From NCBI RefSeq assembly GCF_030546575.1, contig NZ_JAUOTN010000004.1, positions 1 through 64,000 of the forward strand: DNA of 64,000 bases. The letters run 5' to 3'. The translations under genes were made by a program, and so were the position numbers. The notes beneath the pieces are model-generated. The model was not told the DNA's origin. It saw only the letters and a list, made by a program, of their open reading frames with translations, and did not search any database. Below, in pieces: positions 1-64,000 of this stretch. How positions within the stretch are numbered: the stretch's first letter is position 1; every line of letters starts with the position of its first letter. This stretch comes from Pontibacter coccineus. GTDB taxonomy: Bacteria; Bacteroidota; Bacteroidia; Cytophagales; Hymenobacteraceae.

Positions 1-61
1 AAAGGACTCTTCTGCCATCAAACGCCAATTGAATGCTGTCGGCTTCCAGTTTGTGGCTCAT
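1..61 (-). CDS. ABC transporter ATP-binding protein, N-terminal fragment (runs off window)
   Basis: Only the first 20 residues are inside the window. They begin MSHKLEADSIQLAFDGRRVL, the usual opening beta-strand of an ABC ATPase, in which LxFxxRxVL leads into the Walker A region; that region lies outside the window. The ATG overlaps the stop of the preceding membrane-protein gene in an ATGA arrangement, so the two are translationally coupled and probably form one transporter or one regulated unit. The identification rests on a short N-terminus and on the coupling to a small membrane protein, so it is moderate. Confidence 0.55.
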   Translation of the reverse strand, partial: MSHKLEADSIQLAFDGRRVL

Positions 62-366
62 CTGATTTTGTAGGCTAACACAGCGAGAAATACAAATAGG
101 AAAAGCTCGAAACCCAGGGTAGTTGCCCAGAGCACGGCCCTGGACACTCCCAAATTCTGGTAATAATAGTAATGGTTGCTCTTATAGCTGTTAACAAAGT
201 AGAATATAAGGCCAAGGGTGGCTACTTTAAACCAGAACAGCATACCGAAGATCATGAAATCGTAATCCCATAGTAGCTTGATACAGCAAATCGTGATCAC
301 CACCGAAGCTACGACAAAGCTTCTGTAGAAAGTCCAGATAAGTCTTGCTGTTTTGTGTAGCTTCAT
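58..366 (-). CDS. small integral membrane protein coupled to an ABC ATPase
   Basis: A 102-residue protein from the ATG at 366, starting MKLHKTARLIWTFYRSF. An in-frame ATG at 420 would add 18 non-hydrophobic residues and looks less natural. Three hydrophobic stretches (about residues 15-32, 36-55 and 76-98) and a tyrosine run (HYYYYQNLG) in the middle suggest an inner-membrane protein with three helices. Its stop overlaps the start of the ABC ATPase gene by 4 nt, so it is probably the ATPase's membrane partner or an accessory protein. I do not recognise a named family. The sequence is AT-rich compared with the rest of the window. Confidence 0.65.
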   Translation of the reverse strand: MKLHKTARLIWTFYRSFVVASVVITICCIKLLWDYDFMIFGMLFWFKVATLGLIFYFVNSYKSNHYYYYQNLGVSRAVLWATTLGFELFLFVFLAVLAYKIR

Positions 367-426
367 AAGGGTTGAATGTTTGGGGACATTTATGGATTCA
401 GCTAAGACCGTTGACGCCATTGTTCT

Positions 427-837
427 TTATTTTCGATTACCCTGTGCCTCAGCTGAATATTCTGTTTTTGACATTAAAATTGCAATGGCCGATATTACAA
501 CTGGTGAAAACAGGATTAACAGGTTTCTTATAGCTACATAAGAGTCCTCAAAACCAGAGAGGTGCGAGAAAAAAATGGGCATCAGCACTATGAATACGCC
601 CCCCACAACCAGTGAAACTATTGCTGAAAGCACGGAGAAGCGATCAGTTTTGAATCCTGACAGGCCATATTTTCTTGCATACCATCCTGTAACAGTAATC
701 AGGAAACACACAAAGAAGGTAATGATAGCTGCCCAGCTAGCCTCTCCAATGAAAAGCATTATAAAGCCAATTAGAGATGTAAGGGAAAAAATAATCATTG
801 TAAGCCAGGCACATACTCTAACAATTATTCTTTTCAT
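427..837 (-). CDS. hypothetical four-helix membrane protein
   Basis: A 136-residue protein starting MKRIIVRVCAWLTMIIFS, with four strongly hydrophobic segments (about residues 7-30, 34-50, 67-88 and 104-120) and a short polar tail (SKTEYSAEAQGNRK). No motif or family is recognised. It lies on the same strand as, and upstream of, the small membrane protein and ABC ATPase, with only 6 to 60 nt between genes depending on the start chosen, so co-transcription is likely. Base composition is AT-rich like its neighbours. Confidence 0.6.
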   Translation of the reverse strand: MKRIIVRVCAWLTMIIFSLTSLIGFIMLFIGEASWAAIITFFVCFLITVTGWYARKYGLSGFKTDRFSVLSAIVSLVVGGVFIVLMPIFFSHLSGFEDSYVAIRNLLILFSPVVISAIAILMSKTEYSAEAQGNRK

Positions 838-969
838 TGATCCTGTGTTAAATTACTATCTAACAGCCAAATATAATTTTCAATAGCATTTTAAAATTGA
901 CAACCTGGCCGTTACAAAAGGAGATAAACAAAACAGAAATTGCCAGCCATAGCCTTCCCGCTATTGAAA

Positions 970-1512
970 TTATACCTTGTTGTGGGGTGCTTTATTCTTT
1001 TCAAATTCAGTTTTGATTAACCGCTCTAATTCGTCGGATTTTATTTTCAACGAACCCGAAACTATAACGAGAGGAGAGCCATGAATTCTCCAATTGGATT
1101 TCATCGTTCGCTTGGAGGTTTTACTCCCAGCACGGTCCAAATATTTCTTTGGTTTGCTGGTAAAAACAATTAAGAGTCTTGTTGAGGAGACACCAGAAGT
1201 TTTAAATCCTTTTATGTCTTTCCATTCAATTAACCCGACTTTGCTCAAGTTGTCTATAACCCCATCCTTATCAATAGTTAGTCCAGACTTTTTACTAAAA
1301 ATTTGTTTCGTAAACACAGTAACTCCGATGCTGCAGAAAAGGAGATTAACTATTCCTATAAGTCTGATAGGGGTCTCGTGTGGAAATCTATCAGTAACGA
1401 ATGTGGAAGGTTCAAATGTAGATACAAGCCCAAATACCCAAAATACCAATACAACAGCCAGATGGATAGCAATCTTAGATTTGTTTAGCGGTATTTCAGT
1501 TTTATTTTCCAT
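970..1512 (-). CDS. STM3941 family membrane protein
   Basis: A 180-residue protein. The N-terminus MENKTEIPLNKSK, two membrane helices (about 17-35 and 47-67), the following KKSGLTIDKDGVIDN...LIEWKDI segment and the late GSPLVIVSGSLKIKSDELERL segment match my recollection of the STM3941 family, a PH-like cytoplasmic domain behind two helices. No enzymatic residues are evident and the function of the family is not established. It is separated from the gene upstream by an attC-like hairpin and belongs to the AT-rich patch, so it may be mobile cargo. Confidence 0.6.
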   Translation of the reverse strand: MENKTEIPLNKSKIAIHLAVVLVFWVFGLVSTFEPSTFVTDRFPHETPIRLIGIVNLLFCSIGVTVFTKQIFSKKSGLTIDKDGVIDNLSKVGLIEWKDIKGFKTSGVSSTRLLIVFTSKPKKYLDRAGSKTSKRTMKSNWRIHGSPLVIVSGSLKIKSDELERLIKTEFEKNKAPHNKV

Positions 1513-1526
1513 TCTTTCAAATTTCC

Positions 1527-1590
1527 CCTAACGGCTCTGCTAAACGACGGGCGAGGCCGTCGGCCGAGGCTGACGTTTAGGTGTTGTTGT
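1527..1590 (-). repeat. attC-like imperfect inverted repeat
   Basis: Between two same-strand small genes lies a compact GC-rich hairpin in AT-rich surroundings. CTAAACG (1540-1546) pairs with CGTTTAG (1574-1580), with nested GACGG/CCGTC pairing between them. Read on the minus strand it begins with ACAACAAC and ends with CGTTAGGGG, reminiscent of the R'' and R' boxes of integron attC sites, and it directly follows a stop codon as an attC should. The R boxes do not fit the consensus well, so a terminator or a REP-like hairpin is an alternative. Confidence 0.35.
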
Positions 1591-1611
1591 AAAGCGTTAT
1601 TCTTTTAACAT

Positions 1612-2022
1612 TTAGTGGTTGACTTTGCATACAGCAAAAGTTTTCCTGTCCGACAGTAGATATAAGTAATAGGTTTTGTCGTGTTTGTTTTTAGTAATTA
1701 AGGATTTAGACATATTCAATATATCTAGTTTATTTTGATATATGTAGCCGTCTAATTCAATATTTAAGTAGTAGCTGCCTTCTTTAAATCTGTCACTTGT
1801 TACGATTGAATTTTCCAAGTTTCGAAAAGCTAAGGAGTCGATTGTGAAAAGGTTGTATTCCATCATAGGTTCAAGGAGCCCACTTTCTTTTCCTGATTGA
1901 ATCAAGGTCGGCTTGTAAACTCTATCAAATTCAGCCATTTCATTTACATCATCAAACAGTTCGGTGTCTGTTTGACAACTGACAAATAGTAACGTGGCTA
2001 ATATTAAAAGAAGTCTGTTCAT
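1612..2022 (-). CDS. hypothetical lipoprotein
   Basis: A 136-residue protein with a lipoprotein signal peptide, MNRLLLILATLLFVSC, in which the lipobox cysteine is residue 16. The mature part is polar with no recognised domain (contains MMEYNLFTIDSLAFRNLENS). It is followed on its own strand by the attC-like hairpin, so it may be a gene cassette. AT-rich composition sets it apart from the synthetase gene that starts 170 bp away. Function unknown. Confidence 0.6.
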   Translation of the reverse strand: MNRLLLILATLLFVSCQTDTELFDDVNEMAEFDRVYKPTLIQSGKESGLLEPMMEYNLFTIDSLAFRNLENSIVTSDRFKEGSYYLNIELDGYIYQNKLDILNMSKSLITKNKHDKTYYLYLLSDRKTFAVCKVNH

Positions 2023-2196
2023 TTTTAATGCTTTACAACTTCTTCACAAGGGTAAACATACACTTTCCCGCATATTATCAAACATAGCGAAATTCCGTAA
2101 TTCATCCACCTTATCCTCAAGCATTTTAACAGTTTCTAATTTGACTTAAGAAATAGCAGCTATACCTTTGACCTCATCAAACCCAGCGCTATACCT

Positions 2197-3114
2197 GTGG
2201 AAACGAATCAGCCAATAAAAACCCGCATTGCCCCGACCCCCAGCGGTTACCTGCACCTGGGCAATGCGCTCTCGTTTGCCATTACCTGGGCGCTGGCCCG
2301 CCGTCAGCAGGGCATCGTCGCGCTGCGCATCGACGACCTCGACAATGCCCGCTTCCGGCCCGAGTACCTGCAGGACATCTTCGACACACTCGACTTCATG
2401 GGCCTCGACTACGACGAGGGACCGCGTAATGCCAAGGATTTTCAGGAGAACTACTCGCAGCTTTTGAGGCTGCCGGCTTACCAGGCCCAACTCGATAAAC
2501 TGGTGCAGCAGGGCATGGTGTATGCCTGTCCCTGCTCCCGCAGCCAGATAGCCGCCCTGTCGCCGCAGGGACTCTACCCGCTCACCTGCCGCGACGAGCA
2601 GCTGCCGCTCGACACGCCCCATGCCGCCTGGCGCGTTCGTATACCTGATGCAACTATTGTCTCTTTCCAGGACCAACTCCTGGGCCACTGCACGGTGCCG
2701 CTGGCTCTCGAAATGCCCGACTTTGTGGTGCGTCGCAAAGACGCTATACCTGCCTACCAGATCGCCTCGATCGTGGATGACCTGGCCATGGGTGTGAACC
2801 TGATCGTGCGGGGTGAGGACCTGATGCTCTCCACGGCGGCGCAGCTATACCTGGCGCAGCATACCGGGGCCACGGCTTTCACCAATGCAGCGTTTGTGCA
2901 CCACCCGCTCATTGTGAGCGAGGGCAATAAACTCTCCAAGTCGCACGACGCCCTTTCGCTTACCGAAATGCGCAAGGCCGGCCTCACCCCGCAGCAACTC
3001 TGGCAAAAACTGGCTACTCTACTTGGCTGGCACGACGCAGGTATAGCCGACGCGCAAAGTTTCCTGCAGCGGTTCCGGCTCCAGGAGCTGCCACGGCACA
3101 TCGCACAGGTATAG
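2197..3114 (+). CDS. gluQ: glutamyl-Q tRNA(Asp) synthetase
   Basis: A truncated class I glutamyl-tRNA synthetase homologue of 305 residues that would attach glutamate to the queuosine base of tRNA(Asp). It has the HIGH-like motif HLGN (20-23), the KMSKS-like KLSKS (244-248), and a zinc-binding set C111, C113, Y127, C131 matching the CxC...Y...C of GluQ-RS. It lacks the C-terminal anticodon-binding domain of GltX. The start is GTG at 2197; no better ATG lies upstream of the TPSGYLHLG motif. Several iterated motifs lie inside the gene, and the TAG stop itself is part of one. It stands alone on its strand and ends at a bidirectional terminator. Confidence 0.88.
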   Translation: METNQPIKTRIAPTPSGYLHLGNALSFAITWALARRQQGIVALRIDDLDNARFRPEYLQDIFDTLDFMGLDYDEGPRNAKDFQENYSQLLRLPAYQAQLDKLVQQGMVYACPCSRSQIAALSPQGLYPLTCRDEQLPLDTPHAAWRVRIPDATIVSFQDQLLGHCTVPLALEMPDFVVRRKDAIPAYQIASIVDDLAMGVNLIVRGEDLMLSTAAQLYLAQHTGATAFTNAAFVHHPLIVSEGNKLSKSHDALSLTEMRKAGLTPQQLWQKLATLLGWHDAGIADAQSFLQRFRLQELPRHIAQV

Positions 3115-3146
3115 CCCTGTGTTGTTGCTGCCAAACAGACACAAAA

Positions 3147-3192
3147 AAGCCCTGCTGTTTTCCAGGCTATACCTGGATCCACAGCAGGGCTT
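3147..3192. terminator. bidirectional terminator between convergent genes
   Basis: AAGCCCTGCTGT (3147-3158) pairs perfectly with ACAGCAGGGCTT (3181-3192), preceded by an A-run and followed by a T-rich stretch. The loop carries the iterated motif GCTATACCTG at 3166-3175 within a smaller CCAGG/CCTGG hairpin. Confidence 0.85.
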
Positions 3193-3209
3193 CTTGCTTT
3201 ATAGCAGAT

Positions 3210-3737
3210 TTACTTGGCTGCCTGTATCTTCACCGGCACTTCCAGGTTCTCCCAGCGCAGTACCATGCCATCTTTGGTGACATCATACGCCAGTCGCTCG
3301 CTCATAGAGGCAGCCTTACGAGGCTTGGCTTTTACACGCAGCGCGTCCTGTTTCTCGTCGTACTGCGTGCCCCACTGCTTGGCAGTCTTGTTGAAGATCA
3401 GGGTCCACTCCTCCTCGCCAGGTATAGCATAGAAGCTATAGGTGCCCGCCGGCAACTGCTGGCCTTCCACCAGCACGGCACGGTCGGTGGTGACGGTAGT
3501 GGCCTCGTTTGCGCCCGCACGCCATACCTCGCCATACGGCACCAGCTCACCCCAAATGGTGCGGCCCTTCACAGATGGGCTGCTGTAGTTGATGGTGATG
3601 GTAGCGTTTCCTACCTTGCCCGTGGCAGTAGCTGGCGGACTTGCTTTTGGCTTGGCGTCCTGCGCCCAGGCCGTGGATGAAACCAGGATGCCGATCAGCA
3701 GCATGGCAAGCGCATTTGTGAATTTCAGGTTTTTCAT
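3210..3737 (-). CDS. DUF2911 domain-containing periplasmic protein
   Basis: Starting at the ATG at 3737 gives a 175-residue protein with a clear signal peptide (MKNLKFTNALAMLLIGILVS, cleavage near AWA-QD). An in-frame ATG at 3806 would place 23 charged residues before it and is rejected. The mature domain has the DUF2911 signature: ITINYSSPSVKGRTIWG, VPYGEVWRAGANEAT, LPAGTYSFYAIPG and WTLIFNK. Such proteins are common secreted proteins of Bacteroidota without a known biochemical role. It ends at the shared terminator with the glutamyl-Q synthetase gene. Confidence 0.88.
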   Translation of the reverse strand: MKNLKFTNALAMLLIGILVSSTAWAQDAKPKASPPATATGKVGNATITINYSSPSVKGRTIWGELVPYGEVWRAGANEATTVTTDRAVLVEGQQLPAGTYSFYAIPGEEEWTLIFNKTAKQWGTQYDEKQDALRVKAKPRKAASMSERLAYDVTKDGMVLRWENLEVPVKIQAAK

Positions 3738-3945
3738 AGTGTTTATTTTGGTTTTGAAGGAAAGATAAGCAATTGACAGGTATTCTACTACAAGATTATC
3801 AGCCAATTAGCTAACGACCGCTGGCCGCTTCGGATTGTGTGGGCGGCCCGGAGGATTTCAGCGCCTGTGACGCGCCCTTTGCAGCACCCCGGGTTTTCTT
3901 GCGTATAGAAGGGAAAAGCTCCAAAAAGAGAAAGCCGCCGAACCT

Positions 3946-5301
3946 ATGCCTTCTTACGATCGAAACAGAAGAATATCTAAGCGAAATTTACGCGCCTCTA
4001 TACCCGGTAATGGGACACAAAGTACTGGACAGCCGCAACGCTATACCACTACGGCCACGCGCAGTAACCTTCGCACCAAATTTCGAAGAAGGAAACGTGT
4101 CCGCGGCTCAGCCGTGAAAGGAGCCCAGAACCGGCTGCGCAATTTCCGGCAGGCCTCCCTTTTGGCCGTGGCTATTACAGGTTTAATCCTGATCATGTTT
4201 GCCCCCAGCGAGGCCGGCCTGACGCAAGACAACTACCCCGAAACAGTTGCTGTAGTGGAAGAGGTGGCGGTGCAGGACCTGGTGCCTGGCGACACGGTTA
4301 AAGAGGAGGTGGTGGTGGAGAAGAAGGGCTCCACCAAAGAGGCGACCGATGAGGCGATCGGGGCGCTGCAGGGCCTCTGGGAAGGCTTTATTTTCAACCT
4401 GCCTAAAATCATCATTGCCTTCATCACCCTTATTCTGGCGTGGCTGACCGTCCGCATACTGCGGGCCATTCTGCTCCGCTCTATCGGTAAGTGGCAAAGC
4501 GCCAGCGCCATCATCTCCCTCACTTCCATTGCCGTGTGGTTACTGGCCATCGGGGTGGCACTCAGTGTGGTGGCAGGCGACATACGGGCGCTGGTCGGCT
4601 CTTTCGGACTGATCGGTCTGGCCCTGTCGTGGTCACTGCAGACACCCATCGAAAGTTTTACCGGCTGGCTCATGAATTCCTACCAGGGCTATTACCGAGT
4701 GGGAGACCGCATCCAAGTCGGTGATGTGTTCGGCGACGTTTACCGCATCGACTTTCTGACCACCACGGTTTGGGAGATCGGGGCGCCTTACCAGCCGGGC
4801 TTTGTGCGGGCCGAGCAGCCTACGGGCCGGCTGGTCACTTTCCCCAACAACGAAGTTTTGACGGGCACTGTGATCAACCTGACGGCCGATTTCCCCTATG
4901 TGTGGGACGAGTTGGATGTGGGCGTGGCCAACGAGTCGGATATGCCGCTTGCCATACAGGTGATCGAAAACGTGGCGCTGGAGCTCCTGGGCGATTACAT
5001 GAAAGCGCCGACGGCCTCTTACTCTCAGTTGCTGCAGGGGGCAGGCCTGGACAACACGGTCCCGGACAAGCCACAGGTATTCGTTTCCATGGAAGAGTCG
5101 TGGACCAATGTCACCATCCGCTACCTGGTGGGGGCACGCGAACGGCGCAAGTGGAAGAGTGAGCTCACGCTGCGCCTCACCATGGAGTTGAACAAGCCCG
5201 GATATATAAATAAAATCATACCGGTATACCCACGGCAGCAGGTACAGTTCATTAACCCCGATGGCACTCCTACGCAAGCCAACTCCGGAAGCAGGGGCTA
5301 A
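3946..5301 (+). CDS. MscS-family mechanosensitive ion channel
   Basis: A 451-residue inner-membrane protein. A basic cytoplasmic leader of about 65 residues precedes a first helix (71-88). An acidic segment rich in VVEEV follows, then helices at about 154-173 and 187-211, and the pore-lining glycine/alanine-rich helix (ALVGSFGLIGLALSWSLQ, 215-232). The MscS beta domain follows (YYRVGDRIQVGDVFGDVYRID), with the late RLVTFPNNEVLTGTVINL motif. It is likely a tension-gated osmotic release channel. The arginine-rich leader is unusual, but I see no alternative methionine before the first helix. No close partner gene. Confidence 0.88.
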   Translation: MPSYDRNRRISKRNLRASIPGNGTQSTGQPQRYTTTATRSNLRTKFRRRKRVRGSAVKGAQNRLRNFRQASLLAVAITGLILIMFAPSEAGLTQDNYPETVAVVEEVAVQDLVPGDTVKEEVVVEKKGSTKEATDEAIGALQGLWEGFIFNLPKIIIAFITLILAWLTVRILRAILLRSIGKWQSASAIISLTSIAVWLLAIGVALSVVAGDIRALVGSFGLIGLALSWSLQTPIESFTGWLMNSYQGYYRVGDRIQVGDVFGDVYRIDFLTTTVWEIGAPYQPGFVRAEQPTGRLVTFPNNEVLTGTVINLTADFPYVWDELDVGVANESDMPLAIQVIENVALELLGDYMKAPTASYSQLLQGAGLDNTVPDKPQVFVSMEESWTNVTIRYLVGARERRKWKSELTLRLTMELNKPGYINKIIPVYPRQQVQFINPDGTPTQANSGSRG

Positions 5302-5411
5302 TCCCAGAACACAACTGTTTTACTATCAATAATTTCCCAAATTCAGATTTGCTTCAGAATTGCACCGTATACTTGTAACATACCAATTTTTAAAACTTAA
5401 AACTTAGATTT

Positions 5412-5858
5412 ATGAAAAAGATACTAGTTGGATTTGCCTTCGTAATAGGCTCGGTTGTGGCAGTGCAGGCGCAGGACGTAGCAGAGAAAGATGTTCCGGA
5501 AGCTGTGAAGAGCGCCTTGTCGCAGAAGTATGCCAACGCCACTGACCTGGATTGGGAAAAGCATGGCGAAAACTACGAGGCTGATTTTGACGTGAACCGC
5601 ATCGACCACGCCGTGATGATCGACCCATCGGGCAAAATACTGATGACCCGGCATGATCTGATGGAGAAGGACCTGCCGCAGAACATACAAACTGCCATCA
5701 GCCAGAATTACAAAGGCATGCGCGTGGACGACGTGGAGCAGGTGGAGAAAGACGGCAACACCTATTATCAGCTGGAACTCGACCAGAAAGGAAAGGATAA
5801 AAAGATTGTGCTGTCAAAAGACGGAAAAGAGGTAACTGAACCAGCCTACTGGGACTAA
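5412..5858 (+). CDS. secreted PepSY-like domain protein
   Basis: A 148-residue exported protein with signal peptide MKKILVGFAFVIGSVVAVQA-Q. Two PepSY-like repeats follow: VPEAVKSALSQKYANATDLDWEKHGENYEADF and LPQNIQTAISQNYKGMRVDDVEQVEKDGNTYYQLEL. The alternating helix plus YY/YEA strand pattern is the PepSY-like family of small periplasmic proteins frequent in Bacteroidota. The role is unknown; related PepSY domains inhibit or chaperone proteases. Monocistronic, with a strong terminator 28 bp after the stop. Confidence 0.85.
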   Translation: MKKILVGFAFVIGSVVAVQAQDVAEKDVPEAVKSALSQKYANATDLDWEKHGENYEADFDVNRIDHAVMIDPSGKILMTRHDLMEKDLPQNIQTAISQNYKGMRVDDVEQVEKDGNTYYQLELDQKGKDKKIVLSKDGKEVTEPAYWD

Positions 5859-5885
5859 CAACCTGCTTTGTAAATATTGAATTTA

Positions 5886-5918
5886 AATGCCCGGAGCCTC
5901 GCTTCGGGCATTTTTTTT
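5886..5918 (+). terminator. Rho-independent terminator
   Basis: AATGCCCG/CGGGCATT stem with a ten-base loop followed by eight T residues, directly downstream of the PepSY-like gene. Confidence 0.9.
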
Positions 5919-6042
5919 GACCTATACCTTGCTGCCTCTACCTGCCATCGGATGACAGGCTGCCCCCGGCAGAGGATAAGCGAGCTGTATACCTGCGCTG
6001 AGTACACCCGTAGGAGGAGAACGCAAACCCACATCATCTTTC

Positions 6043-7800
6043 ATGCGCCTACTCTGGAACTACCTGCAGCCTCACCGGGGGCTGGTCATACTTTCGCTTC
6101 TGCTGGCCGGCGCCAGTCAGGTGCTAGCTTTGGTCGACCCGATCATTTTCGGCAAGATCATCGATAAGTATGCCACGCCGCCTTTTACCATGACGAGCGA
6201 GGAACGGGTGAAAGGTGCCTTGTGGCTGATGTTGCTGGCCGTTGTAGTGGCGCTTCTCTCGCGCCTGGCAAAGGCTTTTCAGGAGTATTTCACCAACCTG
6301 GTGGTGCAGAAGTTCGGGGTGCAGATCTTCAACGACGGCCTCAAGCAGACACTCAAACTTTCTTACCAGGAATACGCCGACCAGAACAGCGGCGAAACAC
6401 TTTCTATTCTGCAGCGCGTGCGCCGCGACACGGAGCGCTTCATCAACTCCTTCATCAACATCCTTTTCTCTTCCTTGGTGGGTGTGGGTTTTTTGGTCTG
6501 GTATGCCATTACCAAGCACTGGGCGCTGGTGCCGATCTTTATTATCGGGATGGTGGTGCTCGGCGGGCTTACCAGTATACTGAGTGCCAAGATCAAGACC
6601 ATGCAACGGTCCATCAACCGGGCCACCAACAAAATGTCGGGCGTGATCACAGAGTCGCTGCGCAACATTGAGCTGGTCAAGAGCCTGGGCCTCACCTACC
6701 CCGAAATACGCCGATTGCGGGAGCATACCGAGCGTATCTTCACGCTGGAAATGGCCAAGGTAAAGCGGGTGCGTACCCTTTCATTTCTGCAGGGCACTGC
6801 CCTTAATCTGCTCAGGCAATCCATTCTGTTCACGCTGCTCTGGCTGATTTTCCGGGATGTGCTCACCACCGGCGAACTGATCTCGATGCAGTTTATTTCG
6901 GTCAGCATCTTCGGTCCGCTGCAGGACATGGGCACCATCATCCTGACCTACCGCGAAGCAGAGGCCTCACTCCACAACTTCGCCGAACTGATGAACAAAC
7001 CCGTCGAGACCCGGCCCGAGTCGGCCATCAACGTGGGCCCGCTGCAGCAACTCCGTTTCGAGGACGTGGTATTCCGGCACAAAGGAGCGCCGCAGAATTC
7101 GGTGGACGGCATTTCCTTTGAGGCCAACACCGGCGACACCATAGCTTTCGTAGGGCCCTCGGGCTCCGGGAAATCCACACTGGTAAAGTTGCTGGTAGGG
7201 CTATACCTGCCGGCCAGCGGCGAGATCTACTACAACGGCACGCCTGTAAAGGAAATCTGGCTGAACGAGGCGCGCCGGCAACTGGGCTTTGTGACGCAGG
7301 AGACGAACCTGTTTTCGGGCACCATCAAGGAAAACCTGCAGTATGTGAAGCCCGACGCGACGGACGAGGAGGTGATCCGGGCCATGGAAAAAGCCTCTGC
7401 CACCCTCCTCCTCTCCCGCTCCGAGCAAGGCATCCATACCCAAATTGGCGAGGGCGGCCTGAAGATGTCGGGGGGCGAGAAGCAGCGCCTGTCCATTGCC
7501 CGCGCCCTCATCCGCAACCCACGCCTGCTCATTTTCGACGAAGCTACCTCGGCCCTCGATTCCCTCACCGAAGAGGAAATTACGGCTACCGTGAAAGAGA
7601 TATCGGCCCTGCGCGAGCAGATCACCATTCTGATCGCCCACCGCCTCAGCACCATCATGCACGCCGACACCATTTATGTGCTGGAAAAAGGCAAGATCGT
7701 GGAGCAGGGCAATCATGCTGAGCTTGTGGAGCAAAAAGGCCTGTACTACGCCATGTGGCGTCAGCAGATCGGCGAGCGCAAGGTGGAGCTGATCCGGTAG
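6043..7800 (+). CDS. ABC exporter, fused membrane and ATPase domains
   Basis: A 585-residue half-transporter of the lipid/drug exporter type. Residues 1-310 form six helices. The nucleotide-binding domain carries Walker A GPSGSGKST (about 370-378), Q-loop FVTQETNLFSG, signature MSGGEKQR (about 474), Walker B LLIFDEATSALDS (about 495) and H-loop IAHRLSTI (about 530). It probably works as a homodimer in the inner membrane; the substrate cannot be told from sequence. It stands alone, with no permease partner adjacent. The start MRLLWNYLQPHRG is typical of this family. Confidence 0.92.
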   Translation: MRLLWNYLQPHRGLVILSLLLAGASQVLALVDPIIFGKIIDKYATPPFTMTSEERVKGALWLMLLAVVVALLSRLAKAFQEYFTNLVVQKFGVQIFNDGLKQTLKLSYQEYADQNSGETLSILQRVRRDTERFINSFINILFSSLVGVGFLVWYAITKHWALVPIFIIGMVVLGGLTSILSAKIKTMQRSINRATNKMSGVITESLRNIELVKSLGLTYPEIRRLREHTERIFTLEMAKVKRVRTLSFLQGTALNLLRQSILFTLLWLIFRDVLTTGELISMQFISVSIFGPLQDMGTIILTYREAEASLHNFAELMNKPVETRPESAINVGPLQQLRFEDVVFRHKGAPQNSVDGISFEANTGDTIAFVGPSGSGKSTLVKLLVGLYLPASGEIYYNGTPVKEIWLNEARRQLGFVTQETNLFSGTIKENLQYVKPDATDEEVIRAMEKASATLLLSRSEQGIHTQIGEGGLKMSGGEKQRLSIARALIRNPRLLIFDEATSALDSLTEEEITATVKEISALREQITILIAHRLSTIMHADTIYVLEKGKIVEQGNHAELVEQKGLYYAMWRQQIGERKVELIR

Positions 7801-7966
7801 ATCGCATAGCGCTATACCTGTGAAAGTCTTGGTGGAACTTTGAGGACATTGCAACAACTTGAGCCTGCTGCTATAGTTACAGTCCTTTCCTGCAACCGAC
7901 TCACTACGAGTGCTTAAAGCACTAACTTGTCTTCCTTGGAAATTCTCTTCGCTTATACCTGGGGTC

Positions 7967-8189
7967 GTTAAGTTCTAATGAATTCTCCCCTCAAGGGCGG
8001 GGCCGTTACGTTATATTTTTTTGTCATCCTCTAAGGATCTTGGTAGCAAGTAGTGTAAGCTTAACCTCCCGGGGGAAGGGGCCCTCTATTTCAACCAAGT
8101 TTCTTTACAGAATGACAATAAATTTTAAGGGTAGTCTTTTAGAATGAAACGGCCCGCCCTTGAGGGGATGGTTCCCGGCAAAACTTAAC
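7967..8189. repeat. foldback (MITE-like) element with inverted arms
   Basis: GTTAAGTT (7967-7974) is inverted at 8182-8189. A 21-base arm at 7987-8007 (CCCCTCAAGGGCGG...) is inverted at 8148-8167 with a single G difference. Inside, a GTCATCCTCTAAGGATCTTGG segment (about 8022-8042) is imperfectly inverted at 8095-8117 (CCAAGTTTCTTTACAGAATGAC). A relative of that inner part recurs at 24365-24393. No coding potential. The rest of the 7801-8290 gap holds iterated-motif copies and nothing else recognised. Confidence 0.7.
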
Positions 8190-8290
8190 AACCCCGCCTC
8201 TACCTATACCTACGTCCGTGCAATGCATGGCAACTTTATACCTGCAGCTCAGGTATGCAAAGCAACAAATTGGAAACGAAGACTATACCT

Positions 8291-8920
8291 ATGAAACGAT
8301 ACCTACCAGCCATCGCCGGTCTGCTGGCGCTGGCCTCCTGCGGCTCTGACTCCGCCGACGGCAACTACAACCGCGCCGCGGACGACGACCTGATCGAAAG
8401 CCAGGTCGACACGGACACCAAAGCCTCCATTGACAGCGTGGCCCGCGCCACCGACGAAGGCGCCATTCTGCACCCGCTGCCTGACACGCTGACCACCCTC
8501 TTGCAACAGCGCCAGCCGCAGGCGGAAGTGGCCGTCCTCACCGACCAAACCATGTCCAACCGCACCCGGCAGGTTGACAACCCGGTATACCTGCGCGGCA
8601 ACCTCAACGGCAATCGCAACCCCGACTATGCCGTGCAGGTACTTCAAAACGACTCCATCCACATCCTCGCTTTCCTGGATTACGGCACCCCGCAGGTCCG
8701 CGAAATGAAGGTGGCCGCTTACCCATCGCAGCAGCTGAACGACCGCAGGTATAGCAACCTGCAGCTTAAACTTGCCCCGCAGGACTCGCTGGTGCGCAAC
8801 CCGCGTCAGCAGCAGTTCACCAACCTCAAGACCGACGGCGTCTCCGTGCTCGACGGCAACCGCACCACGCTATACCTGCTACAGAACAACCGTTTTATAC
8901 CTTTCGACGCGCAGCAGTAA
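8291..8920 (+). CDS. hypothetical lipoprotein
   Basis: A 209-residue protein from the ATG at 8291; an in-frame start 36 bp earlier would only add polar residues before the signal peptide. MKRYLPAIAGLLALASCGS carries a lipobox with cysteine 17. The mature part is Asp/Gln/Asn-rich with no recognised domain, though LRGNLNGNRNPDYAVQVLQND hints at a small beta-rich fold like VCBS/FG-GAP calcium loops. Three iterated-motif copies fall in or beside it. It is 66 bp upstream of the J-domain gene on the same strand. Function unknown. Confidence 0.7.
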   Translation: MKRYLPAIAGLLALASCGSDSADGNYNRAADDDLIESQVDTDTKASIDSVARATDEGAILHPLPDTLTTLLQQRQPQAEVAVLTDQTMSNRTRQVDNPVYLRGNLNGNRNPDYAVQVLQNDSIHILAFLDYGTPQVREMKVAAYPSQQLNDRRYSNLQLKLAPQDSLVRNPRQQQFTNLKTDGVSVLDGNRTTLYLLQNNRFIPFDAQQ

Positions 8921-8986
8921 GGTATAGCGCCGGCTTATCCGTAAATTGCGGGCACTATACCTTGCCCTTATACCTGCTACCTGCTT

Positions 8987-10063
8987 ATGCCTGCTTTTAA
9001 GTCTGACAAACCTGTTCCTTCGCTCACGCCACAGATCACTTCTCCGGACCAGCGCAGGCTGAGCCAGCTCCAGCAGGAATTCAACAAAAAAGTGGCGCAG
9101 ATAGAGCAGCTGAAGCAGGAGTTGGCCACCCGGCGCGACAGCATGGACCTGGCCCAGAAGCGCATCGAAAAGGAACTGCGCCCCATCATCATGCAGCAGG
9201 TAGCGCAGCGCGTGGCCCTGGCCCACCTGCTGGACGATGCTTTTGCCCTGACCTTGTTCAGCTTCCGGGAGAAAGAGAAGCTGGCCCAATTGATTGCCAG
9301 CATCGCCCTGGACCTGATCCAGAATTACGAGCGCGAAGACCTGATCGCCCTGCACGATCGGTATGCCGAGGTGCCCTATGCCGAGGTTGCTCTCTACAGA
9401 TCGGAAGATGAGGATTTTCCGGAGAAAGGTATAGCCGACGAGGAAGCGGCCGCTATACCTAACAACTGGGACGAGCTCGATGAGTTTGAGCGCCTGCAGG
9501 GCCAGTTGGACCGTGAAGAGGAAGAGCGGGAACGCGCCAGGCAAAACCGCCAGAAAGGCCGCAAGACCAAAGCCCAGCAGGAAAAAGAGGCAAAAGCGAA
9601 AGCCGAACTCAGCAACATCAGCAAGGCCAGCCGACGCGTTTACACCGACCTGGCCAAGCAACTGCACCCCGACAAAGAGCTGGACGAAACCAAACGCGCC
9701 TGGAAAGAAGAGGCTATGAAGCGCGTGACCCAGGCCTACCACCACGACGACTTCTTTGAGCTGCTGCGCCTGCAGATGGAGTTCCTGCAAGAGCAAGGCC
9801 AGGCACTCGATAAGCTACCCGACGAGCAACTGCAGTATTACGTGAGGCTTTTGGATGAACAAATGAGCGAGCTGCAGGCCGAGCTCAACAGTTTTATCGT
9901 TGGCCCCAACGCCAGCTTTTACGACCGCTTCTGCGGCAGCCCCAAGCAAATGAACCAGAAATTTAAGCAGGCGAAAGAAGGCTTAACTTACGAACTGGAG
10001 CAACTGAAGCAGAACCTGCGCGTGCTGCACGATCCGGTGCAGATCAAGGTGATTTTGAAATAA
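8987..10063 (+). CDS. J-domain-like protein with long coiled coil
   Basis: A 358-residue cytoplasmic protein. Residues 20-75 and 165-212 are highly charged coiled coils (QLQQEFNKKVAQIEQLKQEL; EEEERERARQNRQKGRK). They flank a helical region, and a divergent J domain follows: RRVYTDLAKQLHPDK with the HPD tripeptide at 227-229, then WKEEAMKRVTQAYHHDDFFELLRL. J domains stimulate DnaK ATPase, so this may recruit Hsp70 to a specific client. There is no Gly/Phe region or zinc domain, so it is not DnaJ itself. No chaperone partner nearby. Confidence 0.75.
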   Translation: MPAFKSDKPVPSLTPQITSPDQRRLSQLQQEFNKKVAQIEQLKQELATRRDSMDLAQKRIEKELRPIIMQQVAQRVALAHLLDDAFALTLFSFREKEKLAQLIASIALDLIQNYEREDLIALHDRYAEVPYAEVALYRSEDEDFPEKGIADEEAAAIPNNWDELDEFERLQGQLDREEEERERARQNRQKGRKTKAQQEKEAKAKAELSNISKASRRVYTDLAKQLHPDKELDETKRAWKEEAMKRVTQAYHHDDFFELLRLQMEFLQEQGQALDKLPDEQLQYYVRLLDEQMSELQAELNSFIVGPNASFYDRFCGSPKQMNQKFKQAKEGLTYELEQLKQNLRVLHDPVQIKVILK

Positions 10064-10154
10064 GGCTTGGCCACCCATACCTCACAGTGTGACCGAAAGC
10101 GCTCGGGGCAGGTTGCTATACCTGTGCGCATGTATTCCAGCAACTCAAGCAAGC

Positions 10155-11552
10155 CTACTTAAAAGACACCACCGCCAGATCAGCCAGCTCTATCCGCGAC
10201 TGCAGCAGGATACCGTACTTCGTTTTCAGGTCTTCCTTTGCTTTTCCGAAATCGCCTTTGGGCAGTTTAAAATTATACTTGCCCGACTCCAGCAGCTCTC
10301 TTTTGGCAATAAGCCCCACCTTAAAATTTGTTTCGATTGCAGCTACCAGCTCACCCAGGGTTACGTTCTCGAACGTGATAACCTCTTCGCTATACCTGAC
10401 GGTAGACTTCTTGAGGTCAGCTACGGCATGGGTAGCCAGCAGGCTGGTATCGGCAATCGCCACATCCCAGGCATCCATTTGCTGCGAGCGATAGACCACA
10501 TCGAACTTGTAGACCTCCTGCAGTTGCTCCAGCACTAGTTGTTTGTTTTGCTTTACATCTTTGGATGGGGTGTGGGCTTTAAAACGCAGATCTATGGCCG
10601 TATACTGATGCTTCTTTTTGTCAAGTTCTACGAGAGACTCCTCTTTGCCCAGCAGCGCCAGGATGACATCGTGTAATTTCTGGTTCTCAAACCCGATTGA
10701 GTCAGGGCCAATAAATTGAGCGGCAAGGGCGGTCTTGTCATGAAGCATGTGCTCCTCCACCTGCAGGGTATAGTTCTCGTTTTGGATTTGCAGCTTTTCC
10801 TCCAGCGTACCCATCGTTGCAAAAGCCAGCCCAAATAACAGGGCATTGTGCCCAGCATGCATATAGTAGCCCCAGCGAAAGCCATACTTCACCCGCATAT
10901 ACCCCATCAGCATACCGCCTATAACTTGTGGCGCAACCAAGACCGGAATAAGCAGCACAGCTGCCGATGCGTAGTCGAAGTCAGTAAAATTGGTGATATG
11001 GATAAGACCAAAAGCAAAGGCCATGAAGTAAAAGAATACTCCGTATACCCTGCGCCAAACTTTCCTCAAAAAGCCAGCTATTTTGTCGGCATTCAGCGCA
11101 TATAGCACTAATGCCATTGCTAGTATAATCCATACACCTATAGCCCCTGCCAAAGGCAACTGCGAGTAGGCCACACAGCTTAGCGCAATAGATGCCAGCA
11201 CAGCAAGCAGGGCCATATAGCCGCTCTTAAATCGCAAGCCATAGCGGAATACCAGTTCTTCAAGCAGCGGGACTGCCAGCACACCCAATAGCAGGAAAGC
11301 CCAAATTGGTAAAGACCGCATCATTTCCAGCACAGAGTGGTTGCTGTTTACATACCAGCCCATCAGTTTTATAAGCTGCATCACGCCAATGAAAGCAAAT
11401 GTTAGCATCATATTGAGCAGGAGCACATACAACAGAATGCGCAGCTTTACAGAGCGGCTATCAACAGCAGCGGGCTGGTCTTTCGGATTCTTTAAGAATT
11501 GCCAGATGTCGGAGGCAGTTTGTTTTAGCTGGAGGGCGAAGGAATGAAGCAT
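10155..11552 (-). CDS. CPBP intramembrane protease fused to a DUF3738-like domain
   Basis: A 465-residue protein. Residues 35-250 are a multi-helix CPBP (Abi/Rce1-type) domain with the expected motifs: E98-E99 followed by R (PLLEELVFRYGLR), FGLIHITNF with H186, and HAGHN at 233-237. The remaining 200 residues are soluble. Segments LVLEQLQEVYKFDVVYRSQQMD and KRELLESGKYNFKLP...LKTKYGILLQ look like the DUF3738 (TIGR03435) family, an inference from pattern only. CPBP proteins cleave or process membrane substrates; the extra domain may sense or present one. Convergent with the J-domain gene. Confidence 0.75.
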   Translation of the reverse strand: MLHSFALQLKQTASDIWQFLKNPKDQPAAVDSRSVKLRILLYVLLLNMMLTFAFIGVMQLIKLMGWYVNSNHSVLEMMRSLPIWAFLLLGVLAVPLLEELVFRYGLRFKSGYMALLAVLASIALSCVAYSQLPLAGAIGVWIILAMALVLYALNADKIAGFLRKVWRRVYGVFFYFMAFAFGLIHITNFTDFDYASAAVLLIPVLVAPQVIGGMLMGYMRVKYGFRWGYYMHAGHNALLFGLAFATMGTLEEKLQIQNENYTLQVEEHMLHDKTALAAQFIGPDSIGFENQKLHDVILALLGKEESLVELDKKKHQYTAIDLRFKAHTPSKDVKQNKQLVLEQLQEVYKFDVVYRSQQMDAWDVAIADTSLLATHAVADLKKSTVRYSEEVITFENVTLGELVAAIETNFKVGLIAKRELLESGKYNFKLPKGDFGKAKEDLKTKYGILLQSRIELADLAVVSFK

Positions 11553-11656
11553 GGAATAAAGATAGAGCTACTGTTGCATTAATCGCAGTCTAAATATATA
11601 TAATTCCGCCTATACTTCTATGAAATCCCCGCTTTTAATCTTTGTTTTGGTGAGCG

Positions 11657-12451
11657 CTATACCTGCAGATAACCTTCCATGATGTCGATCACCTCTAACG
11701 GCGAACTCAGATTAGGGCAGTGGCCGGTCGCTTTCAGGTGCACCAGCGTAGAGTTTTTGATTGCATTGTGCACGTAGTCGCCCACTTCTTCCGGCGCTAT
11801 AATATCATCGGAACACTGCATGATCAGGGCCTCGGTCTGCAGTTTAGGGAGATCCGGGCGATTGTCTGACAGAAAGGTGACGTGGGCAAAGTGCCTGGCA
11901 ATATCGGGGTCGGTATTGCAGAAACTCTCTATTAATTCCTCCCCCAGCGAAGGCATATCCGGGTTTCCCATGATCAGGAGAGCGAACGTGTCGGCCCAAA
12001 GCGTGTAATCGCGTTCCATGTAGGCCAGCATCGACAGCATGTCGGCCCGGTCAAACCCACCGAAGTAGTTTTTGTCATTGATGTAGCACGGCGAAGGACC
12101 GATCAGGATGAGTTTACTGAACAAAGCTAGTGTTTTGATCGCGCTGAGCACCCCCATCATGGCACTCACCGAGTGCCCTACAAAGATCACATCCTGCAAA
12201 TCCAGGGTATCGATTATTTCCAGGATGTCGGTTGCATAGCCCTGCAGGGTGTTATACTTCACCGTATCGTATGCAGCAAGATCGGAGTTGCCGGCGCCCA
12301 CATGGTCGAACAGCACGATTTTATAATGCTGCTGAAAAGCCGGTGTCACAAACCGCCACATATTTTGATCGCAGCCAAAGCCATGACCGAACACAAGCGG
12401 CCTCTCCCCCTTTCCAGAGACATTGATATTATTCCGTTTGATCACATTCAT
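11657..12451 (-). CDS. RsbQ/KAI2-like alpha/beta hydrolase
   Basis: A 264-residue hydrolase very close to Bacillus RsbQ by recall: FGHGFGCDQNMW, DHVGAGNSDL, VGHSVSAMMG with nucleophile S94, LIGPSPCYIND, MQCSDDIIAP with the acid near D216, and ATGHCPNLS with H244. The family includes the plant karrikin and strigolactone receptors. In Bacillus RsbQ acts with the PAS-PP2C phosphatase RsbP in energy-stress sigma-B activation. No RsbP-like gene or sensor is adjacent here, so partner and ligand are unknown. Cytoplasmic, no signal peptide. Confidence 0.85.
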   Translation of the reverse strand: MNVIKRNNINVSGKGERPLVFGHGFGCDQNMWRFVTPAFQQHYKIVLFDHVGAGNSDLAAYDTVKYNTLQGYATDILEIIDTLDLQDVIFVGHSVSAMMGVLSAIKTLALFSKLILIGPSPCYINDKNYFGGFDRADMLSMLAYMERDYTLWADTFALLIMGNPDMPSLGEELIESFCNTDPDIARHFAHVTFLSDNRPDLPKLQTEALIMQCSDDIIAPEEVGDYVHNAIKNSTLVHLKATGHCPNLSSPLEVIDIMEGYLQV

Positions 12452-12696
12452 GGCATCCGACTATTAGCTCTTCCTTACTACCCGCAGGGTATGGCGCTCC
12501 CCATCATACATAACGCTATAAGTATAGCTATACGTATTTAAAATAGGATAAAACCACAACTTAACAAGGAAAAGTTTATTTGATCAATTGCCCTTTAGCT
12601 CTAAGCTTCCAAAGGGGAAAGGAAAAACGTTGAGGCGTTAAACTGTTCATCCGTCCGTGTCAGCTCTTTTGGATTTAAAATCAGAAAGAGCGGATG

Positions 12697-13182
12697 CTAA
12701 ATGTGTGAAAGAGGTGCTGTCAGGTCCTTGATTTCCGTCTGCAGCTCCTGGGCAAGAGGTTGAATCCTGACCATGGCGTCTTCTTTGTTAGCGTCACACG
12801 ACAGTAGGATCTTGGTGCCGTCCTCCAACCACAGGAAGCTATCGAACGAAGTAGAAGCGGTGGGGCGCCAGGAGCGGCGTGAGTCGGAAGAAAAGGATCT
12901 GTTCTTCTTAAGAAAAATGCACTTTGTGCCGGGGTATGGTTCTCTGGTGCCAATAGTACGGCCTAGTATATTCACCCCCATACAATAAGTACCCTGGTAC
13001 AGATCAATTTCGAGGCACTTATACTGGACCAAAGGAAAAATCCCGAACAGGATCATCAGGACACCAACCACAGGATAGGTCATGAAAACCCAAACGCCAC
13101 CAGCTATAATAACAATGGCGTATACCTTCGTCGTGAAGCCAACAGGATCAGTCAGTCTGTAGCGCAGTAGCGGTGTTTCCAT
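12697..13182 (-). CDS. hypothetical two-helix membrane protein
   Basis: A 161-residue protein starting METPLLRYRLTDPVGFTTKV. Two hydrophobic helices (about 20-36 and 38-53) are followed by a soluble part that may be PH-like or beta-rich (CLEIDLYQGTYCMGVNILG, SFLWLEDGTKILLS). This is the same overall plan as the STM3941 gene at the window start, but I see no shared sequence. No family recognised. It begins the AT-richer patch that extends to 14.1 kb. Confidence 0.6.
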   Translation of the reverse strand: METPLLRYRLTDPVGFTTKVYAIVIIAGGVWVFMTYPVVGVLMILFGIFPLVQYKCLEIDLYQGTYCMGVNILGRTIGTREPYPGTKCIFLKKNRSFSSDSRRSWRPTASTSFDSFLWLEDGTKILLSCDANKEDAMVRIQPLAQELQTEIKDLTAPLSHI

Positions 13183-13293
13183 TGGTGTATAAGATATCGT
13201 TTTCGGAATTAAATTAGCTATGCTGATAATTTGGTTGATGTTTGATCACATCAGCAATCTGAGTTAACACTTAGGGTCACCGTTACATTGACG

Positions 13294-13572
13294 CTAAACT
13301 TGCGATATGGATGAATTCCGTTCCTTCCAAGCATAGATTAGCGGAGGTACAATAAAAACGATTGTTACGAGGGAGATATTCATAAAATAGTTTATCCATA
13401 CCTTATCAGCAAAAAATATAGGTATGTAACTGGTTATTTTGGATAATCCTAACCCAACTAAAAAGAGGAACAGTTCAAGTAAGATTAAAACCACTATGTT
13501 ATACCATATAGAATGTTTTTTATCTGAGAATGCAGTGGATGGAATTATTAACATCAAAAAACAAAAACCCAT
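13294..13572 (-). CDS. C-terminal part of a membrane protein, probably frame-disrupted
   Basis: A 92-residue reading frame with two hydrophobic helices (WYNIVVLILLELFLFLVGLG, about 23-42, and IFFADKVWINYFMNISLVTI plus following, about 52-78). It overlaps the end of the upstream gene by 19 nt in another frame. Its frame stays open upstream of the ATG (reading SKHFLAFYIFF before MGFCFLM), which would complete a normal transmembrane helix. This suggests that both pieces were once a single protein. AT-rich; no family recognised. Confidence 0.45.
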   Translation of the reverse strand: MGFCFLMLIIPSTAFSDKKHSIWYNIVVLILLELFLFLVGLGLSKITSYIPIFFADKVWINYFMNISLVTIVFIVPPLIYAWKERNSSISQV

Positions 13573-14090
13573 GAAGAAGATATAAAATGCCAGAAAGTGC
13601 TTACTTTGACACTTTCTTGAGCAATTTCACTTTGATTATTGATAGTACTAAAATCCAAGCTTGTCAAGAAGTCAAATGTTTTATCTTGAAGGGATTTTCG
13701 TTGTACTATATCCTCTTTTAGTTTCAGTAAGTAATGTCTATATTTTGCTTCGTTATCACCTTCATTGGATAATATTCTATTTATCTGTTCAATCTGACTC
13801 AATTTCTTCTCATTTTGATAGTAGAATGTAAACCCAAACACATTATCAATAAACAAAACTGATAAGACTACACCGATTACTACGATAGCTTTCGCTGATA
13901 GCTTGTGAGTTTTATCAGTTAGGAATGATATGAACGCATTGATTGATTCACCCATAGGAAAATAAAATGTGCATAAAAGGATTAAAGTATAAATATATTT
14001 AAATAATACCAGCTTATTTATTACAAGGGACACTTTTTCTCCTACCTCTCCCGCAACCTTCTCCCCCTTCTCCCAGTTCTGATAAAACAT
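13554..14090 (-). CDS. membrane protein with coiled coil, probably truncated by a frameshift
   Basis: A 178-residue protein with an N-terminal amphipathic stretch (NWEKGEKVAGEVGEKV), hydrophobic helices at about 25-47 and 68-88, and a charged coiled coil (KKLSQIEQINRILSNEGDNE...LKLKEDIVQRKSLQDK, about 94-140). It ends abruptly in the middle of what should be a helix (TFWHFISSSWVFVF). The +1 alternative frame continues as a proper helix into the next gene. A frameshift mutation, a sequencing indel or programmed shifting are all possible. Confidence 0.5.
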   Translation of the reverse strand: MFYQNWEKGEKVAGEVGEKVSLVINKLVLFKYIYTLILLCTFYFPMGESINAFISFLTDKTHKLSAKAIVVIGVVLSVLFIDNVFGFTFYYQNEKKLSQIEQINRILSNEGDNEAKYRHYLLKLKEDIVQRKSLQDKTFDFLTSLDFSTINNQSEIAQESVKVSTFWHFISSSWVFVF

Positions 14091-14185
14091 TAGTTTGTAG
14101 TATCTTTGTAAACTACAACCAGCAGAACACGACTATCGCAAAGTCCTGTGTTCTGCCTTTGCTGTTTTGTGACTTTTTGAACTGA

Positions 14186-17100
14186 ATGAAAGTAACTGAT
14201 TTTTTAGAGCTGTACCGTCTCGACGGGGTGGTGCAGACCATTGCCGAGCGACTCAAAGCCGATAAACCCTACCGTCTGCAACTCAAAGGTATGGCGGGCA
14301 GTCTCGATGCCGTGATGGCCTCGGCCGTCTATACCTTGCACCCACAGCACCAACTCTTCGTGTTGCACGACAAAGAGGAGGCAGCCTATTTCTATACCGA
14401 CCTCAAAAACCTGCTCGGTGACGAGAAGGAAGTCATGCTGTTCCCGACTTCTTACAAGCGGCCCTACAGCTTTGACGATACCGAAAACGCCAACATCCTG
14501 ATGCGGGCCGAGGTACTCAACCGCCTCAACACCAAATCCGACAAAGGGGAGCTGATCGTGACGTATCCGGAGGCGCTTACCGAAAAGGTGATCAACAAAA
14601 AGTCGCTGGTCGAAAACACGCTGGGTGCTAAAGTAGGCGAAAAGCTGGACGTCAATTTCCTGAGCGAGATGCTGGCCGAGTATGGCTTCGAGCGGACGGA
14701 ATTTGTGTACGAGGCCGGTCAGTATGCCGTGCGCGGGGGCATCGTGGACGTGTTCTCGTACGCAAACGACCTGCCATACCGCATCGAGCTTTTCGGCGAC
14801 GAGATCGAGAGCATACGCTCCTTCGACCCGGATACGCAGCTGTCGGTGGAGACGAAGAAAAGCATCTCGATCATCCCGAACGTGCAGACCAAACTGCTGC
14901 AGGAAACCCGCGAGGCTTTTCTTGACTTCGTTCCGAAAAACACGGCCATCTGGTTCAAGGATGTGCGGCAGACACTGGATGTGATCGACGAGTACTTCGA
15001 CAAGGCATCGCAGGCCTTTGACAAGCTGATGGCCGGTAGCGGCGGCACCCAGATCGTGTCGGACCCGGAGCAACTGTTCCAGACGCAAAAGCAGTTCAAG
15101 AAGCTGCTTGAGAAGTTCAGCATTGTGGAGTTTGGCAAGCGCTTCAACTTCAAAGACACCGAGGTGCTGCAGTTCCAGTCAAAGCCGCAGCCTTCGTTCA
15201 ACAAAGACTTCAACCGACTGGTAAAGGACCTGCACGAGCAGCAGAGCAAGGGCTTTGTAAATATCATCGCCACCGACTCGCCACGCCAGATCAACCGCCT
15301 CACCACCATCTTCGACGAACTGGACCACGACATGCGTTTCCAGCACCTGGGCATTTCGCTGCGCGAAGGATTTATTGACGAGCAGCTTAAGATCACCTGC
15401 TATACCGATCACCAGCTCTTCGACCGTTTCTACCAGCACAAAGCCAAAGAGGGCCGCTCCAAAACCAAGGCGATGACCTTGAAAGAGCTGCGCACCCTGC
15501 AGCCCGGCGACTACATCACGCACATGGACTATGGCGTGGGTCGCTTTGCCGGTCTGGAGAAGGTGGAAGTGGGGGGCCGTCTGCAGGAAGCCATCCGACT
15601 GGTATACCGCGACGACGATCTGCTCTATGTCTCCATTCACTCGCTGCACAAGATCAGCAAGTATAGCGGCAAGGAAGGCGGACCGCCGACCATGAGCAAG
15701 CTGGGCTCACCGGAATGGGAGAACAAGAAGAAGAAAGTCAAGAGCAAGGTAAAGGACATTGCCGCCGAGCTCATACAACTATATGCCAAGCGCAAGGCCG
15801 CACCCGGCTATGCCTATACCCGCGACGGCTTTTTGCAGGCCGAGCTGGAGTCGTCGTTCATCTACGAAGACACCCCAGACCAGGCCAAGTCAACCGAGGA
15901 CGTGAAAGCCGACATGGAGCAGCCGCACCCGATGGACCGCCTTGTGTGCGGCGACGTGGGCTTCGGCAAGACCGAAGTGGCCATTCGTGCTGCCTTCAAA
16001 GCCGCCTGCGACGGCAAGCAGGTAGCCGTGCTGGTACCGACTACGGTGCTAGCCATGCAGCACTTCAAAACCTTCCGCGACCGGCTCGAGCAGTTCCCGA
16101 TCACCGTGGACTACATCAACCGCTTCAAAACGGCCAAGGATATCAAGAACACACTGCAACGGGTAGCCGAGGGCAAGGTGGACATTTTGATCGGGACGCA
16201 CCGCATCGCCAGTAAGGACGTCAAGTTCAAAGACCTGGGCTTGCTCGTGATCGATGAGGAACAGAAGTTTGGTGTGAAGACCAAAGAGAAGCTCAAGGAG
16301 ATGCGTGTGAACGTGGACACGCTCACGCTCACCGCCACGCCTATACCGCGCACGCTGCACTTTTCACTCATGGGCGCCCGCGACCTGAGCGTGATTGCCA
16401 CGCCGCCACCTAACCGTCAGCCCGTGAAAACCGAACTGCATGTGTATGATGAAATTCTGATCCGGGATGCTGTGGCGGCGGAGCTGAAGCGTGGCGGCCA
16501 GGTGTTTTTTGTGCACAACCGCGTGAAGGACATCGAAGAGATGGCCAACATGATTCTGAAACTGGTGCCCGATGCCCGCATCACCTACGCCCACGGCCAG
16601 ATGGACGGCGAAACGCTGGAAAAACGCATGATGAAGTTCGTGGACGGTGAGTACGATGTGCTCGTGTCAACCAACATCATTGAGTCTGGACTGGATATAC
16701 CCAACGCCAACACCATCATCATCAACCGGGCGCATATGTTCGGCCTTTCGGACCTGCACCAGATGCGGGGCCGCGTGGGTCGATCCAACAAGAAAGCCTA
16801 TTGCTATTTGCTCACGCCACCCGTGGCCGGTCTGCCGACCGATGCCCGCAAGCGCCTGAGCGTGCTCGAAGAGTTCTCCGACCTGGGAGAAGGCTTCAAG
16901 ATCGCCATGCGCGACCTGGATATACGCGGAGCCGGTAACCTGCTGGGCGGCGAGCAGAGCGGCTTTATCAACGACCTGGGTTTCGAAATGTACCACCAGG
17001 TGCTCGACGATGCCATCAAGGAGTTGAAAGAAACCGAGTTCCGCGACCTGTTCCTGAAAGACAACCTGGCCGAGTTCGTGGAGCCGGTGCGCGACTGTAA

Positions 17101-17557
17101 CATCGAGACGGACATGGAAGTGCTTATACCTGACTGGTATGTGGGCAACATCTCCGAGCGCCTCAGCCTCTACAGCAAACTCGACAGCACCAAAGACCTG
17201 CAGGGCCTGGAGAAGCTACGCGACAGCATCGTAGACCGCTTCGGTCCGTTGCCTCAGGAGGTGCAGAAACTGGTCGAGATTGTGAAGCTGCGCTGGCAGG
17301 CACAGCAACTGGGTTTCGAAAAGCTCACCATTAAAAAAGAGGTGATGAAAGGCTACCTGCCAAGCGAGAACAACGATGCCTATTTCCAGTCCGAGACGTT
17401 CGGCAACATCCTGAAGTATGTGCAGCAGCATTCACGGCGCTCGCGGCTCAAGGAGGCCAAGGACAAACTGATCGTGATCGTGGAAGACATCCAGAGCATT
17501 GCTGATGCCCGTGAGGTGTTCGACAGTCTCGATGTGAAAGCCACCGTGAAGGGGTAA
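14186..17557 (+). CDS. mfd: transcription-repair coupling factor
   Basis: 1123 residues, close to the usual 1150. Mfd binds RNA polymerase stalled at DNA damage, pushes it off by DNA translocation and recruits UvrA. The UvrB-like N-terminal domains carry LFPTSYKRPYSFDD and GIVDVFSYANDLPYRIELFGDEIESIRSFDP. The RNA-polymerase-interacting domain follows at about 440 (GDYITHMDYGVGRFAGLEKV). The RecG-like motor has Walker A GDVGFGKTE (about 589-597), the DEEQKFG box (about 690), TATPIPRTLH, and STNIIESGLDIPNANTI. A C-terminal TRCF domain ends the protein. Stand-alone gene with a perfect 16-bp hairpin after it. Confidence 0.96.
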   Translation: MKVTDFLELYRLDGVVQTIAERLKADKPYRLQLKGMAGSLDAVMASAVYTLHPQHQLFVLHDKEEAAYFYTDLKNLLGDEKEVMLFPTSYKRPYSFDDTENANILMRAEVLNRLNTKSDKGELIVTYPEALTEKVINKKSLVENTLGAKVGEKLDVNFLSEMLAEYGFERTEFVYEAGQYAVRGGIVDVFSYANDLPYRIELFGDEIESIRSFDPDTQLSVETKKSISIIPNVQTKLLQETREAFLDFVPKNTAIWFKDVRQTLDVIDEYFDKASQAFDKLMAGSGGTQIVSDPEQLFQTQKQFKKLLEKFSIVEFGKRFNFKDTEVLQFQSKPQPSFNKDFNRLVKDLHEQQSKGFVNIIATDSPRQINRLTTIFDELDHDMRFQHLGISLREGFIDEQLKITCYTDHQLFDRFYQHKAKEGRSKTKAMTLKELRTLQPGDYITHMDYGVGRFAGLEKVEVGGRLQEAIRLVYRDDDLLYVSIHSLHKISKYSGKEGGPPTMSKLGSPEWENKKKKVKSKVKDIAAELIQLYAKRKAAPGYAYTRDGFLQAELESSFIYEDTPDQAKSTEDVKADMEQPHPMDRLVCGDVGFGKTEVAIRAAFKAACDGKQVAVLVPTTVLAMQHFKTFRDRLEQFPITVDYINRFKTAKDIKNTLQRVAEGKVDILIGTHRIASKDVKFKDLGLLVIDEEQKFGVKTKEKLKEMRVNVDTLTLTATPIPRTLHFSLMGARDLSVIATPPPNRQPVKTELHVYDEILIRDAVAAELKRGGQVFFVHNRVKDIEEMANMILKLVPDARITYAHGQMDGETLEKRMMKFVDGEYDVLVSTNIIESGLDIPNANTIIINRAHMFGLSDLHQMRGRVGRSNKKAYCYLLTPPVAGLPTDARKRLSVLEEFSDLGEGFKIAMRDLDIRGAGNLLGGEQSGFINDLGFEMYHQVLDDAIKELKETEFRDLFLKDNLAEFVEPVRDCNIETDMEVLIPDWYVGNISERLSLYSKLDSTKDLQGLEKLRDSIVDRFGPLPQEVQKLVEIVKLRWQAQQLGFEKLTIKKEVMKGYLPSENNDAYFQSETFGNILKYVQQHSRRSRLKEAKDKLIVIVEDIQSIADAREVFDSLDVKATVKG

Positions 17558-17598
17558 ACGCACACAGAGCCAGCCCTTAGCACCAGATGAAAGCAGAT

Positions 17599-17639
17599 CA
17601 GCTGCACATACCATAAAACAACCATGGTATGTGCAGCTG
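17599..17639. terminator. terminator hairpin after mfd
   Basis: CAGCTGCACATACCAT (17599-17614) pairs without mismatch with the inverse copy at 17624-17639, a 16-bp stem with a nine-base loop, followed by AATATTTTTCT. Confidence 0.75.
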
Positions 17640-17776
17640 AATATTTTTCTCAGGACTATACGTTTCAGGGCAATTATCAGATTAAATTTTGCTATTTTGG
17701 AAACTTCTACGCTGCGAAAACCGAACTTAAATCAAATTCCATCACTGTGCGCCACCCATCAACGACATCACTGCCT

Positions 17777-19348
17777 ATGCTGGAGCCCATCTTCAGGGCC
17801 CTGCCAAGGCTATATGCTGTCCTGACCCCGGATCTTGTCATCGTTGAAATCACCGATATATTGCTGAAAGGGCTACACCTGACACGCGAGCAGATCTTAG
17901 GGCACTCCCTGTTTGATCTGTTTCCGAACAACCCCAACCAACCTGAATCCCGGGTAGCTGTGATGGAATGCCTGCAGCATGCCCTGGTACACAAAGAGCC
18001 TTTTCACAATCCCAGGCTCCGCTACGACATCCAGTTAGGCGCTGGTTACGAGGAGCGCTACTGGAGTGCGACCACTGTACCTGTGCTGAACGACGCAAAG
18101 GAAGTGCAGTACCTCATTCACGAGGTGATCGACGTAACCGACAAGATCCTGGTCGAGCGCCTGCATCAGCAGCATCAGGAACAACTGCACCTGATCAGCA
18201 ACGCAACCAAGGCAGTAGCCTGGGAATATGACATTGCAACCGATCGCATGACGTGGGGAGAGGGCCTTCAGGAAGTATTTGGCTACAAGCCTGAGGAAAT
18301 GAGCAGAGGTGGCGAATCCTGGGACTCGCGGGTGCACCCGGATGATTTTGAGGAGGTGCAACGCAGCATTCAACAGGCGTTGGCCAACAAAGAAAGCACC
18401 TGGACGGGCGAGTACCGTTTCAGGAAAGCAGATGGCAGTTATGCCTATATCCTGGACCAGGGCTACACAACGTACACTCCCGAAGGTGAACCCATCCGCA
18501 CCATCGGCTCCATTATCGACATCACCCAGAACCATGATACGCAGGAGGCGCTCCGGGAAAGTGACGCCCGCTTCCACCACCTGCTGGAAGTACTCCCGCA
18601 CATGGCCTGGACAGCCTCGCCAAAAGGCAAGGTACTCTTCTTCAACGACAACTGGTATAGCTATACCGGTATGCGCCGCGGTCAGACGGACGGCTGGATA
18701 GGCACCGTTCACCCGGATGACTCGGCCATGGTGCTCACCAACTGGCATGATGCAGTGGCCTCAGGCAACACCTTTGAGATAGAGTACCGCATACGCCACC
18801 ACCTGGATGGCAGGTACCGCTGGTTTCTGGAGCGCGGTCTGCCCATGCGCGACGCTAACGGAAACATCACGCTCTGGATCGGCACCTACACGGATATAGA
18901 TGATCAGAAGAATACGGCAGATGAGCGTGACGATGACAAGCTGGAGAGCATGCTGCGCCTTGCACCTGTGCACCTGTGCCTGCTGCATGGCCCGAAGCAT
19001 GTGTGCCAATATGTAACGCCCGGCGTATACAAGCTCTATGGCAACCGCAGCTACATTGGCCGCACCGCCCGTGAGATCTGGCCGGAGCTTGAACCGATGG
19101 GTTTCTTTGAGCTGCTGCACGAGGTATACACCAAAGGGCGTACCGTGTACATCAACGAGTTCCGCACACAGATTGACCACGACTTCAACGGCAACCCGCG
19201 CGACGCTTATTTGAACTTTAAGTACCAGCCATTGTTCGACAGCACCTCCAGGGTGGAGGGCATTATGATATCGGCAATAGAGGTAACGAGCCTGGTAAAA
19301 GCCAGGCTGAGAGCCGAGGCACTGGCCAGAGGAGAATCCGGACCTTAA
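17777..19348 (+). CDS. multi-PAS sensor protein without output domain
   Basis: The ATG at 17777 (MLEPIFRALPRLYAVLTPDL) gives 523 residues. A longer in-frame reading from 17624 begins inside the mfd terminator and is rejected. Four PAS domains follow one another: 1-115 (ITDILLKGLHLTREQILGHS), about 135-255 with a PAC segment (WTGEYRFRKADGSYAYIL), about 260-385 (WTASPKGKVLFFNDNWYSYTG, IEYRIRHHLDGRYRWFLERG) and about 390-515. The protein stops where such proteins usually enter a further PAS or histidine kinase domain, so no catalytic part is present. A single-domain response regulator follows 62 bp downstream. Confidence 0.8.
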   Translation: MLEPIFRALPRLYAVLTPDLVIVEITDILLKGLHLTREQILGHSLFDLFPNNPNQPESRVAVMECLQHALVHKEPFHNPRLRYDIQLGAGYEERYWSATTVPVLNDAKEVQYLIHEVIDVTDKILVERLHQQHQEQLHLISNATKAVAWEYDIATDRMTWGEGLQEVFGYKPEEMSRGGESWDSRVHPDDFEEVQRSIQQALANKESTWTGEYRFRKADGSYAYILDQGYTTYTPEGEPIRTIGSIIDITQNHDTQEALRESDARFHHLLEVLPHMAWTASPKGKVLFFNDNWYSYTGMRRGQTDGWIGTVHPDDSAMVLTNWHDAVASGNTFEIEYRIRHHLDGRYRWFLERGLPMRDANGNITLWIGTYTDIDDQKNTADERDDDKLESMLRLAPVHLCLLHGPKHVCQYVTPGVYKLYGNRSYIGRTAREIWPELEPMGFFELLHEVYTKGRTVYINEFRTQIDHDFNGNPRDAYLNFKYQPLFDSTSRVEGIMISAIEVTSLVKARLRAEALARGESGP

Positions 19349-19357
19349 TTTTTTAAC

Positions 19358-19387
19358 TTTGTTTAAAACAAAAAAGGCCATAATTTG
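19358..19387 (+). promoter_or_regulatory. Bacteroidota-type promoter for the response regulator
   Basis: TTTG at 19358-19361, exactly 19 bases, then TAATTTG at 19381-19387, close to the TTTG-N19-TAnnTTTG consensus of the Bacteroidota housekeeping sigma factor. It sits 24 bp before the response-regulator ATG, so that gene can be expressed separately from the PAS gene. Confidence 0.5.
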
Positions 19388-19410
19388 TAAAAGAACTCAA
19401 AATACCAATT

Positions 19411-19818
19411 ATGAAATCTGTAAAGACTATCCTGCTGATAGACGACGACGATACAACCAATTACCTGAACCAGCGCCTGCTCTCCCGTATGGAGGCGGCA
19501 ACCGACATCAGGGTGGTGACCAATGGTGAAGAAGCCCTCGACTACCTGAACAAAGCCTTCAACGGCGAGGAGAACTATCCGAAGCCAGACCTTATTTTTG
19601 TTGACATCAAAATGTCAGTGATGGATGGCTTTGAGTTTCTGGATGAGTACCAGCGCTTTGAAGAGGACAAAAAGCTACGCACTGTGATGCTCATGCTCAC
19701 CTCGTCGGCCAGCTTTTATGACCTGGAGCGACTTAAGAAATACCCGGAGGTACGCAGGCACTACTCCAAGCCCCTGGCCGAGGCCGATGTGCGCGAGATC
19801 ATGGAGACCTATTTTTAA
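19411..19818 (+). CDS. single-domain response regulator (CheY-like)
   Basis: 135 residues forming just a receiver domain. It has the acidic pocket DDDD (11-14), the phosphorylatable aspartate in LIFVDIKMSVMDGFEFL, the conserved LTSSAS after strand four and the K of HYSKPL after strand five. This is the Rcp1-type small regulator often paired with PAS histidine kinases in Bacteroidota. The PAS gene before it has no kinase domain, so its phosphodonor must be encoded elsewhere. A strong terminator follows. Confidence 0.9.
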   Translation: MKSVKTILLIDDDDTTNYLNQRLLSRMEAATDIRVVTNGEEALDYLNKAFNGEENYPKPDLIFVDIKMSVMDGFEFLDEYQRFEEDKKLRTVMLMLTSSASFYDLERLKKYPEVRRHYSKPLAEADVREIMETYF

Positions 19819-19840
19819 TAGGTTCCAATTTTATAGTTCA

Positions 19841-19873
19841 AGAGGCGCCCTCACAAGGGGCGCCTCTTTTTTT
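19841..19873 (+). terminator. Rho-independent terminator
   Basis: AGAGGCGCCC (19841-19850) pairs with GGGCGCCTCT (19858-19867), followed by a run of T. Confidence 0.92.
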
Positions 19874-19975
19874 ATACCAGGGCCCGTGCCAACAATAGCC
19901 CCCGTAAACCGTAAAAAATAACGCCACCGTTAAATGGCACAAGATAAAGGCATCTATTATTAAACAAATAAAACT

Positions 19976-20806
19976 ATGAGAAACGACGCAGAGCACCACG
20001 ACAAACCGGGCGATTACAACCAGCGCATCGGCCGTGAGCTATACAACAAAGACAGAGAACAGGAGCACCCGCAGCGCTACAGCTACAGAGGACAGGGTGA
20101 ACGTCAAAAGAAATGGGATGAGGGCAACTACTTCCACACCGGACCCAGCCCACGCGGCGCGCAGGACCGTAACCGGCATGCGGAAAGCGGACATCATTAC
20201 ACAGGCAACAGACCAGCCCCTTACCAGAGCGACCGGGGCACATACCAGACGGGCCACTATGGCAACCGCAGCGAAAGCCCTTACCGCAACGAGAGCCAAT
20301 ACCTGAACCATGGCTACAGAGGCCCGGGAAGCAGCAGCCAGCAACCTTACCAACAGCAGAGGGGCGGCGGGGCGCAGCCGGGCAATTACAACGAGCCCCC
20401 AACCTCGCAGGACAGCCTGTGGCGCGAGGGGCCGGGCAGCCGCAGCCGTTACAAGGAAGACGACTACCGTTACGGCAGCGGCTCGCACAACTGGTACAGC
20501 GAAGGCCGCTACTCTCCGGACGTGGAGCCGGAGCACCAGGACAAGCGTGGCTTCTTTAAGCGCGTGCGCGACACCTGGGACGACATCATGCAGTCTGACA
20601 ACCCCGACTACGAGCCACACAACAGATACGACCCCGAGCGCCGTGCCGAGCAGTTGAGTACCCGCCAGCGCTACAGCGGGGAGTCGTTCCGCGACCGCAA
20701 CTTTGACCGCGGCTACGAAGGCGGACCGCGCTGGGCCGATGAAACCGACTCCGGTAGCGATAATTATTACAAAGATGCTGGCAGAAACCAACGCAACCGC
20801 CGCTAA
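19976..20806 (+). CDS. highly hydrophilic, low-complexity R/Y/G/D/N-rich protein
   Basis: 276 residues with almost no hydrophobic amino acids apart from tyrosine. Arg, Tyr, Gly, Asp, Asn, Gln, Ser and His dominate, with loose repeats of the RxxYxxG type (NRPAPYQSDRGTYQTGHYGN; YRNESQYLNHGYRG). Only one segment looks folded: GFFKRVRDTWDDIMQSD (about 182-198). No signal peptide. The composition is like intrinsically disordered hydrophilins linked to desiccation or osmotic stress, or to nucleic-acid condensates; this is inference. A second, differently composed hydrophilic protein follows. Own terminator. Confidence 0.7.
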   Translation: MRNDAEHHDKPGDYNQRIGRELYNKDREQEHPQRYSYRGQGERQKKWDEGNYFHTGPSPRGAQDRNRHAESGHHYTGNRPAPYQSDRGTYQTGHYGNRSESPYRNESQYLNHGYRGPGSSSQQPYQQQRGGGAQPGNYNEPPTSQDSLWREGPGSRSRYKEDDYRYGSGSHNWYSEGRYSPDVEPEHQDKRGFFKRVRDTWDDIMQSDNPDYEPHNRYDPERRAEQLSTRQRYSGESFRDRNFDRGYEGGPRWADETDSGSDNYYKDAGRNQRNRR

Positions 20807-20854
20807 TGCGTATAGCAGACAGATTAGGTTACTTTGGTAGTAGATTAGTAATAG

Positions 20855-20889
20855 AGGCAGCTCACCGGCATCGGCGGGCTGCCTTTTTT
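20855..20889 (+). terminator. Rho-independent terminator
   Basis: AGGCAGC at 20855 pairs with GCTGCCT around a GC-rich loop, followed by six T residues. Confidence 0.8.
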
Positions 20890-21044
20890 CGTGCTGGATC
20901 TATACCCTGATAAACATCAGGCTCCTGTGCCCGTACATAAAACTCGGTGCTGCGCCATACCTGACGGTAGCCCTTTTGAGCGAAGCCACCTGCGGCACCA
21001 GCACTTCATTTTAAGACATCTTAGAAATTTAAAAGTAAAAAGAT

Positions 21045-21488
21045 ATGCATCACGAGGAAGAAAGAAGACATCATGAGCGGCACGGACGCCCAGGCCGTCC
21101 GCACTCAAGCCACGAAAGGGAGCAGCAGAACTTTCGTAGCCGTTGGGAAGAACCCACGCCTTTTATGCACGATCGGGAGAGAAGGCACCACGAAGAAGAA
21201 ATGCGCATGCGGCACGAGCAGGAGCGGCACGAATACCGACAGCGGCAAAGCGAGCACCGGCAACATGAGAACATAAACCGGCACCTGCACGGTTTTTCAG
21301 ATGACCACCACACGCCTTACAGAAGAGATGAGCACCGTAACTGGCGTGATGGCGGCCAGCACAATGAGGCTGAAAATCAACATGCCCGTGACAGGTGGCA
21401 GCAGCAGGAGCAGCTTCCCCCCCTACGCGAGCAGCGCCACCGGCAGCAGAGCCGACGCGAAGAAGACTGGGATGAGCGCGGCTGGTAA
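21045..21488 (+). CDS. His/Arg/Glu/Gln-rich low-complexity protein
   Basis: 147 residues starting MHHEEERRHHERHGRPGRPH. It is composed almost entirely of His, Arg, Glu, Gln and Asp, with the only tryptophans in RSRWEEP, NWRDGG, RWQQQEQ and a terminal WDERGW. Helical charge patterning (RERRHHEEEMRMRHEQERHEYRQRQ) suggests a single long charged helix or disorder. Histidine density could bind metal ions, but no defined site is visible. The preceding AT-rich AAAAGTAAAAAG leader supports this start. Stands next to another hydrophilic low-complexity gene; function unknown. Confidence 0.6.
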   Translation: MHHEEERRHHERHGRPGRPHSSHEREQQNFRSRWEEPTPFMHDRERRHHEEEMRMRHEQERHEYRQRQSEHRQHENINRHLHGFSDDHHTPYRRDEHRNWRDGGQHNEAENQHARDRWQQQEQLPPLREQRHRQQSRREEDWDERGW

Positions 21489-21502
21489 AGGTGCTGCGCC
21501 AT

Positions 21503-22090
21503 TTAGAAACGCTTCCTGAACCCGGCACCGAACGACACCAGTTCTGGTATGCCGGGGACCAGGTTAAGCGACAAGTCATATTGCCCTTTTAGGTGATAAT
21601 TATACTCGAACTCACCGCCGTACCAGTAAAACTTGTACTGCCAGTCACCGCTGCGATTAAAGTAGCCATCGTCTTCGTAGCCTTGCAGTCTGTTCCAATC
21701 GCGGCGGTAGACCAGGGTGGGGCCGAACCCACCGTTGAGTGAGTGCCGCCCTGTCCTGAAAATCTGCCCGCGCCAACCCAGGTGCGTGAAGCCTGCCAGC
21801 GATGAGGCGCAGTCGGAGTACAGCCCCTGCTCTACCCGCACACTTATGACGTCGCGCACCACAAAGCGTTCGTAGCCTACTATACCTCCAAAATTGAGCA
21901 CAGCTATACCTTTCCGGTCGAGCCTGTTTTTGAACAGCTCCGGGTAAGACGTTTGGCGCAGGTGCATCGACAAGCCGAAGAATTTTACGGTAAAGGCGTT
22001 TTTATAAGCAGGAGGCGACTGCGCCCACCCCGAAGGTATAAGCTGACAGCACAAAAACAGAAGAAGTACAAAACGTATAAAATGCTGCAT
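21503..22090 (-). CDS. hypothetical outer-membrane beta-barrel protein
   Basis: 195 residues with signal peptide MQHFIRFVLLLFLCCQLIPS (cleavage near GWA-Q). Alternating aromatic and glycine strands follow (VGYERFVVRDVISVRVEQGLY; FYWYGGEFEYNYHLKGQYDLSLNLVPG), with a C-terminal phenylalanine (GAGFRKRF), as in outer-membrane barrels. About eight strands could be formed. No family recognised. It is divergent from the uracil-DNA glycosylase gene. Confidence 0.65.
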   Translation of the reverse strand: MQHFIRFVLLLFLCCQLIPSGWAQSPPAYKNAFTVKFFGLSMHLRQTSYPELFKNRLDRKGIAVLNFGGIVGYERFVVRDVISVRVEQGLYSDCASSLAGFTHLGWRGQIFRTGRHSLNGGFGPTLVYRRDWNRLQGYEDDGYFNRSGDWQYKFYWYGGEFEYNYHLKGQYDLSLNLVPGIPELVSFGAGFRKRF

Positions 22091-22137
22091 ACAACCTGAT
22101 TATACAGGATAAAGCGCATTTTGTTAGCAGTTCGCTC

Positions 22138-22145
22138 TACCTTTG
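22138..22145 (+). promoter_or_regulatory. -7 element (TAnnTTTG) close to a start codon
   Basis: TACCTTTG fits the Bacteroidota -7 consensus exactly and ends 9 bases before the ATG at 22155, so the glycosylase message would be almost leaderless. No good -33 element at 19-base spacing is visible. Confidence 0.4.
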
Positions 22146-22154
22146 CATCCAGTT

Positions 22155-22739
22155 ATGACCGCTTCCCTAGACATTTTACTTGAGCAGGTACGCGCCTGCC
22201 GCCTCTGTGCCGAACACCTGCCGCATGGCCCCCGGCCTGTGCTGCGGGCGGCTCCCACTGCACGTCTGCTGATCGTGGGGCAGGCGCCCGGCACCCGGGT
22301 GCACGCCAGCGGCATCCCCTGGGACGACCAGAGCGGCAAGCGCCTCCGGCAGTGGATGGGTATAGCCCCCGAGGTGTTTTATGACGAGCAACAGGTGGCC
22401 ATCATCCCGATGGGCTTCTGCTACCCCGGCAAGGGCAAAAGCGGCGACCTGCCGCCCCGCCCCGAGTGCGCCCGCCACTGGCACCAGCAACTTTTGCCGC
22501 TGCTCCCCAACATTCAGCTCACTTTGCTGGTAGGCAAATATGCGCAGGACTACTTTCTGGGTGAGAGAGCCAGACCTTCCTTAACCGAAACCGTAACTAA
22601 TTGGGTCGATTATCTGCCTGCGTACATGCCCCTGCCCCATCCTTCGCCGCGCAACCAGTTCTGGCTGCGACGCAACCCCTGGTTTGAGCAGGAGGCTATA
22701 CCTGTGCTGCAGCAGCTCGTGGCGCAGGCCCTCGGCTAA
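22155..22739 (+). CDS. uracil-DNA glycosylase family protein with Fe-S cysteines
   Basis: 194 residues from the ATG at 22155; a TTG four codons earlier overlaps the likely promoter. It would excise uracil or related damaged bases. The water-activating motif VGQAPGTR and the distal HPSPRN motif are present. Cysteines 15, 18, 89 and 105 have the C-x2-C...C-x15-C spacing of the 4Fe-4S cluster of family 4/5 glycosylases (RACRLCAEH; GFCYPG; RPECARH). In GQAPG the second residue after G is Ala where family 4 has E/D, so substrate range may differ. Divergent from a barrel gene. Confidence 0.85.
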   Translation: MTASLDILLEQVRACRLCAEHLPHGPRPVLRAAPTARLLIVGQAPGTRVHASGIPWDDQSGKRLRQWMGIAPEVFYDEQQVAIIPMGFCYPGKGKSGDLPPRPECARHWHQQLLPLLPNIQLTLLVGKYAQDYFLGERARPSLTETVTNWVDYLPAYMPLPHPSPRNQFWLRRNPWFEQEAIPVLQQLVAQALG

Positions 22740-22746
22740 TTTTTAC

Positions 22747-22776
22747 TTGGAATATTCCCTTTAACTTCTATCTTCG
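22747..22776 (+). promoter_or_regulatory. Bacteroidota-type promoter for the aminotransferase
   Basis: TTG at 22747-22749, 19 bases, then TATCTTCG at 22769-22776 (one mismatch to TAnnTTTG), 23 bp before the aminotransferase ATG. Confidence 0.5.
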
Positions 22777-22799
22777 TTCATCGGTACAAAACCCTCCTT

Positions 22800-23948
22800 A
22801 TGATCAACTACCCAAGCAGCAAACTACCTGATGTCGGCACCAGTATTTTCGCTGTGATGTCGGCGCTGGCCAACGAGCACGGTGCCATTAACCTGTCGCA
22901 GGGCTTTCCGGATTTTAACTGCCCCGAGGAGCTGATCGCGCTGGTGACCAGGTATATGCAGGAAGGCTACAACCAGTACGCCCCCATGCCCGGCATGCCG
23001 GCTTTGCGCCACAAGATCAGCGAGAAGACGGAGAAGGTATACGGCTACCGTCCGGACCCGGACCAGGAAGTAACGGTCACGTCCGGCGCCACGGAGGCGC
23101 TGTTTGCCGCCATCACGGCGGTGGTAAAGCCCGGCGACGAAGTAGTGGTGCTGGAGCCCTGCTACGACAGCTACGCACCTGCCATCCGCCTGGCAGGCGG
23201 CATCCCCATTTACGTGCCCCTGGCTATACCTGATTTCAGCATCGACTGGGACTTGTTGAAAAAGAACATCTCAAGCCGCACCCGCCTGATCATCATCAAC
23301 ACGCCACACAACCCAACCGGCGCCGTGATTCCGCGCAAAGACCTGGAGAAGTTGGCCAACCTGACAGACGGCACTGATATCCTGATATTGAGCGACGAGG
23401 TATACGAGCACATGGTCTTTGACGGAAAGGAGCACGTGAGCGCCCTGCAGGTGGAGTCGCTGCGGCAGCGGGCCTTTGTGATCTCGTCTTTCGGGAAAAC
23501 CTACCACACCACCGGCTGGAAGATTGGCTATGTGGTAGCGCCACCTGCGCTCACGGCAGAGCTGCGCAAAATGCACCAGTTCATCACCTTCAGCACTGTC
23601 ACGCCTCTGCAGCTGGCCATTGCCGACTACATGGACAACGAGGAGCACTACCGCTCCCTCCCCGACTTTTACCAGGCCAAGCGCGACCTGTTCTGTGAGC
23701 TGGTGAAGCCGTCACGGTTCGAGCTCATACCTTCGGCAGGCACCTATTTCCAGTTGCTGAAGTACGATGCCATCTCTCAAGAGCATGACCTGGACTTTGC
23801 CAAGCGCCTGACCCAAGAAATCGGCGTGGCCTCTGTCCCAGTTTCGGCCTTCTACCACAACAAAACCGACCACCGCTACCTGCGCTTCTGCTTTGCCAAA
23901 AGTGAGGAGACGCTGAGGCAAGCGGCGGATCGGTTGGTGAAGCTTTGA
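22800..23948 (+). CDS. methionine/glutamine-type aminotransferase (YbdL-like)
   Basis: A 382-residue PLP-dependent fold type I enzyme. It has NLSQGFPDFNCP near the N-terminus, the substrate loop YNQYAPMPGMPALR, VTVTSGATEAL, NTPHNPTGAV, LSDEVYEHMVFD, the PLP lysine K233 in SFGKTYHTTGWKIGY and the terminal YLRFCFAKSEETL. These match the methionine aminotransferase/kynurenine aminotransferase group (glutamine transaminase K). It would transaminate 2-oxo-4-methylthiobutyrate with glutamine. The omega-amidase gene lies 505 bp downstream on the same strand, which fits the two-step pathway. Confidence 0.9.
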   Translation: MINYPSSKLPDVGTSIFAVMSALANEHGAINLSQGFPDFNCPEELIALVTRYMQEGYNQYAPMPGMPALRHKISEKTEKVYGYRPDPDQEVTVTSGATEALFAAITAVVKPGDEVVVLEPCYDSYAPAIRLAGGIPIYVPLAIPDFSIDWDLLKKNISSRTRLIIINTPHNPTGAVIPRKDLEKLANLTDGTDILILSDEVYEHMVFDGKEHVSALQVESLRQRAFVISSFGKTYHTTGWKIGYVVAPPALTAELRKMHQFITFSTVTPLQLAIADYMDNEEHYRSLPDFYQAKRDLFCELVKPSRFELIPSAGTYFQLLKYDAISQEHDLDFAKRLTQEIGVASVPVSAFYHNKTDHRYLRFCFAKSEETLRQAADRLVKL

Positions 23949-24453
23949 TTGGGTAAATTGTTGATAGTCGATGGTTGATGGTTTTAAATCTATTTCTGTA
24001 AAAACCAACTTCACCAAAGTGTACGAAGCCACTCTCTGCTGTTGGGACGAACGGGCCTCGATCAAGAGCATTCAGCTAATGGAGGTAGGCAGACATAGGT
24101 ACAAGCCTCTTACAACGCTACCACTGGCAGGTATAGCAATAGTAACTTGCCCCTTGAGCTATGAAACAAATCACTTTAGCCATGTGCACAAAACGACACT
24201 CCACTGTTCGAGCGTTCAGCGAGTTTGGAGGGTCTTGACTTTTTTGCCTACTTTTTGTGTCAAGACAAAAAGTAGGTCCCGGCCGGACAGGCCAAGCTAT
24301 AGAACAATACAAGTTAAGCGAAGCAACAGTAGAAGATTCGAAGCAAGAGCTTATCTAACTTTTACCCAAGATTCTTTCAGAATGACAAAAGGGTTAGCTT
24401 GGGATAAAATGTCAGTACAACCGTAAAACGTTATTCCTTATACCTATCACCTT
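23949..24453. other. non-coding gap with repeats
   Basis: No credible gene. It holds one copy of a dispersed repeat (24121-24304), a GTCATTCT-family repeat half (24365-24393) and one iterated-motif copy at 24131. Short open frames here are produced by the repeat. Confidence 0.7.
24121..24304. repeat. dispersed repeat family A, copy 1
   Basis: About 180 bp resembling 31721-31907 along its whole length. The most conserved part is CTCCACTGTTCGAGCGTTCA and following bases. It contains two mutually exclusive hairpins: CTACTTTTTGT/ACAAAAAGTAG and GTCTTGAC/GTCAAGAC share the same bases. It starts with an iterated motif. Confidence 0.8.
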
Positions 24454-25230
24454 ATGCAAGACCTCCGCATCACCATCATCCAAACCGCGCTGCACTGGCA
24501 GGACGCCCCCGCTAATCGAAACATGTTCTCAGAAAAGCTTGCAACAGTAGCACCTGCTACTGACCTGATCGTGCTGCCTGAGATGTTCACGACCGGTTTT
24601 AGCATGGACGCGGCCGGATTGGCAGAAGATGCGGAAGGTCCCACCCTGCAGTGGATGCAGGAGGAAGCGGCCAGGTATAGCGCCGTGCTGACCGGTAGCG
24701 TGATGGTGAAAGAAGGGGACAACTATTACAACAGACTCTACTGGGTGCGCCCCGACGGCTCGTACGAGCATTACGACAAGCGTCACTTGTTCCGGATGGC
24801 CAAGGAGCACCATAGCTATACCCCGGGCAAAGAAAAGCTGCTGATAGAATTGAAGGGCTGGAACATCTGCCCGCTGGTGTGCTACGATTTGCGTTTCCCG
24901 GTTTGGAGCCGCAACACGAATAGCCAATATGATCTGCTGCTATACGTCGCCAACTGGCCGAAGCCCCGGGCGAATGCCTGGAGCACGCTCCTGCAGGCCC
25001 GCGCCATCGAAAACCTGAGCTATGTAGTGGGCGTGAACCGGGTCGGAACCGACGGCAACGGGCACCCCTATTCCGGCGACTCGGCCATCATCCACCCCAA
25101 GGGACATAAGCTGCTCGAGACAACCGAGGCGGAAGGTATACACACCATCACTTTGAGTAAACAGGAATTGACAGATTTTCGGGAGGCTTTCCCGGCGCAC
25201 CTCGATGCCGATGATTTTACGCTAAATTGA
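24454..25230 (+). CDS. omega-amidase, nitrilase family (YafV/NIT2-like)
   Basis: 258 residues with the nitrilase catalytic triad E43 (LPEMFTTGF), K109 (HYDKRHLF) and C143 (PLVCYDLRFP). Nearby NWPKPRANAW and GVNRVGTDGNGHPYSGDS are typical of the YafV/NIT2 branch. It would hydrolyse 2-oxoglutaramate to 2-oxoglutarate and ammonia, which pulls the glutamine transaminase reaction forward. The aminotransferase gene upstream is the expected partner in methionine salvage. The last 9 bases overlap the convergent gene. Confidence 0.88.
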   Translation: MQDLRITIIQTALHWQDAPANRNMFSEKLATVAPATDLIVLPEMFTTGFSMDAAGLAEDAEGPTLQWMQEEAARYSAVLTGSVMVKEGDNYYNRLYWVRPDGSYEHYDKRHLFRMAKEHHSYTPGKEKLLIELKGWNICPLVCYDLRFPVWSRNTNSQYDLLLYVANWPKPRANAWSTLLQARAIENLSYVVGVNRVGTDGNGHPYSGDSAIIHPKGHKLLETTEAEGIHTITLSKQELTDFREAFPAHLDADDFTLN

Positions 25231-25599
25231 TCCTGTCAGGAACTGGCGCAGCGCCTCTTCGTCAGCCAGTAAGGTATAGGCTATACCTGGCCGGGCCTGC
25301 AACATGCGCAGCAAACGCGACTGCTGACCAATAAGCAGCATGCGCCGCTGCGCGTGCGGCAAAAGCAATTCATCGAGCAGCGGCATCAATCGGCTCAGGT
25401 CTCCTGCACCACTCTTCACACACACCACCGTCTCCGGATTTTCCTGCAGCAGGCGCACGGCGTACTGCTGCAAGGTGGCATCAGAGTTTGCATCCACGTC
25501 AAAGACAGGTATAGCCGGAACGTGCTCCCGCACCATTTTGAGGATGGGCTTGTCGAAAGCGGTTTCCTCCGAGAGGTCTACGAACAGAAAGGCTTGCAT
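25222..25599 (-). CDS. hypothetical cytoplasmic protein, coupled to the VCBS-repeat gene
   Basis: 125 residues starting MQAFLFVDLSEETAFDKPI, with an alternating alpha/beta pattern (PAIPVFDVDANSDATLQQYAVRLLQE; ETVVCVKSGAG; RRMLLIGQQSRLLRML). It may have a small Rossmann-like fold, but no known motif is present. Its ATG overlaps the TGA of the long upstream gene (TGATG), which indicates translational coupling to a secreted protein although it has no signal itself. Its 3' end overlaps the omega-amidase by 9 nt. Contains an iterated-motif doublet at 25272-25288. Confidence 0.65.
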   Translation of the reverse strand: MQAFLFVDLSEETAFDKPILKMVREHVPAIPVFDVDANSDATLQQYAVRLLQENPETVVCVKSGAGDLSRLMPLLDELLLPHAQRRMLLIGQQSRLLRMLQARPGIAYTLLADEEALRQFLTGSI

Positions 25600-27830
25600 C
25601 AGTGTACGACCAGTCTGCGGGTTTCGTGGCGGCCGTCGCGGGAAGTGGCGCGCAGCAGGTATACGCCCGCCTTCAGATGGTCCACACGCAAGGCATGGCG
25701 GCGGTTGAAGCTTTCGACTCCATCGTATACCTTGCGCCCGATCATATCGTGTAGCACCAGCGACACGGCCTCACCGGCCTGTACCAGCACAGGCTCATGC
25801 TTACCTGCCACGGGGTTCGGGTATACCTTGAGCTCCAGTGCGCCTGTTTTGTCATTCGGGTTGCCGTAGTTGCCGCCTGTTTGCTGCAACATGTATAGGC
25901 CGCCTCCCTGCGTGCCGATGGCCAGGTAGATCTTATAGGGTCCTCCCAGCTCAGCCACCGCCAAGCCAAGTCCGCGCCCAAAACGAGTGGTTTGCGCCTT
26001 TCCTGTCAGTTCGTTTTCCAGTACCTCAGTTGTTTCGGTGAAGTCGCCATCCAGCTTGTCCAGAAAATCAGGGTAAATGCGCAGGGCGCCGCTGTCGTCT
26101 GTGGTGAGCAGGTCGAGCTTGGCGTTACCCTCTATGTCCACTACCACTGGCGCCAGGTTGCGGCGGAAGAAGTCAAACTTAATACCGCCGATGCTTTGCT
26201 TCTCCAACACGAATTCATTTCCGGAAGAGCGGTAGTAGTCCAGCGTGCCACCGGCTTTGCCAACCAGCATGTCCACGCGCTGCCCATCTACCCGAAACAG
26301 GTGGGGCGTATCGCCATTGGCCAGGGTATGGAGGTGAAACAACCGCGCCGTGTTGAAGGCAGCAGGCTGGCCGGCTTTCGCATTATTTACATAGTAGCCC
26401 ATGTGCGTGGTGCCTGCCGCGCCATGGTCGGTGCCGGACTGCGCCTTGTAAGTCAGGACAAGATCCAAGACGCCATCCTGATTAATGTCAAAGAAAGACG
26501 GTTTCAGCGAAAGCATGTTCTGGCTAGACAGGGCCAGGTAATCGTCAGTAACGAACGTGAAAGCAGGCTCGGCCAGGGTGCCGGTGTTGCGGTATAGGCT
26601 CAGTGTTGCCACAAAGCGGCCGTTGCGGTTTGCCCGTCCGTTGCCGACCAGCAGATCGAGCAGGCCGTCGCCGTCAATGTCGGCAAAGGCTGGGTAGGCA
26701 TTTTCACCCAGATCGATCATCTGCACCTGTAGAAAGTTATCCTGCGTAAAGTTGAAGTTGGGCTGGCTGGCAGTGCCTTTGTTCTGGTAGAGCCATGACG
26801 AGCGCTGCAGCTCCAGGTCACCTGCGTTCTCGTTACTGTTTGGTGCCACGAGCAGATCAGGTATACCATCAAACGTCACGTCCTCGTAATAAGCCGCCGG
26901 GAAACGCTTGAAACTGGCAGCCCGGCTACCTGCCGGGAAAGCCGTCTCGAAGCTTTCCATCCGGGCCTGCGTTTTGGTGCCCACGTTATCCATCTTCACC
27001 AGGCTTTCGCACTCCACACTACCCATCAGCAGGTCTTTGTCGCCGTCGCCGTTTAAGTCGATGGCCAGCAGCGCGGAGCCGTCGTGGCCCGAGTGCAGGG
27101 GACCCGCCATCCGGCACTGGATGCCGAAGCCAAAATTGTTGCAGCCATGGCACTCTGTGATTTGCCCCCACCAGTCGGAGCCGAGCGCAAATTCCAGCGT
27201 ACCACAGGGCTTGCCTTCCTCTGCCTGCATATTCTGATAATACTCCAAGGTATAGCCACCCGAAAACTCAGAGAGCAGGATATCCAAATCGCCGTCGCCG
27301 TCCATGTCCACAATGGCAGGTATGTCGCCTATGTTCATCTGCATATTGATGCTGTTCATGCCGTTGCGACTCCGGTAAAAGAGGGCGTCTTCTGTCAGTG
27401 CAAAGGTGGGGTATTTGTTGCTGCTCGCCTCCTGCTGGTATACCCGTATACCAAGCGGCGTGCTGGTGAAGATATCTTTCAGGCCATCGCAGTTGTAGTC
27501 GCGCAGCAGCACCCAGTTCTCCAGTTCGGCCGGAAAAAGGACCTCGTACTCAGGCGCGTACTGGTAACGCCACTGGCCTCCTTCCTGCACGGCCAGGTAG
27601 GTATAGACCTTGCGCAGCATGCGGTCGAAGATGAAAAGGTCGCCGCGGCCGTCTTTGTTCAGGTCGATGGTGGAGAACTGCGGGGTGTTGAGTCCGCCGC
27701 CCCAGGGGTTGCGCAGTTCAGTTCCGCCAACCGTTACAGGCACATCCGTCCGTTGCTGGAACTGCAAAGGCTCCTGCGCAGACACATCAATAAGTAACAG
27801 AAAAAGGAGGAAGGTCAACAGGTAGCGCAT
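25599..27830 (-). CDS. secreted VCBS/FG-GAP repeat protein with T9SS sorting domain
   Basis: From the ATG at 27830 the protein has 743 residues; an in-frame ATG at 27929 would precede the signal peptide MRYLLTFLLFLLLIDVSAQ and is rejected. At least seven calcium-binding FG-GAP/VCBS loops are visible, for example STIDLNKDGRGDLFIFD, AIVDMDGDGDLDILLSEF, LAIDLNGDGDKDLLMG, AFADIDGDGLLDLLVGNG and FDINQDGVLDLVL, suggesting a beta-propeller. The last 80 residues are a type A T9SS domain (LELKVYPNPVAG...HLKAGVYLLRA). It is exported through the outer membrane; ligand unknown. Confidence 0.9.
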   Translation of the reverse strand: MRYLLTFLLFLLLIDVSAQEPLQFQQRTDVPVTVGGTELRNPWGGGLNTPQFSTIDLNKDGRGDLFIFDRMLRKVYTYLAVQEGGQWRYQYAPEYEVLFPAELENWVLLRDYNCDGLKDIFTSTPLGIRVYQQEASSNKYPTFALTEDALFYRSRNGMNSINMQMNIGDIPAIVDMDGDGDLDILLSEFSGGYTLEYYQNMQAEEGKPCGTLEFALGSDWWGQITECHGCNNFGFGIQCRMAGPLHSGHDGSALLAIDLNGDGDKDLLMGSVECESLVKMDNVGTKTQARMESFETAFPAGSRAASFKRFPAAYYEDVTFDGIPDLLVAPNSNENAGDLELQRSSWLYQNKGTASQPNFNFTQDNFLQVQMIDLGENAYPAFADIDGDGLLDLLVGNGRANRNGRFVATLSLYRNTGTLAEPAFTFVTDDYLALSSQNMLSLKPSFFDINQDGVLDLVLTYKAQSGTDHGAAGTTHMGYYVNNAKAGQPAAFNTARLFHLHTLANGDTPHLFRVDGQRVDMLVGKAGGTLDYYRSSGNEFVLEKQSIGGIKFDFFRRNLAPVVVDIEGNAKLDLLTTDDSGALRIYPDFLDKLDGDFTETTEVLENELTGKAQTTRFGRGLGLAVAELGGPYKIYLAIGTQGGGLYMLQQTGGNYGNPNDKTGALELKVYPNPVAGKHEPVLVQAGEAVSLVLHDMIGRKVYDGVESFNRRHALRVDHLKAGVYLLRATSRDGRHETRRLVVH

Positions 27831-27954
27831 AGACAGTTTGTTAGGCAATCGGGCTGTTGCTTTTGCCGTTTTGGATGTATATTGCCATGGCGGCAGCCTG
27901 CTATACCTTACCACGGGCAGCTGCGCCAATTTTCAGACTAAAAATACGCATTTC

Positions 27955-29241
27955 ATGCCGAACAGCATCGACTTTCTTTACCAAAAATACCTGGAGTGCC
28001 GCCACGTCAGCACCGACTCCCGCGCCCCGCAGGACCAGAGCCTGTTCTTTGCCCTGAACGGACCAAACTTCAAGGGAGCCAAGTTTGCGCAGGGCGCCCT
28101 GGACAAGGGTGCCAAATACGCCGTAGTGGACGATCCTGCCCTGGCTGCTGATAATGTGTTGGTGGTAGAAGACACGCTGCAGGCGCTGCAGGACCTGGCC
28201 CGCCATCACCGCAGGCAGCTCAGTATACCTGTGATCGGCATTACGGGCAGCAATGGCAAAACCACGACCAAAGAGTTGATCTATGCGGTGCTGAGCCAGC
28301 AGTTCAACACGCTCTATACCCAAGGCAACCTCAACAACCACATCGGGGTGCCGCTCACGTTGCTGCGCCTCAAGCCGGAGCACGAAATGGCGATCATCGA
28401 GATGGGCGCCAACCACATCGGGGAGATTGCTTTGCTTAGCAGCATCGCGATGCCTACGCACGGCATGATCACCAACATCGGCAAGGCGCACCTCGAGGGC
28501 TTTGGCAGCTTGGAGGGCGTGGCCCGCGGCAAGAGCGAACTGTATGTGCACTTGCTGGAGCATGGCGGTACCGTGTTCGTGAACACCGGCAACGAGCACC
28601 TGCTACGCATGAGCCGTCGCATCGAAAGCAAAATGACCTACCCGGCCCAAGGCGATTTCTACCACAGCGAGTTGCTGGAGGCCTCGCCTTACGTGGTCTA
28701 CAAAGACGAAGAAGGCCACGTAGTGAACACTCAACTGGTCGGTAGCTACAACTACGAGAACATGGCCGCTGCGGCCTGCATTGGCAAGTACTTCGGTGTA
28801 CCGCTGGAGAAAGCCAACGCCGCCATCGCCAACTACAGCCCGGTAAACAACCGCTCGCAGGTGATGCAGAAAGGCTCCAACACCCTCATCCTCGACGCCT
28901 ACAACGCCAACCCAACTTCCATGGCGGCGGCCATCCGCAATTTTGGTGGCATGAACGCCCCGCGCAAGGTGGTCATCGTGGGTGATATGCTGGAAATGGG
29001 CTCTGAAAGCGCCGCGGAACACAAAGCCATCGGTGAGATCATCGCGGAGCAAAACTTCGACACCGTACTGCTTTGCGGGCCGGAGATGAAACACGCTGCT
29101 GAAACGGACAACCGCTTCCATTACTTCGCTACCAAGGCTGAGCTGCAAAGTTGGCTGGAGGCCAATCCGGTTTCAGAAAGCTATGTGCTGGTGAAGGGCT
29201 CACGGGGTATGGGACTAGAGACGCTGGTGGAGGTGTTGTAG
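27955..29241 (+). CDS. murF: UDP-N-acetylmuramoyl-tripeptide--D-alanyl-D-alanine ligase
   Basis: 428 residues from the ATG at 27955 (MPNSIDFLYQKYLECRHVST); a longer frame from 27838 would run into the promoter region of the divergent gene. MurF adds D-Ala-D-Ala to UDP-MurNAc-tripeptide in the cytoplasm. The ATP loop GITGSNGKTTTKEL (about 92-105), the LYTQGNLNNHIGVPLTLL motif, IIEMGANHIGEIALL, the central-domain NRSQVM and LDAYNANPTSM, and the C-terminal VIVGDMLEMG are as in the family. It is not in a mur/fts cluster here. A perfect palindromic terminator follows. Confidence 0.95.
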   Translation: MPNSIDFLYQKYLECRHVSTDSRAPQDQSLFFALNGPNFKGAKFAQGALDKGAKYAVVDDPALAADNVLVVEDTLQALQDLARHHRRQLSIPVIGITGSNGKTTTKELIYAVLSQQFNTLYTQGNLNNHIGVPLTLLRLKPEHEMAIIEMGANHIGEIALLSSIAMPTHGMITNIGKAHLEGFGSLEGVARGKSELYVHLLEHGGTVFVNTGNEHLLRMSRRIESKMTYPAQGDFYHSELLEASPYVVYKDEEGHVVNTQLVGSYNYENMAAAACIGKYFGVPLEKANAAIANYSPVNNRSQVMQKGSNTLILDAYNANPTSMAAAIRNFGGMNAPRKVVIVGDMLEMGSESAAEHKAIGEIIAEQNFDTVLLCGPEMKHAAETDNRFHYFATKAELQSWLEANPVSESYVLVKGSRGMGLETLVEVL

Positions 29242-29321
29242 CAGATTTGAAAATTTAGAGATGTGAAGATGATGTGGAATGCGCTGATGTGCTTCGCTCC
29301 AATATTTGAATGATCTGTATA

Positions 29322-29379
29322 CCTCAAAATGACCAAGGCCCGCGACTGACTGCAGTCGCGGGCCTTGGTCATTTTGAGG
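29322..29379. terminator. bidirectional terminator, perfect 27-bp palindrome
   Basis: The arms 29322-29348 and 29353-29379 are exact inverse complements with a four-base loop (ACTG). The outer part is AAAA/TTTT-bearing, giving a U-run on both transcripts. It lies between convergent murF and rfbC. Confidence 0.92.
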
Positions 29380-29466
29380 TTTGGGGCGTCGTTAATCTAA
29401 GTTTCAGACGATTGATCTCTATTTAAATTCTTTTGTCCTCTGTCTAAAATTCCTTTGTCCAGGCAC

Positions 29467-30009
29467 TCAAAACGGCGAATCAAAATCCTTTAGCAGCGGC
29501 AGCACTTCGTCCTTCGGCGATACCAGGGGCTCGGCTATACCCCAGTCTATACCCAGGGCCGGGTCGTTCCAGAGGATACCGCCCTCTGAGGGGTGATGGT
29601 AGAGATTGGTGCATTTGTAGAGAAAACTCGTGTTGTCCTCCAGTGCTATAAATCCGTGCGCAAAGCCTTCCGGAATGTAAAGCATGTTGTGCTGCTCGGC
29701 ATCGAGTATGCAGCTGGCGTGCTGTCCGTAGGTTGGGGAGTTTTTGCGGAGGTCGAGCGCCACATCCAGCGCACGGCCCGAAGCAACCCGCACCAGCTTG
29801 CCCTGCGCATAAGGCGGCTTCTGGAAATGCAGGCCGCGCAGCACACCTTGCTTCGATACCGACTCGTTGTCCTGCACAAAAACCGGGTTGATACCGAAGG
29901 GGGCAAACATGCTGGCATTGTAGGTTTCCATGAACCAGCCGCGCTCGTCGCGGAACACCCGCGGTATAAATTCGATCAGGCCTTCAATGTGATAGGTCTT
30001 ATGCTCCAT
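29467..30009 (-). CDS. rfbC: dTDP-4-dehydrorhamnose 3,5-epimerase
   Basis: A 180-residue cupin. The catalytic RGLHFQ motif (H in VLRGLHFQKPPYAQGKLVR), FRDERGWFMETYN, the DVALDLRKNSPTYG strand and IPEGFAHGFIALED are diagnostic. The enzyme epimerises dTDP-4-keto-6-deoxyglucose at C3 and C5 in dTDP-L-rhamnose synthesis. The other rml genes are not adjacent, so the pathway is dispersed in this genome. Divergent from hflX across an inverted-repeat promoter region. Confidence 0.94.
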   Translation of the reverse strand: MEHKTYHIEGLIEFIPRVFRDERGWFMETYNASMFAPFGINPVFVQDNESVSKQGVLRGLHFQKPPYAQGKLVRVASGRALDVALDLRKNSPTYGQHASCILDAEQHNMLYIPEGFAHGFIALEDNTSFLYKCTNLYHHPSEGGILWNDPALGIDWGIAEPLVSPKDEVLPLLKDFDSPF

Positions 30010-30049
30010 GGCTGGTTTAGTGGAAGTACTGTGGCTTTTTTAGAAGGGC

Positions 30050-30100
30050 TGCAAGTTAGGCTTTTTCCCCTTTCTTCTGAAATTTTTCAGCTAACTTGCA
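30050..30100. promoter_or_regulatory. symmetric divergent promoter region (rfbC/hflX)
   Basis: TGCAAGTTAG (30050-30059) is the exact inverse of CTAACTTGCA (30091-30100). Each reads as a TAACTTGC -7-like element pointing outward, toward rfbC and toward hflX, so they are either two mirrored promoters or the two half-sites of an operator. Confidence 0.4.
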
Positions 30101-30220
30101 CCCGTCCTGCCTGCTCTTGCAACGCTATCCCTGCCACCAGCTAACCAGGGCCGTGACTAATTACGTACAAGGATGCACGCCGAAAAAAGGCTGACAAACC
30201 GCTACGCTTAACATCTGACA

Positions 30221-31426
30221 ATGGGTAAACAAAAATACTTCGAAACCGCCAAGCCGCAGGAAACTGCCGTGCTGGTAGCGGTGCCTGCCTACAAGCAAAC
30301 CGACGAACAAACCAACGAATACCTCGACGAACTGGCTTTCCTGACCGAAACAGCCGGCGCCGTCACCTTGAAACGCTTCATACAGAAACTCGACAAGCCC
30401 GACACCCGCACCTTTGTGGGCAGCGGCAAACTGGACGAGATCAAGGCTTACGTGACGGAGCATAAAGTTGACATGGTGATCTTCGACGATGACCTGAGCC
30501 CTTCGCAGGTGCGCAACATTGAGCGCGAACTGCAGGTGAAGATCGTGGATAGAAGCTTACTGATCCTCGACATCTTCGCACTCCGGGCCAAGACGGCACA
30601 GGCACACACGCAGGTAGAATTGGCGCAATACCAATACCTGCTGCCCCGCCTGACCAACCTCTGGACGCACCTTTCCAAGCAGAAGGGTGGTATCGGTATG
30701 AAGGGTCCGGGTGAAACCGAGATCGAGACCGACCGTCGTATCGTGCGCGACAAAATCTCATTGCTGCGCGACCGACTGGAGAAGTTCGAAAAGCAGAACT
30801 TTGAGCAGCGCAAGTCGCGTGCCGGCATGGTGCGTGTGGCACTGGTCGGGTATACCAACGTGGGCAAGTCCACGCTCATGAACCTGCTCTCCAAGTCCGA
30901 CGTGTTTGCCGAAAACAAACTATTCGCGACTGTAGACGCCACGGTGCGCAAGGTAGTGTTTGACAACATTCCGTTTCTGCTCTCCGACACGGTAGGGTTC
31001 ATCCGCAAGCTGCCTACCAAGTTGATCGAGGCCTTTAAGTCCACGCTCGACGAGATCCGTGAAGCCGACCTGCTGGTGCACGTGGTAGACGTGTCGCACC
31101 CTTCGTTTGAGGACCAGATAGCGGTGGTAAACAACACCCTGCTCGACATCAACTCCGCTGACAAACCTGTGTTACTGGTGTTCAACAAGATAGACCAATA
31201 CCTGGAGCAACGGGAACAGGAACTAAAAGAAGAAGGCGGAAATGATGAAGAGGGCCACCAAGTGCGCCCTTCCATCGAAGACCTTAAAGCCACTTACATG
31301 GCCAAGGTACACGCCCCAGCCCTGTTTATTTCAGCAACCAACCGCATCAACATCGACGAGCTGCGTGCCGAACTGCAGCGCCGTGTAGCGGAAATCCACT
31401 ACGAGCGGTATCCGAACAACGTGTAG
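30221..31426 (+). CDS. hflX: ribosome-associated GTPase HflX
   Basis: 401 residues. The N-terminal HflX domain (KRFIQKLDKPDTRTFVGSGKLDEIKAYV; FDDDLSPSQVRNIE; DRSLLILDIFALRAKTAQA) is followed by the GTPase domain. That domain has G1 GYTNVGKSTLMN, the switch region LFATVDATVRKV, G3 DTVGFI and G4 NKID. The KGGIGMKGPGETEIETDRR linker is characteristic. HflX splits stalled ribosomes after heat stress. Between G4 and the end there is an acidic insert (LKEEGGNDEEGHQVR). Stand-alone with a terminator. Confidence 0.95.
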   Translation: MGKQKYFETAKPQETAVLVAVPAYKQTDEQTNEYLDELAFLTETAGAVTLKRFIQKLDKPDTRTFVGSGKLDEIKAYVTEHKVDMVIFDDDLSPSQVRNIERELQVKIVDRSLLILDIFALRAKTAQAHTQVELAQYQYLLPRLTNLWTHLSKQKGGIGMKGPGETEIETDRRIVRDKISLLRDRLEKFEKQNFEQRKSRAGMVRVALVGYTNVGKSTLMNLLSKSDVFAENKLFATVDATVRKVVFDNIPFLLSDTVGFIRKLPTKLIEAFKSTLDEIREADLLVHVVDVSHPSFEDQIAVVNNTLLDINSADKPVLLVFNKIDQYLEQREQELKEEGGNDEEGHQVRPSIEDLKATYMAKVHAPALFISATNRINIDELRAELQRRVAEIHYERYPNNV

Positions 31427-31446
31427 GTTATACCTGGAAACATTGG

Positions 31447-31483
31447 AAAAGGGAACAGTCTGGTAAAGGCTGTTCCTTTTTTG
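31447..31483 (+). terminator. terminator after hflX
   Basis: GGAACAG pairs with CTGTTCC, flanked by AAAAG upstream and six T downstream, with one unpaired G. Confidence 0.8.
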
Positions 31484-31720
31484 TGATAGCAGCAACGGCC
31501 AGCCCTCGCAGTGTCTATCAGACCTGCGGGCATCTTGGCTGCTACGCAGGAGTGGTTGTCTGAATCTTTATATAAGGCCCCTACCCCAAATTTAAAGATT
31601 TTCAGGATTCTCGAGCACGATTAACATCCCCCTGCCCCCTTCAAAGGGGGACTTTCTGCTATTGCCACTCAACATGTATAAGCGTTGTAGCAAAAGACCA
31701 CTGGTAGGTATAGACCACGG

Positions 31721-31907
31721 GCAGGTATAGCAAGACTAACTTGCCCCGGAAGCTATGCAACAGATCCCTCAAGCCAGGTGCACTTTTCGGCGCTCCACTG
31801 TTCGAGCGTTCAGCGAGTTTGGGGAATCTTGACTTTTTTGCCTACTTTTTGTGTCAAGACAAAAAGTAAGTGCCCGCCGCACAGGCGAAGCTATGAAACC
31901 AATTAGT
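31721..31907. repeat. dispersed repeat family A, copy 2
   Basis: Homologue of 24121-24304 in the same orientation, with the same iterated motif at its start, the same CTCCACTGTTCGAGCG core (from 31793) and the same overlapping hairpins, here with a 10-bp TACTTTTTGT/ACAAAAAGTA stem. Confidence 0.8.
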
Positions 31908-31938
31908 TTAAGGTGTAGCTAGTCAGTAGCTACGGCAG

Positions 31939-31974
31939 GTATAGGTATAGCCATACCGCCAGTTATACCTATAC
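31939..31974. repeat. hairpin built from iterated-motif cores
   Basis: GTATAGGTATA (31939-31949) is exactly inverted as TATACCTATAC (31964-31974) across 14 bases. The left arm is a tandem of two GGTATAG cores. Confidence 0.7.
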
Positions 31975-32161
31975 ATGGGCCAGAGGCCCCATCATAGCCG
32001 TCACGAGCGCGGATGCTCGCCCCATTAGCGCTGGTGCATCCAACTAACCCACTCCCCTCCCCCGTCACAACTATTTTCTCCTGCTTTCAGTAAACACCAT
32101 GTATAGCAGACGCACTATGTACCAGGTGTGCTGTTATGCCTTTCTGAAAGAGAATCACCTT

Positions 32162-32656
32162 ATGAAAACCTTATATATCATGCGTCATGCCAAGTCCAGC
32201 TGGAAGTTCGAGGAGCTGAGCGACCATGACCGACCTCTTAACAAACGCGGCCGTACGGATGCCCCGCTCATGGGGCAGGAACTGGTGGCCAACAATGCCA
32301 AAATCCAGCTCATCCTGTCAAGCCCTGCGGTGCGGGCAATCACTACAGCCACGCTGGTGGCCCGCGAACTCGACTACGATGCCGATGACATTGCAATAGA
32401 TGACCGTATTTATGGCGCCAGCGCGGCAGAACTGCTGGAGATAGTCCGCGAGGCACCCGCTAACGTGGACAGCATGATGATGGTGGGCCACAATGATGCC
32501 ATCTCGGAGTTTGCCAACATGCTGTCGCCCAAGCATCTCTCCAGCATGCCTACAGCCGGGGTAATCGCGCTTCGGTTCGACTGCGAAAGCTGGTACGACA
32601 TCAACCGCAGCAATGCCGGGCTTTTGTTTTACGAAGTGCCCAATAATAGCAAATAA
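32162..32656 (+). CDS. sixA: SixA-type phosphohistidine phosphatase
   Basis: 164 residues from the ATG at 32162 (MKTLYIMRHAKSSWKFEEL); a 21-residue upstream extension from 32099 has no support. This is a compact histidine phosphatase without the large cap domain. It has the RHA motif with catalytic H9, PLNKRGRTDAPLMG, SSPAVRAITTATL and the second histidine in MMVGHNDAISEFA. SixA dephosphorylates phosphohistidine on phosphotransfer proteins. It is 94 bp upstream of ppk1 on the same strand, an arrangement that suggests a link with polyphosphate metabolism. Confidence 0.88.
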   Translation: MKTLYIMRHAKSSWKFEELSDHDRPLNKRGRTDAPLMGQELVANNAKIQLILSSPAVRAITTATLVARELDYDADDIAIDDRIYGASAAELLEIVREAPANVDSMMMVGHNDAISEFANMLSPKHLSSMPTAGVIALRFDCESWYDINRSNAGLLFYEVPNNSK

Positions 32657-32749
32657 CACAGCACAGCGGCGTGGCCACTACAACCCTACACCTGGTCGCC
32701 CTGCCTATACCTTTACACCATTGCCCCGCACCGGGCAACAAACCAAACC

Positions 32750-34852
32750 ATGGAAACTAATACCGAAGATAAAAAACCAACCATCACGCCGCTGATCAAC
32801 CGTGAGCTTAGCTGGCTTGCCTTTAACTACCGCGTTCTGCAGGAGGCGAAAGACCGCACTGTGCCGCTACTGGAACGCATCAAGTTCATGGCCATCTTCT
32901 CGTCGAACCTCGACGAGTACTTCAAAGTGCGCGTGGCCACACTCAAGCGCCTCATCAAACTCAAAAAGAAGACCCGCGACAAGCTGTCCGAAGACCCGGC
33001 CGATACTTTTGAGCAGGTGATGCAGGAGGTGAAACGCCAGCAGGAAGAGTTCGGCGAAGTTTTCAGGGGAGGCATCCTGGCTGATCTTCGCCAGCAGAAC
33101 ATCCACCTGCTTACCGAAAACGATCTGAACAAAGGGCAGCAGAAGTGGGTGCAGACATACTTTGCCGAGCACATACAGCCCCACATCCTGCCGCTTTTGC
33201 TGGACGACACCGAGACGCACTTTTTCCTGAAAGACCAGACCGTATACCTGGGCGTGCAACTCTTCGACCCAAAAGAGAAAGACCTGAAGCCGGAGCGCTT
33301 CTCCATGCTCGAGATACCCACCAAGAAGCACGGCGGGCGCTTTGTAAAACTGCCTACGGTGGATGAGCAGCGCTACGTGATGTTCCTCGACGATGTGATC
33401 CGCTGCTGCCTGCCTGCCCTATACCCGAATTATAGCCGCTTCGAGGCGCATGCCGTGAAAGTGTCGCGCGACGCTGAGCTGGATATAGAAGAGGAGGTAT
33501 CAGGAAGTCTCATGGCGAAGATCCAGAAAAGTCTGAAGAAACGCGAAACCGGCTATCCGGCCCGCCTACTCTATGACCCCGTTACGCCCAGACCCATGCT
33601 GGAGGCCATCATGGCGCATACCGGCATATCGGAAGATGAACTGGTGGAGGGCAGCAAGTACCACAACTTCCGCGACTTCTTCGGCTTCCCCGACTTTGAC
33701 CTGCCGGACCTGAAGTACTCGCCGCAGCCTACTTTGGTGCACCCGCTTTTAGAGAAGGAAGGGAGCCTGATTGAGGCCATGAAAAAGCAGGACTACCTGG
33801 TGCACTACCCTTATCAGTCCTTCGATTACGTGCTGCGCCTTTTTGAGGAGGCCGCCAACGACCCTAAGGTGACTGCCATGAGCGCCACCCTCTACCGCGT
33901 AGCCGAGGACTCGGCCATTGCCAAATCGCTGGTGAAGGCGGCTAAGAGCGGTAAACTGGTAACCGTGGTGGTGGAGCTCAAAGCCCGTTTTGACGAGGAA
34001 TCGAACATCTTTTGGGCTGGCAAACTGCAGAAAGCCGGCGCCAACGTCATCCTGGGCCTTCCTGACCTCAAAGTGCACACCAAGCTGGGCCTGATCACCC
34101 GCAACGAAGAAGGCCAGTTGGTAAATTACGCCTACCTGAGCACGGGCAACTACAACGAAGACACTTCCAAAATTTACGCCGACCATGCCCTGTTCACCTC
34201 CAACCAAACCATCACGCAGGACGTGGAGCAGGTATTTAACTTCTTCATCGATCGCCAGCTCGACAAGAAATTCAAGAAGTTGCTGATGGCCCCGATCAAC
34301 ATGCGCGACCGTTTTGTGGACCTGATCAACCGGGAAATAAAAAATGCCAGCAAAGGCAAGCCTGCGTCCATGATCCTCAAGATGAACGCCCTGCAGGACG
34401 AGCGCATGATCAAGAAGCTGTACGCCGCCAGCCAGGCCGGTGTGAAGATCGAGCTGCTGGTGCGTGGCATCTGCTGCCTGGTGCCGGGCGTAGAGGGGCT
34501 CAGCGAAAACATCCGGGTACGCAGCATCGTGGATCGCTACCTGGAGCATGCGCGGGTATACATCTTCCACAACGACGGCAAGGAAGAGTACTTCGTGGCC
34601 TCCGCCGACTGGATGACGCGCAACCTGAGCCGACGCGTAGAAGTGGCTTTCCCGATCCTGCAGAAAGACCTGGTGGAGCAGTTGCGCACAATCATTGACC
34701 TGCAGCTCGCCGACGACACCAAAGCCCGCGACATCGACAACAGCTATGTGGAGCAGGTAAGCCCCACCCACATCCGGTCGCAGTACGCCACGTACGAGTA
34801 TTTGCGCAAGCTCATACCCGAAGGAATGGAACCGACCCGGAAATCGAAGTAA
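32750..34852 (+). CDS. ppk1: polyphosphate kinase 1
   Basis: 700 residues, the usual size. Family landmarks are PLINRELSWLAFNYRVLQEA near the N-terminus, the FMAIFSSNLDEYFKVRV segment, YPYQSFDYVLRLFEEAANDPKV, SATLYRVAEDSAIAKSLVKAA, VELKARFDEESNIFWAGKL and KVHTKLGLITR, which carries the autophosphorylated histidine. YLSTGNYNEDTSKIYADHALFTS and a second PLD-like histidine region near the C-terminus (RVYIFHNDGKEEYFVASADWMTRNL) follow. It makes polyphosphate from ATP reversibly. Probably co-transcribed with sixA. Confidence 0.95.
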   Translation: METNTEDKKPTITPLINRELSWLAFNYRVLQEAKDRTVPLLERIKFMAIFSSNLDEYFKVRVATLKRLIKLKKKTRDKLSEDPADTFEQVMQEVKRQQEEFGEVFRGGILADLRQQNIHLLTENDLNKGQQKWVQTYFAEHIQPHILPLLLDDTETHFFLKDQTVYLGVQLFDPKEKDLKPERFSMLEIPTKKHGGRFVKLPTVDEQRYVMFLDDVIRCCLPALYPNYSRFEAHAVKVSRDAELDIEEEVSGSLMAKIQKSLKKRETGYPARLLYDPVTPRPMLEAIMAHTGISEDELVEGSKYHNFRDFFGFPDFDLPDLKYSPQPTLVHPLLEKEGSLIEAMKKQDYLVHYPYQSFDYVLRLFEEAANDPKVTAMSATLYRVAEDSAIAKSLVKAAKSGKLVTVVVELKARFDEESNIFWAGKLQKAGANVILGLPDLKVHTKLGLITRNEEGQLVNYAYLSTGNYNEDTSKIYADHALFTSNQTITQDVEQVFNFFIDRQLDKKFKKLLMAPINMRDRFVDLINREIKNASKGKPASMILKMNALQDERMIKKLYAASQAGVKIELLVRGICCLVPGVEGLSENIRVRSIVDRYLEHARVYIFHNDGKEEYFVASADWMTRNLSRRVEVAFPILQKDLVEQLRTIIDLQLADDTKARDIDNSYVEQVSPTHIRSQYATYEYLRKLIPEGMEPTRKSK

Positions 34853-34874
34853 CTGTACCTGATATAAAAGCAAA

Positions 34875-34903
34875 GCCCGACTCGCTATACCTGCAAGTCG
34901 GGC
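34875..34903. terminator. bidirectional terminator with iterated motif in the loop
   Basis: GCCCGACT (34875-34882) pairs with AGTCGGGC (34896-34903). The loop is essentially GCTATACCTG (34884-34893). Lies between convergent ppk1 and a barrel-protein gene. Confidence 0.8.
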
Positions 34904-34928
34904 GTTGTTGTTTCTATGTCTTCGTCTC

Positions 34929-35978
34929 TTAGCGGTTCTGGGCACGCTCGAGCAGCTTGCGGGGTGGCACCGCGTAAAGCTCTATCCCTATGTAGCCCGC
35001 TCCTTTCAGCGTGTTTTTGATCAGCTCGTCGCGTGAGCCTACATCATCGAAAGCACGGTGGCGGTAATACTGCCGGAACCCGCCTTCCACGGCAAACCAC
35101 AGAAAATCGTATATCTCCTGCTCCAGTCGCAACAGGCCTTTGATGTCGGTGCGCCGCAGCTCGATGTCGTTGAACTGCGAGAGCGGCGGTTCGCTGGCGT
35201 AGAGGTTGTAGCTGGCTCCTTCGATGCGGTAGCCGGTATAGAGGAGCGTTTTTTCAGACACGTTGTAGCGCACCCGCAGGTTAGCCGGGAAGATGGACTC
35301 CACACCCCAGCGGTCGTTGAAGGTGCGGTTGTAGATGATGCCCGGGTAGAGGCGCTGCCGCCCGAAGGTATAGCCCAGCTGGAAACCGACGCCCCAGGCA
35401 AAGTCAGGGCTGCGCTTCCAGCCATAGCCCACGTCTACCGTGGTTTTCAGGTAATCCGATACGTTGACATTGTCGCGGGTATAGTCACCGTTGAGCTCAC
35501 CCTTTGCGCGCACCAATATAAAACGCACCTCGTCAAACGAATGCAGGAAAGCCAGTTGCAGGCCCAGACTCTTCAGGTTTTTGTCTTCCAGGTTGCGGTA
35601 CAGGCTGTAAGAGGCAGGCGATACGCTCTCAAAGTTGAATTCCTCAAACTTGTGGTCTATCCCCAGAATCAGCTTGGTATTGGGCTTGTTCATGACAGGC
35701 GCCAGTGCCCGTACAAAGAACTTGTTGTGCCGCCGTACCCGCGCCCGTCCGTTGCCTATCTCCGGGTTGTCCGACTCCGATTCGATGTCGAACTGCGGGA
35801 GGCGCTCATAGCCGATCACAATGCCCCGGCTTTTGCCCATGCCCCTTACGCCGGGGCTGGCGTATTCTTTGGTTTGTTTTTGCACATCGGACAGGTCCTG
35901 TTCGGTTTCCTGGGCCAGTGCGTGTTCTCCTATCAGGAGCAAAGGTAAAAGGAGTAGTTTAGGTAGGGTTAATTTCAT
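34929..35978 (-). CDS. outer-membrane beta-barrel protein, DUF6268-like
   Basis: 349 residues with a signal peptide (MKLTLPKLLLLPLLLIGEHA, cleavage near ALA-QE). The mature part alternates amphipathic strands and turns as in barrels (KFFVRALAPVMNKPNTKLILGIDHKFEEF; WGVGFQLGYTFGRQRLYPGIIYNRTF; LLYTGYRIEGASYNLYAS). By pattern it resembles the DUF6268 family of Bacteroidota barrels; function unknown. It ends in RKLLERAQNR rather than an aromatic, slightly unusual. Separated from the phosphoesterase gene by a terminator. Confidence 0.75.
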   Translation of the reverse strand: MKLTLPKLLLLPLLLIGEHALAQETEQDLSDVQKQTKEYASPGVRGMGKSRGIVIGYERLPQFDIESESDNPEIGNGRARVRRHNKFFVRALAPVMNKPNTKLILGIDHKFEEFNFESVSPASYSLYRNLEDKNLKSLGLQLAFLHSFDEVRFILVRAKGELNGDYTRDNVNVSDYLKTTVDVGYGWKRSPDFAWGVGFQLGYTFGRQRLYPGIIYNRTFNDRWGVESIFPANLRVRYNVSEKTLLYTGYRIEGASYNLYASEPPLSQFNDIELRRTDIKGLLRLEQEIYDFLWFAVEGGFRQYYRHRAFDDVGSRDELIKNTLKGAGYIGIELYAVPPRKLLERAQNR

Positions 35979-36007
35979 AGTTCGTGGCTAATTACATGGC
36001 GGTAAAT

Positions 36008-36039
36008 GCAAAAAGTGCCATAACTGAGGCACTTTTTGC
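36008..36039 (-). terminator. terminator after the phosphoesterase-barrel gene
   Basis: GCAAAAAGTGCC (36008-36019) pairs perfectly with GGCACTTTTTGC (36028-36039); transcribed from the minus strand it ends in a U-rich arm. Confidence 0.75.
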
Positions 36040-36058
36040 TATACGTCATAAGATTTTT

Positions 36059-39000
36059 TTAGAATAAAAAGCCGAAGCTTAATGTCCACAGCCGTTCCAC
36101 ATCGCCTTTGGCGTAAGTCAGCACGATGACGTTCTTCTGCATGATGTCGGCCCACACACCACCGCCTATACCTGTATGCAGGCTTCGGAAAAAGGCAGCA
36201 TCGCGTTCGCCGTCCTGGTACACGCGGCCCACATCATACAAGCCCAGCACCCCGAGCCTGCCCGGCGTCAGGTATAGGTTAAAGTCCAGGAGCGACAGGC
36301 GGGCTTCGGCGTTGGCATAGATTGCGCTGCGGCCGGCAAAGCGGGTGCGACGGTAGCCGCGCATATTGTCCATGCCGCCCAGGGTGTTGGCCTGGTAGAA
36401 GCGGAAGTCGCCGAAGTTATGCGCTGCCCCCAGACGACCCGCCCAGGTGAGCTGAAACGGAAAATTCGGGGTCAGGTAGAAGGCAAACTCAGAGCTTATG
36501 TTGGTGTAGCTTAATTTTTCCCCATCAGTCTGCTTGTTGTAGCTCATGCGGTTGTGCAGGCGCATGCCGATGCGCGGGTTCTTCTGGTTGCCCTCTCCCA
36601 GCACATCCATATCGGCAAATGCCATCACGCCCACATAGTGCTGCGATTCGAAACGGCCCTGCTCCACGTCGTAGGTGCCCGGCTCCATCCGACCGCTTAG
36701 CGCCTCGTTCACTAGGTAGGTGTCGTGCTCGGAGTTCACCACCCGGAAGCGATCGTAAGTAGGACCTATACCTACTTTGAAGAAAGGGGCCAGGTTGTTG
36801 TTGAGCGTTGCGCCCACGTTCACGCGCTTAAACCGAACGCGGTAAAAGGAGTCGTCCTCGCTGTCCTGCTGGCGGGTGTCGTTGCCGTAGCCGTAGAAGT
36901 TGCGCTGGTACTGCGGTCCCTGTATGGCTGCATTCACACCGATGTTCCAGTTGCCGAACACCTGCCGCACATCGCCGGTATAGCGCACATTAAATGAGTT
37001 TGTGTAAAAGGCGTAATTGCCCTCCAGCAGGTGCTCCGAAGCATAAGGCGACTTGCGGAACTTGTGCGTGCGGGCCAGTATACCTGCTCCTATAAACAAG
37101 CCATCGTCCACGTTGTACTCCAGCGACAGCCGAGGCCCCAGGTATGGCAGCTTGTAATTGTCCCGGTCATAGAAATTCACATCCGGACTGATGCTGGTAC
37201 GGACTTTTGTCTCAGGCCCGAAGCTGAACACATTGCCTTCTTCTGTATCATACACGATCGTGTGCCGTTTAATGCCGGCCACACGCGAGTTGTCGGTGAT
37301 CACATCCTCGTCGTTGCCCCCGATAATACGCACCACGATCCCATCGTTCACATCTCCCTTCACTTCAAATATGTCTTTGCCGCGTTGCCCGTACAGGCGC
37401 AGCTCGTTGGTTTCAGGGGTATAGAAGGTGCGCTTGTAAAGTGTGTCGCGCAGCTCACCTTCTTTGTTGATCTTGTATACCGTCAGATGAGTTTCTTCAT
37501 CATTCAATCGGTTTACCACAAAGTGCTCGTGCTTATCGCTGCCGGCCACATCCACCATCTTGGCGAGGTGCTCGTAGTAGGCTTCGGCCGCTTGCGGCAG
37601 CTTGTCGCGGCGTGAGCGCAGTTTGGCTTTGATATCCTCGCCCGAGATAGCCCGCACCTCTTCCGGCCACTGGTTGATGGCCTCCTCGATCACCTGATCC
37701 GTTACGCCGGCCTGTATCTCTTTGGCAATGCGGATCCAGTCCTGCCGGGTGATGGCCGAGGTGAAGGTGCGGTCGATGGTCAGCGCGCTCAGGTTGAGCC
37801 CCACAATGTCGTCGAAGTCGTGGCCGAAGTTCTGGACGTTGCGCACGCCCCACTTCCGGGTGGCCAGCCAGGGTATAATTCCGTCGGCTTTGAAGAACAC
37901 CTGGTCGCGGTCCTCGGGCACCGGAATGTATACCTTGCCGCTGTCGGTCTTCTCCTCTTTCCAGCGCCACTGCCCCTCATGGCGGTCCCAGTCGCCCACC
38001 AGCATATCGAACAGGCGGGCGCGCACAAACTCTTGCTGGTTCACTTGGTTGTCGTTGTCCTGCCGCAGTTCCTTCAGCACCTTGTCGGTGCCCACCAGGT
38101 TCTCGGCAAAGCCTAGGCTCTTTACATCCTCGTGGTTCTCGTCGGCATCCTCTTCCAGAAAAGCCAGTGTGTTGCTGAACTCATCCATGTACTGGCGCAG
38201 GTAAGGCGTCTGCGGGATGAACACGAGTTTCGGGTTAGTATGGAATACGCCGGCGCCATCTGCCAGCCTAGGTATAGCCAGCGCGCCGTAGGGGTGCTGG
38301 GCCGAGATCTGGTCCTGCAGCAAGGCTTTGGCAGCGGTCTGGCGCAGGTACTCCGGCAGTGCCATGGTCGGATCTTTGTCGACGGTGCGCAGGGTGTACT
38401 CACGGGCGTCGGGGTTACGTACTTTCAGCGAAGCCGTTTGCTTGCCACCCCCTTTCTGGTAGGGCGTGAGCCCGCCCAGCTCGTTGCGCATGTCCAGCAG
38501 TGGCACCTCCACCGGCGTGGCCCACTCGCGGCGGTAGTGGTCGCCCAGCATGGTGCGGCGCAGCCCCCTGGCAGTATAGCTATCGTTGGCAGCCACTACT
38601 ATGGTGCTGTCGGCATAGTTGGTTTCGTCCACAATCGTGGACCGCTTGCGGCGCGGCTCTTTGGCGTAGAGCGGCGTCCGGAAGGTCATGGTGCCCTCTG
38701 AACCGTCGCCTTCCGGCTTCCAGTATTCCACCCAGGCTTCCCCGTTCTCATAATACATCAACTTGGCAAAGCCCTTCACCTGGTGGGTATACATGGCATT
38801 ACCGCCACCCTTCACGTGCTGTATCTTACAGCCTGATCCGCTGACAATGTGGGCCAGCTTGTTATGCTTGAAATGCTGCAGCGAGTGTTCGTGCCCGGCA
38901 GCGTACACGATGTTATCATACTTATCAAAGATGTTGAGTAGCCCCTCGATGTAAGCGTTGTAGCGCGGGTGCGGAATGTCCTGCAGGATGCCACCGTACT

Positions 39001-39868
39001 TGCGGGCAAACGGGTAAATGGACCCGATGACGGGCAACGGCAGGTAGATCCAGTCGCGTAGCATGGTGAGCGGGAAAACGTGGTCTTTCAGCGTGAAGAA
39101 TCCGCCATGGTTACCGCGCGTGAACAAAGGATGGTGCGCTACCACCACGATGTTGGAGCCCTGGTGCTTTTCTATAATGTCTTCCAGCTTCACCAGGAAG
39201 TCGGCCTCTGTGGATGCCCAGCAGTTGCTGCCCGCTCCGTAAGGGCGCTCCCAGGGGTGCAGCCACCATTCAGAGTCCAGAGCAATCAGCACAAGGTCAT
39301 CGCTGATCTTCACTTCATAAGGACCCGGGCAGCCATCGCCCGGCACATAGAAGTCACCGCCTACCACAATGCCCTCTTCGGTGAGGTACTCGTTCACATA
39401 GTTCTGCTGGCGCACCACAAACTCGAGCCCGCCGCGGCCGCTGTGGTTCCAGTCGTGGTTGCCCGGAATCATGTATTTTTCGCCCTGGTAGCCCCGCAGC
39501 ACATCGAGCTGGGCGTTGAGGCGCTGCTCCGACACTTCCCGGTCGTAGCGCCCGGGCTCGGGCAGACCGTTGTGGTACACGTTGTCACCCAGAAAGATGG
39601 TCGTGCTTTGTGCGCCGGCTTCGCTCATCTGCTTTTTCATGAGCTTAAGCGAAGGCTCCTGCTGCTTCAGGTCAGGCGCGCCCACATCGCCGATGAGGAA
39701 AACGGTGTAGTTTAGCTTGTTGCCAGCTTTGGGCTCGGTTTGCTGCCAGTTGAGCACATCGCGGCTGTAGTAAGGTTTTTGGGTAGCACAGGCTTGCAAG
39801 AGCACTAAGAAAAGGCCTACAGCCAGGGGGCGCAGGATAAGGGGTATAAGGTGAAGACGGTTTTTCAT
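36059..39868 (-). CDS. metallophosphoesterase / kinase-like / BamA-type barrel fusion lipoprotein
   Basis: From the ATG at 39868 it has 1269 residues. The signal MKNRLHLIPLILRPLAVGLF is followed by LVLLQAC, a lipobox with C27. Residues 50-360 are a calcineurin-like phosphoesterase (GDVGAPD, GDNVYHNG, GNHDWNH, VVAHHPLF, AAGHEHSLQH). A long middle region contains RARLFDMLVGDWDRHEGQWR (about 613) and PEDRDQVFFKADG (about 646), which recall the catalytic loop and metal motif of HipA/FAM20/CotH-type kinases; that is inference. The last 370 residues are an Omp85/surface-antigen barrel with the LGGMDNMRGYRRTRFAGR motif and terminal FGFLF. Confidence 0.82.
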   Translation of the reverse strand: MKNRLHLIPLILRPLAVGLFLVLLQACATQKPYYSRDVLNWQQTEPKAGNKLNYTVFLIGDVGAPDLKQQEPSLKLMKKQMSEAGAQSTTIFLGDNVYHNGLPEPGRYDREVSEQRLNAQLDVLRGYQGEKYMIPGNHDWNHSGRGGLEFVVRQQNYVNEYLTEEGIVVGGDFYVPGDGCPGPYEVKISDDLVLIALDSEWWLHPWERPYGAGSNCWASTEADFLVKLEDIIEKHQGSNIVVVAHHPLFTRGNHGGFFTLKDHVFPLTMLRDWIYLPLPVIGSIYPFARKYGGILQDIPHPRYNAYIEGLLNIFDKYDNIVYAAGHEHSLQHFKHNKLAHIVSGSGCKIQHVKGGGNAMYTHQVKGFAKLMYYENGEAWVEYWKPEGDGSEGTMTFRTPLYAKEPRRKRSTIVDETNYADSTIVVAANDSYTARGLRRTMLGDHYRREWATPVEVPLLDMRNELGGLTPYQKGGGKQTASLKVRNPDAREYTLRTVDKDPTMALPEYLRQTAAKALLQDQISAQHPYGALAIPRLADGAGVFHTNPKLVFIPQTPYLRQYMDEFSNTLAFLEEDADENHEDVKSLGFAENLVGTDKVLKELRQDNDNQVNQQEFVRARLFDMLVGDWDRHEGQWRWKEEKTDSGKVYIPVPEDRDQVFFKADGIIPWLATRKWGVRNVQNFGHDFDDIVGLNLSALTIDRTFTSAITRQDWIRIAKEIQAGVTDQVIEEAINQWPEEVRAISGEDIKAKLRSRRDKLPQAAEAYYEHLAKMVDVAGSDKHEHFVVNRLNDEETHLTVYKINKEGELRDTLYKRTFYTPETNELRLYGQRGKDIFEVKGDVNDGIVVRIIGGNDEDVITDNSRVAGIKRHTIVYDTEEGNVFSFGPETKVRTSISPDVNFYDRDNYKLPYLGPRLSLEYNVDDGLFIGAGILARTHKFRKSPYASEHLLEGNYAFYTNSFNVRYTGDVRQVFGNWNIGVNAAIQGPQYQRNFYGYGNDTRQQDSEDDSFYRVRFKRVNVGATLNNNLAPFFKVGIGPTYDRFRVVNSEHDTYLVNEALSGRMEPGTYDVEQGRFESQHYVGVMAFADMDVLGEGNQKNPRIGMRLHNRMSYNKQTDGEKLSYTNISSEFAFYLTPNFPFQLTWAGRLGAAHNFGDFRFYQANTLGGMDNMRGYRRTRFAGRSAIYANAEARLSLLDFNLYLTPGRLGVLGLYDVGRVYQDGERDAAFFRSLHTGIGGGVWADIMQKNVIVLTYAKGDVERLWTLSFGFLF

Positions 39869-40202
39869 AAAATTCGGTGTGTACGGGGTGTCCTGTCTAG
39901 CAAAAGCAAGTGTGCCGGCCACAGCACATCGTCTGGCGATAAGGTTGCTGCCGTAAAAGCGATGGTTGGGTTTGGTAGTGCATGGTTGGTAGCAGCGCCT
40001 GAATTAGCATTGGGGCTACGGCAGGGCTGAGATAAGTAACGTAGGGCAGCTGCATTAAGTTTTTGCTTTACTATATAGGGCATAGTGTGCGTTGTGGCCG
40101 GCCCTTTCAACAAAAAGCGGTATTCACCGTAACGGCAAAAGAATAATAGCATACCTACAACCGCCGCTCACAACTGTGCACTACTTGCAGAGCTCCCTGA
40201 CA
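39869..40202. other. divergent intergenic region
   Basis: 334 bp between the phosphoesterase-barrel gene and the HD-PycTM gene. It should hold both promoters, but I see no clear -33/-7 pair. No gene and no iterated-motif copy. Confidence 0.5.
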
Positions 40203-41501
40203 ATGGCGGCAGACACCGTTATGGAAGAACAAGATATCGTCAAGCAAGCCAGTGAGTACGTTTTCAGGCTTTTTAAGGAGCAGCTGTCCAAGAAGCTTGT
40301 CTACCACAATTACAAACACACCTTCGAGACTGCCAACGAAACCCGGCAACTGGGCGAACTGTACGGTTTGAGCCCGGAGGAACTGCAGGACTTGGAGCTG
40401 GCCGCCTGGTTTCATGACACGGGTTATATCAAAGCCTATGACGGACATGAGGAAGAAAGCGTAGGCTACGCCACTTCCTGGCTAGAGGAGAAGAACTACC
40501 CGCCCGAGCGCATTGCCCGTGTAACCGATTGCATCATGGCCACCAGGCACGGCATTAAACCCCAGTCCCTGCTGCAGGAGGTGATCGTGGATGCAGACAT
40601 GGCCAACATCGGCAAAGAAACCTTTTTTGCCACAGCCGAGCTGCTGCGTGTGGAGTGGGAGATCTTCAAAGACAAGTTTTTCACGGATCAGGAGTGGGCG
40701 CAGTTTCAGATGGAGTTCCTGCTCTCCACCACCTTCTACACCGCCAAGGCCCAGCACAAATATGCCGAGCAGCTCGGCCTGAACATACAGGAGCAGCGCA
40801 ACCAGTTGCAGAAGGAGTCGAAGAAGCTGAAGAAGGAGGAAAAGGAGCAGCGCGAGACACTGGCCCAGCCCAAGCGCGGCATCGAAACCATGTTCCGCAA
40901 CACCTACCGCACGCACCTCAACCTGAGCGCCATCGCCGATAACAAGGCCAACATGATGATCAGCCTCAACGCCATCATCATGTCCGTGATCATTACTTAC
41001 CTGAGCACCAAGACCTCCATCACAGGGGCTGAGTTTGCCCAGCACCGTTCGCTGCTCATACCAGTGGGCACGTTGCTGCTCACCACGCTTGGCTCGGTGA
41101 TCTTCGCCATTATTTCGGCGCAGCCGGAGGTGACAAGTTTCACTTTTAACCGGAAACAGATCAACAGCAAAAAGGTAAACCTGCTCTTCTTCGGAAACTT
41201 CACCAATATACCGCTGGAGGATTTTCAGAACGGTATGCACGAGATCATGCGCGACAAACAATCGCTTTACACGAACATGATCACCGACATCTATTACCTG
41301 GGTGAGGTGCTGAGCCGCAAGTATAAGATCCTGCGCGTTTCCTACTCTATTTTTATGGTAGGGCTCATATTGACCGTGATCGCCTTCGGCATCTCCATTG
41401 CCCTGTACGACGAACCTATGCTGGAACCGACCACGCAGGAACAAACCCCACAAGAACCAGCCGCACAGGAGCAAGCCCCGCAGGAGCAGACCAACAGGTA
41501 A
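40203..41501 (+). CDS. HD-domain phosphohydrolase fused to a Pycsar effector (PycTM) domain
   Basis: 432 residues from the ATG at 40203; the frame is open further upstream, but that part is not protein-like. Residues 10-190 are an HD domain (H35, H39 in YHNYKHT, H71-D72 in AAWFHDTGY, VDADMANIG). A charged coiled coil follows (about 195-225). Then comes the PycTM/DUF5706 signature RNTYRTHLNLSAIADNKANM and ISLNAIIMSVIITYL, with helices at about 258-276, 288-312 and 399-421. PycTM is the membrane effector of cyclic-pyrimidine antiphage defence. The tail is a (Q)EQTPQEPAAQ repeat. No cyclase gene is nearby. Confidence 0.82.
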   Translation: MAADTVMEEQDIVKQASEYVFRLFKEQLSKKLVYHNYKHTFETANETRQLGELYGLSPEELQDLELAAWFHDTGYIKAYDGHEEESVGYATSWLEEKNYPPERIARVTDCIMATRHGIKPQSLLQEVIVDADMANIGKETFFATAELLRVEWEIFKDKFFTDQEWAQFQMEFLLSTTFYTAKAQHKYAEQLGLNIQEQRNQLQKESKKLKKEEKEQRETLAQPKRGIETMFRNTYRTHLNLSAIADNKANMMISLNAIIMSVIITYLSTKTSITGAEFAQHRSLLIPVGTLLLTTLGSVIFAIISAQPEVTSFTFNRKQINSKKVNLLFFGNFTNIPLEDFQNGMHEIMRDKQSLYTNMITDIYYLGEVLSRKYKILRVSYSIFMVGLILTVIAFGISIALYDEPMLEPTTQEQTPQEPAAQEQAPQEQTNR

Positions 41502-41572
41502 ATGGTAGGTATAAGCTAAAGCCTGTGCAGGTTAGCGAAGCACGATACCAGACCGAATAGTGTAAAACAGAA

Positions 41573-41609
41573 AGAGAGCCCGGCAACAGTTGCCAGGCTC
41601 TCTTTTTTT
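41573..41609. terminator. bidirectional terminator
   Basis: AGAGAGCC (41573-41580) pairs with the GGCTCTCT arm ending at 41603, with further GGCAAC/TTGCC pairing and seven T residues. Between convergent genes. Confidence 0.88.
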
Positions 41610-41637
41610 AAAGATTAGGGTAGTTTGCCGATTTTGG

Positions 41638-42933
41638 CTAAGATGTTTCTGCGCTTTCAATGGGTTTTAAGATAACCTTGTCCACCCTGAAGCCGTCCAT
41701 GTCCACTATCTCAAATTCATAGCCGCTGATCTGAAACTTGTCGCCCGTGACAGGGAGCTTGTCCAGCTCATAGGAAATGAACCCGGCCAGCGTTACGTAG
41801 TTGTCGGCATCTTTGGGTATTACTTCCCGCCTCAGTTCCCGGTTTAGGTCATAGATTTCCATAGAGCCGTTCACCAGAAGTGACCCATCATCTCTTTTCA
41901 CAACATCTGGTTCATCGTGCTCGTCCACGTCCGGAATGTCTCCCACAATGGCTTCAAGTATGTCGTGCAGCGTGATGATCCCCTCGCTCGAGCCGTATTC
42001 GTCCACTACAATGCCCAAGTATTGCTTCTGCTTTTTGAAAATGTTCAGCACCACGCTTACCATCATTGTTTCGGGGATGTAAATGGGCGGCTGCAGGACA
42101 CTTTGCAGCGGCTCCCCATTATTCTCCGCCAGATACTCATAGAAGCGCTTTGCCGTCAGTATCCCGATGATCTTATCGAAGCTGCCATCGCCCACCGGAA
42201 ATTTAGAGTGCGCGCTGTGCTGAATCATATCCCTGATGGCTTCGATGGGCTGATTGATGTCGATGTACTCCACATCCATGCGGTGCGTGCGCAGGTTCTT
42301 GGCGCGCTGCTCCGAGTAAGTGAAAATGTTCTGGTGCAGCTGGATTTCCTCCTTCGCCAGAATGCCCTGCTTGCCCGCCGTCTTGATGATCTGCCGGAGT
42401 TCCTCTTCCGACATCTTCTCTTCCGAAGGCTCCTTAATGCCGAGCACTTTAATGACCAGGTTAGTGGACCCTGAGAGCAGCTTAACCAGTGGCTGGGTAA
42501 CAATGGTGAACACCTTGATGATGGGCGCTACAAAAAGGGCGATGTTGTCGGCATTGCCAAGCGCAACGGTTTTGGGTATCAGCTCCCCGATCACGATGGT
42601 GAAGTAAGTGATAAGTCCTATCACCAGCACGATGGAAAGCGTATCGGCGTAGGGTGCCAGAAAATCTATACCTCCCAGCCACTGCCTGACATCATCGGAC
42701 AGGGCGGCCCCACCGTACGCACCGGACACGATGCCGATAAGCGTGATACCGACCTGTATGGCTGACAGAAAATTCTCCGGCGATTCAAGCAGCTGCAAAA
42801 CGGTTTCCGCATTTTTGCTTCCCTGCTTTGCTTTGTTCATAATCCTGTTTCTGTTAACGGAGATAATGGATAGCTCTGACAGGGCGAAGAAGCCGTTCAG
42901 CAGGGTCAGGAGTATTAGAATGACAATTTCCAT
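41638..42933 (-). CDS. CNNM/HlyC-CorC family transporter (hemolysin family)
   Basis: 431 residues. The N-terminal DUF21/CNNM membrane domain (FFALSELSIISVNRNRI, VQVGITLIGIVSGAYGG-like segment, FTIVIGELIPKTVAL) has four helices. Two CBS domains follow (THRMDVEYIDINQPIEAIRDMI to LTAKRFYEYL; IPETMMVSVVLNIFKKQKQYLGIVVDEYG to DILEAIVGDIPDVDE). The C-terminal CorC-HlyC PCMH-like domain contains DGSLLVNGSMEIYDLN. Members are implicated in magnesium or cobalt efflux. Stand-alone gene. Confidence 0.92.
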   Translation of the reverse strand: MEIVILILLTLLNGFFALSELSIISVNRNRIMNKAKQGSKNAETVLQLLESPENFLSAIQVGITLIGIVSGAYGGAALSDDVRQWLGGIDFLAPYADTLSIVLVIGLITYFTIVIGELIPKTVALGNADNIALFVAPIIKVFTIVTQPLVKLLSGSTNLVIKVLGIKEPSEEKMSEEELRQIIKTAGKQGILAKEEIQLHQNIFTYSEQRAKNLRTHRMDVEYIDINQPIEAIRDMIQHSAHSKFPVGDGSFDKIIGILTAKRFYEYLAENNGEPLQSVLQPPIYIPETMMVSVVLNIFKKQKQYLGIVVDEYGSSEGIITLHDILEAIVGDIPDVDEHDEPDVVKRDDGSLLVNGSMEIYDLNRELRREVIPKDADNYVTLAGFISYELDKLPVTGDKFQISGYEFEIVDMDGFRVDKVILKPIESAETS

Positions 42934-43263
42934 TGGGATGTCGGGTAGTGAGAGAAATGAATTATCTGCCTTTATACCTTCTGCAATGAAAAGAGTATAA
43001 AGAACGGCGCTAATTTAAGTAAATCTCCTCAGTGAAGACTACTGTTAACGGCAGGTGGTTTCTCACATGTGTATATCATACTTTATTTAAACGCAATACG
43101 CCTTTTATGATGTAACCATAAAAGTTATCTTTGCACAATCAGCAACTGACCTTAAGTGATGCCAGGCTGTAACCGTGGAAGGCGTGTAACACACAGTGTA
43201 CAACATTTTTACAGACAGAGGTAAAAGTGGGCTGAAAAAACCAGCCAGGCATAAAATACATAA
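42934..43263. other. AT-rich intergenic region upstream of tRNA-Arg
   Basis: 330 bp without a gene. It holds the probable tRNA promoter (43103-43133) and GC-poor sequence; about 130 bp of transcribed leader would precede the tRNA. Confidence 0.5.
43103..43133 (+). promoter_or_regulatory. probable promoter of tRNA-Arg
   Basis: TTTT at 43103-43106, 19 bases, then TATCTTTG at 43126-43133, an exact match to the TAnnTTTG -7 consensus of Bacteroidota. Confidence 0.45.
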
Positions 43264-43338
43264 GGCCCTGTAGTTCAATGGATAGAATAGGAGTTTCCTA
43301 AACTTTAGATAGCAGTTCGATTCTGCTCAGGGCCACCA
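43264..43338 (+). tRNA. tRNA-Arg (anticodon CCT)
   Basis: A 75-nt cloverleaf. The acceptor stem GGCCCTG/CAGGGCC pairs perfectly. The D arm is GTTC-AATGGATA-GAAT, the anticodon stem GGAGT/ACTTT carries loop TTCCTAA with CCT at 43297-43299, and the T arm is AGCAG-TTCGATT-CTGCT. The discriminator A is followed by an encoded CCA. It reads AGG codons. Single tRNA, not clustered. Confidence 0.95.
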
Positions 43339-43486
43339 TTTTAAGAGTTGTTTTTCGGCGTGATCAGGGAACTAAACCCCACTTGCTCGTCTTAATAGTA
43401 AGAGTCAGAGTTACTTCGCAAAGTCACTATATTTTAGATTTTATATTTTATTCGTTATCTTGGAGCTGAAGCCACTCTTTTACACC

Positions 43487-43822
43487 ATGAAAACAACTTT
43501 AACTGTATGCATGCTGGCTATCTTTGCCAGCCTTACTGCCTGCAATAGCGAACAGAGGAGCATGGAGGTGGACGGTTCGGAAGCTACCGTAGCCAGCGAG
43601 ACCGGGGAGCTCCCTGTAGATGTGCTGTATGCGACCAGGCCCCTGATGGGCGGGGAGGTATACAGAACAGCCAGCTTTCAGGCGGCCAGCCTGCTCCACT
43701 TCGACACCACGCAGGTCATTCAGGTGCTCGACACCTCCGATGTTATGTTTGTGAAAGCCCGCGTGCACCGCGACACCGCCGCTTATACCGGTTTCGTATC
43801 CAAAGCCATCCTGCCGGAATAA
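43487..43822 (+). CDS. hypothetical lipoprotein, possibly SH3-like
   Basis: 111 residues from the ATG at 43487 (MKTTLTVCMLAIFASLTAC, lipobox cysteine 19); the frame is open nine codons further up, but the signal peptide fixes this start. The mature part has short strands (VLYATRPLMGGEVYRTASFQAASLL; TQVIQVLDTSDVMFVKARV; AYTGFVSKAIL) in the order of a bacterial SH3 domain (YVTASxLNVR-like, ending in GFVxxxxL). That assignment is inference. It ends before a long perfect terminator. Confidence 0.65.
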   Translation: MKTTLTVCMLAIFASLTACNSEQRSMEVDGSEATVASETGELPVDVLYATRPLMGGEVYRTASFQAASLLHFDTTQVIQVLDTSDVMFVKARVHRDTAAYTGFVSKAILPE

Positions 43823-43838
43823 TCCGCTTAGGCATAAA

Positions 43839-43880
43839 ACAAGAAAGGCCGCTCTGTGTGAAGAGCGGCCTTTCTTGTTT
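43839..43880. terminator. bidirectional terminator, 17-bp stem
   Basis: Positions 43839-43855 (ACAAGAAAGGCCGCTCT) pair exactly with 43862-43878, with a six-base loop. Between convergent genes. Confidence 0.92.
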
Positions 43881-43893
43881 TATATAGGTTTCC

Positions 43894-44262
43894 TTATTTA
43901 ACTACAACCCGTCTGACGGAACTGTAGCCATCAGCCTCAATCTTAACATAGTACAGCCCCTTGGCAAGCCGGGTCAGGTCTACGGTCTTGGTCGTATGAA
44001 TGTCGGGGCGGCTGATCACTTCCTGATACACTTCGTTTCCAATCACATTCAAAATGCGCAACTCCACCTGCTGGGTGTTAAGCTGGGCAAACGAAATCGT
44101 AAAAACTCCGTTGTTGGGGTTAGGATAAATAGCAACCTCTTTTTCCTGTTGCTCCAGGCTCTTATTCTGTGTGTCAGTTTGCACGGGAACGGGGTCACGT
44201 ACCTGGGCATCTGCCAGTAAAACTGCCATAGAGAAAAAGAAAGTAAGTATAATTTGCTTCAT
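43894..44262 (-). CDS. miniature T9SS sorting-domain protein
   Basis: 122 residues consisting of a signal peptide (MKQIILTFFFSMAVLLADA-Q), about 22 polar residues and a complete type A T9SS C-terminal domain (VAIYPNPNNGVFTISFAQL; VELRILNVIGNEVYQEV; LAKGLYYVKIEADGYSSVRRVVVK). There is no cargo domain between signal and sorting domain, which is uncommon. It may be the remnant of a larger secreted protein, a processed peptide, or a free sorting domain that occupies the sortase. No neighbour clarifies its role. Confidence 0.8.
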   Translation of the reverse strand: MKQIILTFFFSMAVLLADAQVRDPVPVQTDTQNKSLEQQEKEVAIYPNPNNGVFTISFAQLNTQQVELRILNVIGNEVYQEVISRPDIHTTKTVDLTRLAKGLYYVKIEADGYSSVRRVVVK

Positions 44263-44423
44263 ATTGAAAATTAAGATTTTGTCCTTCTGAGTATATACAA
44301 AAGTTGTTCCATATTGTTAACGTTCGGAGCAATAATTTGTTCTTGCATTTTACGCACCAAATCAGATGCTTTCACCAAATAACAGAAAGTTTTTTTGGAC
44401 TTAAAACATATTGCCTGTCAATT

Positions 44424-45533
44424 ATGCAGATAGCCGTTATCGGAGGGGGGCTTGCCGGACTGACCAGTGCTATCGCGCTGGCCAACCAAGGACTTTCTGT
44501 GACGCTGATCGAAAAAAAATCCTACCCTTTGCATAAGGTATGCGGCGAGTATGTCTCGAACGAAGTGCTGCCTTATCTGCGCGCTATCGGAGCCGACCCG
44601 GCGGCACTTCGACCTGCCCCGATCTCCCGCTTCAGGCTCACTTCGCCCAAGGGCGTTGTGCTGGATTCGCCGCTCGACCTGGGCGGGTTCGGTGTGAGCC
44701 GCTATACCTTCGATCACTTTCTGTACCAGGTGGCCCTGGCGAAAGGAGTGCAGGTACGGCTACAGACGGCGGTGCAGGATGTGCAGTTTGCAGACAACCT
44801 GTTCACCCTTAAATTATCAGACGGCGACACGCTTGCTGCTGAGGTGGCGTTGGGCGCGTATGGCAAGCGCAGCACCCTCGACCGGCAACTCAGTCGCTCA
44901 TTCTTTGCAAAACGTTCCCCTTACATTGGCGTCAAGTACCACCTGCGCCTCGACATGCCTGCTGACCTCATCGCACTTCACAATTTTCAGGATGGCTATG
45001 CCGGCATATCGGCCGTTGAGGACGGGCGCTACTGCTTCTGCTACCTCACCACGCGCGAGAACCTGCGCCGGCATGGGTCTATACCTGCCATGGAGCAGGC
45101 TGTTTTGCAGCAGAACCCGCACCTGCACCGCATCTTTGCTGAGGCCGAGTTTCTGTATGAGCAACCGGAGGTCATCAATGAAATCTCCTTCGCCACTAAA
45201 ACCTGCGTGGAAAACCATATGCTGATGTGCGGCGACGCGGCCGGCATGATTACCCCGCTCTGCGGCAACGGCATGGCCATGGCCATCCACGCGGGCAAGC
45301 TGGCGGCAGAGCAGGTGGTACATTACTTCGAAAACGGCCGCAACCGCCAGGCCCTGGAAAGAGGCTATACCCTGGCCTGGGAAAAGCAGTTTCAGCGCCG
45401 CCTGCAGCTGGGCCGTGCGGTGCAGCGACTGTTTGGCAATCCTTTGCTCTCGGAGGTGGCAGTGGGCACACTGCGTTACCTGCCGGCAGCTGTGCGCCTG
45501 ATCATGCGCCAAACCCACGGGCGGCCTTTCTAA
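44424..45533 (+). CDS. FAD-dependent oxidoreductase of the polyketide cluster
   Basis: 369 residues from the ATG at 44424 (MQIAVIGGGLAGLTSAIALA), where the Rossmann GxGxxG begins at once; upstream in-frame sequence is not protein-like. Further flavin motifs are KVCGEYVSNEVLPYL and the late MLMCGDAAGMITPLCGNGMAMA, typical of the geranylgeranyl reductase/halogenase-like group. It is the first gene of a same-strand cluster with a type III PKS and a methyltransferase, so it probably oxidises or hydroxylates the polyketide product (alkylresorcinol, pyrone or quinone). A 182-bp gap precedes the PKS. Confidence 0.88.
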   Translation: MQIAVIGGGLAGLTSAIALANQGLSVTLIEKKSYPLHKVCGEYVSNEVLPYLRAIGADPAALRPAPISRFRLTSPKGVVLDSPLDLGGFGVSRYTFDHFLYQVALAKGVQVRLQTAVQDVQFADNLFTLKLSDGDTLAAEVALGAYGKRSTLDRQLSRSFFAKRSPYIGVKYHLRLDMPADLIALHNFQDGYAGISAVEDGRYCFCYLTTRENLRRHGSIPAMEQAVLQQNPHLHRIFAEAEFLYEQPEVINEISFATKTCVENHMLMCGDAAGMITPLCGNGMAMAIHAGKLAAEQVVHYFENGRNRQALERGYTLAWEKQFQRRLQLGRAVQRLFGNPLLSEVAVGTLRYLPAAVRLIMRQTHGRPF

Positions 45534-45715
45534 TCCTGTACATCTTAAAACGGCCGCTTTCGTACTTATCCAAACCTGTGGCTGCATTTTCTGAAGGGAA
45601 AAGCACAAACATAATGATCGCTTGCCTGTTGCTGCTATGCTTATGACTGACAGGCACGACGCAGGTATAGCACCCCTATTGCTCTGAAACAAATTCTTAG
45701 AACGGACACCAGCTT

Positions 45716-46837
45716 ATGAAAAGCTATATATGCGGTATCGGCACGGCTAATCCCCCCAACAAAATGCCGCAGATGCAGGTGGCCGACTTTATGGCCGCGG
45801 CCCACCAGCTCGATGAACAGGGAAGCCGCAAACTCAAGGCACTTTACCGTGTGTCAGGTATAGGGCAGCGCTACAGCGTGCTCGAAGACTTTGTCCGCCA
45901 GAACGGCGACTATACCTTCTTCCCCAACACCCCCGACCTGGAGCCTTTCCCCACCGTGCAGCAGCGCATGAAGGTATACCGCACGCATGCCCTTGACCTG
46001 TCGGAGCAGGCGGTGCGCAATTGCCTGGACCAGGTGAGCAATACCTCCCTGCAGAGCCTGACCCACCTGATCACCGTGAGCTGCACCGGCATGTATGCGC
46101 CTGGTCTCGATATTGAACTGGTAGAGCGACTCGAACTGAACTCCTGTGTGCAGCGCACGGCTGTAAACTTCATGGGCTGCTACGCGGCTTTCAACGCCAT
46201 CAAACTGGCCGACGCCATCTGCAAAGCCGACCCGGGCGCCAAAGTAATGCTGGTGTGCACCGAAATCTGCACCATCCATTTCCAGAAGAACCCGGAGCAG
46301 GACCATCTGGTGTCGAATGCGCTGTTTGGCGATGGCGCGGCGGCGGTGCTCATGCAGGGGCAACCCTGCCCGGAAGTGAGCCTCGAGCTGCAGTCCTTCC
46401 ACTGCGACCTGGCGCCGGCTGGCAAGCGCGAAATGGCCTGGCACATTGGCAATACCGGCTTTGAGATGACCCTCTCCTCCTACGTGCCCGACCTGATCAA
46501 AAACGGTATCAAGCAACTCACCGAGCGCTTGTTGCAGGGGCTCCGTACCACCGTGTCGGAAATCAAGCTGTTTGCCATACACCCCGGCGGGCGCCGCATC
46601 CTGGAGGTAATTGAGGAGGAACTGGGCATGACACGCAACGACAACCGCTTTGCCTACCGGGTGCTGCACGAGTTCGGCAACATGTCGTCGGCGACGGTGC
46701 TGTTTGTGCTAAAGGAGCTGATGGCGAGCCTGACCACGCAGGAAAAAGACGAGCCGGTGCTGAGCTTTGCCTTTGGCCCCGGCCTGACATTGGAATCGAT
46801 GTTACTGAAGGTGCACTATGCTGAAGCAACGGTCTAA
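45716..46837 (+). CDS. type III polyketide synthase
   Basis: 373 residues of the chalcone/alkylresorcylic synthase family. The catalytic triad is C155 (VNFMGCYAAFNA), H289 (FAIHPGGRRILE) and N322 (HEFGNMSSATVLFVL). LITVSCTGMYAPGLD and a C-terminal FGPGLTLESMLL loop near the active site are also present. It extends an acyl starter with malonyl-CoA and cyclises it without an acyl carrier protein. With the flanking oxidoreductase and methyltransferase it would make a methylated resorcinol or pyrone lipid. The 3' end overlaps the methyltransferase by 20 nt. Confidence 0.93.
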   Translation: MKSYICGIGTANPPNKMPQMQVADFMAAAHQLDEQGSRKLKALYRVSGIGQRYSVLEDFVRQNGDYTFFPNTPDLEPFPTVQQRMKVYRTHALDLSEQAVRNCLDQVSNTSLQSLTHLITVSCTGMYAPGLDIELVERLELNSCVQRTAVNFMGCYAAFNAIKLADAICKADPGAKVMLVCTEICTIHFQKNPEQDHLVSNALFGDGAAAVLMQGQPCPEVSLELQSFHCDLAPAGKREMAWHIGNTGFEMTLSSYVPDLIKNGIKQLTERLLQGLRTTVSEIKLFAIHPGGRRILEVIEEELGMTRNDNRFAYRVLHEFGNMSSATVLFVLKELMASLTTQEKDEPVLSFAFGPGLTLESMLLKVHYAEATV

Positions 46838-47519
46838 CCAAGCCGAACTGATGGACGACCTCAGCCTGTCGGGTGAGGAGCTGCGGCACAACCTTGAGGA
46901 ACTGGAAGTGATCAACACCTGGCTCGGTGGGTATAAAGTAGTGCTCGACGCCCTGGAGCAGCTGTTGGATGGGTATACAGGACGCCCTTTGCGCCTGGCC
47001 GACATCGGCTGCGGAGGAGGCGACACACTGCGCCACATTGCCAAGTGGGCCCGCCGCAAAAACATTCCTATGCAGCTCACAGGTATAGACGCCAACGACT
47101 TTATGGTGCGCTACGCCCGGCAGCGCTGCGGCGGTTTCCCTGAAATAGTGCTGGAGCAACACGATGTGTTTTCGGAAAGTTTTCAGCGGCAGCGGTATGA
47201 CATCATCGTTTGCAGCCTCTTCTGTCATCACTTCACCGACGAGCAACTTGTGAGTATGTTCCGGCAACTGCACCGGCAGGCAGGTATAGCCGTTATCGTC
47301 AACGACCTGCACCGGCACTGGCTGGCGTATCACTCCATCAAGTGGCTCACAAAGGTCTTTTCAGGTTCGCACCTGGTCAGGCATGATGCGCCCCTTTCGG
47401 TATGGCGGGCTTTCCGGCGGGAAGAACTGGGCCGATTGGTACAACAGGCAGGTATAGACAGGTATAGCCTGCGCTGGATGTGGGCATTCCGGTGGCAGCT
47501 GCTTTTGAAAAAAGCCTAA
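46818..47519 (+). CDS. SAM-dependent methyltransferase of the polyketide cluster
   Basis: A 233-residue class I methyltransferase. It has the SAM-binding motif I LADIGCGGGDTLRHIAKWA (about 60-78), motif II acid LTGIDANDFMV, and post-motif YDIIVCSLFCHHFTDEQLV. A C-terminal substrate part follows (VNDLHRHWLAYHSIKWLTK). Its start overlaps the PKS, implying coupling, so it should methylate the PKS product, possibly an O-methylation as in alkylresorcinol pathways. Contains a 10-bp tandem of the iterated motif at 47449-47468. Confidence 0.9.
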   Translation: MLKQRSNQAELMDDLSLSGEELRHNLEELEVINTWLGGYKVVLDALEQLLDGYTGRPLRLADIGCGGGDTLRHIAKWARRKNIPMQLTGIDANDFMVRYARQRCGGFPEIVLEQHDVFSESFQRQRYDIIVCSLFCHHFTDEQLVSMFRQLHRQAGIAVIVNDLHRHWLAYHSIKWLTKVFSGSHLVRHDAPLSVWRAFRREELGRLVQQAGIDRYSLRWMWAFRWQLLLKKA

Positions 47520-47558
47520 CAATTAGTACCTTAACTGGGTATACCAACCTACTCCCTT

Positions 47559-47735
47559 ATGATGCGACGGATCAACGTGCCTTACCTGCTCTCGGTACTG
47601 CTGGCTGCCGCGGCGTTTTATTTCGCCTGGTCCCGCGAGTTGGTGACGAACGTATGGCTGGCACTGGCCCTGATGGCTACCCTGCTACCGGCTGTATACC
47701 TGGTGCTGCGGCACGCCCGCGACAGGTATGGCTGA
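47559..47735 (+). CDS. 58-residue membrane protein
   Basis: A short reading frame (MMRRINVPYLLSVLLAAAAF ... RHARDRYG) with a basic start, two hydrophobic helices (about 8-23 and 32-50) and a basic tail, so both ends probably face the cytoplasm. It sits 39 bp after the methyltransferase and 23 bp before another small membrane protein on the same strand, so it is likely part of the polyketide operon. A partly overlapping frame that covers the same bases is not protein-like. Function unknown. Confidence 0.6.
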   Translation: MMRRINVPYLLSVLLAAAAFYFAWSRELVTNVWLALALMATLLPAVYLVLRHARDRYG

Positions 47736-47758
47736 ATCGCTCACTTAACCCTTTAAAC

Positions 47759-47971
47759 ATGAACAAAAGCAAGCTTAATTTCTGGATCCTCTTTATCGTC
47801 TCCATCATTATCTCAGCACTCGTTGTCTCTATTTTTATAAAGGTGCTCAAGATTGCCCTGTTTGCGATTCTGGTACTTGTCTTGGCCCCGATCGTTTACA
47901 TCCTGCTCAAGCTGCTGCTTCCTGGCGCGAAAGGCAAGAGCGAAGACGACAAGCTAAAGTCCAGACCGTAG
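47759..47971 (+). CDS. 70-residue membrane protein
   Basis: Starts at MNKSKLNFWILFIVSIIISA (ATG at 47759). Two long hydrophobic helices (about 7-28 and 30-53) are followed by a highly charged tail (GAKGKSEDDKLKSRP). Last gene of the apparent polyketide operon, ending 2 bp before the convergent histone-deacetylase-family gene. No family recognised; possibly anchors or helps export the lipid product, which is a guess from context. Confidence 0.6.
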   Translation: MNKSKLNFWILFIVSIIISALVVSIFIKVLKIALFAILVLVLAPIVYILLKLLLPGAKGKSEDDKLKSRP

Positions 47972-47973
47972 GC

Positions 47974-48876
47974 TTAGAAAAAGAGCTGCTGCGCCAGCCG
48001 GAAGGTGTTGGCATGCGCCTCAACAATGTGTGCGATCTGTTTGGAGTAGCCCCCGCCCATACTCACCGTGACAGGTATACGGTGGCGTGCGCAGGCCTCC
48101 AGCACCAAGCGGTCGCGCTCCTTGCAGCCGGCTATGCTCATGCCCAGCTTCCCCAGTTTGTCCGTGGCCAGCACATCCACCCCCGACTGAAAAAACACAA
48201 AATCGGGCTCCTGCTCATCCAGCAGCCGCGGTAGGTGCTCTCCTAATAATTTCAGGTACGTTTTATCATCTGTGCCCTCCGCCAGCGGCACGTCCAGATC
48301 CGACCGCTCTTTGTGGAAAGGGTAGTTATGCCCGCCATGCATGCTAAAGGTGAATACCCGGGGCTCGTTCCGGAAAATCTGCGCCGTGCCGTTGCCCTGG
48401 TGCACGTCCAGGTCCACTACCAGCACTTTTTTGATGCCCCTATACCTGAGCAGGTGGTTAGCCGCAATGGCAATGTCGTTGAGCAGGCAGAAGCCCTCTC
48501 CCCTGTCCGTGAAAGCATGGTGCGTACCGCCGGCTACGTTCATCCCGATGCCGAACTCCAGCGCGAACAGGGATGCCTGCAGCGTGCCGTTCATGATCAC
48601 CACCTCCCGCTGCACCAATTGCTCTGATAGCGGAAAGCCTGTTTTGCGGATCTCCGACGGACTCAGCTCCAGGTTGCGCAGGCGCTGCCAGTATGCGGCG
48701 TCGTGGGTGTCGAGGATGTACTGTTCCTGGAGCGGCTCGGGGGCAAACAGGTTGTCTTGGGTGATAGTGCCTTCGTATAGCAACTGCTCGGGCAACAAGT
48801 CGTACTTGGCCATCGGAAAGCGATGGCCTTCGGGCAGGGAATGGGCGAATATCTCGGACCAGGCAATTTTCAACAT
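47974..48876 (-). CDS. histone deacetylase family protein
   Basis: A 300-residue zinc hydrolase of the HDAC/acetoin utilisation fold. It has the GGTHHAF pair of histidines, NDIAIAANHLL, zinc ligands in VVDLDVHQGNGTAQIF (D and H), FTFSMHGGHNYPFHKERSDLDV, the third ligand region FFQSGVDVLATDKLGKLGMS and terminal VSMGGGYSKQIAHIV. It would remove acetyl or related acyl groups from small molecules or proteins. Convergent with the polyketide operon; a non-coding stretch with DnaA boxes lies beyond its start. Confidence 0.92.
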   Translation of the reverse strand: MLKIAWSEIFAHSLPEGHRFPMAKYDLLPEQLLYEGTITQDNLFAPEPLQEQYILDTHDAAYWQRLRNLELSPSEIRKTGFPLSEQLVQREVVIMNGTLQASLFALEFGIGMNVAGGTHHAFTDRGEGFCLLNDIAIAANHLLRYRGIKKVLVVDLDVHQGNGTAQIFRNEPRVFTFSMHGGHNYPFHKERSDLDVPLAEGTDDKTYLKLLGEHLPRLLDEQEPDFVFFQSGVDVLATDKLGKLGMSIAGCKERDRLVLEACARHRIPVTVSMGGGYSKQIAHIVEAHANTFRLAQQLFF

Positions 48877-49435
48877 AGCGTAAAATTAACATTTATACCC
48901 CGTGTCTGGTTTATCCACCACCCCATTTTCCTTTTGAGCAAGTTCCTATACCTGCCTTCTACAGGCTGCATCCGAACTTCTATATCAACGGCTTGCACCT
49001 TGCTTATACCTGATTTTCAGTGCAATTATGTGCGCACAACATTATGTAAAGCACCCTATGCACACCGGTGCATAAATTCATGAAACCCTATATAATTGCC
49101 CACAAATGCCCATTCAGAATGTGGAAAAATGTGGATAACTATGTTGATTAGCGTGAATTATCCACTATTTCATGTTAACTCCATGTTAATTTCAGGTAAA
49201 TTTTAATCTCAACACCCCGTATGGAGTAGCTCTTTCTGTAGCGCCTATACTTGGAGCAGTCCAATAAAGGCGTAATCCCGCTTAAACTTCAGCAAGCCCA
49301 AAGCTATACCTGTGAGCCTGTATACCTGGCGAATGCAACTTTTACTTTTCAAAAACGATATATAGTAATTCGTATATGAAGACTCGCCTTCACCAGGCCT
49401 TCCGTCGAATTCAAAAAAACCAACCAGCCAACACC
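48877..49435. other. non-coding region with DnaA boxes (candidate oriC)
   Basis: 560 bp without a gene. It has DnaA boxes TGTGGAAAA (49120-49128, one mismatch), TGTGGATAA (49130-49138, perfect) and TTATCCACT (49158-49166, one mismatch) in AT-rich sequence, a perfect palindrome TGTGCGCACA (49029-49038), and TATGCAC/GTGCATA (49058-49074). Iterated-motif copies lie at both sides. dnaA is not adjacent, which is normal for Bacteroidota. Confidence 0.45.
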
Positions 49436-50065
49436 ATGAAACACCCCATACTACTCTTCATTGCTTTTCTGATCTCAGCCAGCGCCTTTGCGCAGACGGA
49501 GTACGGCCCCTCGACAGGGCAGCAGAATCATAACCTGTTTAGCGATATCGGCAGGAATGCGGGCTTCGGCATTAAAGGCGGGGTGAACTTTGCCACCCTC
49601 CGCGGCAGCGACGCAGATGTGCTAGGCAATTTCAAAGGCCTCACCACATTCCATGCCGGTGTGTATACCCAGTTTTCGCTGGGCAATACGTTCTCTATAC
49701 AACCAGAAGCGCTTTACTCCCGCAAAGGCATTGAGCGCAACGACTCCACTTTCCGCTTCGACTACCTGGAAGTGCCGATTCTGGCCGTGTTTAACATCAC
49801 TGAGACTGTGAGTGTGCACCTCGGCCCGCAGGTAGGCGTGCTGATGTCAGCCAAGGAAGATGATACGGAAGTGAGCATAGAGCCGTTGAACACCTTCGCC
49901 TACGGCCTGGCGGCCGGAGCCGAGGCGCGTCTGAGCATTTTCAGGCTGGGTGCCAGGTATAATCTGGGGCTGGAGGACCTTCGCAAAGAAAATAACGAGG
50001 GGAAGAAGATCAGCCAGGATCTAAAGCACGGTGTTTTCCAGGTATACCTGGGCGTCGGCTTTTAA
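49436..50065 (+). CDS. outer-membrane beta-barrel (PorT-like) protein
   Basis: 209 residues from the ATG at 49436 with signal peptide MKHPILLFIAFLISASAFA-Q; an upstream in-frame ATG at 49376 would mask the signal. The mature chain is an eight-strand barrel of the PF13568 type: GFGIKGGVNFATLRG, LTTFHAGVYTQFSLGNTFSIQPEALYSRKG, FDYLEVPILAVFNITETVSVHLGPQVGVLMSAK and the terminal GVFQVYLGVGF. The start strand and RFDYLEVPIL motif are the hallmark. Function unknown. A strong terminator follows. Confidence 0.9.
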   Translation: MKHPILLFIAFLISASAFAQTEYGPSTGQQNHNLFSDIGRNAGFGIKGGVNFATLRGSDADVLGNFKGLTTFHAGVYTQFSLGNTFSIQPEALYSRKGIERNDSTFRFDYLEVPILAVFNITETVSVHLGPQVGVLMSAKEDDTEVSIEPLNTFAYGLAAGAEARLSIFRLGARYNLGLEDLRKENNEGKKISQDLKHGVFQVYLGVGF

Positions 50066-50094
50066 GGAGTTCGCCTCCTCCGACATCCCCGATT

Positions 50095-50127
50095 CAGGGA
50101 CCTGGCAGCAGGTCCCTGTTTTGTTTT
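50095..50127 (+). terminator. Rho-independent terminator
   Basis: CAGGGACCTG (50095-50104) pairs with CAGGTCCCTG (50109-50118), loop GCAG, then TTTTGTTTT. Confidence 0.92.
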
Positions 50128-50242
50128 AAGCGCAGGTATAGAGCGTTCTGTTTCAGACCTTTGGCTTTACATGCCGTATTTTATAATACTGGGATCATGC
50201 GAAAAAATCACCCCTGTGTTGCCAGGCACAGCGCCTATACTT

Positions 50243-50965
50243 ATGAACACGCACAGACTGCAACCGCTCTATACCCTGCTTTGGGCCCTGCTGGCTATTG
50301 CCGGAACGGCCTGCGACACCACTGTTAAAACGGACGAAGCAGAGATAGGCGCAGCCGTGCACTTTCTGGCTCCGGTCAATCCTGACCAGGTGTTTCAGAT
50401 CGACACAGCCATGAGTACGGTGATATGGATAGGCGCGAAAGTGACAGGCCGCCACAATGGCCTTATACCCATCAGGGAGGGCTCGGTCACGTTGCACAAC
50501 GGCGAGCCACGTGGTGGAAAGGCGGTCTTCGACATGGCGAATGCGCGATCGGATGACAGGTCGATTGACGGAGCAGGGAACGTGAAGCTGACAAACCACC
50601 TGCGCTCCGCCGAATTTTTCGCCGTGGAGGAGCACCCCCACGCCTCCTTTGTGATCACCACCATCGCCCCCTTTGACAGTACGGAGCGACAGGAAACGCC
50701 CGCCCCCGACGGCAAAACAAAACGGATGCGCATCCAAAACCCCAACTACAAAGTGACAGGCAACCTCACCATAAAGGATATCACCAAGAGCATCAGCTTC
50801 CCTGCCCGCATTCAACTGGAAGACTCGGTGCTGCGCGCCCAGGCCAACTTCAACATCGACCGCACGCACTGGAAGCTCACCTACGGGTCCGATAAGTCGC
50901 TGGGGAACAGGACAATTTACCCGGCCGTCAATATTGGACTGGACATAGTGGCCTACCGCCAATAA
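50243..50965 (+). CDS. YceI family lipoprotein
   Basis: 240 residues from the ATG at 50243 (MNTHRLQPLYTLLWALLAIA, then GTAC lipobox, C24). The lipocalin-like YceI fold is seen in FQIDTAMSTVIWIGAKVTGRHNG, GSVTLHNGEPRGGKAVFDM, HLRSAEFFAVEEHPHASFVIT, YKVTGNLTIKDITKSISFPA and ANFNIDRTHWKLTYGS. Such proteins bind isoprenoid or other lipidic molecules in the periplasm. The insert RQETPAPDGKTKRMRI between strands is typical of Bacteroidota members. Stand-alone. Confidence 0.9.
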   Translation: MNTHRLQPLYTLLWALLAIAGTACDTTVKTDEAEIGAAVHFLAPVNPDQVFQIDTAMSTVIWIGAKVTGRHNGLIPIREGSVTLHNGEPRGGKAVFDMANARSDDRSIDGAGNVKLTNHLRSAEFFAVEEHPHASFVITTIAPFDSTERQETPAPDGKTKRMRIQNPNYKVTGNLTIKDITKSISFPARIQLEDSVLRAQANFNIDRTHWKLTYGSDKSLGNRTIYPAVNIGLDIVAYRQ

Positions 50966-51089
50966 GCTAGCCAGCAAACACTTAGGGGTATAGTTGCGTT
51001 ACAGCAATTGTACTGTTCCTGCATTTATTCCGGCCCGCTTATGCTAAACTCACCCGCAGTACGTTCCTACACAAACCATTTGTGCGCAT

Positions 51090-51638
51090 ATGATGAGAAA
51101 ATACCTTTGCCTGTTGCCTCTTTTGCTACTTTGCCTCACGGCCAGTGCCCAGGGCAGCGCCGCAGCGGCAATTAACTTAAAACAGGCAGAGACGCTGAAG
51201 TTCGGGATGCTGGCACTGGGGGTCTGGGCATTGATAAATATCCTGATCAGTAGCATCAAACTCACCAAGTCGTCGCGCAACAAGCGTTACTTTTTCCAGA
51301 TGAACATCTACTGGAACATCGTAAACATGATCATAGCGGGCGGTGCGCTGTATTACATCCTGTCAGCGGACGCGGGCGGGCGCACTTTGCCTGAAACGGT
51401 GGCCTTCCACTCCTGGAACCTGAAGCTCCTATACCTGAGCATTGGCCTGGACCTGGCTTTTCTGATGCTGGCGGCCTACATGAAGGAAAAATCCCTGAGT
51501 TCGCCAAAGGCGGAGCAATACCTGGGCTATGGCCAAGCCATCACGCTGCAGGCGCTGTTTCTGCTGGCGCTGGATGTTACGTTGGTAGTGCTGCTGGAGG
51601 GCCATGCCGAACAGCTGCTTCCCCTCATACAGGGCTAA
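51090..51638 (+). CDS. conserved hypothetical inner-membrane protein
   Basis: 182 residues with an N-terminal signal-like helix (MMRKYLCLLPLLLLCLTASA-Q) and four further hydrophobic segments: 37-54 (FGMLALGVWALINILISS), 71-90 (YFFQMNIYWNIVNMIIAGGA), 112-131 and 148-170. The motif QMNIYWNIVNMIIAG recalls a small family of Bacteroidota membrane proteins (possibly DUF6992), but I cannot confirm it. No neighbour suggests a function. It ends 14 bp before a terminator shared with the convergent gene. Confidence 0.65.
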   Translation: MMRKYLCLLPLLLLCLTASAQGSAAAAINLKQAETLKFGMLALGVWALINILISSIKLTKSSRNKRYFFQMNIYWNIVNMIIAGGALYYILSADAGGRTLPETVAFHSWNLKLLYLSIGLDLAFLMLAAYMKEKSLSSPKAEQYLGYGQAITLQALFLLALDVTLVVLLEGHAEQLLPLIQG

Positions 51639-51652
51639 GGTATAACCCATAA

Positions 51653-51697
51653 AAAACCGCCGCGCTATACCTGTTGAGGTACGGCGCGGCGGTTTTT
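51653..51697. terminator. bidirectional terminator with iterated motif at the loop
   Basis: AAAACCGCCGCGC (51653-51665) pairs exactly with 51684-51696. GCTATACCTG occupies 51664-51673 at the top of the stem. Between convergent genes. Confidence 0.9.
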
Positions 51698-51715
51698 GTT
51701 TTCTTAAGTACTTGC

Positions 51716-52273
51716 CTAACGCGGCTCGTGGCGGCCTTCGGCAAATTCCTCCACAATCCTTTTGCTGAAGGCAGGTATATCGTCGGGTTTGCGACTCGTG
51801 ATCAGACCATTGTCCACTACCACTTCCTGGTTCACCCACTCGGCACCGGCGTTTTTCAGGTCGGTCTTCAAGGTATGGTAGCTGGTCATTTTCTTGCCCT
51901 GTAGCTTACCCGTCTCGATCAGCGTCCAGGGGCCGTGGCAGATGGCGGCGACGGGCTTGCCGCTTTCCATGAAGCTGCTCACAAAACGCACCACCTTCTC
52001 GTTGGCGCGCAGCTTGTCGGGGCTCATCACGCCGCCGGGCAGCAGCAGGGCATTGTAATCGTCGGCGTTCACTTGGTCGATGGTTTTGTCGACTTTGAAT
52101 TTGTCGCCCCAATCCGTGTAGTTCCAGCCTTTCACTTCGCCTTCTTTCAAGGCAATGAGGTGAGTTTCAGCGCCGGCCTCTTCCAGGGCTTTTTTCGGCT
52201 CGGTCAGTTCCACCTGCTCAAATCCATCAGTTACTACTATCGCTATCTTTTTTCCTTTCAGATTATTAGCCAT
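51716..52273 (-). CDS. DJ-1/PfpI family protein (YhbO-like)
   Basis: 185 residues from the ATG at 52273 (MANNLKGKKIAIVVTDGFEQ); nine extra upstream codons are unlikely. It has the DJ-1/PfpI fold with nucleophile elbow VAAICHGPWTLIE (cysteine near 108), the acid in TDGFEQVELTEP, LLLPGGVMSPDKLR and the terminal VDNGLITSRKPDDIPAFSKRIVEEF. YhbO-type members protect against oxidative, thermal and glycation stress. Cytoplasmic, stand-alone. Confidence 0.92.
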   Translation of the reverse strand: MANNLKGKKIAIVVTDGFEQVELTEPKKALEEAGAETHLIALKEGEVKGWNYTDWGDKFKVDKTIDQVNADDYNALLLPGGVMSPDKLRANEKVVRFVSSFMESGKPVAAICHGPWTLIETGKLQGKKMTSYHTLKTDLKNAGAEWVNQEVVVDNGLITSRKPDDIPAFSKRIVEEFAEGRHEPR

Positions 52274-52388
52274 TCTAAGTTGGTTTTTATAGTTTAACAT
52301 GCGTATTGCTTATTCAAAACGGTTTGGAGGGCAAATTGTTAGAAAGCATTCGCAGCAATAGGGCTGTTCCCCGTTTCGTTATAGAGCC

Positions 52389-52886
52389 ATGACCGTATAC
52401 CTGAAGCAACTTATCTTACTGTTAACCATTGCCTTGCTGACCAGCGTGGCAACGCAGGCGCAGACCGTCACCACCATCAAATTCGACCAGTTGCAGGAAC
52501 TGCGCCAGGCACCGCACGACACGCTGTATGTGGTGAACTTCTGGGCCACGTGGTGCAAGCCCTGCATCAAGGAAATGCCTTATTTTGAGGCCGCTCACGC
52601 CCAATACAAAGACCAGCCCGTGCGGGTGATTCTGGTGAGCATGGATGCCGTGCAAGACAAGGAGAAGCGGGTGCTGCCTTTTGTGCAGAAGCGCAAGCTG
52701 CAGTCGCGGCTATACCTGCTCGACGAGCCCGACGGCAACACGTGGATTGACCGCATCGAGCCCAAGTGGTCGGGTGCTATACCTGCCACCATGTTTTTTA
52801 ACAACAAGCGCGGGCAATACGAGTTCATCGAGCGCGAAATCTCTGAAAAGGAACTGCAGGAACTGATCACCAAGTATAAACCATAA
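52389..52886 (+). CDS. exported TlpA-type thioredoxin
   Basis: 165 residues with a signal peptide (LKQLILLLTIALLTSVATQA-Q) and a thioredoxin fold. The active site FWATWCKPCIKEMPYFE lies at about 51-67, with the cis-proline region SGAIPATMFFN. It probably reduces or carries electrons to periplasmic disulfides, as in cytochrome maturation. The next gene starts 9 bp downstream and encodes another redox protein, so they form an operon. Several iterated-motif copies fall in the gene. Confidence 0.9.
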   Translation: MTVYLKQLILLLTIALLTSVATQAQTVTTIKFDQLQELRQAPHDTLYVVNFWATWCKPCIKEMPYFEAAHAQYKDQPVRVILVSMDAVQDKEKRVLPFVQKRKLQSRLYLLDEPDGNTWIDRIEPKWSGAIPATMFFNNKRGQYEFIEREISEKELQELITKYKP

Positions 52887-52895
52887 TCCATCACT

Positions 52896-53531
52896 ATGAA
52901 GAATAACCGACTACCGTTCCTTTACATGGCCTGCCTGCTGTTGGTGGGCGTGCTGATGGCAGCTATACCTGCCTCCAACAACGCCGGCTACCAGGTTGGC
53001 GACACGGCCCGCGACTTTAAGTTGAAGAATGTGGATGGCAAGATGATCTCGATGGCCAACTACAAAGATGCCAAGGGCTTTATTGTGACCTTTACCTGCA
53101 ACACCTGCCCCTACTCCGTCGCGTACGAAGACCGTATCATCGACCTGCACAACAAGTATGCGCCGAAAGGCTATCCTGTTATCGCCATCAACCCCAACGA
53201 TGTGAAGGAATCGCCAAAGGACTCTTACAAACACATGCAGGTGCGCGCCAAAGAGAAGAAATTCCCGTTCCCGTATGTGCACGACGAAACACAGGAAATC
53301 ACCAAGGCCTACGGTGCCACGCGCACGCCGCACCTCTATGTGGTGCAAAAGCAAAAGGACGGCACGTTCAAAGTAGCTTATATCGGCACCATAGACGATA
53401 ACTCGCGTGAGCCGGGGAAGGTACAGAAGAAATACGCCGAAGCCGCCCTCAACGAACTGGTAGCCGGTAAAGCCGTGAGCCAGCCCAACACCAAGGCAAT
53501 CGGCTGCACCATTAAGTGGCGCGAAGCGTAG
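52896..53531 (+). CDS. exported peroxiredoxin-like / thioredoxin family protein
   Basis: 211 residues with a signal anchor (RLPFLYMACLLLVGVLMAAI) and an AhpC/TSA-like domain: GDTARDFKLKNVDGKMISM, FIVTFTCNTCPYSVAYEDRI and YGATRTPHLYVVQK. The pair in CNTCP is a CxxC where peroxiredoxins have a single peroxidatic cysteine in PxxxTxxC, and the following IAINPNDVKESPKDSYKHM is typical of this thioredoxin-like subfamily. Likely receives electrons from, or works in parallel with, the TlpA-type protein 9 bp upstream. Confidence 0.88.
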   Translation: MKNNRLPFLYMACLLLVGVLMAAIPASNNAGYQVGDTARDFKLKNVDGKMISMANYKDAKGFIVTFTCNTCPYSVAYEDRIIDLHNKYAPKGYPVIAINPNDVKESPKDSYKHMQVRAKEKKFPFPYVHDETQEITKAYGATRTPHLYVVQKQKDGTFKVAYIGTIDDNSREPGKVQKKYAEAALNELVAGKAVSQPNTKAIGCTIKWREA

Positions 53532-53540
53532 GCTGGATTC

Positions 53541-53682
53541 GTATCACGTATCACGACACGCGTATCAGGATACCTTCAGAGAGTATCTGAAAAGGACTAT
53601 TTAATAAGGGATTTTTGTCGAAGCTGCGACACCTGTCTACAGAAAGTCTTTTGGCAACCCCAAAAGTCGTGCTACGTGATAC
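53541..53682. repeat. small inverted-repeat element
   Basis: GTATCACGTATCACGAC (53541-53557) is inverted at 53666-53682 with one mismatch, enclosing 108 bp without coding content. Similar GTATCA words recur just inside the left arm. Possibly a miniature mobile or REP-type element. Confidence 0.55.
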
Positions 53683-53694
53683 CTGATCCCTATT

Positions 53695-54072
53695 TCAGCT
53701 TTCTTTTTTCACATCAGCAGGTATAGGCAGCTCGGTCGGATTGATCGAGCTGTCTGCTTTTTCAGCGATCAGAACATCGCGCGCTCCTTTCAGGCCGGCA
53801 ATGCGGGCTTCGACCTCGTACTTGTTGTTCCAGTACCCCACCCGCATCGACTCGCGCAGGTATAGCCACAGGAAGCGCAGGTAGCCATGTTCCTGAAACT
53901 GCCGGACATGGCAAAGCTCGTGCGCCACCCAGCCGCTGTCCTTCAAAAAGCCATCACGTTTCACGCCGCTCAGGTGTATGGTTTTGCCCAACACCATGGC
54001 CACATTGCTGCTTTTGAGCACCAGGCGGGCAATGCGCGCGAAGAGGGAGTTTTCAACAATTTTGTACTTCAT
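53695..54072 (-). CDS. small metallopeptidase-like protein (HExxH)
   Basis: 125 residues. The core WVAHELCHVRQFQEHGYLRF is an HExxH zinc-peptidase motif, followed by YEVEARIAG with a possible third ligand glutamate. This pattern fits the DUF4157-like families of Bacteroidota. No signal peptide is visible; MKYKIVENSLFARIARLVLKS is amphipathic. The C-terminal tail is polar (ADSSINPTELPIPADVKKES). Substrate unknown. Stands alone on the minus strand beside an inverted-repeat element. Confidence 0.7.
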   Translation of the reverse strand: MKYKIVENSLFARIARLVLKSSNVAMVLGKTIHLSGVKRDGFLKDSGWVAHELCHVRQFQEHGYLRFLWLYLRESMRVGYWNNKYEVEARIAGLKGARDVLIAEKADSSINPTELPIPADVKKES

Positions 54073-54363
54073 TTTTGTAATGTTATACCTGGATGATGGT
54101 CTTTATTGGTTGTGCCACACGTCGCTCTATCGGGTGAAAGTGCTGTTCTGCAGGGTGTATCCTATACCTGTTTCGCGTGAGCATCAGCCATTTGCTATAT
54201 TGTCAGTTTAGAAAATTGTAGCTATTTTTGTCACTTCGTTCGTAAGTTATTCTATCTGTCGGACAGGTTGTAAGGTATAGCGCGCAACGCAAGACCTATA
54301 CCATGCTACAACCATAAGGTGACAAAGTTCGCTGCCACGGCAGTGCGAAACATGCTAAACCCT

Positions 54364-54984
54364 ATGACAAAAACGATCATACTGAGCGTACTGGCTCTTA
54401 TCTCCATCGCTCTTTCTTTCTTCTACGATGTAAAGAAGCCCGAGTCGACGCCAGCCGAGCAGGAAGCCACCGCCCTCCTGCTATACCCGGTGCAGACCGG
54501 GGAGGACATCGCCAGAGCCCTGGAGCTCTCGGTGCCGCTGGACCTGAGCGAGCCCATTGATTCCTCATTTTACAAGCGCTACTCCCGCAAACTGGGCCTT
54601 AAGCTCGACTACAGCGAGGACAAAGATTTGCTCAAAACTGTTTCCAGCTGGCTGGGCACGCCCTACAGCTACGGCAGCAGCTCTAAAAGAGGCACCGACT
54701 GCTCCGGCTTCGTGACCCGCATCTACAGCGACGTATACGGCATCGACCTGAGCCGAAGTTCCCGCTCCATGTTCGACGACGTGACCCGCATCCGCAAAGA
54801 CAGCGTGCGCACCGGCGACCTGGTGTTCTTCCGCCGCGGACCTAGACAGCCAATCTTCCATGTGGGCATCTACCTCAAAGACAACAAGTTTGTGCACTCT
54901 GCCACCAGCGGCGGGGTGATGGTCAGCTCGCTGAAGGAGCCCTTCTACCGCAACTATTACTACGCAGCGGGCCGTGTGGACTAA
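54364..54984 (+). CDS. NlpC/P60 (C40) cell-wall peptidase
   Basis: 206 residues from the ATG at 54364 (MTKTIILSVLALISIALSFF, a membrane or signal segment); in-frame ATG 54352 and GTG 54319 are alternatives. The C40 catalytic site is C113 (RGTDCSGFVTRIY), H166 (PIFHVGIYL) and H178 (KFVHSAT). Such enzymes cleave stem peptides of peptidoglycan in the periplasm. The N-terminal helix without lipobox suggests an inner-membrane-anchored or secreted form. Three iterated-motif copies lie in the 290 bp upstream. Confidence 0.9.
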   Translation: MTKTIILSVLALISIALSFFYDVKKPESTPAEQEATALLLYPVQTGEDIARALELSVPLDLSEPIDSSFYKRYSRKLGLKLDYSEDKDLLKTVSSWLGTPYSYGSSSKRGTDCSGFVTRIYSDVYGIDLSRSSRSMFDDVTRIRKDSVRTGDLVFFRRGPRQPIFHVGIYLKDNKFVHSATSGGVMVSSLKEPFYRNYYYAAGRVD

Positions 54985-55164
54985 ACCCATACCTTCCTGA
55001 CGGATTTTGAGAAAGGGCTGCAGCATAAAGCATCCCTTTTTTCGTTTACAGGATACAACAAAATTACTTGCGGCAAGGTATAGGAAGCTTGTTAGGAGTT
55101 GAGCAACTTGCGCCCGATTCGCATAACCCCTCGACAAGGGCCATACAAAATCACAGACACCTTT

Positions 55165-55857
55165 ATGACAGAGCAGAATACGCAAAACCAGCAACAACAG
55201 CGCCCGGACGGAAGCACCATCTCCCAAAGCCCGCTCTTTAAAAACATACTCAAAAAGGCCGAGAAGTATCTGGAGCATCCATCGCAGGTGGTGAAGCTCC
55301 TGAACGACGCGTTTAAGAAAGCCACCGCCAAGAAAAGCCTCGGCACGATCGCCTCCGAAGTGTGGGAGAGCTTCCAGGTGCTTTCGCACATGATCAGGTC
55401 AGCCGTGAACGGGGAGTACAAAGGTATACCGAACACGACAGTGGTTGGAGGTATAGCCGTAATCCTGTACTTCCTGATGCCGCTGGACCTGATTCCGGAC
55501 TTTATACCGGTGATCGGCCTGCTGGACGATGCCGCCCTGCTGGCCTGGTTCATGGCCAGCATCAAGTCTGAACTGGACCGCTTCAAGGACTGGGACACTG
55601 AACGCCAGGCGCAACAGAAGGCGGTGCACTACATGGAGCCGCACCATGCCGACAGCTCCTTTGGCACACCTAAGTACAGCGACCAGCCTGCCGGCACGAC
55701 TGAAGTTCGGAACGAAGGCACGGCGCATGCCTCGCAGGGGCATGACTCCGAAAACCAGGGTCACCACGAACCCATCGTGCGCGCCTCTACAACCGACAGC
55801 AGCCGCGTACCGAAAGACCCGCACGACGATATTCCGGACGGCGGCAACATCCGCTAG
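55165..55857 (+). CDS. YkvA/DUF1232 family protein
   Basis: 230 residues from the ATG at 55165; the frame is open from a TTG at 55099, but that is not supported. After a Gln-rich lead (NTQNQQQQRPDGS), residues 85-150 hold the DUF1232 motif. It is two hydrophobic segments with the invariant ILYFLMPLDLIPDFIPVIGLLDDAALLAWF. The C-terminal 80 residues are hydrophilic and probably disordered (EGTAHASQGHDSENQGHHEP). Membrane-associated; function unknown. A strong terminator follows. Confidence 0.9.
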   Translation: MTEQNTQNQQQQRPDGSTISQSPLFKNILKKAEKYLEHPSQVVKLLNDAFKKATAKKSLGTIASEVWESFQVLSHMIRSAVNGEYKGIPNTTVVGGIAVILYFLMPLDLIPDFIPVIGLLDDAALLAWFMASIKSELDRFKDWDTERQAQQKAVHYMEPHHADSSFGTPKYSDQPAGTTEVRNEGTAHASQGHDSENQGHHEPIVRASTTDSSRVPKDPHDDIPDGGNIR

Positions 55858-55880
55858 ACCCGATCTACAGCATAATTATA

Positions 55881-55911
55881 AAAAAAGCTGCCTTTAGAGG
55901 CAGCTTTTTTT
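55881..55911 (+). terminator. Rho-independent terminator
   Basis: AAAAAAGCTGCCT pairs with AGGCAGCTTTTTT around TTAG, followed by further T residues. Confidence 0.93.
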
Positions 55912-56122
55912 ATACCCTTTTACCGCCCCGCGAGGGGGTTTGTGCGAGCCTGGTAGCTGCGTAACATAGCTTAAAAAAATACATTCCGACTGCACAATAT
56001 AGTACTATTCAAATACTGAAATCTGAAAAATTTTAGAAAAAAGCCATCTGGCTATTAGTTTCCTAAGGAATTTATTTTCTATATTTGGACTGATGATTGT
56101 GTATTTTTAACTTTTAGCCAAG

Positions 56123-56863
56123 GTGTCTTCATCATTTCTACGACTAACATCCGTTAATCTTCACATCGACGGAATCGGGAAGGTTCTGATCGAACGAAGC
56201 GACAAGGCCAAGCGCCTTAGCATCAGTGTGCGCCCTATTAAAGGCATACGCGTGGCGGTGCCGCCACATATCAGCTTTGAGAAAGCCGAACAGCTTATTT
56301 ATACCAAAAGCGATTGGATAAAGGAGCACCAGGCCCGCATGAAGCAGCAGGAGGCCCGCGTGACCATGTACGATGGCAACACCGACTTCAAGACCCGCAA
56401 CCATACCCTGCGCCTGCTCACGCATGCCCAGTATACCATGCGCTGTGTGATAGAGAACGGTTACATCAACGTGTTTTACCCGGCCTACAAAGACGTACGC
56501 GACAACGATGTGCAGAAGTTCATCCGCAAGTCGATTGAGGAGGCTTACCGCAAGGAGGCCAAGGCGTATCTGCCGGAGCGCGTGAAGTTCTTCGCCGACA
56601 AGTTTGGCTTCGACTATCAGAACGTGTTCATCAAAAACGCCAAGTCGCGCTGGGGGAGCTGCTCACACACCAATAACATCAACCTGAACCTGCACCTGAT
56701 GCGCCTGCCCGACTCGCTCTGCGACTACGTAATCCTGCACGAGCTGGCGCACACTATCGAGAAGAATCACGGTTCTGGCTTCTGGTCGCTGCTCGACAAG
56801 GTTTGCCCTAACTCAAAGGTACTCGACCAAAAGCTGAAGGCTTACCGTATTTCCATTTACTAA
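56123..56863 (+). CDS. YgjP-type zinc metallopeptidase (DUF45)
   Basis: 246 residues with a probable GTG start at 56123 (AAGGTGTCTTC). The family pattern is clear: VLIERSDKAKRLSISVRPIKGIRVAVPPHIS, the helical linker DWIKEHQARMK, FIKNAKSRWGSCSHTNNINLNLHLMRLP, and the zinc site VILHELAHTIEKNHGSGFW, with HExxH and a third histidine. YgjP proteins are cytoplasmic metal-dependent hydrolases, sometimes tied to restriction systems, but none is nearby. A perfect hairpin terminator lies downstream. Confidence 0.92.
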   Translation: MSSSFLRLTSVNLHIDGIGKVLIERSDKAKRLSISVRPIKGIRVAVPPHISFEKAEQLIYTKSDWIKEHQARMKQQEARVTMYDGNTDFKTRNHTLRLLTHAQYTMRCVIENGYINVFYPAYKDVRDNDVQKFIRKSIEEAYRKEAKAYLPERVKFFADKFGFDYQNVFIKNAKSRWGSCSHTNNINLNLHLMRLPDSLCDYVILHELAHTIEKNHGSGFWSLLDKVCPNSKVLDQKLKAYRISIY

Positions 56864-56977
56864 ACCAATTGTATATTGACAGAACGCTTACTATACCTTA
56901 CTTTTTGAAAACATACGCATAACAGCAGTCGCACAGGAGCCCTCGTTCCGTTTCGTGCTGTTGTTTCACCAAATAAA

Positions 56978-57007
56978 AAGCGGCCGGGATTTGCATCCCG
57001 GCCGCTT
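56978..57007. terminator. bidirectional terminator, perfect 13-bp stem
   Basis: AAGCGGCCGGGAT (56978-56990) pairs exactly with ATCCCGGCCGCTT (56995-57007), with A and T rich flanks. Ends the efflux operon (minus strand) and serves the metallopeptidase gene. Confidence 0.9.
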
Positions 57008-57031
57008 CTGTTTAGAACCTTACAAATTCGA

Positions 57032-57289
57032 TCAGCTGGCTTTCTGCATCGCATGAGATGACACAAAGTCCACAAAGTCGCCCACCGTGTTGATCGGGAC
57101 TTCGTCCGGAATAGTGATCTGGAAATTTTTCTCCAACTCCAGGATGATATCCACTACATCCACCACATCAAAGCCAAAATCCTTTTCCAGACGGGCATTT
57201 GCCTGCAAACGGGCTGGCCTGATTTCCTTGGTTTTGCTAATGATACGGATTACCTCGCGCTCAATAGTCTTGTCTGTTGTTGCAATCAT
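57032..57289 (-). CDS. acyl-carrier-like protein lacking the phosphopantetheine serine
   Basis: 85 residues with the helix pattern of an acyl carrier protein: REVIRIISKTKEIRPARLQANARLEKDFGF, then ILELEKNFQITIPDEVPINTVGDFVDFV. At the place of the canonical DSL motif the sequence is FDVVDVVDII, confirmed codon by codon, so the serine that carries the prosthetic group is valine. It cannot be charged in the normal way. It starts 3 nt after the stop of the RND permease and is the last gene of that operon. A structural or regulatory role toward the pump or toward lipid synthesis is possible. Confidence 0.8.
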   Translation of the reverse strand: MIATTDKTIEREVIRIISKTKEIRPARLQANARLEKDFGFDVVDVVDIILELEKNFQITIPDEVPINTVGDFVDFVSSHAMQKAS

Positions 57290-57292
57290 ATA

Positions 57293-60200
57293 TTATACGG
57301 TGTATTCTCTAACTACTTTTCCATTTACAGGCACCCCGGTTTCATCCTGAGGCATGATTTTCACGCCGCCTGCGGGCTTTTTATTTCCTTTTATTTTCGC
57401 TTTCAGCCGCTCGTTGAGCAGGTACATGACCGGCACAATAAGCAGTGTGATGATGGTGGCAAATCCCAGGCCAAAAATGATCGTCCAGGCCAACGGACCC
57501 CAGAAAGCAGCACTGTCGCCCCCCATAAACAAGTTCGCTTTGAACTCTGTGAACAGGGTAAAGAAGTTCAGGTTTATACCTAACGCCAAGGGTATCAGGC
57601 CTAGTATAGTCGCCGTCGCCGTTAACAACACCGGGTTCAGACGCGTCTTGCCTGCTTCCACAATCGCTTCTTTCAGGTCGCGGCCCTCTTCTATCAGCAA
57701 GTCCGTAAATTCCACAATCAGGATACCGTTTTTCACCACGATACCGGCCAGTGCCACAATGCCCACACCTGTCATTACGACCGATACATCCATGCCAAAG
57801 ATGGAGAAGCCCAGCAGCACGCCGATGATGCTGAAGAGCACCTCCGACAGAATGATGAACGGCTTCGAGACAGAGTTAAACTGCGTCACCAGCACCAAGA
57901 AGATGATCAGGAAGGCGGCCAAGAGCGCCATCATCAGGAAGTTGGCTGACTCCTGCTGATCTTCCTGCTCCCCGCCCATACTGATCTCAAAGCCATCGGG
58001 CGTCTGGAAATTCTGCAGCGCGCTTCCGATACTCTGCACCACCTCGTTGGCGTTATACCCATCCAGCACATTCGACTCCAGCGTCACCACCCGTTTCAGG
58101 TCCTTGCGCTTGATACCTCCGTAGGAAGTACCGTACTCGATGCTGGCCAGCGACGAGAGCGGAATCTGGCGTACCAGCCCGCTGTTCATGTCGCGGTAGG
58201 TGATGCGCATGTCCAGCAGCGCGTCAATGTTCTTGCGGTAGGGCTCTGCGTAGCGCACCTGTATGGGGTACTCCTCTTCGTCCAGTTTGAACTTGGAGGC
58301 CTCCTCGCCGAAGATGGCCGTGCGCAGTTCCATCCCTATCTGCCCGGTGCTGATGCCCTCGCGGTTGGCGCGCTCCCGGTCGATGTTGATGATGATCTCC
58401 GGCTTGCTGTCCTCCAGGTCACTGCGAAGTTCCTCTATACCTCCGATCTGCTGCTGCTCGATGTAGGTTTGCACCTGCTTCGACAAAGCCACCAGCCCCT
58501 CAAAGTCCTCGCCGGCTATCTCGATGCTAACCGGCTTGCCCACCGGCGGACCGTTCTGCTCCTTGTCTACCGTGATGTTGGCGCCCGGTATACCGCGCAC
58601 CGCCTCGCGTATTTCGTTCATGTACGCCTGCGAGCTGCGCCCTCCGGTCCGGTATTGATACTCAACAAAGGCTACGGTAACCTTCCCCAGGTGAGATTGT
58701 GCGGTCACGCTGCGGTCGTTCTGGTCGCCGGCACCGATGGCCACATTGGAAATAACCGATTCCACATCCGTGTTTTCCTTACCGATAACGCCATAAATGC
58801 GCTTCTCTACCTCACGCGTAACCGAGTCAGTCACAAGCTGATCGGTGCCCACCGGCATGCTGATGTAGGTATAGACGAAGTTCGGGTCGGAACTAGGGAA
58901 GAATTCAACTTTAGGCGGAAACAGGACGGTGATAACCACCGAAAAAATCAGCAACAAAATTATTCCCGCAAACACAAACACAGGCCTAAAGCCAACCAAT
59001 GTCCAGCGCAGGAGGCGCTCGTAGCCCCCCATGAAACGCGGCAGCGTCGTGTTCTGGAAACCGTTGATCAGGCGGCGGAACACAAAGCGGTTGAGGAGCA
59101 CCAGCACCACCACCAGCATGAGCAGGTTGGCCGTACCATACCAGCCGGCCAGGTAGCCTACCACAGCCACCAGCGTGGTACCGCCTATCAGCAACCAGAA
59201 GTTACGGCGGGCACGTGGGGCGCTGTCAGTCTCCTGCCCGTGCTCTTTCTTCATGAAAGAAACCGCAAATACCGGGTTGATGATAAAGGCCACCAGCAAA
59301 GAGGCCATCAGCGTGACAATGAGCGTGATGGGCAGAAAGAACATGAACTTGCCTACAACACCGGGCCAGAAGGCCAGCGGCAGAAACGGTGCCACAGTGG
59401 TAAGCGTACCGGCCAGCACCGGCACGAACACCTCACCAGCCGCCAGCTTCGCTGCTTGCACCACCCCCAGGTTGGACTGGTGCAGGATGCGATGCGTGTT
59501 CTCAATCACCACAATGGCATCGTCCACCACAATACCCAGGGCCAGCAGGAACGAGAACAGCACGATCATGTTGAGCGAGAAGCCCAGCACCGGCATCAGC
59601 ATAAAGGCGATGAACATGGAGATCGGCACCGACAGCCCCACAAAAATAGCGTTGGTCGTGCCCATGAAGAACATCAGGACCAGGGTCACCAGCACGAAGC
59701 CGATGATGATCGTGTTGATCAGGTCGTTCAAGGTATGGCGCGTCATGGTGGACTGGTCGCCGGTGATGGTGACTTTGAGGTCGGCGGGCAGTACGCTCGC
59801 CTGCATCTCCTCCACCAGGGCGTGGATGTTGTCAGAAGCCTCGATCAGGTTCTCACCGCTTCGCTTGATCACGTTGAGCGTGATAACGGGTGAATTGTCT
59901 AGACGGGCAAAGCTCTCCTGCTCTTCAAAACCCTCTTTCACCTCGGCAATCTCTTTCAGCTGTATGTTGGCGCCCGTCAGCGACTTCACCACAATGTCGC
60001 CGATCCTGTTGGGGTCGGTGTACTGGCCGACCACCCGCACCGAGCGCTTCATCTCGCCTACCGAAATGTTACCCCCCGATACCGTAACGTTCTCAGAAGC
60101 AATGGCCCGGTTGATGTCGGCAAAGGTTACCTGCGCCACCTGCATTTTGTAGAGGTCCACATTTACCTGCACTTCCTTGTCGAGCGCGCCCACCATGTCC

Positions 60201-60727
60201 ACACGGGTGATCTCCGGTTGCCCCTCGATGCGGTCCTGCAGGTCTTCTGCGTACTTTTTCAGTTGGTCGAGGCTATAGTTGCCTGACACGTTGAGGTACA
60301 TGATCGGAAACTCGGAGAAGTTCACCTCCTGCACGTCCGGGTCCTGGTCGAGGTCGGTGGGCAGGTCGGTGCGGGCCTTGTCCACAGCGTCCTTCACCAA
60401 CTGCTTTGCCTCTACCACATCCACATCGGTATTAAACTCCACCGTGATCATGGAGAAGTTCTGAACAGAATTGGAAGTTACTTCCTTTACCCCTGAAATG
60501 GATTTCAGCTGCTTTTCGATGGGGCGGGTCACCAGGTTCTCGATATCGGACGGCGAGGTGCCCGGGTATACCGTGCCCACAAACACCGTCGGAATCACGA
60601 TGTCGGGGAAGTTCTCTTTCTGAAGCGTGATGTACGAGAAGATACCCCATACCGCGATGATCAGGGTAATGATGTAGATGCTCGTTCTATTATCAATGGC
60701 CCAATTGGTCGGCTTGAAATATTTCAT
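57293..60727 (-). CDS. RND efflux pump inner-membrane permease
   Basis: 1144 residues, somewhat longer than AcrB-type proteins. Hallmarks are the N-terminal helix after NWAIDNRTSIYIITLIIAVW, FPDIVIPTVFVGTVYPGTSP, and the large periplasmic loops. The proton-relay helix GIVVDDAIVVIENTHRIL, VRQIPLSSLASIEYG, and the second-half GVGIVALAGIVVKNGILIVEFTDLL are also present. It belongs to the HAE1/hydrophobe-amphiphile group of Bacteroidota. It works with the adaptor and TolC-type protein encoded just upstream. Contains very few iterated-motif copies for its length. Confidence 0.95.
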   Translation of the reverse strand: MKYFKPTNWAIDNRTSIYIITLIIAVWGIFSYITLQKENFPDIVIPTVFVGTVYPGTSPSDIENLVTRPIEKQLKSISGVKEVTSNSVQNFSMITVEFNTDVDVVEAKQLVKDAVDKARTDLPTDLDQDPDVQEVNFSEFPIMYLNVSGNYSLDQLKKYAEDLQDRIEGQPEITRVDMVGALDKEVQVNVDLYKMQVAQVTFADINRAIASENVTVSGGNISVGEMKRSVRVVGQYTDPNRIGDIVVKSLTGANIQLKEIAEVKEGFEEQESFARLDNSPVITLNVIKRSGENLIEASDNIHALVEEMQASVLPADLKVTITGDQSTMTRHTLNDLINTIIIGFVLVTLVLMFFMGTTNAIFVGLSVPISMFIAFMLMPVLGFSLNMIVLFSFLLALGIVVDDAIVVIENTHRILHQSNLGVVQAAKLAAGEVFVPVLAGTLTTVAPFLPLAFWPGVVGKFMFFLPITLIVTLMASLLVAFIINPVFAVSFMKKEHGQETDSAPRARRNFWLLIGGTTLVAVVGYLAGWYGTANLLMLVVVLVLLNRFVFRRLINGFQNTTLPRFMGGYERLLRWTLVGFRPVFVFAGIILLLIFSVVITVLFPPKVEFFPSSDPNFVYTYISMPVGTDQLVTDSVTREVEKRIYGVIGKENTDVESVISNVAIGAGDQNDRSVTAQSHLGKVTVAFVEYQYRTGGRSSQAYMNEIREAVRGIPGANITVDKEQNGPPVGKPVSIEIAGEDFEGLVALSKQVQTYIEQQQIGGIEELRSDLEDSKPEIIINIDRERANREGISTGQIGMELRTAIFGEEASKFKLDEEEYPIQVRYAEPYRKNIDALLDMRITYRDMNSGLVRQIPLSSLASIEYGTSYGGIKRKDLKRVVTLESNVLDGYNANEVVQSIGSALQNFQTPDGFEISMGGEQEDQQESANFLMMALLAAFLIIFLVLVTQFNSVSKPFIILSEVLFSIIGVLLGFSIFGMDVSVVMTGVGIVALAGIVVKNGILIVEFTDLLIEEGRDLKEAIVEAGKTRLNPVLLTATATILGLIPLALGINLNFFTLFTEFKANLFMGGDSAAFWGPLAWTIIFGLGFATIITLLIVPVMYLLNERLKAKIKGNKKPAGGVKIMPQDETGVPVNGKVVREYTV

Positions 60728-60745
60728 GGTCTCCGGCTTAAAAGA

Positions 60746-61894
60746 TTAATGCTGCGCGATACTCTCCTGGTTGAAAACAACCGGCTGCCCCTCGTTCAGG
60801 CTCTGGTACCCTGCTGTGATGATATAGTCCTGCGCTGTCAGTCCTTTCAGCACCTCCACCCGCCCCTGGTAGTTCACACCCGTCTCCACTTCTTTGCGGG
60901 TAGCCACGTAGCGCGCGCCCTGCTTCTGGGCCACGTACACGTACTGCGATTTTTCGTCGCGCTGCACCAAGTTGACAGGTATGGTAATGGCGTCTTCTTT
61001 GCGGTAATCCTGTATGCGCACCACCGCCACCAGGTTCGGGCGCAACTCCACGTCCACATTCTTTGGTCGCAGCTCGATGGTAAAAGTGCGGCTGCTGGGG
61101 TTGATAAAGCTGCTCACCACATCCACGGTGGCTGTTATTTCCTGGTTCAGGTCCGGGAAGCGCACCAGCGCCTCGTCACCTTTCTTGATTTTGGTCAGGT
61201 AAGCTTCCGACACCTCTGCCACGATCTTGGAGCCTGTGGTATTGACTACCCGGATAATGCCCATACCTGGCGCCACAGCCTCTCCGGCATTCGGGATCAC
61301 GTTGTCCACCACACCGCTCACGGGGGCTTTCACGTTGAATTGGTCGCGCTGCTGCTGCAGGGTGGCCAGGCTGCGCTCCAGGGCCTCTTTGTTGTTTTTG
61401 GCTGTCAGAAACTGCATTTCAGTGCCGATCTGCTGGTCCCAGAGGTTTTTCTGACGCTCGTAGGCCGCGTTGGCCAGTTCCAGCCGGGTGCGCACCTCGG
61501 CGAGGTTCTGCTCGAGCACCTGCGCGTCTATGGTTGCCATGGTTTGGCCCTTGGTTACTTTATCGCCACGCTTCACCCGCATGCTTGTCAGCACACCCGG
61601 CACCTTGGCACTCACCAGCACGTTCTGGTCGAAATCCACACGGCCCTGCACTTCCAGGTAGTGGCGGAAGGTATCCTGCTGTACCTGTGCCACGGTTACC
61701 GGCACCGTTTTCTTCTCAACCGGCCCTCCTTTGCCCTCTGCCTTCAGTTCTGCCTCCAGCTGCGCAATCTGCTCCTGCAACTCGGTTTGCTGCTGCTTCA
61801 GCCCGGCCAGTTGCGCCTCTTTGTCGTTGCCCTGGTTGCAGGCGGCCAGGCTCAGGAACAGGGCCAGTGATGAAACTCCGAATATCTTTTTCAT
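60746..61894 (-). CDS. RND efflux periplasmic adaptor (membrane fusion) lipoprotein
   Basis: 382 residues with lipoprotein signal MKKIFGVSSLALFLSLAAC (C19). A charged coiled coil follows at once (EAQLAGLKQQQTELQEQIAQLEAELKAEGKG), which is unusual since the hairpin is normally inside the lipoyl domain. The standard adaptor order comes next: VQGRVDFDQNVLVSAKVPGVL, helical hairpin with YERQKNLWDQQIGTEMQFL, FNVKAPVSGVVDNVIPNAGEAV (lipoyl half), beta-barrel and C-terminal VEVLKGLTAQDYIITAGYQSL. It links the permease to the outer-membrane channel, 18 bp upstream of the permease gene. Confidence 0.93.
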   Translation of the reverse strand: MKKIFGVSSLALFLSLAACNQGNDKEAQLAGLKQQQTELQEQIAQLEAELKAEGKGGPVEKKTVPVTVAQVQQDTFRHYLEVQGRVDFDQNVLVSAKVPGVLTSMRVKRGDKVTKGQTMATIDAQVLEQNLAEVRTRLELANAAYERQKNLWDQQIGTEMQFLTAKNNKEALERSLATLQQQRDQFNVKAPVSGVVDNVIPNAGEAVAPGMGIIRVVNTTGSKIVAEVSEAYLTKIKKGDEALVRFPDLNQEITATVDVVSSFINPSSRTFTIELRPKNVDVELRPNLVAVVRIQDYRKEDAITIPVNLVQRDEKSQYVYVAQKQGARYVATRKEVETGVNYQGRVEVLKGLTAQDYIITAGYQSLNEGQPVVFNQESIAQH

Positions 61895-61926
61895 AGTAAG
61901 TCGAGCGTATATCTTTTTGGGGTGGT

Positions 61927-63399
61927 TTATTTTGTCAGAAGGGTGCCGGTGGCTTTGTCGAGGTTCACTTTCGCGATGAGCGCGTCGTACATGGCGGCGT
62001 AGTAATTGGTCTGTGCCTGGCGCAGGTCGGTCTCGGCGGTCACTACTTCCAGGTTAGAGCCCACGCCCTCCTGAAACTTGATCTTGGACACGCGGGCGAT
62101 CTCTTCGGCCAGTTCCAGGTTCTCGCGCTGCGAGGTCAGCACGTCGAGCGAGTTGGTCAGGTCGGTGGAGGCCTGCTCCAGTTCCAGGTCTATACCTTGC
62201 TCCAGGCTCTCAAAACCAAGTTTGGCGTTTTCGAGCGTCAGCTTGGACTGCTGTATCTGGTAGTGCTTGAGCAGGCCGTCAAAAATCGGCACCTGCAGCT
62301 GAAGGCCTACATACCCGAAGTCAAAGTAATTTCTGTCCGTGGTATTGTCTCGCCCGGCCCGTATGTTCATGATGTCGGAGAAGGTTCTGCCCACCCCGAT
62401 GTAGCCGTAACGCCCGTTCAGGTATAGCTTGGGCAGGTAGCCGGAGCGTTTGTTGCGCAGGTCCAGCAGGGCCAGGTCGCGCTGCGTCTCCAGCAGTGAG
62501 TATTCGATGCGGTTGCTGTAGTCGAAGTTGCTGCGGTTGCCTTTCCCCGTTTCCACTTCCACCTCGCTCAGCTTGTCGGTCAGCACCAGCTGCTCGTTCT
62601 GGCTCATCCCCATCTGAAACTTCAGCAGGTTTTCGCTCAGGATGAGCAGGCGCTCTGTCTTCTGTTTCTCCACATTCAGGTTGTTGAAAGACACGCGCAG
62701 GCGGTCTACATCCAGCTTTTCGGCCACGCCATTGTCAAACATCACCTGTGTCTGCTTCAGCAGCGTGTCCAGGCGCACCAGGTTCTGCAGCAGGAGCTCC
62801 ATGCGCTCCCGGTTCACCAGCACGCTGTAATAAGCCTTGGATACCTGCTCGGCCACGTCTATTTCGCTTTGCGTCGTCGCCTTCCTCGAAAGCTCGGTAT
62901 AGGTCTTCGCGGCTTTGAGCCCGATCAGGTAGGAGCCGTCGAACAGCAACTGACTGCCCGTGATGGTGAGCCCGCCGTTGTAGGGCTGCACAAAGGAAAT
63001 GGCCTGGAGCCCGCCAGACGGCTGCGGCTCCGGTTGGGAATAAGTGGGGCTGAGCACGATGGGCTGCCCGGAGGCGAGTTGCTCCGGCGTGATCACAAAA
63101 GGGTCTAACTGAGAGGCAGTGCCAAAACTGCTTGGATCAAACAGTGTTTTTTGCTGGATAAAGTTATTGCCGACCTCTGCCCCGGCGTTAATCTGCGGCA
63201 AACCCATGGCCCGGATCTCGCCGACCTTCGCCTTGCCGATCTCTTCCTCATTGCGGTTTATCTTCAGATTCACGCGGTGCTGCAAGGCATAGTCTATGCT
63301 TTGTTGCAGGCTAAAGGCCTGTGGCGACCCTTGCGCCAGCACCCCGGGCGGACTTAGGAAGACTAACAATATCAGGAAGAGGCTGCTGTGTTTTTTCAT
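61927..63399 (-). CDS. TolC family outer-membrane efflux protein
   Basis: 490 residues with signal peptide MKKHSSLFLILLVFLSPPGV (cleavage near LA-QG). Two copies of the long helical OEP repeat are present, with characteristic FSLQQSIDYALQHRVNLKI, AEQVSKAYYSVLVNRERMELL and, in the second half, ILTSQ-type LDVLTSQRENLELAEEIARVSKIKFQEGVGSNLEVVTAETDLRQAQ. It forms the trimeric exit duct for the RND pump. The gene starts 20 bp after the TetR gene stop. Confidence 0.93.
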   Translation of the reverse strand: MKKHSSLFLILLVFLSPPGVLAQGSPQAFSLQQSIDYALQHRVNLKINRNEEEIGKAKVGEIRAMGLPQINAGAEVGNNFIQQKTLFDPSSFGTASQLDPFVITPEQLASGQPIVLSPTYSQPEPQPSGGLQAISFVQPYNGGLTITGSQLLFDGSYLIGLKAAKTYTELSRKATTQSEIDVAEQVSKAYYSVLVNRERMELLLQNLVRLDTLLKQTQVMFDNGVAEKLDVDRLRVSFNNLNVEKQKTERLLILSENLLKFQMGMSQNEQLVLTDKLSEVEVETGKGNRSNFDYSNRIEYSLLETQRDLALLDLRNKRSGYLPKLYLNGRYGYIGVGRTFSDIMNIRAGRDNTTDRNYFDFGYVGLQLQVPIFDGLLKHYQIQQSKLTLENAKLGFESLEQGIDLELEQASTDLTNSLDVLTSQRENLELAEEIARVSKIKFQEGVGSNLEVVTAETDLRQAQTNYYAAMYDALIAKVNLDKATGTLLTK

Positions 63400-63419
63400 A
63401 GTCAGAGAGGTATGTTCGG

Positions 63420-64000
63420 TTAATCTTCTTCAGTGATTTGCATGTAGTCGTTGATCATCTTATGTCCTTTGAGCGTGGCGATGCCGAGCATAAAGTGCTC
63501 GAGGCTGGCCGTCTGCACATGCAGCAACTCAAACTGGAAGCGCGGGAACAGGGCATCGTCAAAAGGTACTTCGATTTGGGCAAGGCGGAGGCGGGCGATC
63601 ACCTCTACGTCCAGGTCCCGGCGGAACAGGCCTTCCGAAATTCCGCGCTCCAGATTCCCCTTTATCTGGTTCAGGAAGTCGTGGTTCTTGTACTCCTGCC
63701 ATTTTTGCCAGGCATTGGCATGGTACTTCTGCAGGTCGTAAAAAATGCCGGGGTGAATGCTGGCAAAAACCTGGCGGGTGGTCTTCATAACACAGAAAAG
63801 CTCCTCGATGGCATTGGGCGCCTCTTGTCTGCATCGCTCACAGTCCTTGTCCACCGAGGTCAGGTATGAGTTGATGGCCCAAAGCACAATCTCGTCTTTG
63901 TTGCTGAACCACTTGTAGATGGTCTTCTTCGACATAGAAAGGTGCTGCGCGAGATCATCGACTGAAGTGCCCTTGATGCCACGCCGACAGAAAAGCTTAA
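63420..64000 (-). CDS. TetR/AcrR family regulator, N-terminus outside the window
   Basis: 193 codons are inside the window and the frame is still open at the edge. The helix-turn-helix is visible as RRGIKGTSVDDLAQHLSMSKKTIYKWFSNKDEI; the methionine in SMSKKTIY is an internal residue, not the start. The ligand-binding part continues with VLWAINSYLTSVDKDCERC. It lies first in the operon before the TolC, adaptor and permease genes, so it most likely represses its own efflux operon and responds to a pump substrate. The C-terminus is ITEED. Confidence 0.9.
   Translation of the reverse strand, partial: KLFCRRGIKGTSVDDLAQHLSMSKKTIYKWFSNKDEIVLWAINSYLTSVDKDCERCRQEAPNAIEELFCVMKTTRQVFASIHPGIFYDLQKYHANAWQKWQEYKNHDFLNQIKGNLERGISEGLFRRDLDVEVIARLRLAQIEVPFDDALFPRFQFELLHVQTASLEHFMLGIATLKGHKMINDYMQITEED

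Follow-up and report, generated by a model that had tools for sequence, protein, structure and literature searches.

A putative outer-membrane phosphotransferase of an undescribed kinase-fold family in a phosphoesterase-Omp85 fusion protein of Pontibacter coccineus

Gene organization of the locus

The window analysed here is the whole stretch of 64,000 nucleotides from Pontibacter coccineus (contig NZ_JAUOTN010000004.1). It carries a gene on the minus strand encoding a long fusion protein. The features of this gene and its neighbours are as follows.

36059..39868, minus strand: whole fusion gene, 1269 aa from ATG, with phosphoesterase, kinase-like domain and Omp85 barrel
39788..39868, minus strand: signal peptide with lipobox LLQAC and Cys27 (residues 1-27), assigned by eye
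38669..39712, minus strand: calcineurin-like phosphoesterase region, residues 53-400, with GDxG, GDNxY, GNHD, AHH and GHEH (PF00149 and motif conservation)
37559..38509, minus strand: predicted kinase-like fold, residues 454-770 (60-376 of the model), from the predicted model, Foldseek and VIA-align
38435..38452, minus strand: glycine-rich loop GGGKQT, residues 473-478, between two N-lobe strands (conservation and secondary structure)
38375..38389, minus strand: RTVDK, residues 494-498 (conservation of R494 and K498)
37961..38011, minus strand: catalytic-loop motif FDMLVGDWDRHEGQWRW, residues 620-636, with D628 as candidate catalytic residue and Q633 at +5
37880..37915, minus strand: candidate metal-site motif EDRDQVFFKADG, residues 652-663, with D653 and D655 (alignment and conservation)
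37157..37558, minus strand: beta-rich module from the kinase-like domain to the barrel, residues 771-904 (secondary structure of the model)
36062..37144, minus strand: predicted 16-strand Omp85 barrel, residues 909-1269, with MRGYR in loop 6 (model and VIA)
34929..35978, minus strand: outer-membrane barrel with DUF6268, 80 nt downstream of the fusion gene on the same strand
40092..41501, plus strand: divergent gene with HD domain and PycTM membrane domain, start codon uncertain (Pfam)
32750..34852, plus strand: polyphosphate kinase 1, PPK1 (family match and linkage)
32099..32656, plus strand: SixA-like histidine phosphatase, PF00300 (domain search)

The window protein had three Pfam matches, and no POTRA family was among them. 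Metallophos (PF00149) matched residues 55-261 with 26.4 bits against a cut-off of 21.5, Omp85 matched residues 1094-1235 with 22.2 bits, slightly below its cut-off of 24, and a weak ShlB match also fell in the barrel region. Residues 262-1093 had no Pfam match, and about 500 aa in the middle of the protein belong to no Pfam or NCBIfam family.

Fold of the middle domain

The middle of the window protein was modelled by AlphaFold2 (pLDDT 90, pTM 0.90), and the model contains the two lobes of a kinase fold. Foldseek with this model returned CtkA (5.2e-6), PI4KIIalpha (1.1e-5) and CotH (2.5e-5), with DrFam20C1 at rank 16 (3.2e-3). In VIA the closest structures were PI4KIIbeta (Z 15.6, rmsd 4.4, 258 aligned residues) and, tied with it, CotH (Z 14.8, rmsd 4.0, 254 aligned residues), followed by CtkA (Z 14.0), HipA (11.3) and Fam20A (10.9), and every one of the best 50 matches listed was a protein or lipid kinase. 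As judged from the predicted model, the middle domain almost certainly has a kinase fold. The original prediction had likened two motifs of this region to HipA, FAM20 and CotH-type kinases and had named an unrelated fold as its refutation; the fold search bears the likeness out.

Sequence comparison gives weak support for the same relation. A search of PDB sequences with the middle domain gave six matches, the best with E 0.11 and none a kinase, and a profile of 73 rows found none up to E 10. By hhalign the domain scored 34.3 against CotH, higher than all of 60 shuffles (best 26.1), while the unrelated control pair, the phosphoesterase (MPE) part and CotH, scored 28.2. When 41 members were compared with Pfam, the best match was Fam20C in one member (0.0013), which counts for little because the unrelated Dna2 came next (0.0021); the kinase-like domain of the window protein itself (P0006) had no Pfam match up to 0.1.

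It could be argued that short motifs resemble those of kinases by chance in an unrelated fold, since neither Pfam nor NCBIfam has a family for the domain and no PDB sequence matches it convincingly. The kinase fold match of a confident model, together with the conservation of residues described below, makes this extremely improbable. We conclude that the middle of this 'Metallo' Omp85 protein belongs to an undescribed family of protein-kinase-like fold; in the literature searched, we found no report of a kinase-like middle in MPE-Omp85 fusions.

Catalytic-type residues

Both motifs of the original prediction are present in the window protein, FDMLVGDWDRHEGQWRW starting at residue 620 and EDRDQVFFKADG at residue 652. 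In the profile alignment GDWDRHEGQW stands in register with GNWD of CotH and NCDDHTKN of HipA, and PEDRD with PYDYD of CotH. Motif counts rest on the 71 family members recovered when 148 genomes were searched by profile. Of these members, 56 were read in a first round (five loci duplicating retained places were left out) and the other 15 in a second. Asp is found at D626 in 67/71 members, at D628 in 63/71, at D653 in 66/71 and at D655 in 64/71, and R629 is Arg in 67/71. In the protein-kinase-like fold a metal-binding Asn (Glu in FAM20) lies five residues after the catalytic Asp; here the +5 position, Q633, is Gln in 63 members and Asn in three. Conservation of the Asp residues, which the original prediction had proposed as a check, was high: D628 and D653 occur together in 61/71 members and in 38/39 fusions, found by profile with no motif selection.

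R494 and K498 of RTVDK, kept in 64/68 and 66/68 aligned members, are two candidates, from conservation, for the basic strand 3 residue expected to bind the donor phosphates. Both are invariant in 73 rows among the matches listed, as are D653 and D655. The contigs were scanned with the pattern DWDR[HS]x[DGE]QW, so this motif is present by construction in loci L058-L137; K498, D653 and D655 lie outside it.

D628 or D653 is lost in 10/71 members, namely 7/21 domain+barrel, 2/8 standalone and 1/39 fusion copies. One copy in the P. coccineus genome, P0002, has Ser at the D628 position. Confinement of site loss to unfused copies is ruled out by the fusion L205, which has no D628. Covariation of D628S with Q633N is also unsupported, as one copy has Ser and Asn, one Ser and Gln and one Asp and Asn. 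A separate search with PADLOC gave a single weak match over the motif, PDC-M03A (E 0.0031, residues 607-636).

Phosphoesterase, barrel and lipidation

Thirteen positions of the phosphoesterase motifs are each kept in 50-63 of the 69 fusions among the loci listed. Some fusions, a minority, have damaged motifs, and this weakens the case for the two enzymes as an obligate pair. The PDB sequence search with the MPE part gave no match at 0.01.

The barrel model has 16 long strands, with BamA (Z 26.0) and TamA (Z 25.6) as best VIA matches, so the C-terminus is modelled as a BamA/TamA-type 16-strand barrel. Loop 6 has MRGYR in the window protein, and RGY/FR is found in 65/69 fusions among the loci listed.

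A lipobox was recognized by eye in the window protein and in the standalone copies of the same genome. A crude lipobox pattern was passed by 25/65 fusion ORFs, but several of these hits are plainly internal; because the pattern is crude, we limit the suggestion of lipidation to the window protein and these copies of its own genome.

Distribution and gene neighbourhood

Relatives of the fusion protein are common in the phylum. By profile search the kinase-like domain family is carried by 54 of 148 sampled genomes, and the domain is also found alone and as domain+barrel. Three short copies without the beta-rich module end at profile position 397-398 of 532. In a FastTree tree of 53 sequences the fusion, domain+barrel and standalone forms are intermingled, so we do not claim a single fusion event. 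None of 32 pattern matches in viral contigs encodes a relative, and phages gave no match. Among 72,556 plasmid records 5 matched, each of them on a plasmid predicted to be non-mobilizable, so these searches give no sign of a mobile-element gene.

An HD or PycTM homologue occurs at 55/69 fusion loci, a DUF6268 barrel gene at 19/80 loci and a SixA-like gene at 16/80 loci, all among the loci listed. The HD/PycTM gene lies within 15 kb of the fusion gene in 33/39 copies, and the kinase-like domain is less than 20 kb from a polyphosphate kinase in 18 of the 54 genomes, in six families. These two linkages are new here. PF00211 matches twice in the genome of P. coccineus, both times outside contig C7; one of the matches is 450 nt, measured between matched parts, from this genome's second HD-PycTM gene, on contig C5. 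The linked genes for HD-PycTM, nucleotide cyclase, SixA and PPK1 point towards phosphate or nucleotide signalling as the setting in which the protein may work.

Possible function and alternative explanations

We favour, on balance, the reading that this undescribed kinase-fold family is a working phosphotransferase at the outer membrane. In Omp85 proteins the N-terminal part usually lies in the periplasm, and the middle domain would probably act on that side of the outer membrane, at the position that POTRA domains occupy in other Omp85 proteins. D628 would serve as catalytic residue, Q633 and D653, the latter together with D655, would bind the metal, and GGGKQT may cover the phosphates. The domain might then phosphorylate a protein, glycan or lipid of the envelope, from which the phosphoesterase of the same chain might remove that or a related phosphate. 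With fair confidence, we regard the kinase-like domain as catalytically active in the fusion proteins. That the opposing kinase and phosphatase share an envelope substrate is a doubtful, tentative suggestion.

Against this reading, the periplasm is commonly regarded as free of ATP, so that the phosphate donor is a difficulty. An outer-membrane kinase independent of cytosolic ATP might have as its donor polyphosphate supplied by the linked PPK1, or else an exported nucleotide. With this donor it would modify envelope components, the phosphoesterase would undo the modification or trim the polyphosphate, and the linked HD-PycTM and cyclase genes would control the kinase. The whole of this scheme is very unlikely to hold.

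ATP not being expected at that site also speaks for a pseudoenzyme, in which the kinase fold is kept in the POTRA position as a binding or scaffold module and performs no chemistry, and the losses of D628 or D653 counted above, with the Ser of P0002, point the same way. However, both Asp are kept in all but one of the fusions, and K498, D653 and D655 are invariant outside the fetch pattern, so we think a pseudoenzyme unlikely. Or the fold may serve another chemistry or substrate: AMPylation, glutamylation, or a lipid kinase activity near PI4KII. SelO and SidJ are kinase folds with non-kinase chemistry, and PI4KII is the top VIA match, tied with CotH; but the present evidence is equally compatible with protein phosphorylation, and we hold this alternative to be rather improbable.

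A further alternative concerns location. Both domains may be displayed at the surface, through the barrel as PlpD (patatin-Omp85) does with its lipase, or by lipoprotein export, with which the lipobox of the standalone copies agrees. In Bacteroidota the surface-export signal of lipoproteins is an acidic run after the Cys, and the window protein has none after Cys27 (CATQKPYY). Both topologies were discussed for 'Metallo' Omp85 proteins by Heinz and Lithgow (PMC4104836). Surface display seems to us a somewhat improbable arrangement.

The finding would matter since a kinase is not easily reconciled with a cell compartment regarded as free of ATP. It ties a family with no Pfam or NCBIfam name to polyphosphate and cyclic-nucleotide genes, and for an Omp85 subfamily of unknown function it raises a concrete question: what donor and what substrate would an outer-membrane kinase have?

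Comparison with known systems

The 'Metallo' subfamily of Omp85, which combines PF00149 with an Omp85 barrel and lacks POTRA, was described in 2014 (Heinz and Lithgow, PMC4104836), and the window protein is alike in these points. That account terms PF00149 a metalloprotease, whereas the Pfam family is a phosphoesterase; the kinase-like middle does not appear in its main text, where the word 'kinase' occurs 0 times. The original prediction had seen a novel surface machine in a phosphatase, a kinase-like module and a barrel on one lipidated chain. The three parts are indeed in one chain, with a lipobox recognized by eye, and the novelty of the phosphoesterase-Omp85 fusion itself falls away, as this fusion is already known (PMC4104836).

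The spore-coat kinases CotH (PF08757; PDB 5jd9) have a like fold, with Asp and P-x-D-x-D motifs in register. No PF08757 match over the gathering score was found in the P. coccineus genome or for P0006, and we know of no CotH with a phosphoesterase-barrel architecture. The ATP-binding mode of CotH is a distinct one (PMC12189002). The PI4KII lipid kinases give the best VIA match to the window domain, yet share 10% identity with it; they are eukaryotic and cytosolic.

CtkA and HipA also have a like fold, and the N-x-D-x-H-x-K-N motif of HipA is in register with the window domain. HipA_C (PF07804) had no match over the gathering score in the same genome, and neither protein is, to our knowledge, an outer-membrane protein. 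FAM20 proteins carry a DRH motif and act as kinases outside the cytosol, in the animal secretory pathway, where ATP is present. They have Glu at +5, in contrast with Q633 of the window domain, and one of 41 family members touches the Fam20C Pfam model. The Pycsar defence system, in which a pyrimidine cyclase lies next to a PycTM effector, was considered for the gene neighbourhood only; the fusion gene of the window has a neighbour with a PycTM domain.

Domain organization of the fusion protein

The open reading frame 36059-39868 on the reverse strand encodes 1269 residues by translation. A lipoprotein-like signal with LLQAC was recognized by eye at residues 1-27, and two Pfam families were detected:

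Residues 55-261: PF00149, calcineurin-like phosphoesterase, above the Pfam cut-off
Residues 1094-1235: PF01103, Omp85, just below the Pfam cut-off

With E values up to 10 allowed, Pfam gave no family for residues 262-1093, and the sole NCBIfam match of the protein was an Omp85 family model (residues 1094-1269, below cut-off). The original prediction had placed two motifs like those of HipA, FAM20 and CotH kinases in this middle part, and both were found, starting at residues 620 and 652. It had also considered the combination in one chain to be novel; phosphoesterase, kinase-like part and barrel are all present, but the PF00149-Omp85 fusion itself has been known since 2014. Among the matches listed, the closest named genome showed 96% identity over the kinase-like domain.

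The middle part as a separate domain

The middle of the protein is an independent domain. The same genome encodes three standalone counterparts of residues 415-909 (532-542 aa, 40-43% identity), and related genes were located as follows:

L006 6484-9746 (contig C5): tandem standalone kinase-like proteins
L007 6555-8153 (contig C1): third standalone copy
L007 17311-18540 (contig C1): standalone phosphoesterase, 37% identity to the N-terminal part of the fusion

One protein of the tandem pair (P0002) reads WSRH, with Ser replacing the candidate catalytic Asp, and the two copies are possibly a natural active/inactive pair. The standalone phosphoesterase has a hydrophobic stretch at its N-terminus and lies about 9 kb from the contig C1 copy. 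That copy sits 48 nt behind a gene that, by eye, resembles glucose-6-phosphate isomerase.

With a profile, 71 matches were obtained from 54 of 148 genomes of the phylum and classified by ORF length. The three short copies terminate at profile position 397-398 of 532, so the kinase-like part is distinct from the beta-rich module behind it.

Forms of the kinase-like domain (form; ORF length in aa; matches; D628 and D653 both retained; HD or PycTM homologue within 15 kb)
Fusion; 1202-1395 (open frames); 39; 38; 33
Domain and barrel; 699-963; 21; 14; 7
Standalone; 502-586; 8; 6; 2
Short; 426-429; 3; 3; 0

Fold and candidate site

AlphaFold2 modelling of residues 395-912 with 73 sequences gave pTM 0.90 and mean pLDDT 90. 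The top Foldseek PDB matches were CtkA (5.2e-6), PI4KIIalpha (1.1e-5) and CotH (2.5e-5), with DrFam20C1 at 3.2e-3. Identities were 10-17%, only protein or lipid kinases were among the best 50 VIA-align matches listed, and the matched region is about model 60-376, that is residues 454-770.

VIA-align matches of the model (protein; Z; rmsd; aligned)
PI4KIIbeta; 15.6; 4.4; 258
CotH (tied with PI4KII); 14.8; 4.0; 254
CtkA; 14.0; 4.7; 238
HipA; 11.3; 4.3; 218
Fam20A; 10.9; 5.0; 240

The confident model is matched with CotH, HipA and Fam20 as originally predicted, and the acidic residues are conserved as well, D628 and D653 being retained together in 38 of 39 fusions. What is shown is the kinase fold in the middle of the fusion, as a predicted model, and its conserved residues. 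Among the 71 members, D626 was kept in 67, D628 in 63, R629 in 67, D653 in 66, D655 in 64 and Q633 in 63 (N in three); among aligned members K498 was kept in 66/68, R494 in 64/68 and E572 in 67/70. In the larger set, fetched with the pattern DWDR[HS]x[DGE]QW, presence of the D628 motif proves nothing because it is inside the search pattern; K498, D653 and D655, all outside it, were invariant in 73 aligned rows.

One fusion without D628 was found:

L205 7144-10887: second fusion copy in its genome, ADFGKHEDN replacing GDWDRHEGQ

Its phosphoesterase start also seems changed by eye, and this fusion has probably lost the kinase-like site. Seven domain and barrel relatives (L038, the first copy of L039, and L040-L044) carry decayed catalytic motifs; L039 has one decayed and one intact copy, and both copies of L054 are intact.

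Sequence similarity speaks weakly for the kinase relationship. Profile alignment with Bacteroidota CotH scored 34.3 (best of 60 shuffles 26.1) and with HipA 24.9 (best shuffle 21.7), while the unrelated pair of phosphoesterase and CotH scored 28.2 and the true relatives CotH and HipA 49.2. Pfam gave one Fam20C match (0.0013) and one CotH match (0.028) among 41 diverse members, beside an unrelated Dna2 match (0.0021). The register of the motifs is the telling part and does speak for the relationship: GDWDRHEGQW aligns with CotH GNWD and HipA NCDDHTKN, and PEDRD with CotH PYDYD.

A second model (residues 395-1269; pTM 0.85, pLDDT 89.4) showed 16 long strands after the kinase-like part, matching BamA (Z 26.0) and TamA (Z 25.6), and the loop-6 RGY/FR motif was present in 65/69 fusions. 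The phosphoesterase motifs GDxG, GDNxY, GNHD, AHH and GHxH resemble those of purple acid phosphatases. Each of 13 motif positions was retained in 50-63 of 69 fusions, so this site is probably lost in a minority.

Linked genes

A gene for an HD domain and a PycTM membrane domain is divergent to the fusion, and class III cyclases were found at two other fusion loci:

40092-41501: HD domain and PycTM membrane domain gene
L198 1095-3032: TPR-repeat class III cyclase, located between fusion and separate PycTM gene
L203 5277-7238: TPR-repeat class III cyclase, located between fusion and separate PycTM gene; an HD gene is also present

Homologues of the HD or PycTM part occurred in 68/148 genomes: 48/54 with the kinase-like domain, 36/36 with the fusion and 20/94 without the domain (Fisher p 3e-16 for co-occurrence with the domain, ignoring kinship among genomes). 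In a second set of 80 loci listed from named genomes, with flanks up to 5 kb, they were found at 55/69 fusion loci and 1/11 others. In place of a joined HD-PycTM gene, two or more genes are present at L198 and L203, and a cyclase homologue was present in 8 of the 80 loci. In the Pontibacter coccineus genome a PF00211 cyclase lies 450 nt (matched parts) from the second HD-PycTM gene, with the tandem standalone pair about 9 kb away. The HD-PycTM gene and a class III cyclase may together form an undescribed signalling pair.

Polyphosphate kinase 1 (PPK1) was found in 136/148 genomes, and among the PPK matches listed it was within 20 kb of the kinase-like domain in 18/54 genomes, with 20 pairs observed vs about 0.9 expected for 4-Mb genomes. 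Twelve of the 18 genomes belong to one family, mostly with a distance of 11-14 kb, and six to five further families. Flanks of the 80 loci contained PPK1 (22), SixA-like phosphatase (16) and DUF6268 barrel (19) genes. An SdiA-regulated-type gene was also seen in 27 of these loci, often no more than 1-2 kb from the fusion start.

Possible function and comparison with known systems

The fusion protein is most likely an extracytoplasmic phosphotransferase anchored at the outer membrane, its chain also including a phosphatase. The periplasm is generally considered to be without ATP, which is the main puzzle. The PPK1 linkage makes polyphosphate worth considering as donor, and nothing beyond. It may extend beyond this family, since 24/61 genomes sampled from the phylum encode CotH, which is presumed to be active outside the cytosol as well; the puzzle meant here is that of the donor.

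Searches of open-licence PMC papers turned up no description of an Omp85 protein with a kinase-like domain. The 'Metallo' subfamily of Omp85 proteins (Heinz and Lithgow 2014, PMC4104836) carries PF00149 and has no POTRA domain; 'kinase' is absent from the main text of that paper, which takes PF00149 as metalloprotease whereas its Pfam name is calcineurin-like phosphoesterase. The Legionella pan-kinome paper describes other families, and one of them, the Lani_1194 family, has relatives in Flavobacteriales. A methyltransferase is carried by most of that family, which looks different from the kinase-like family of the fusion.
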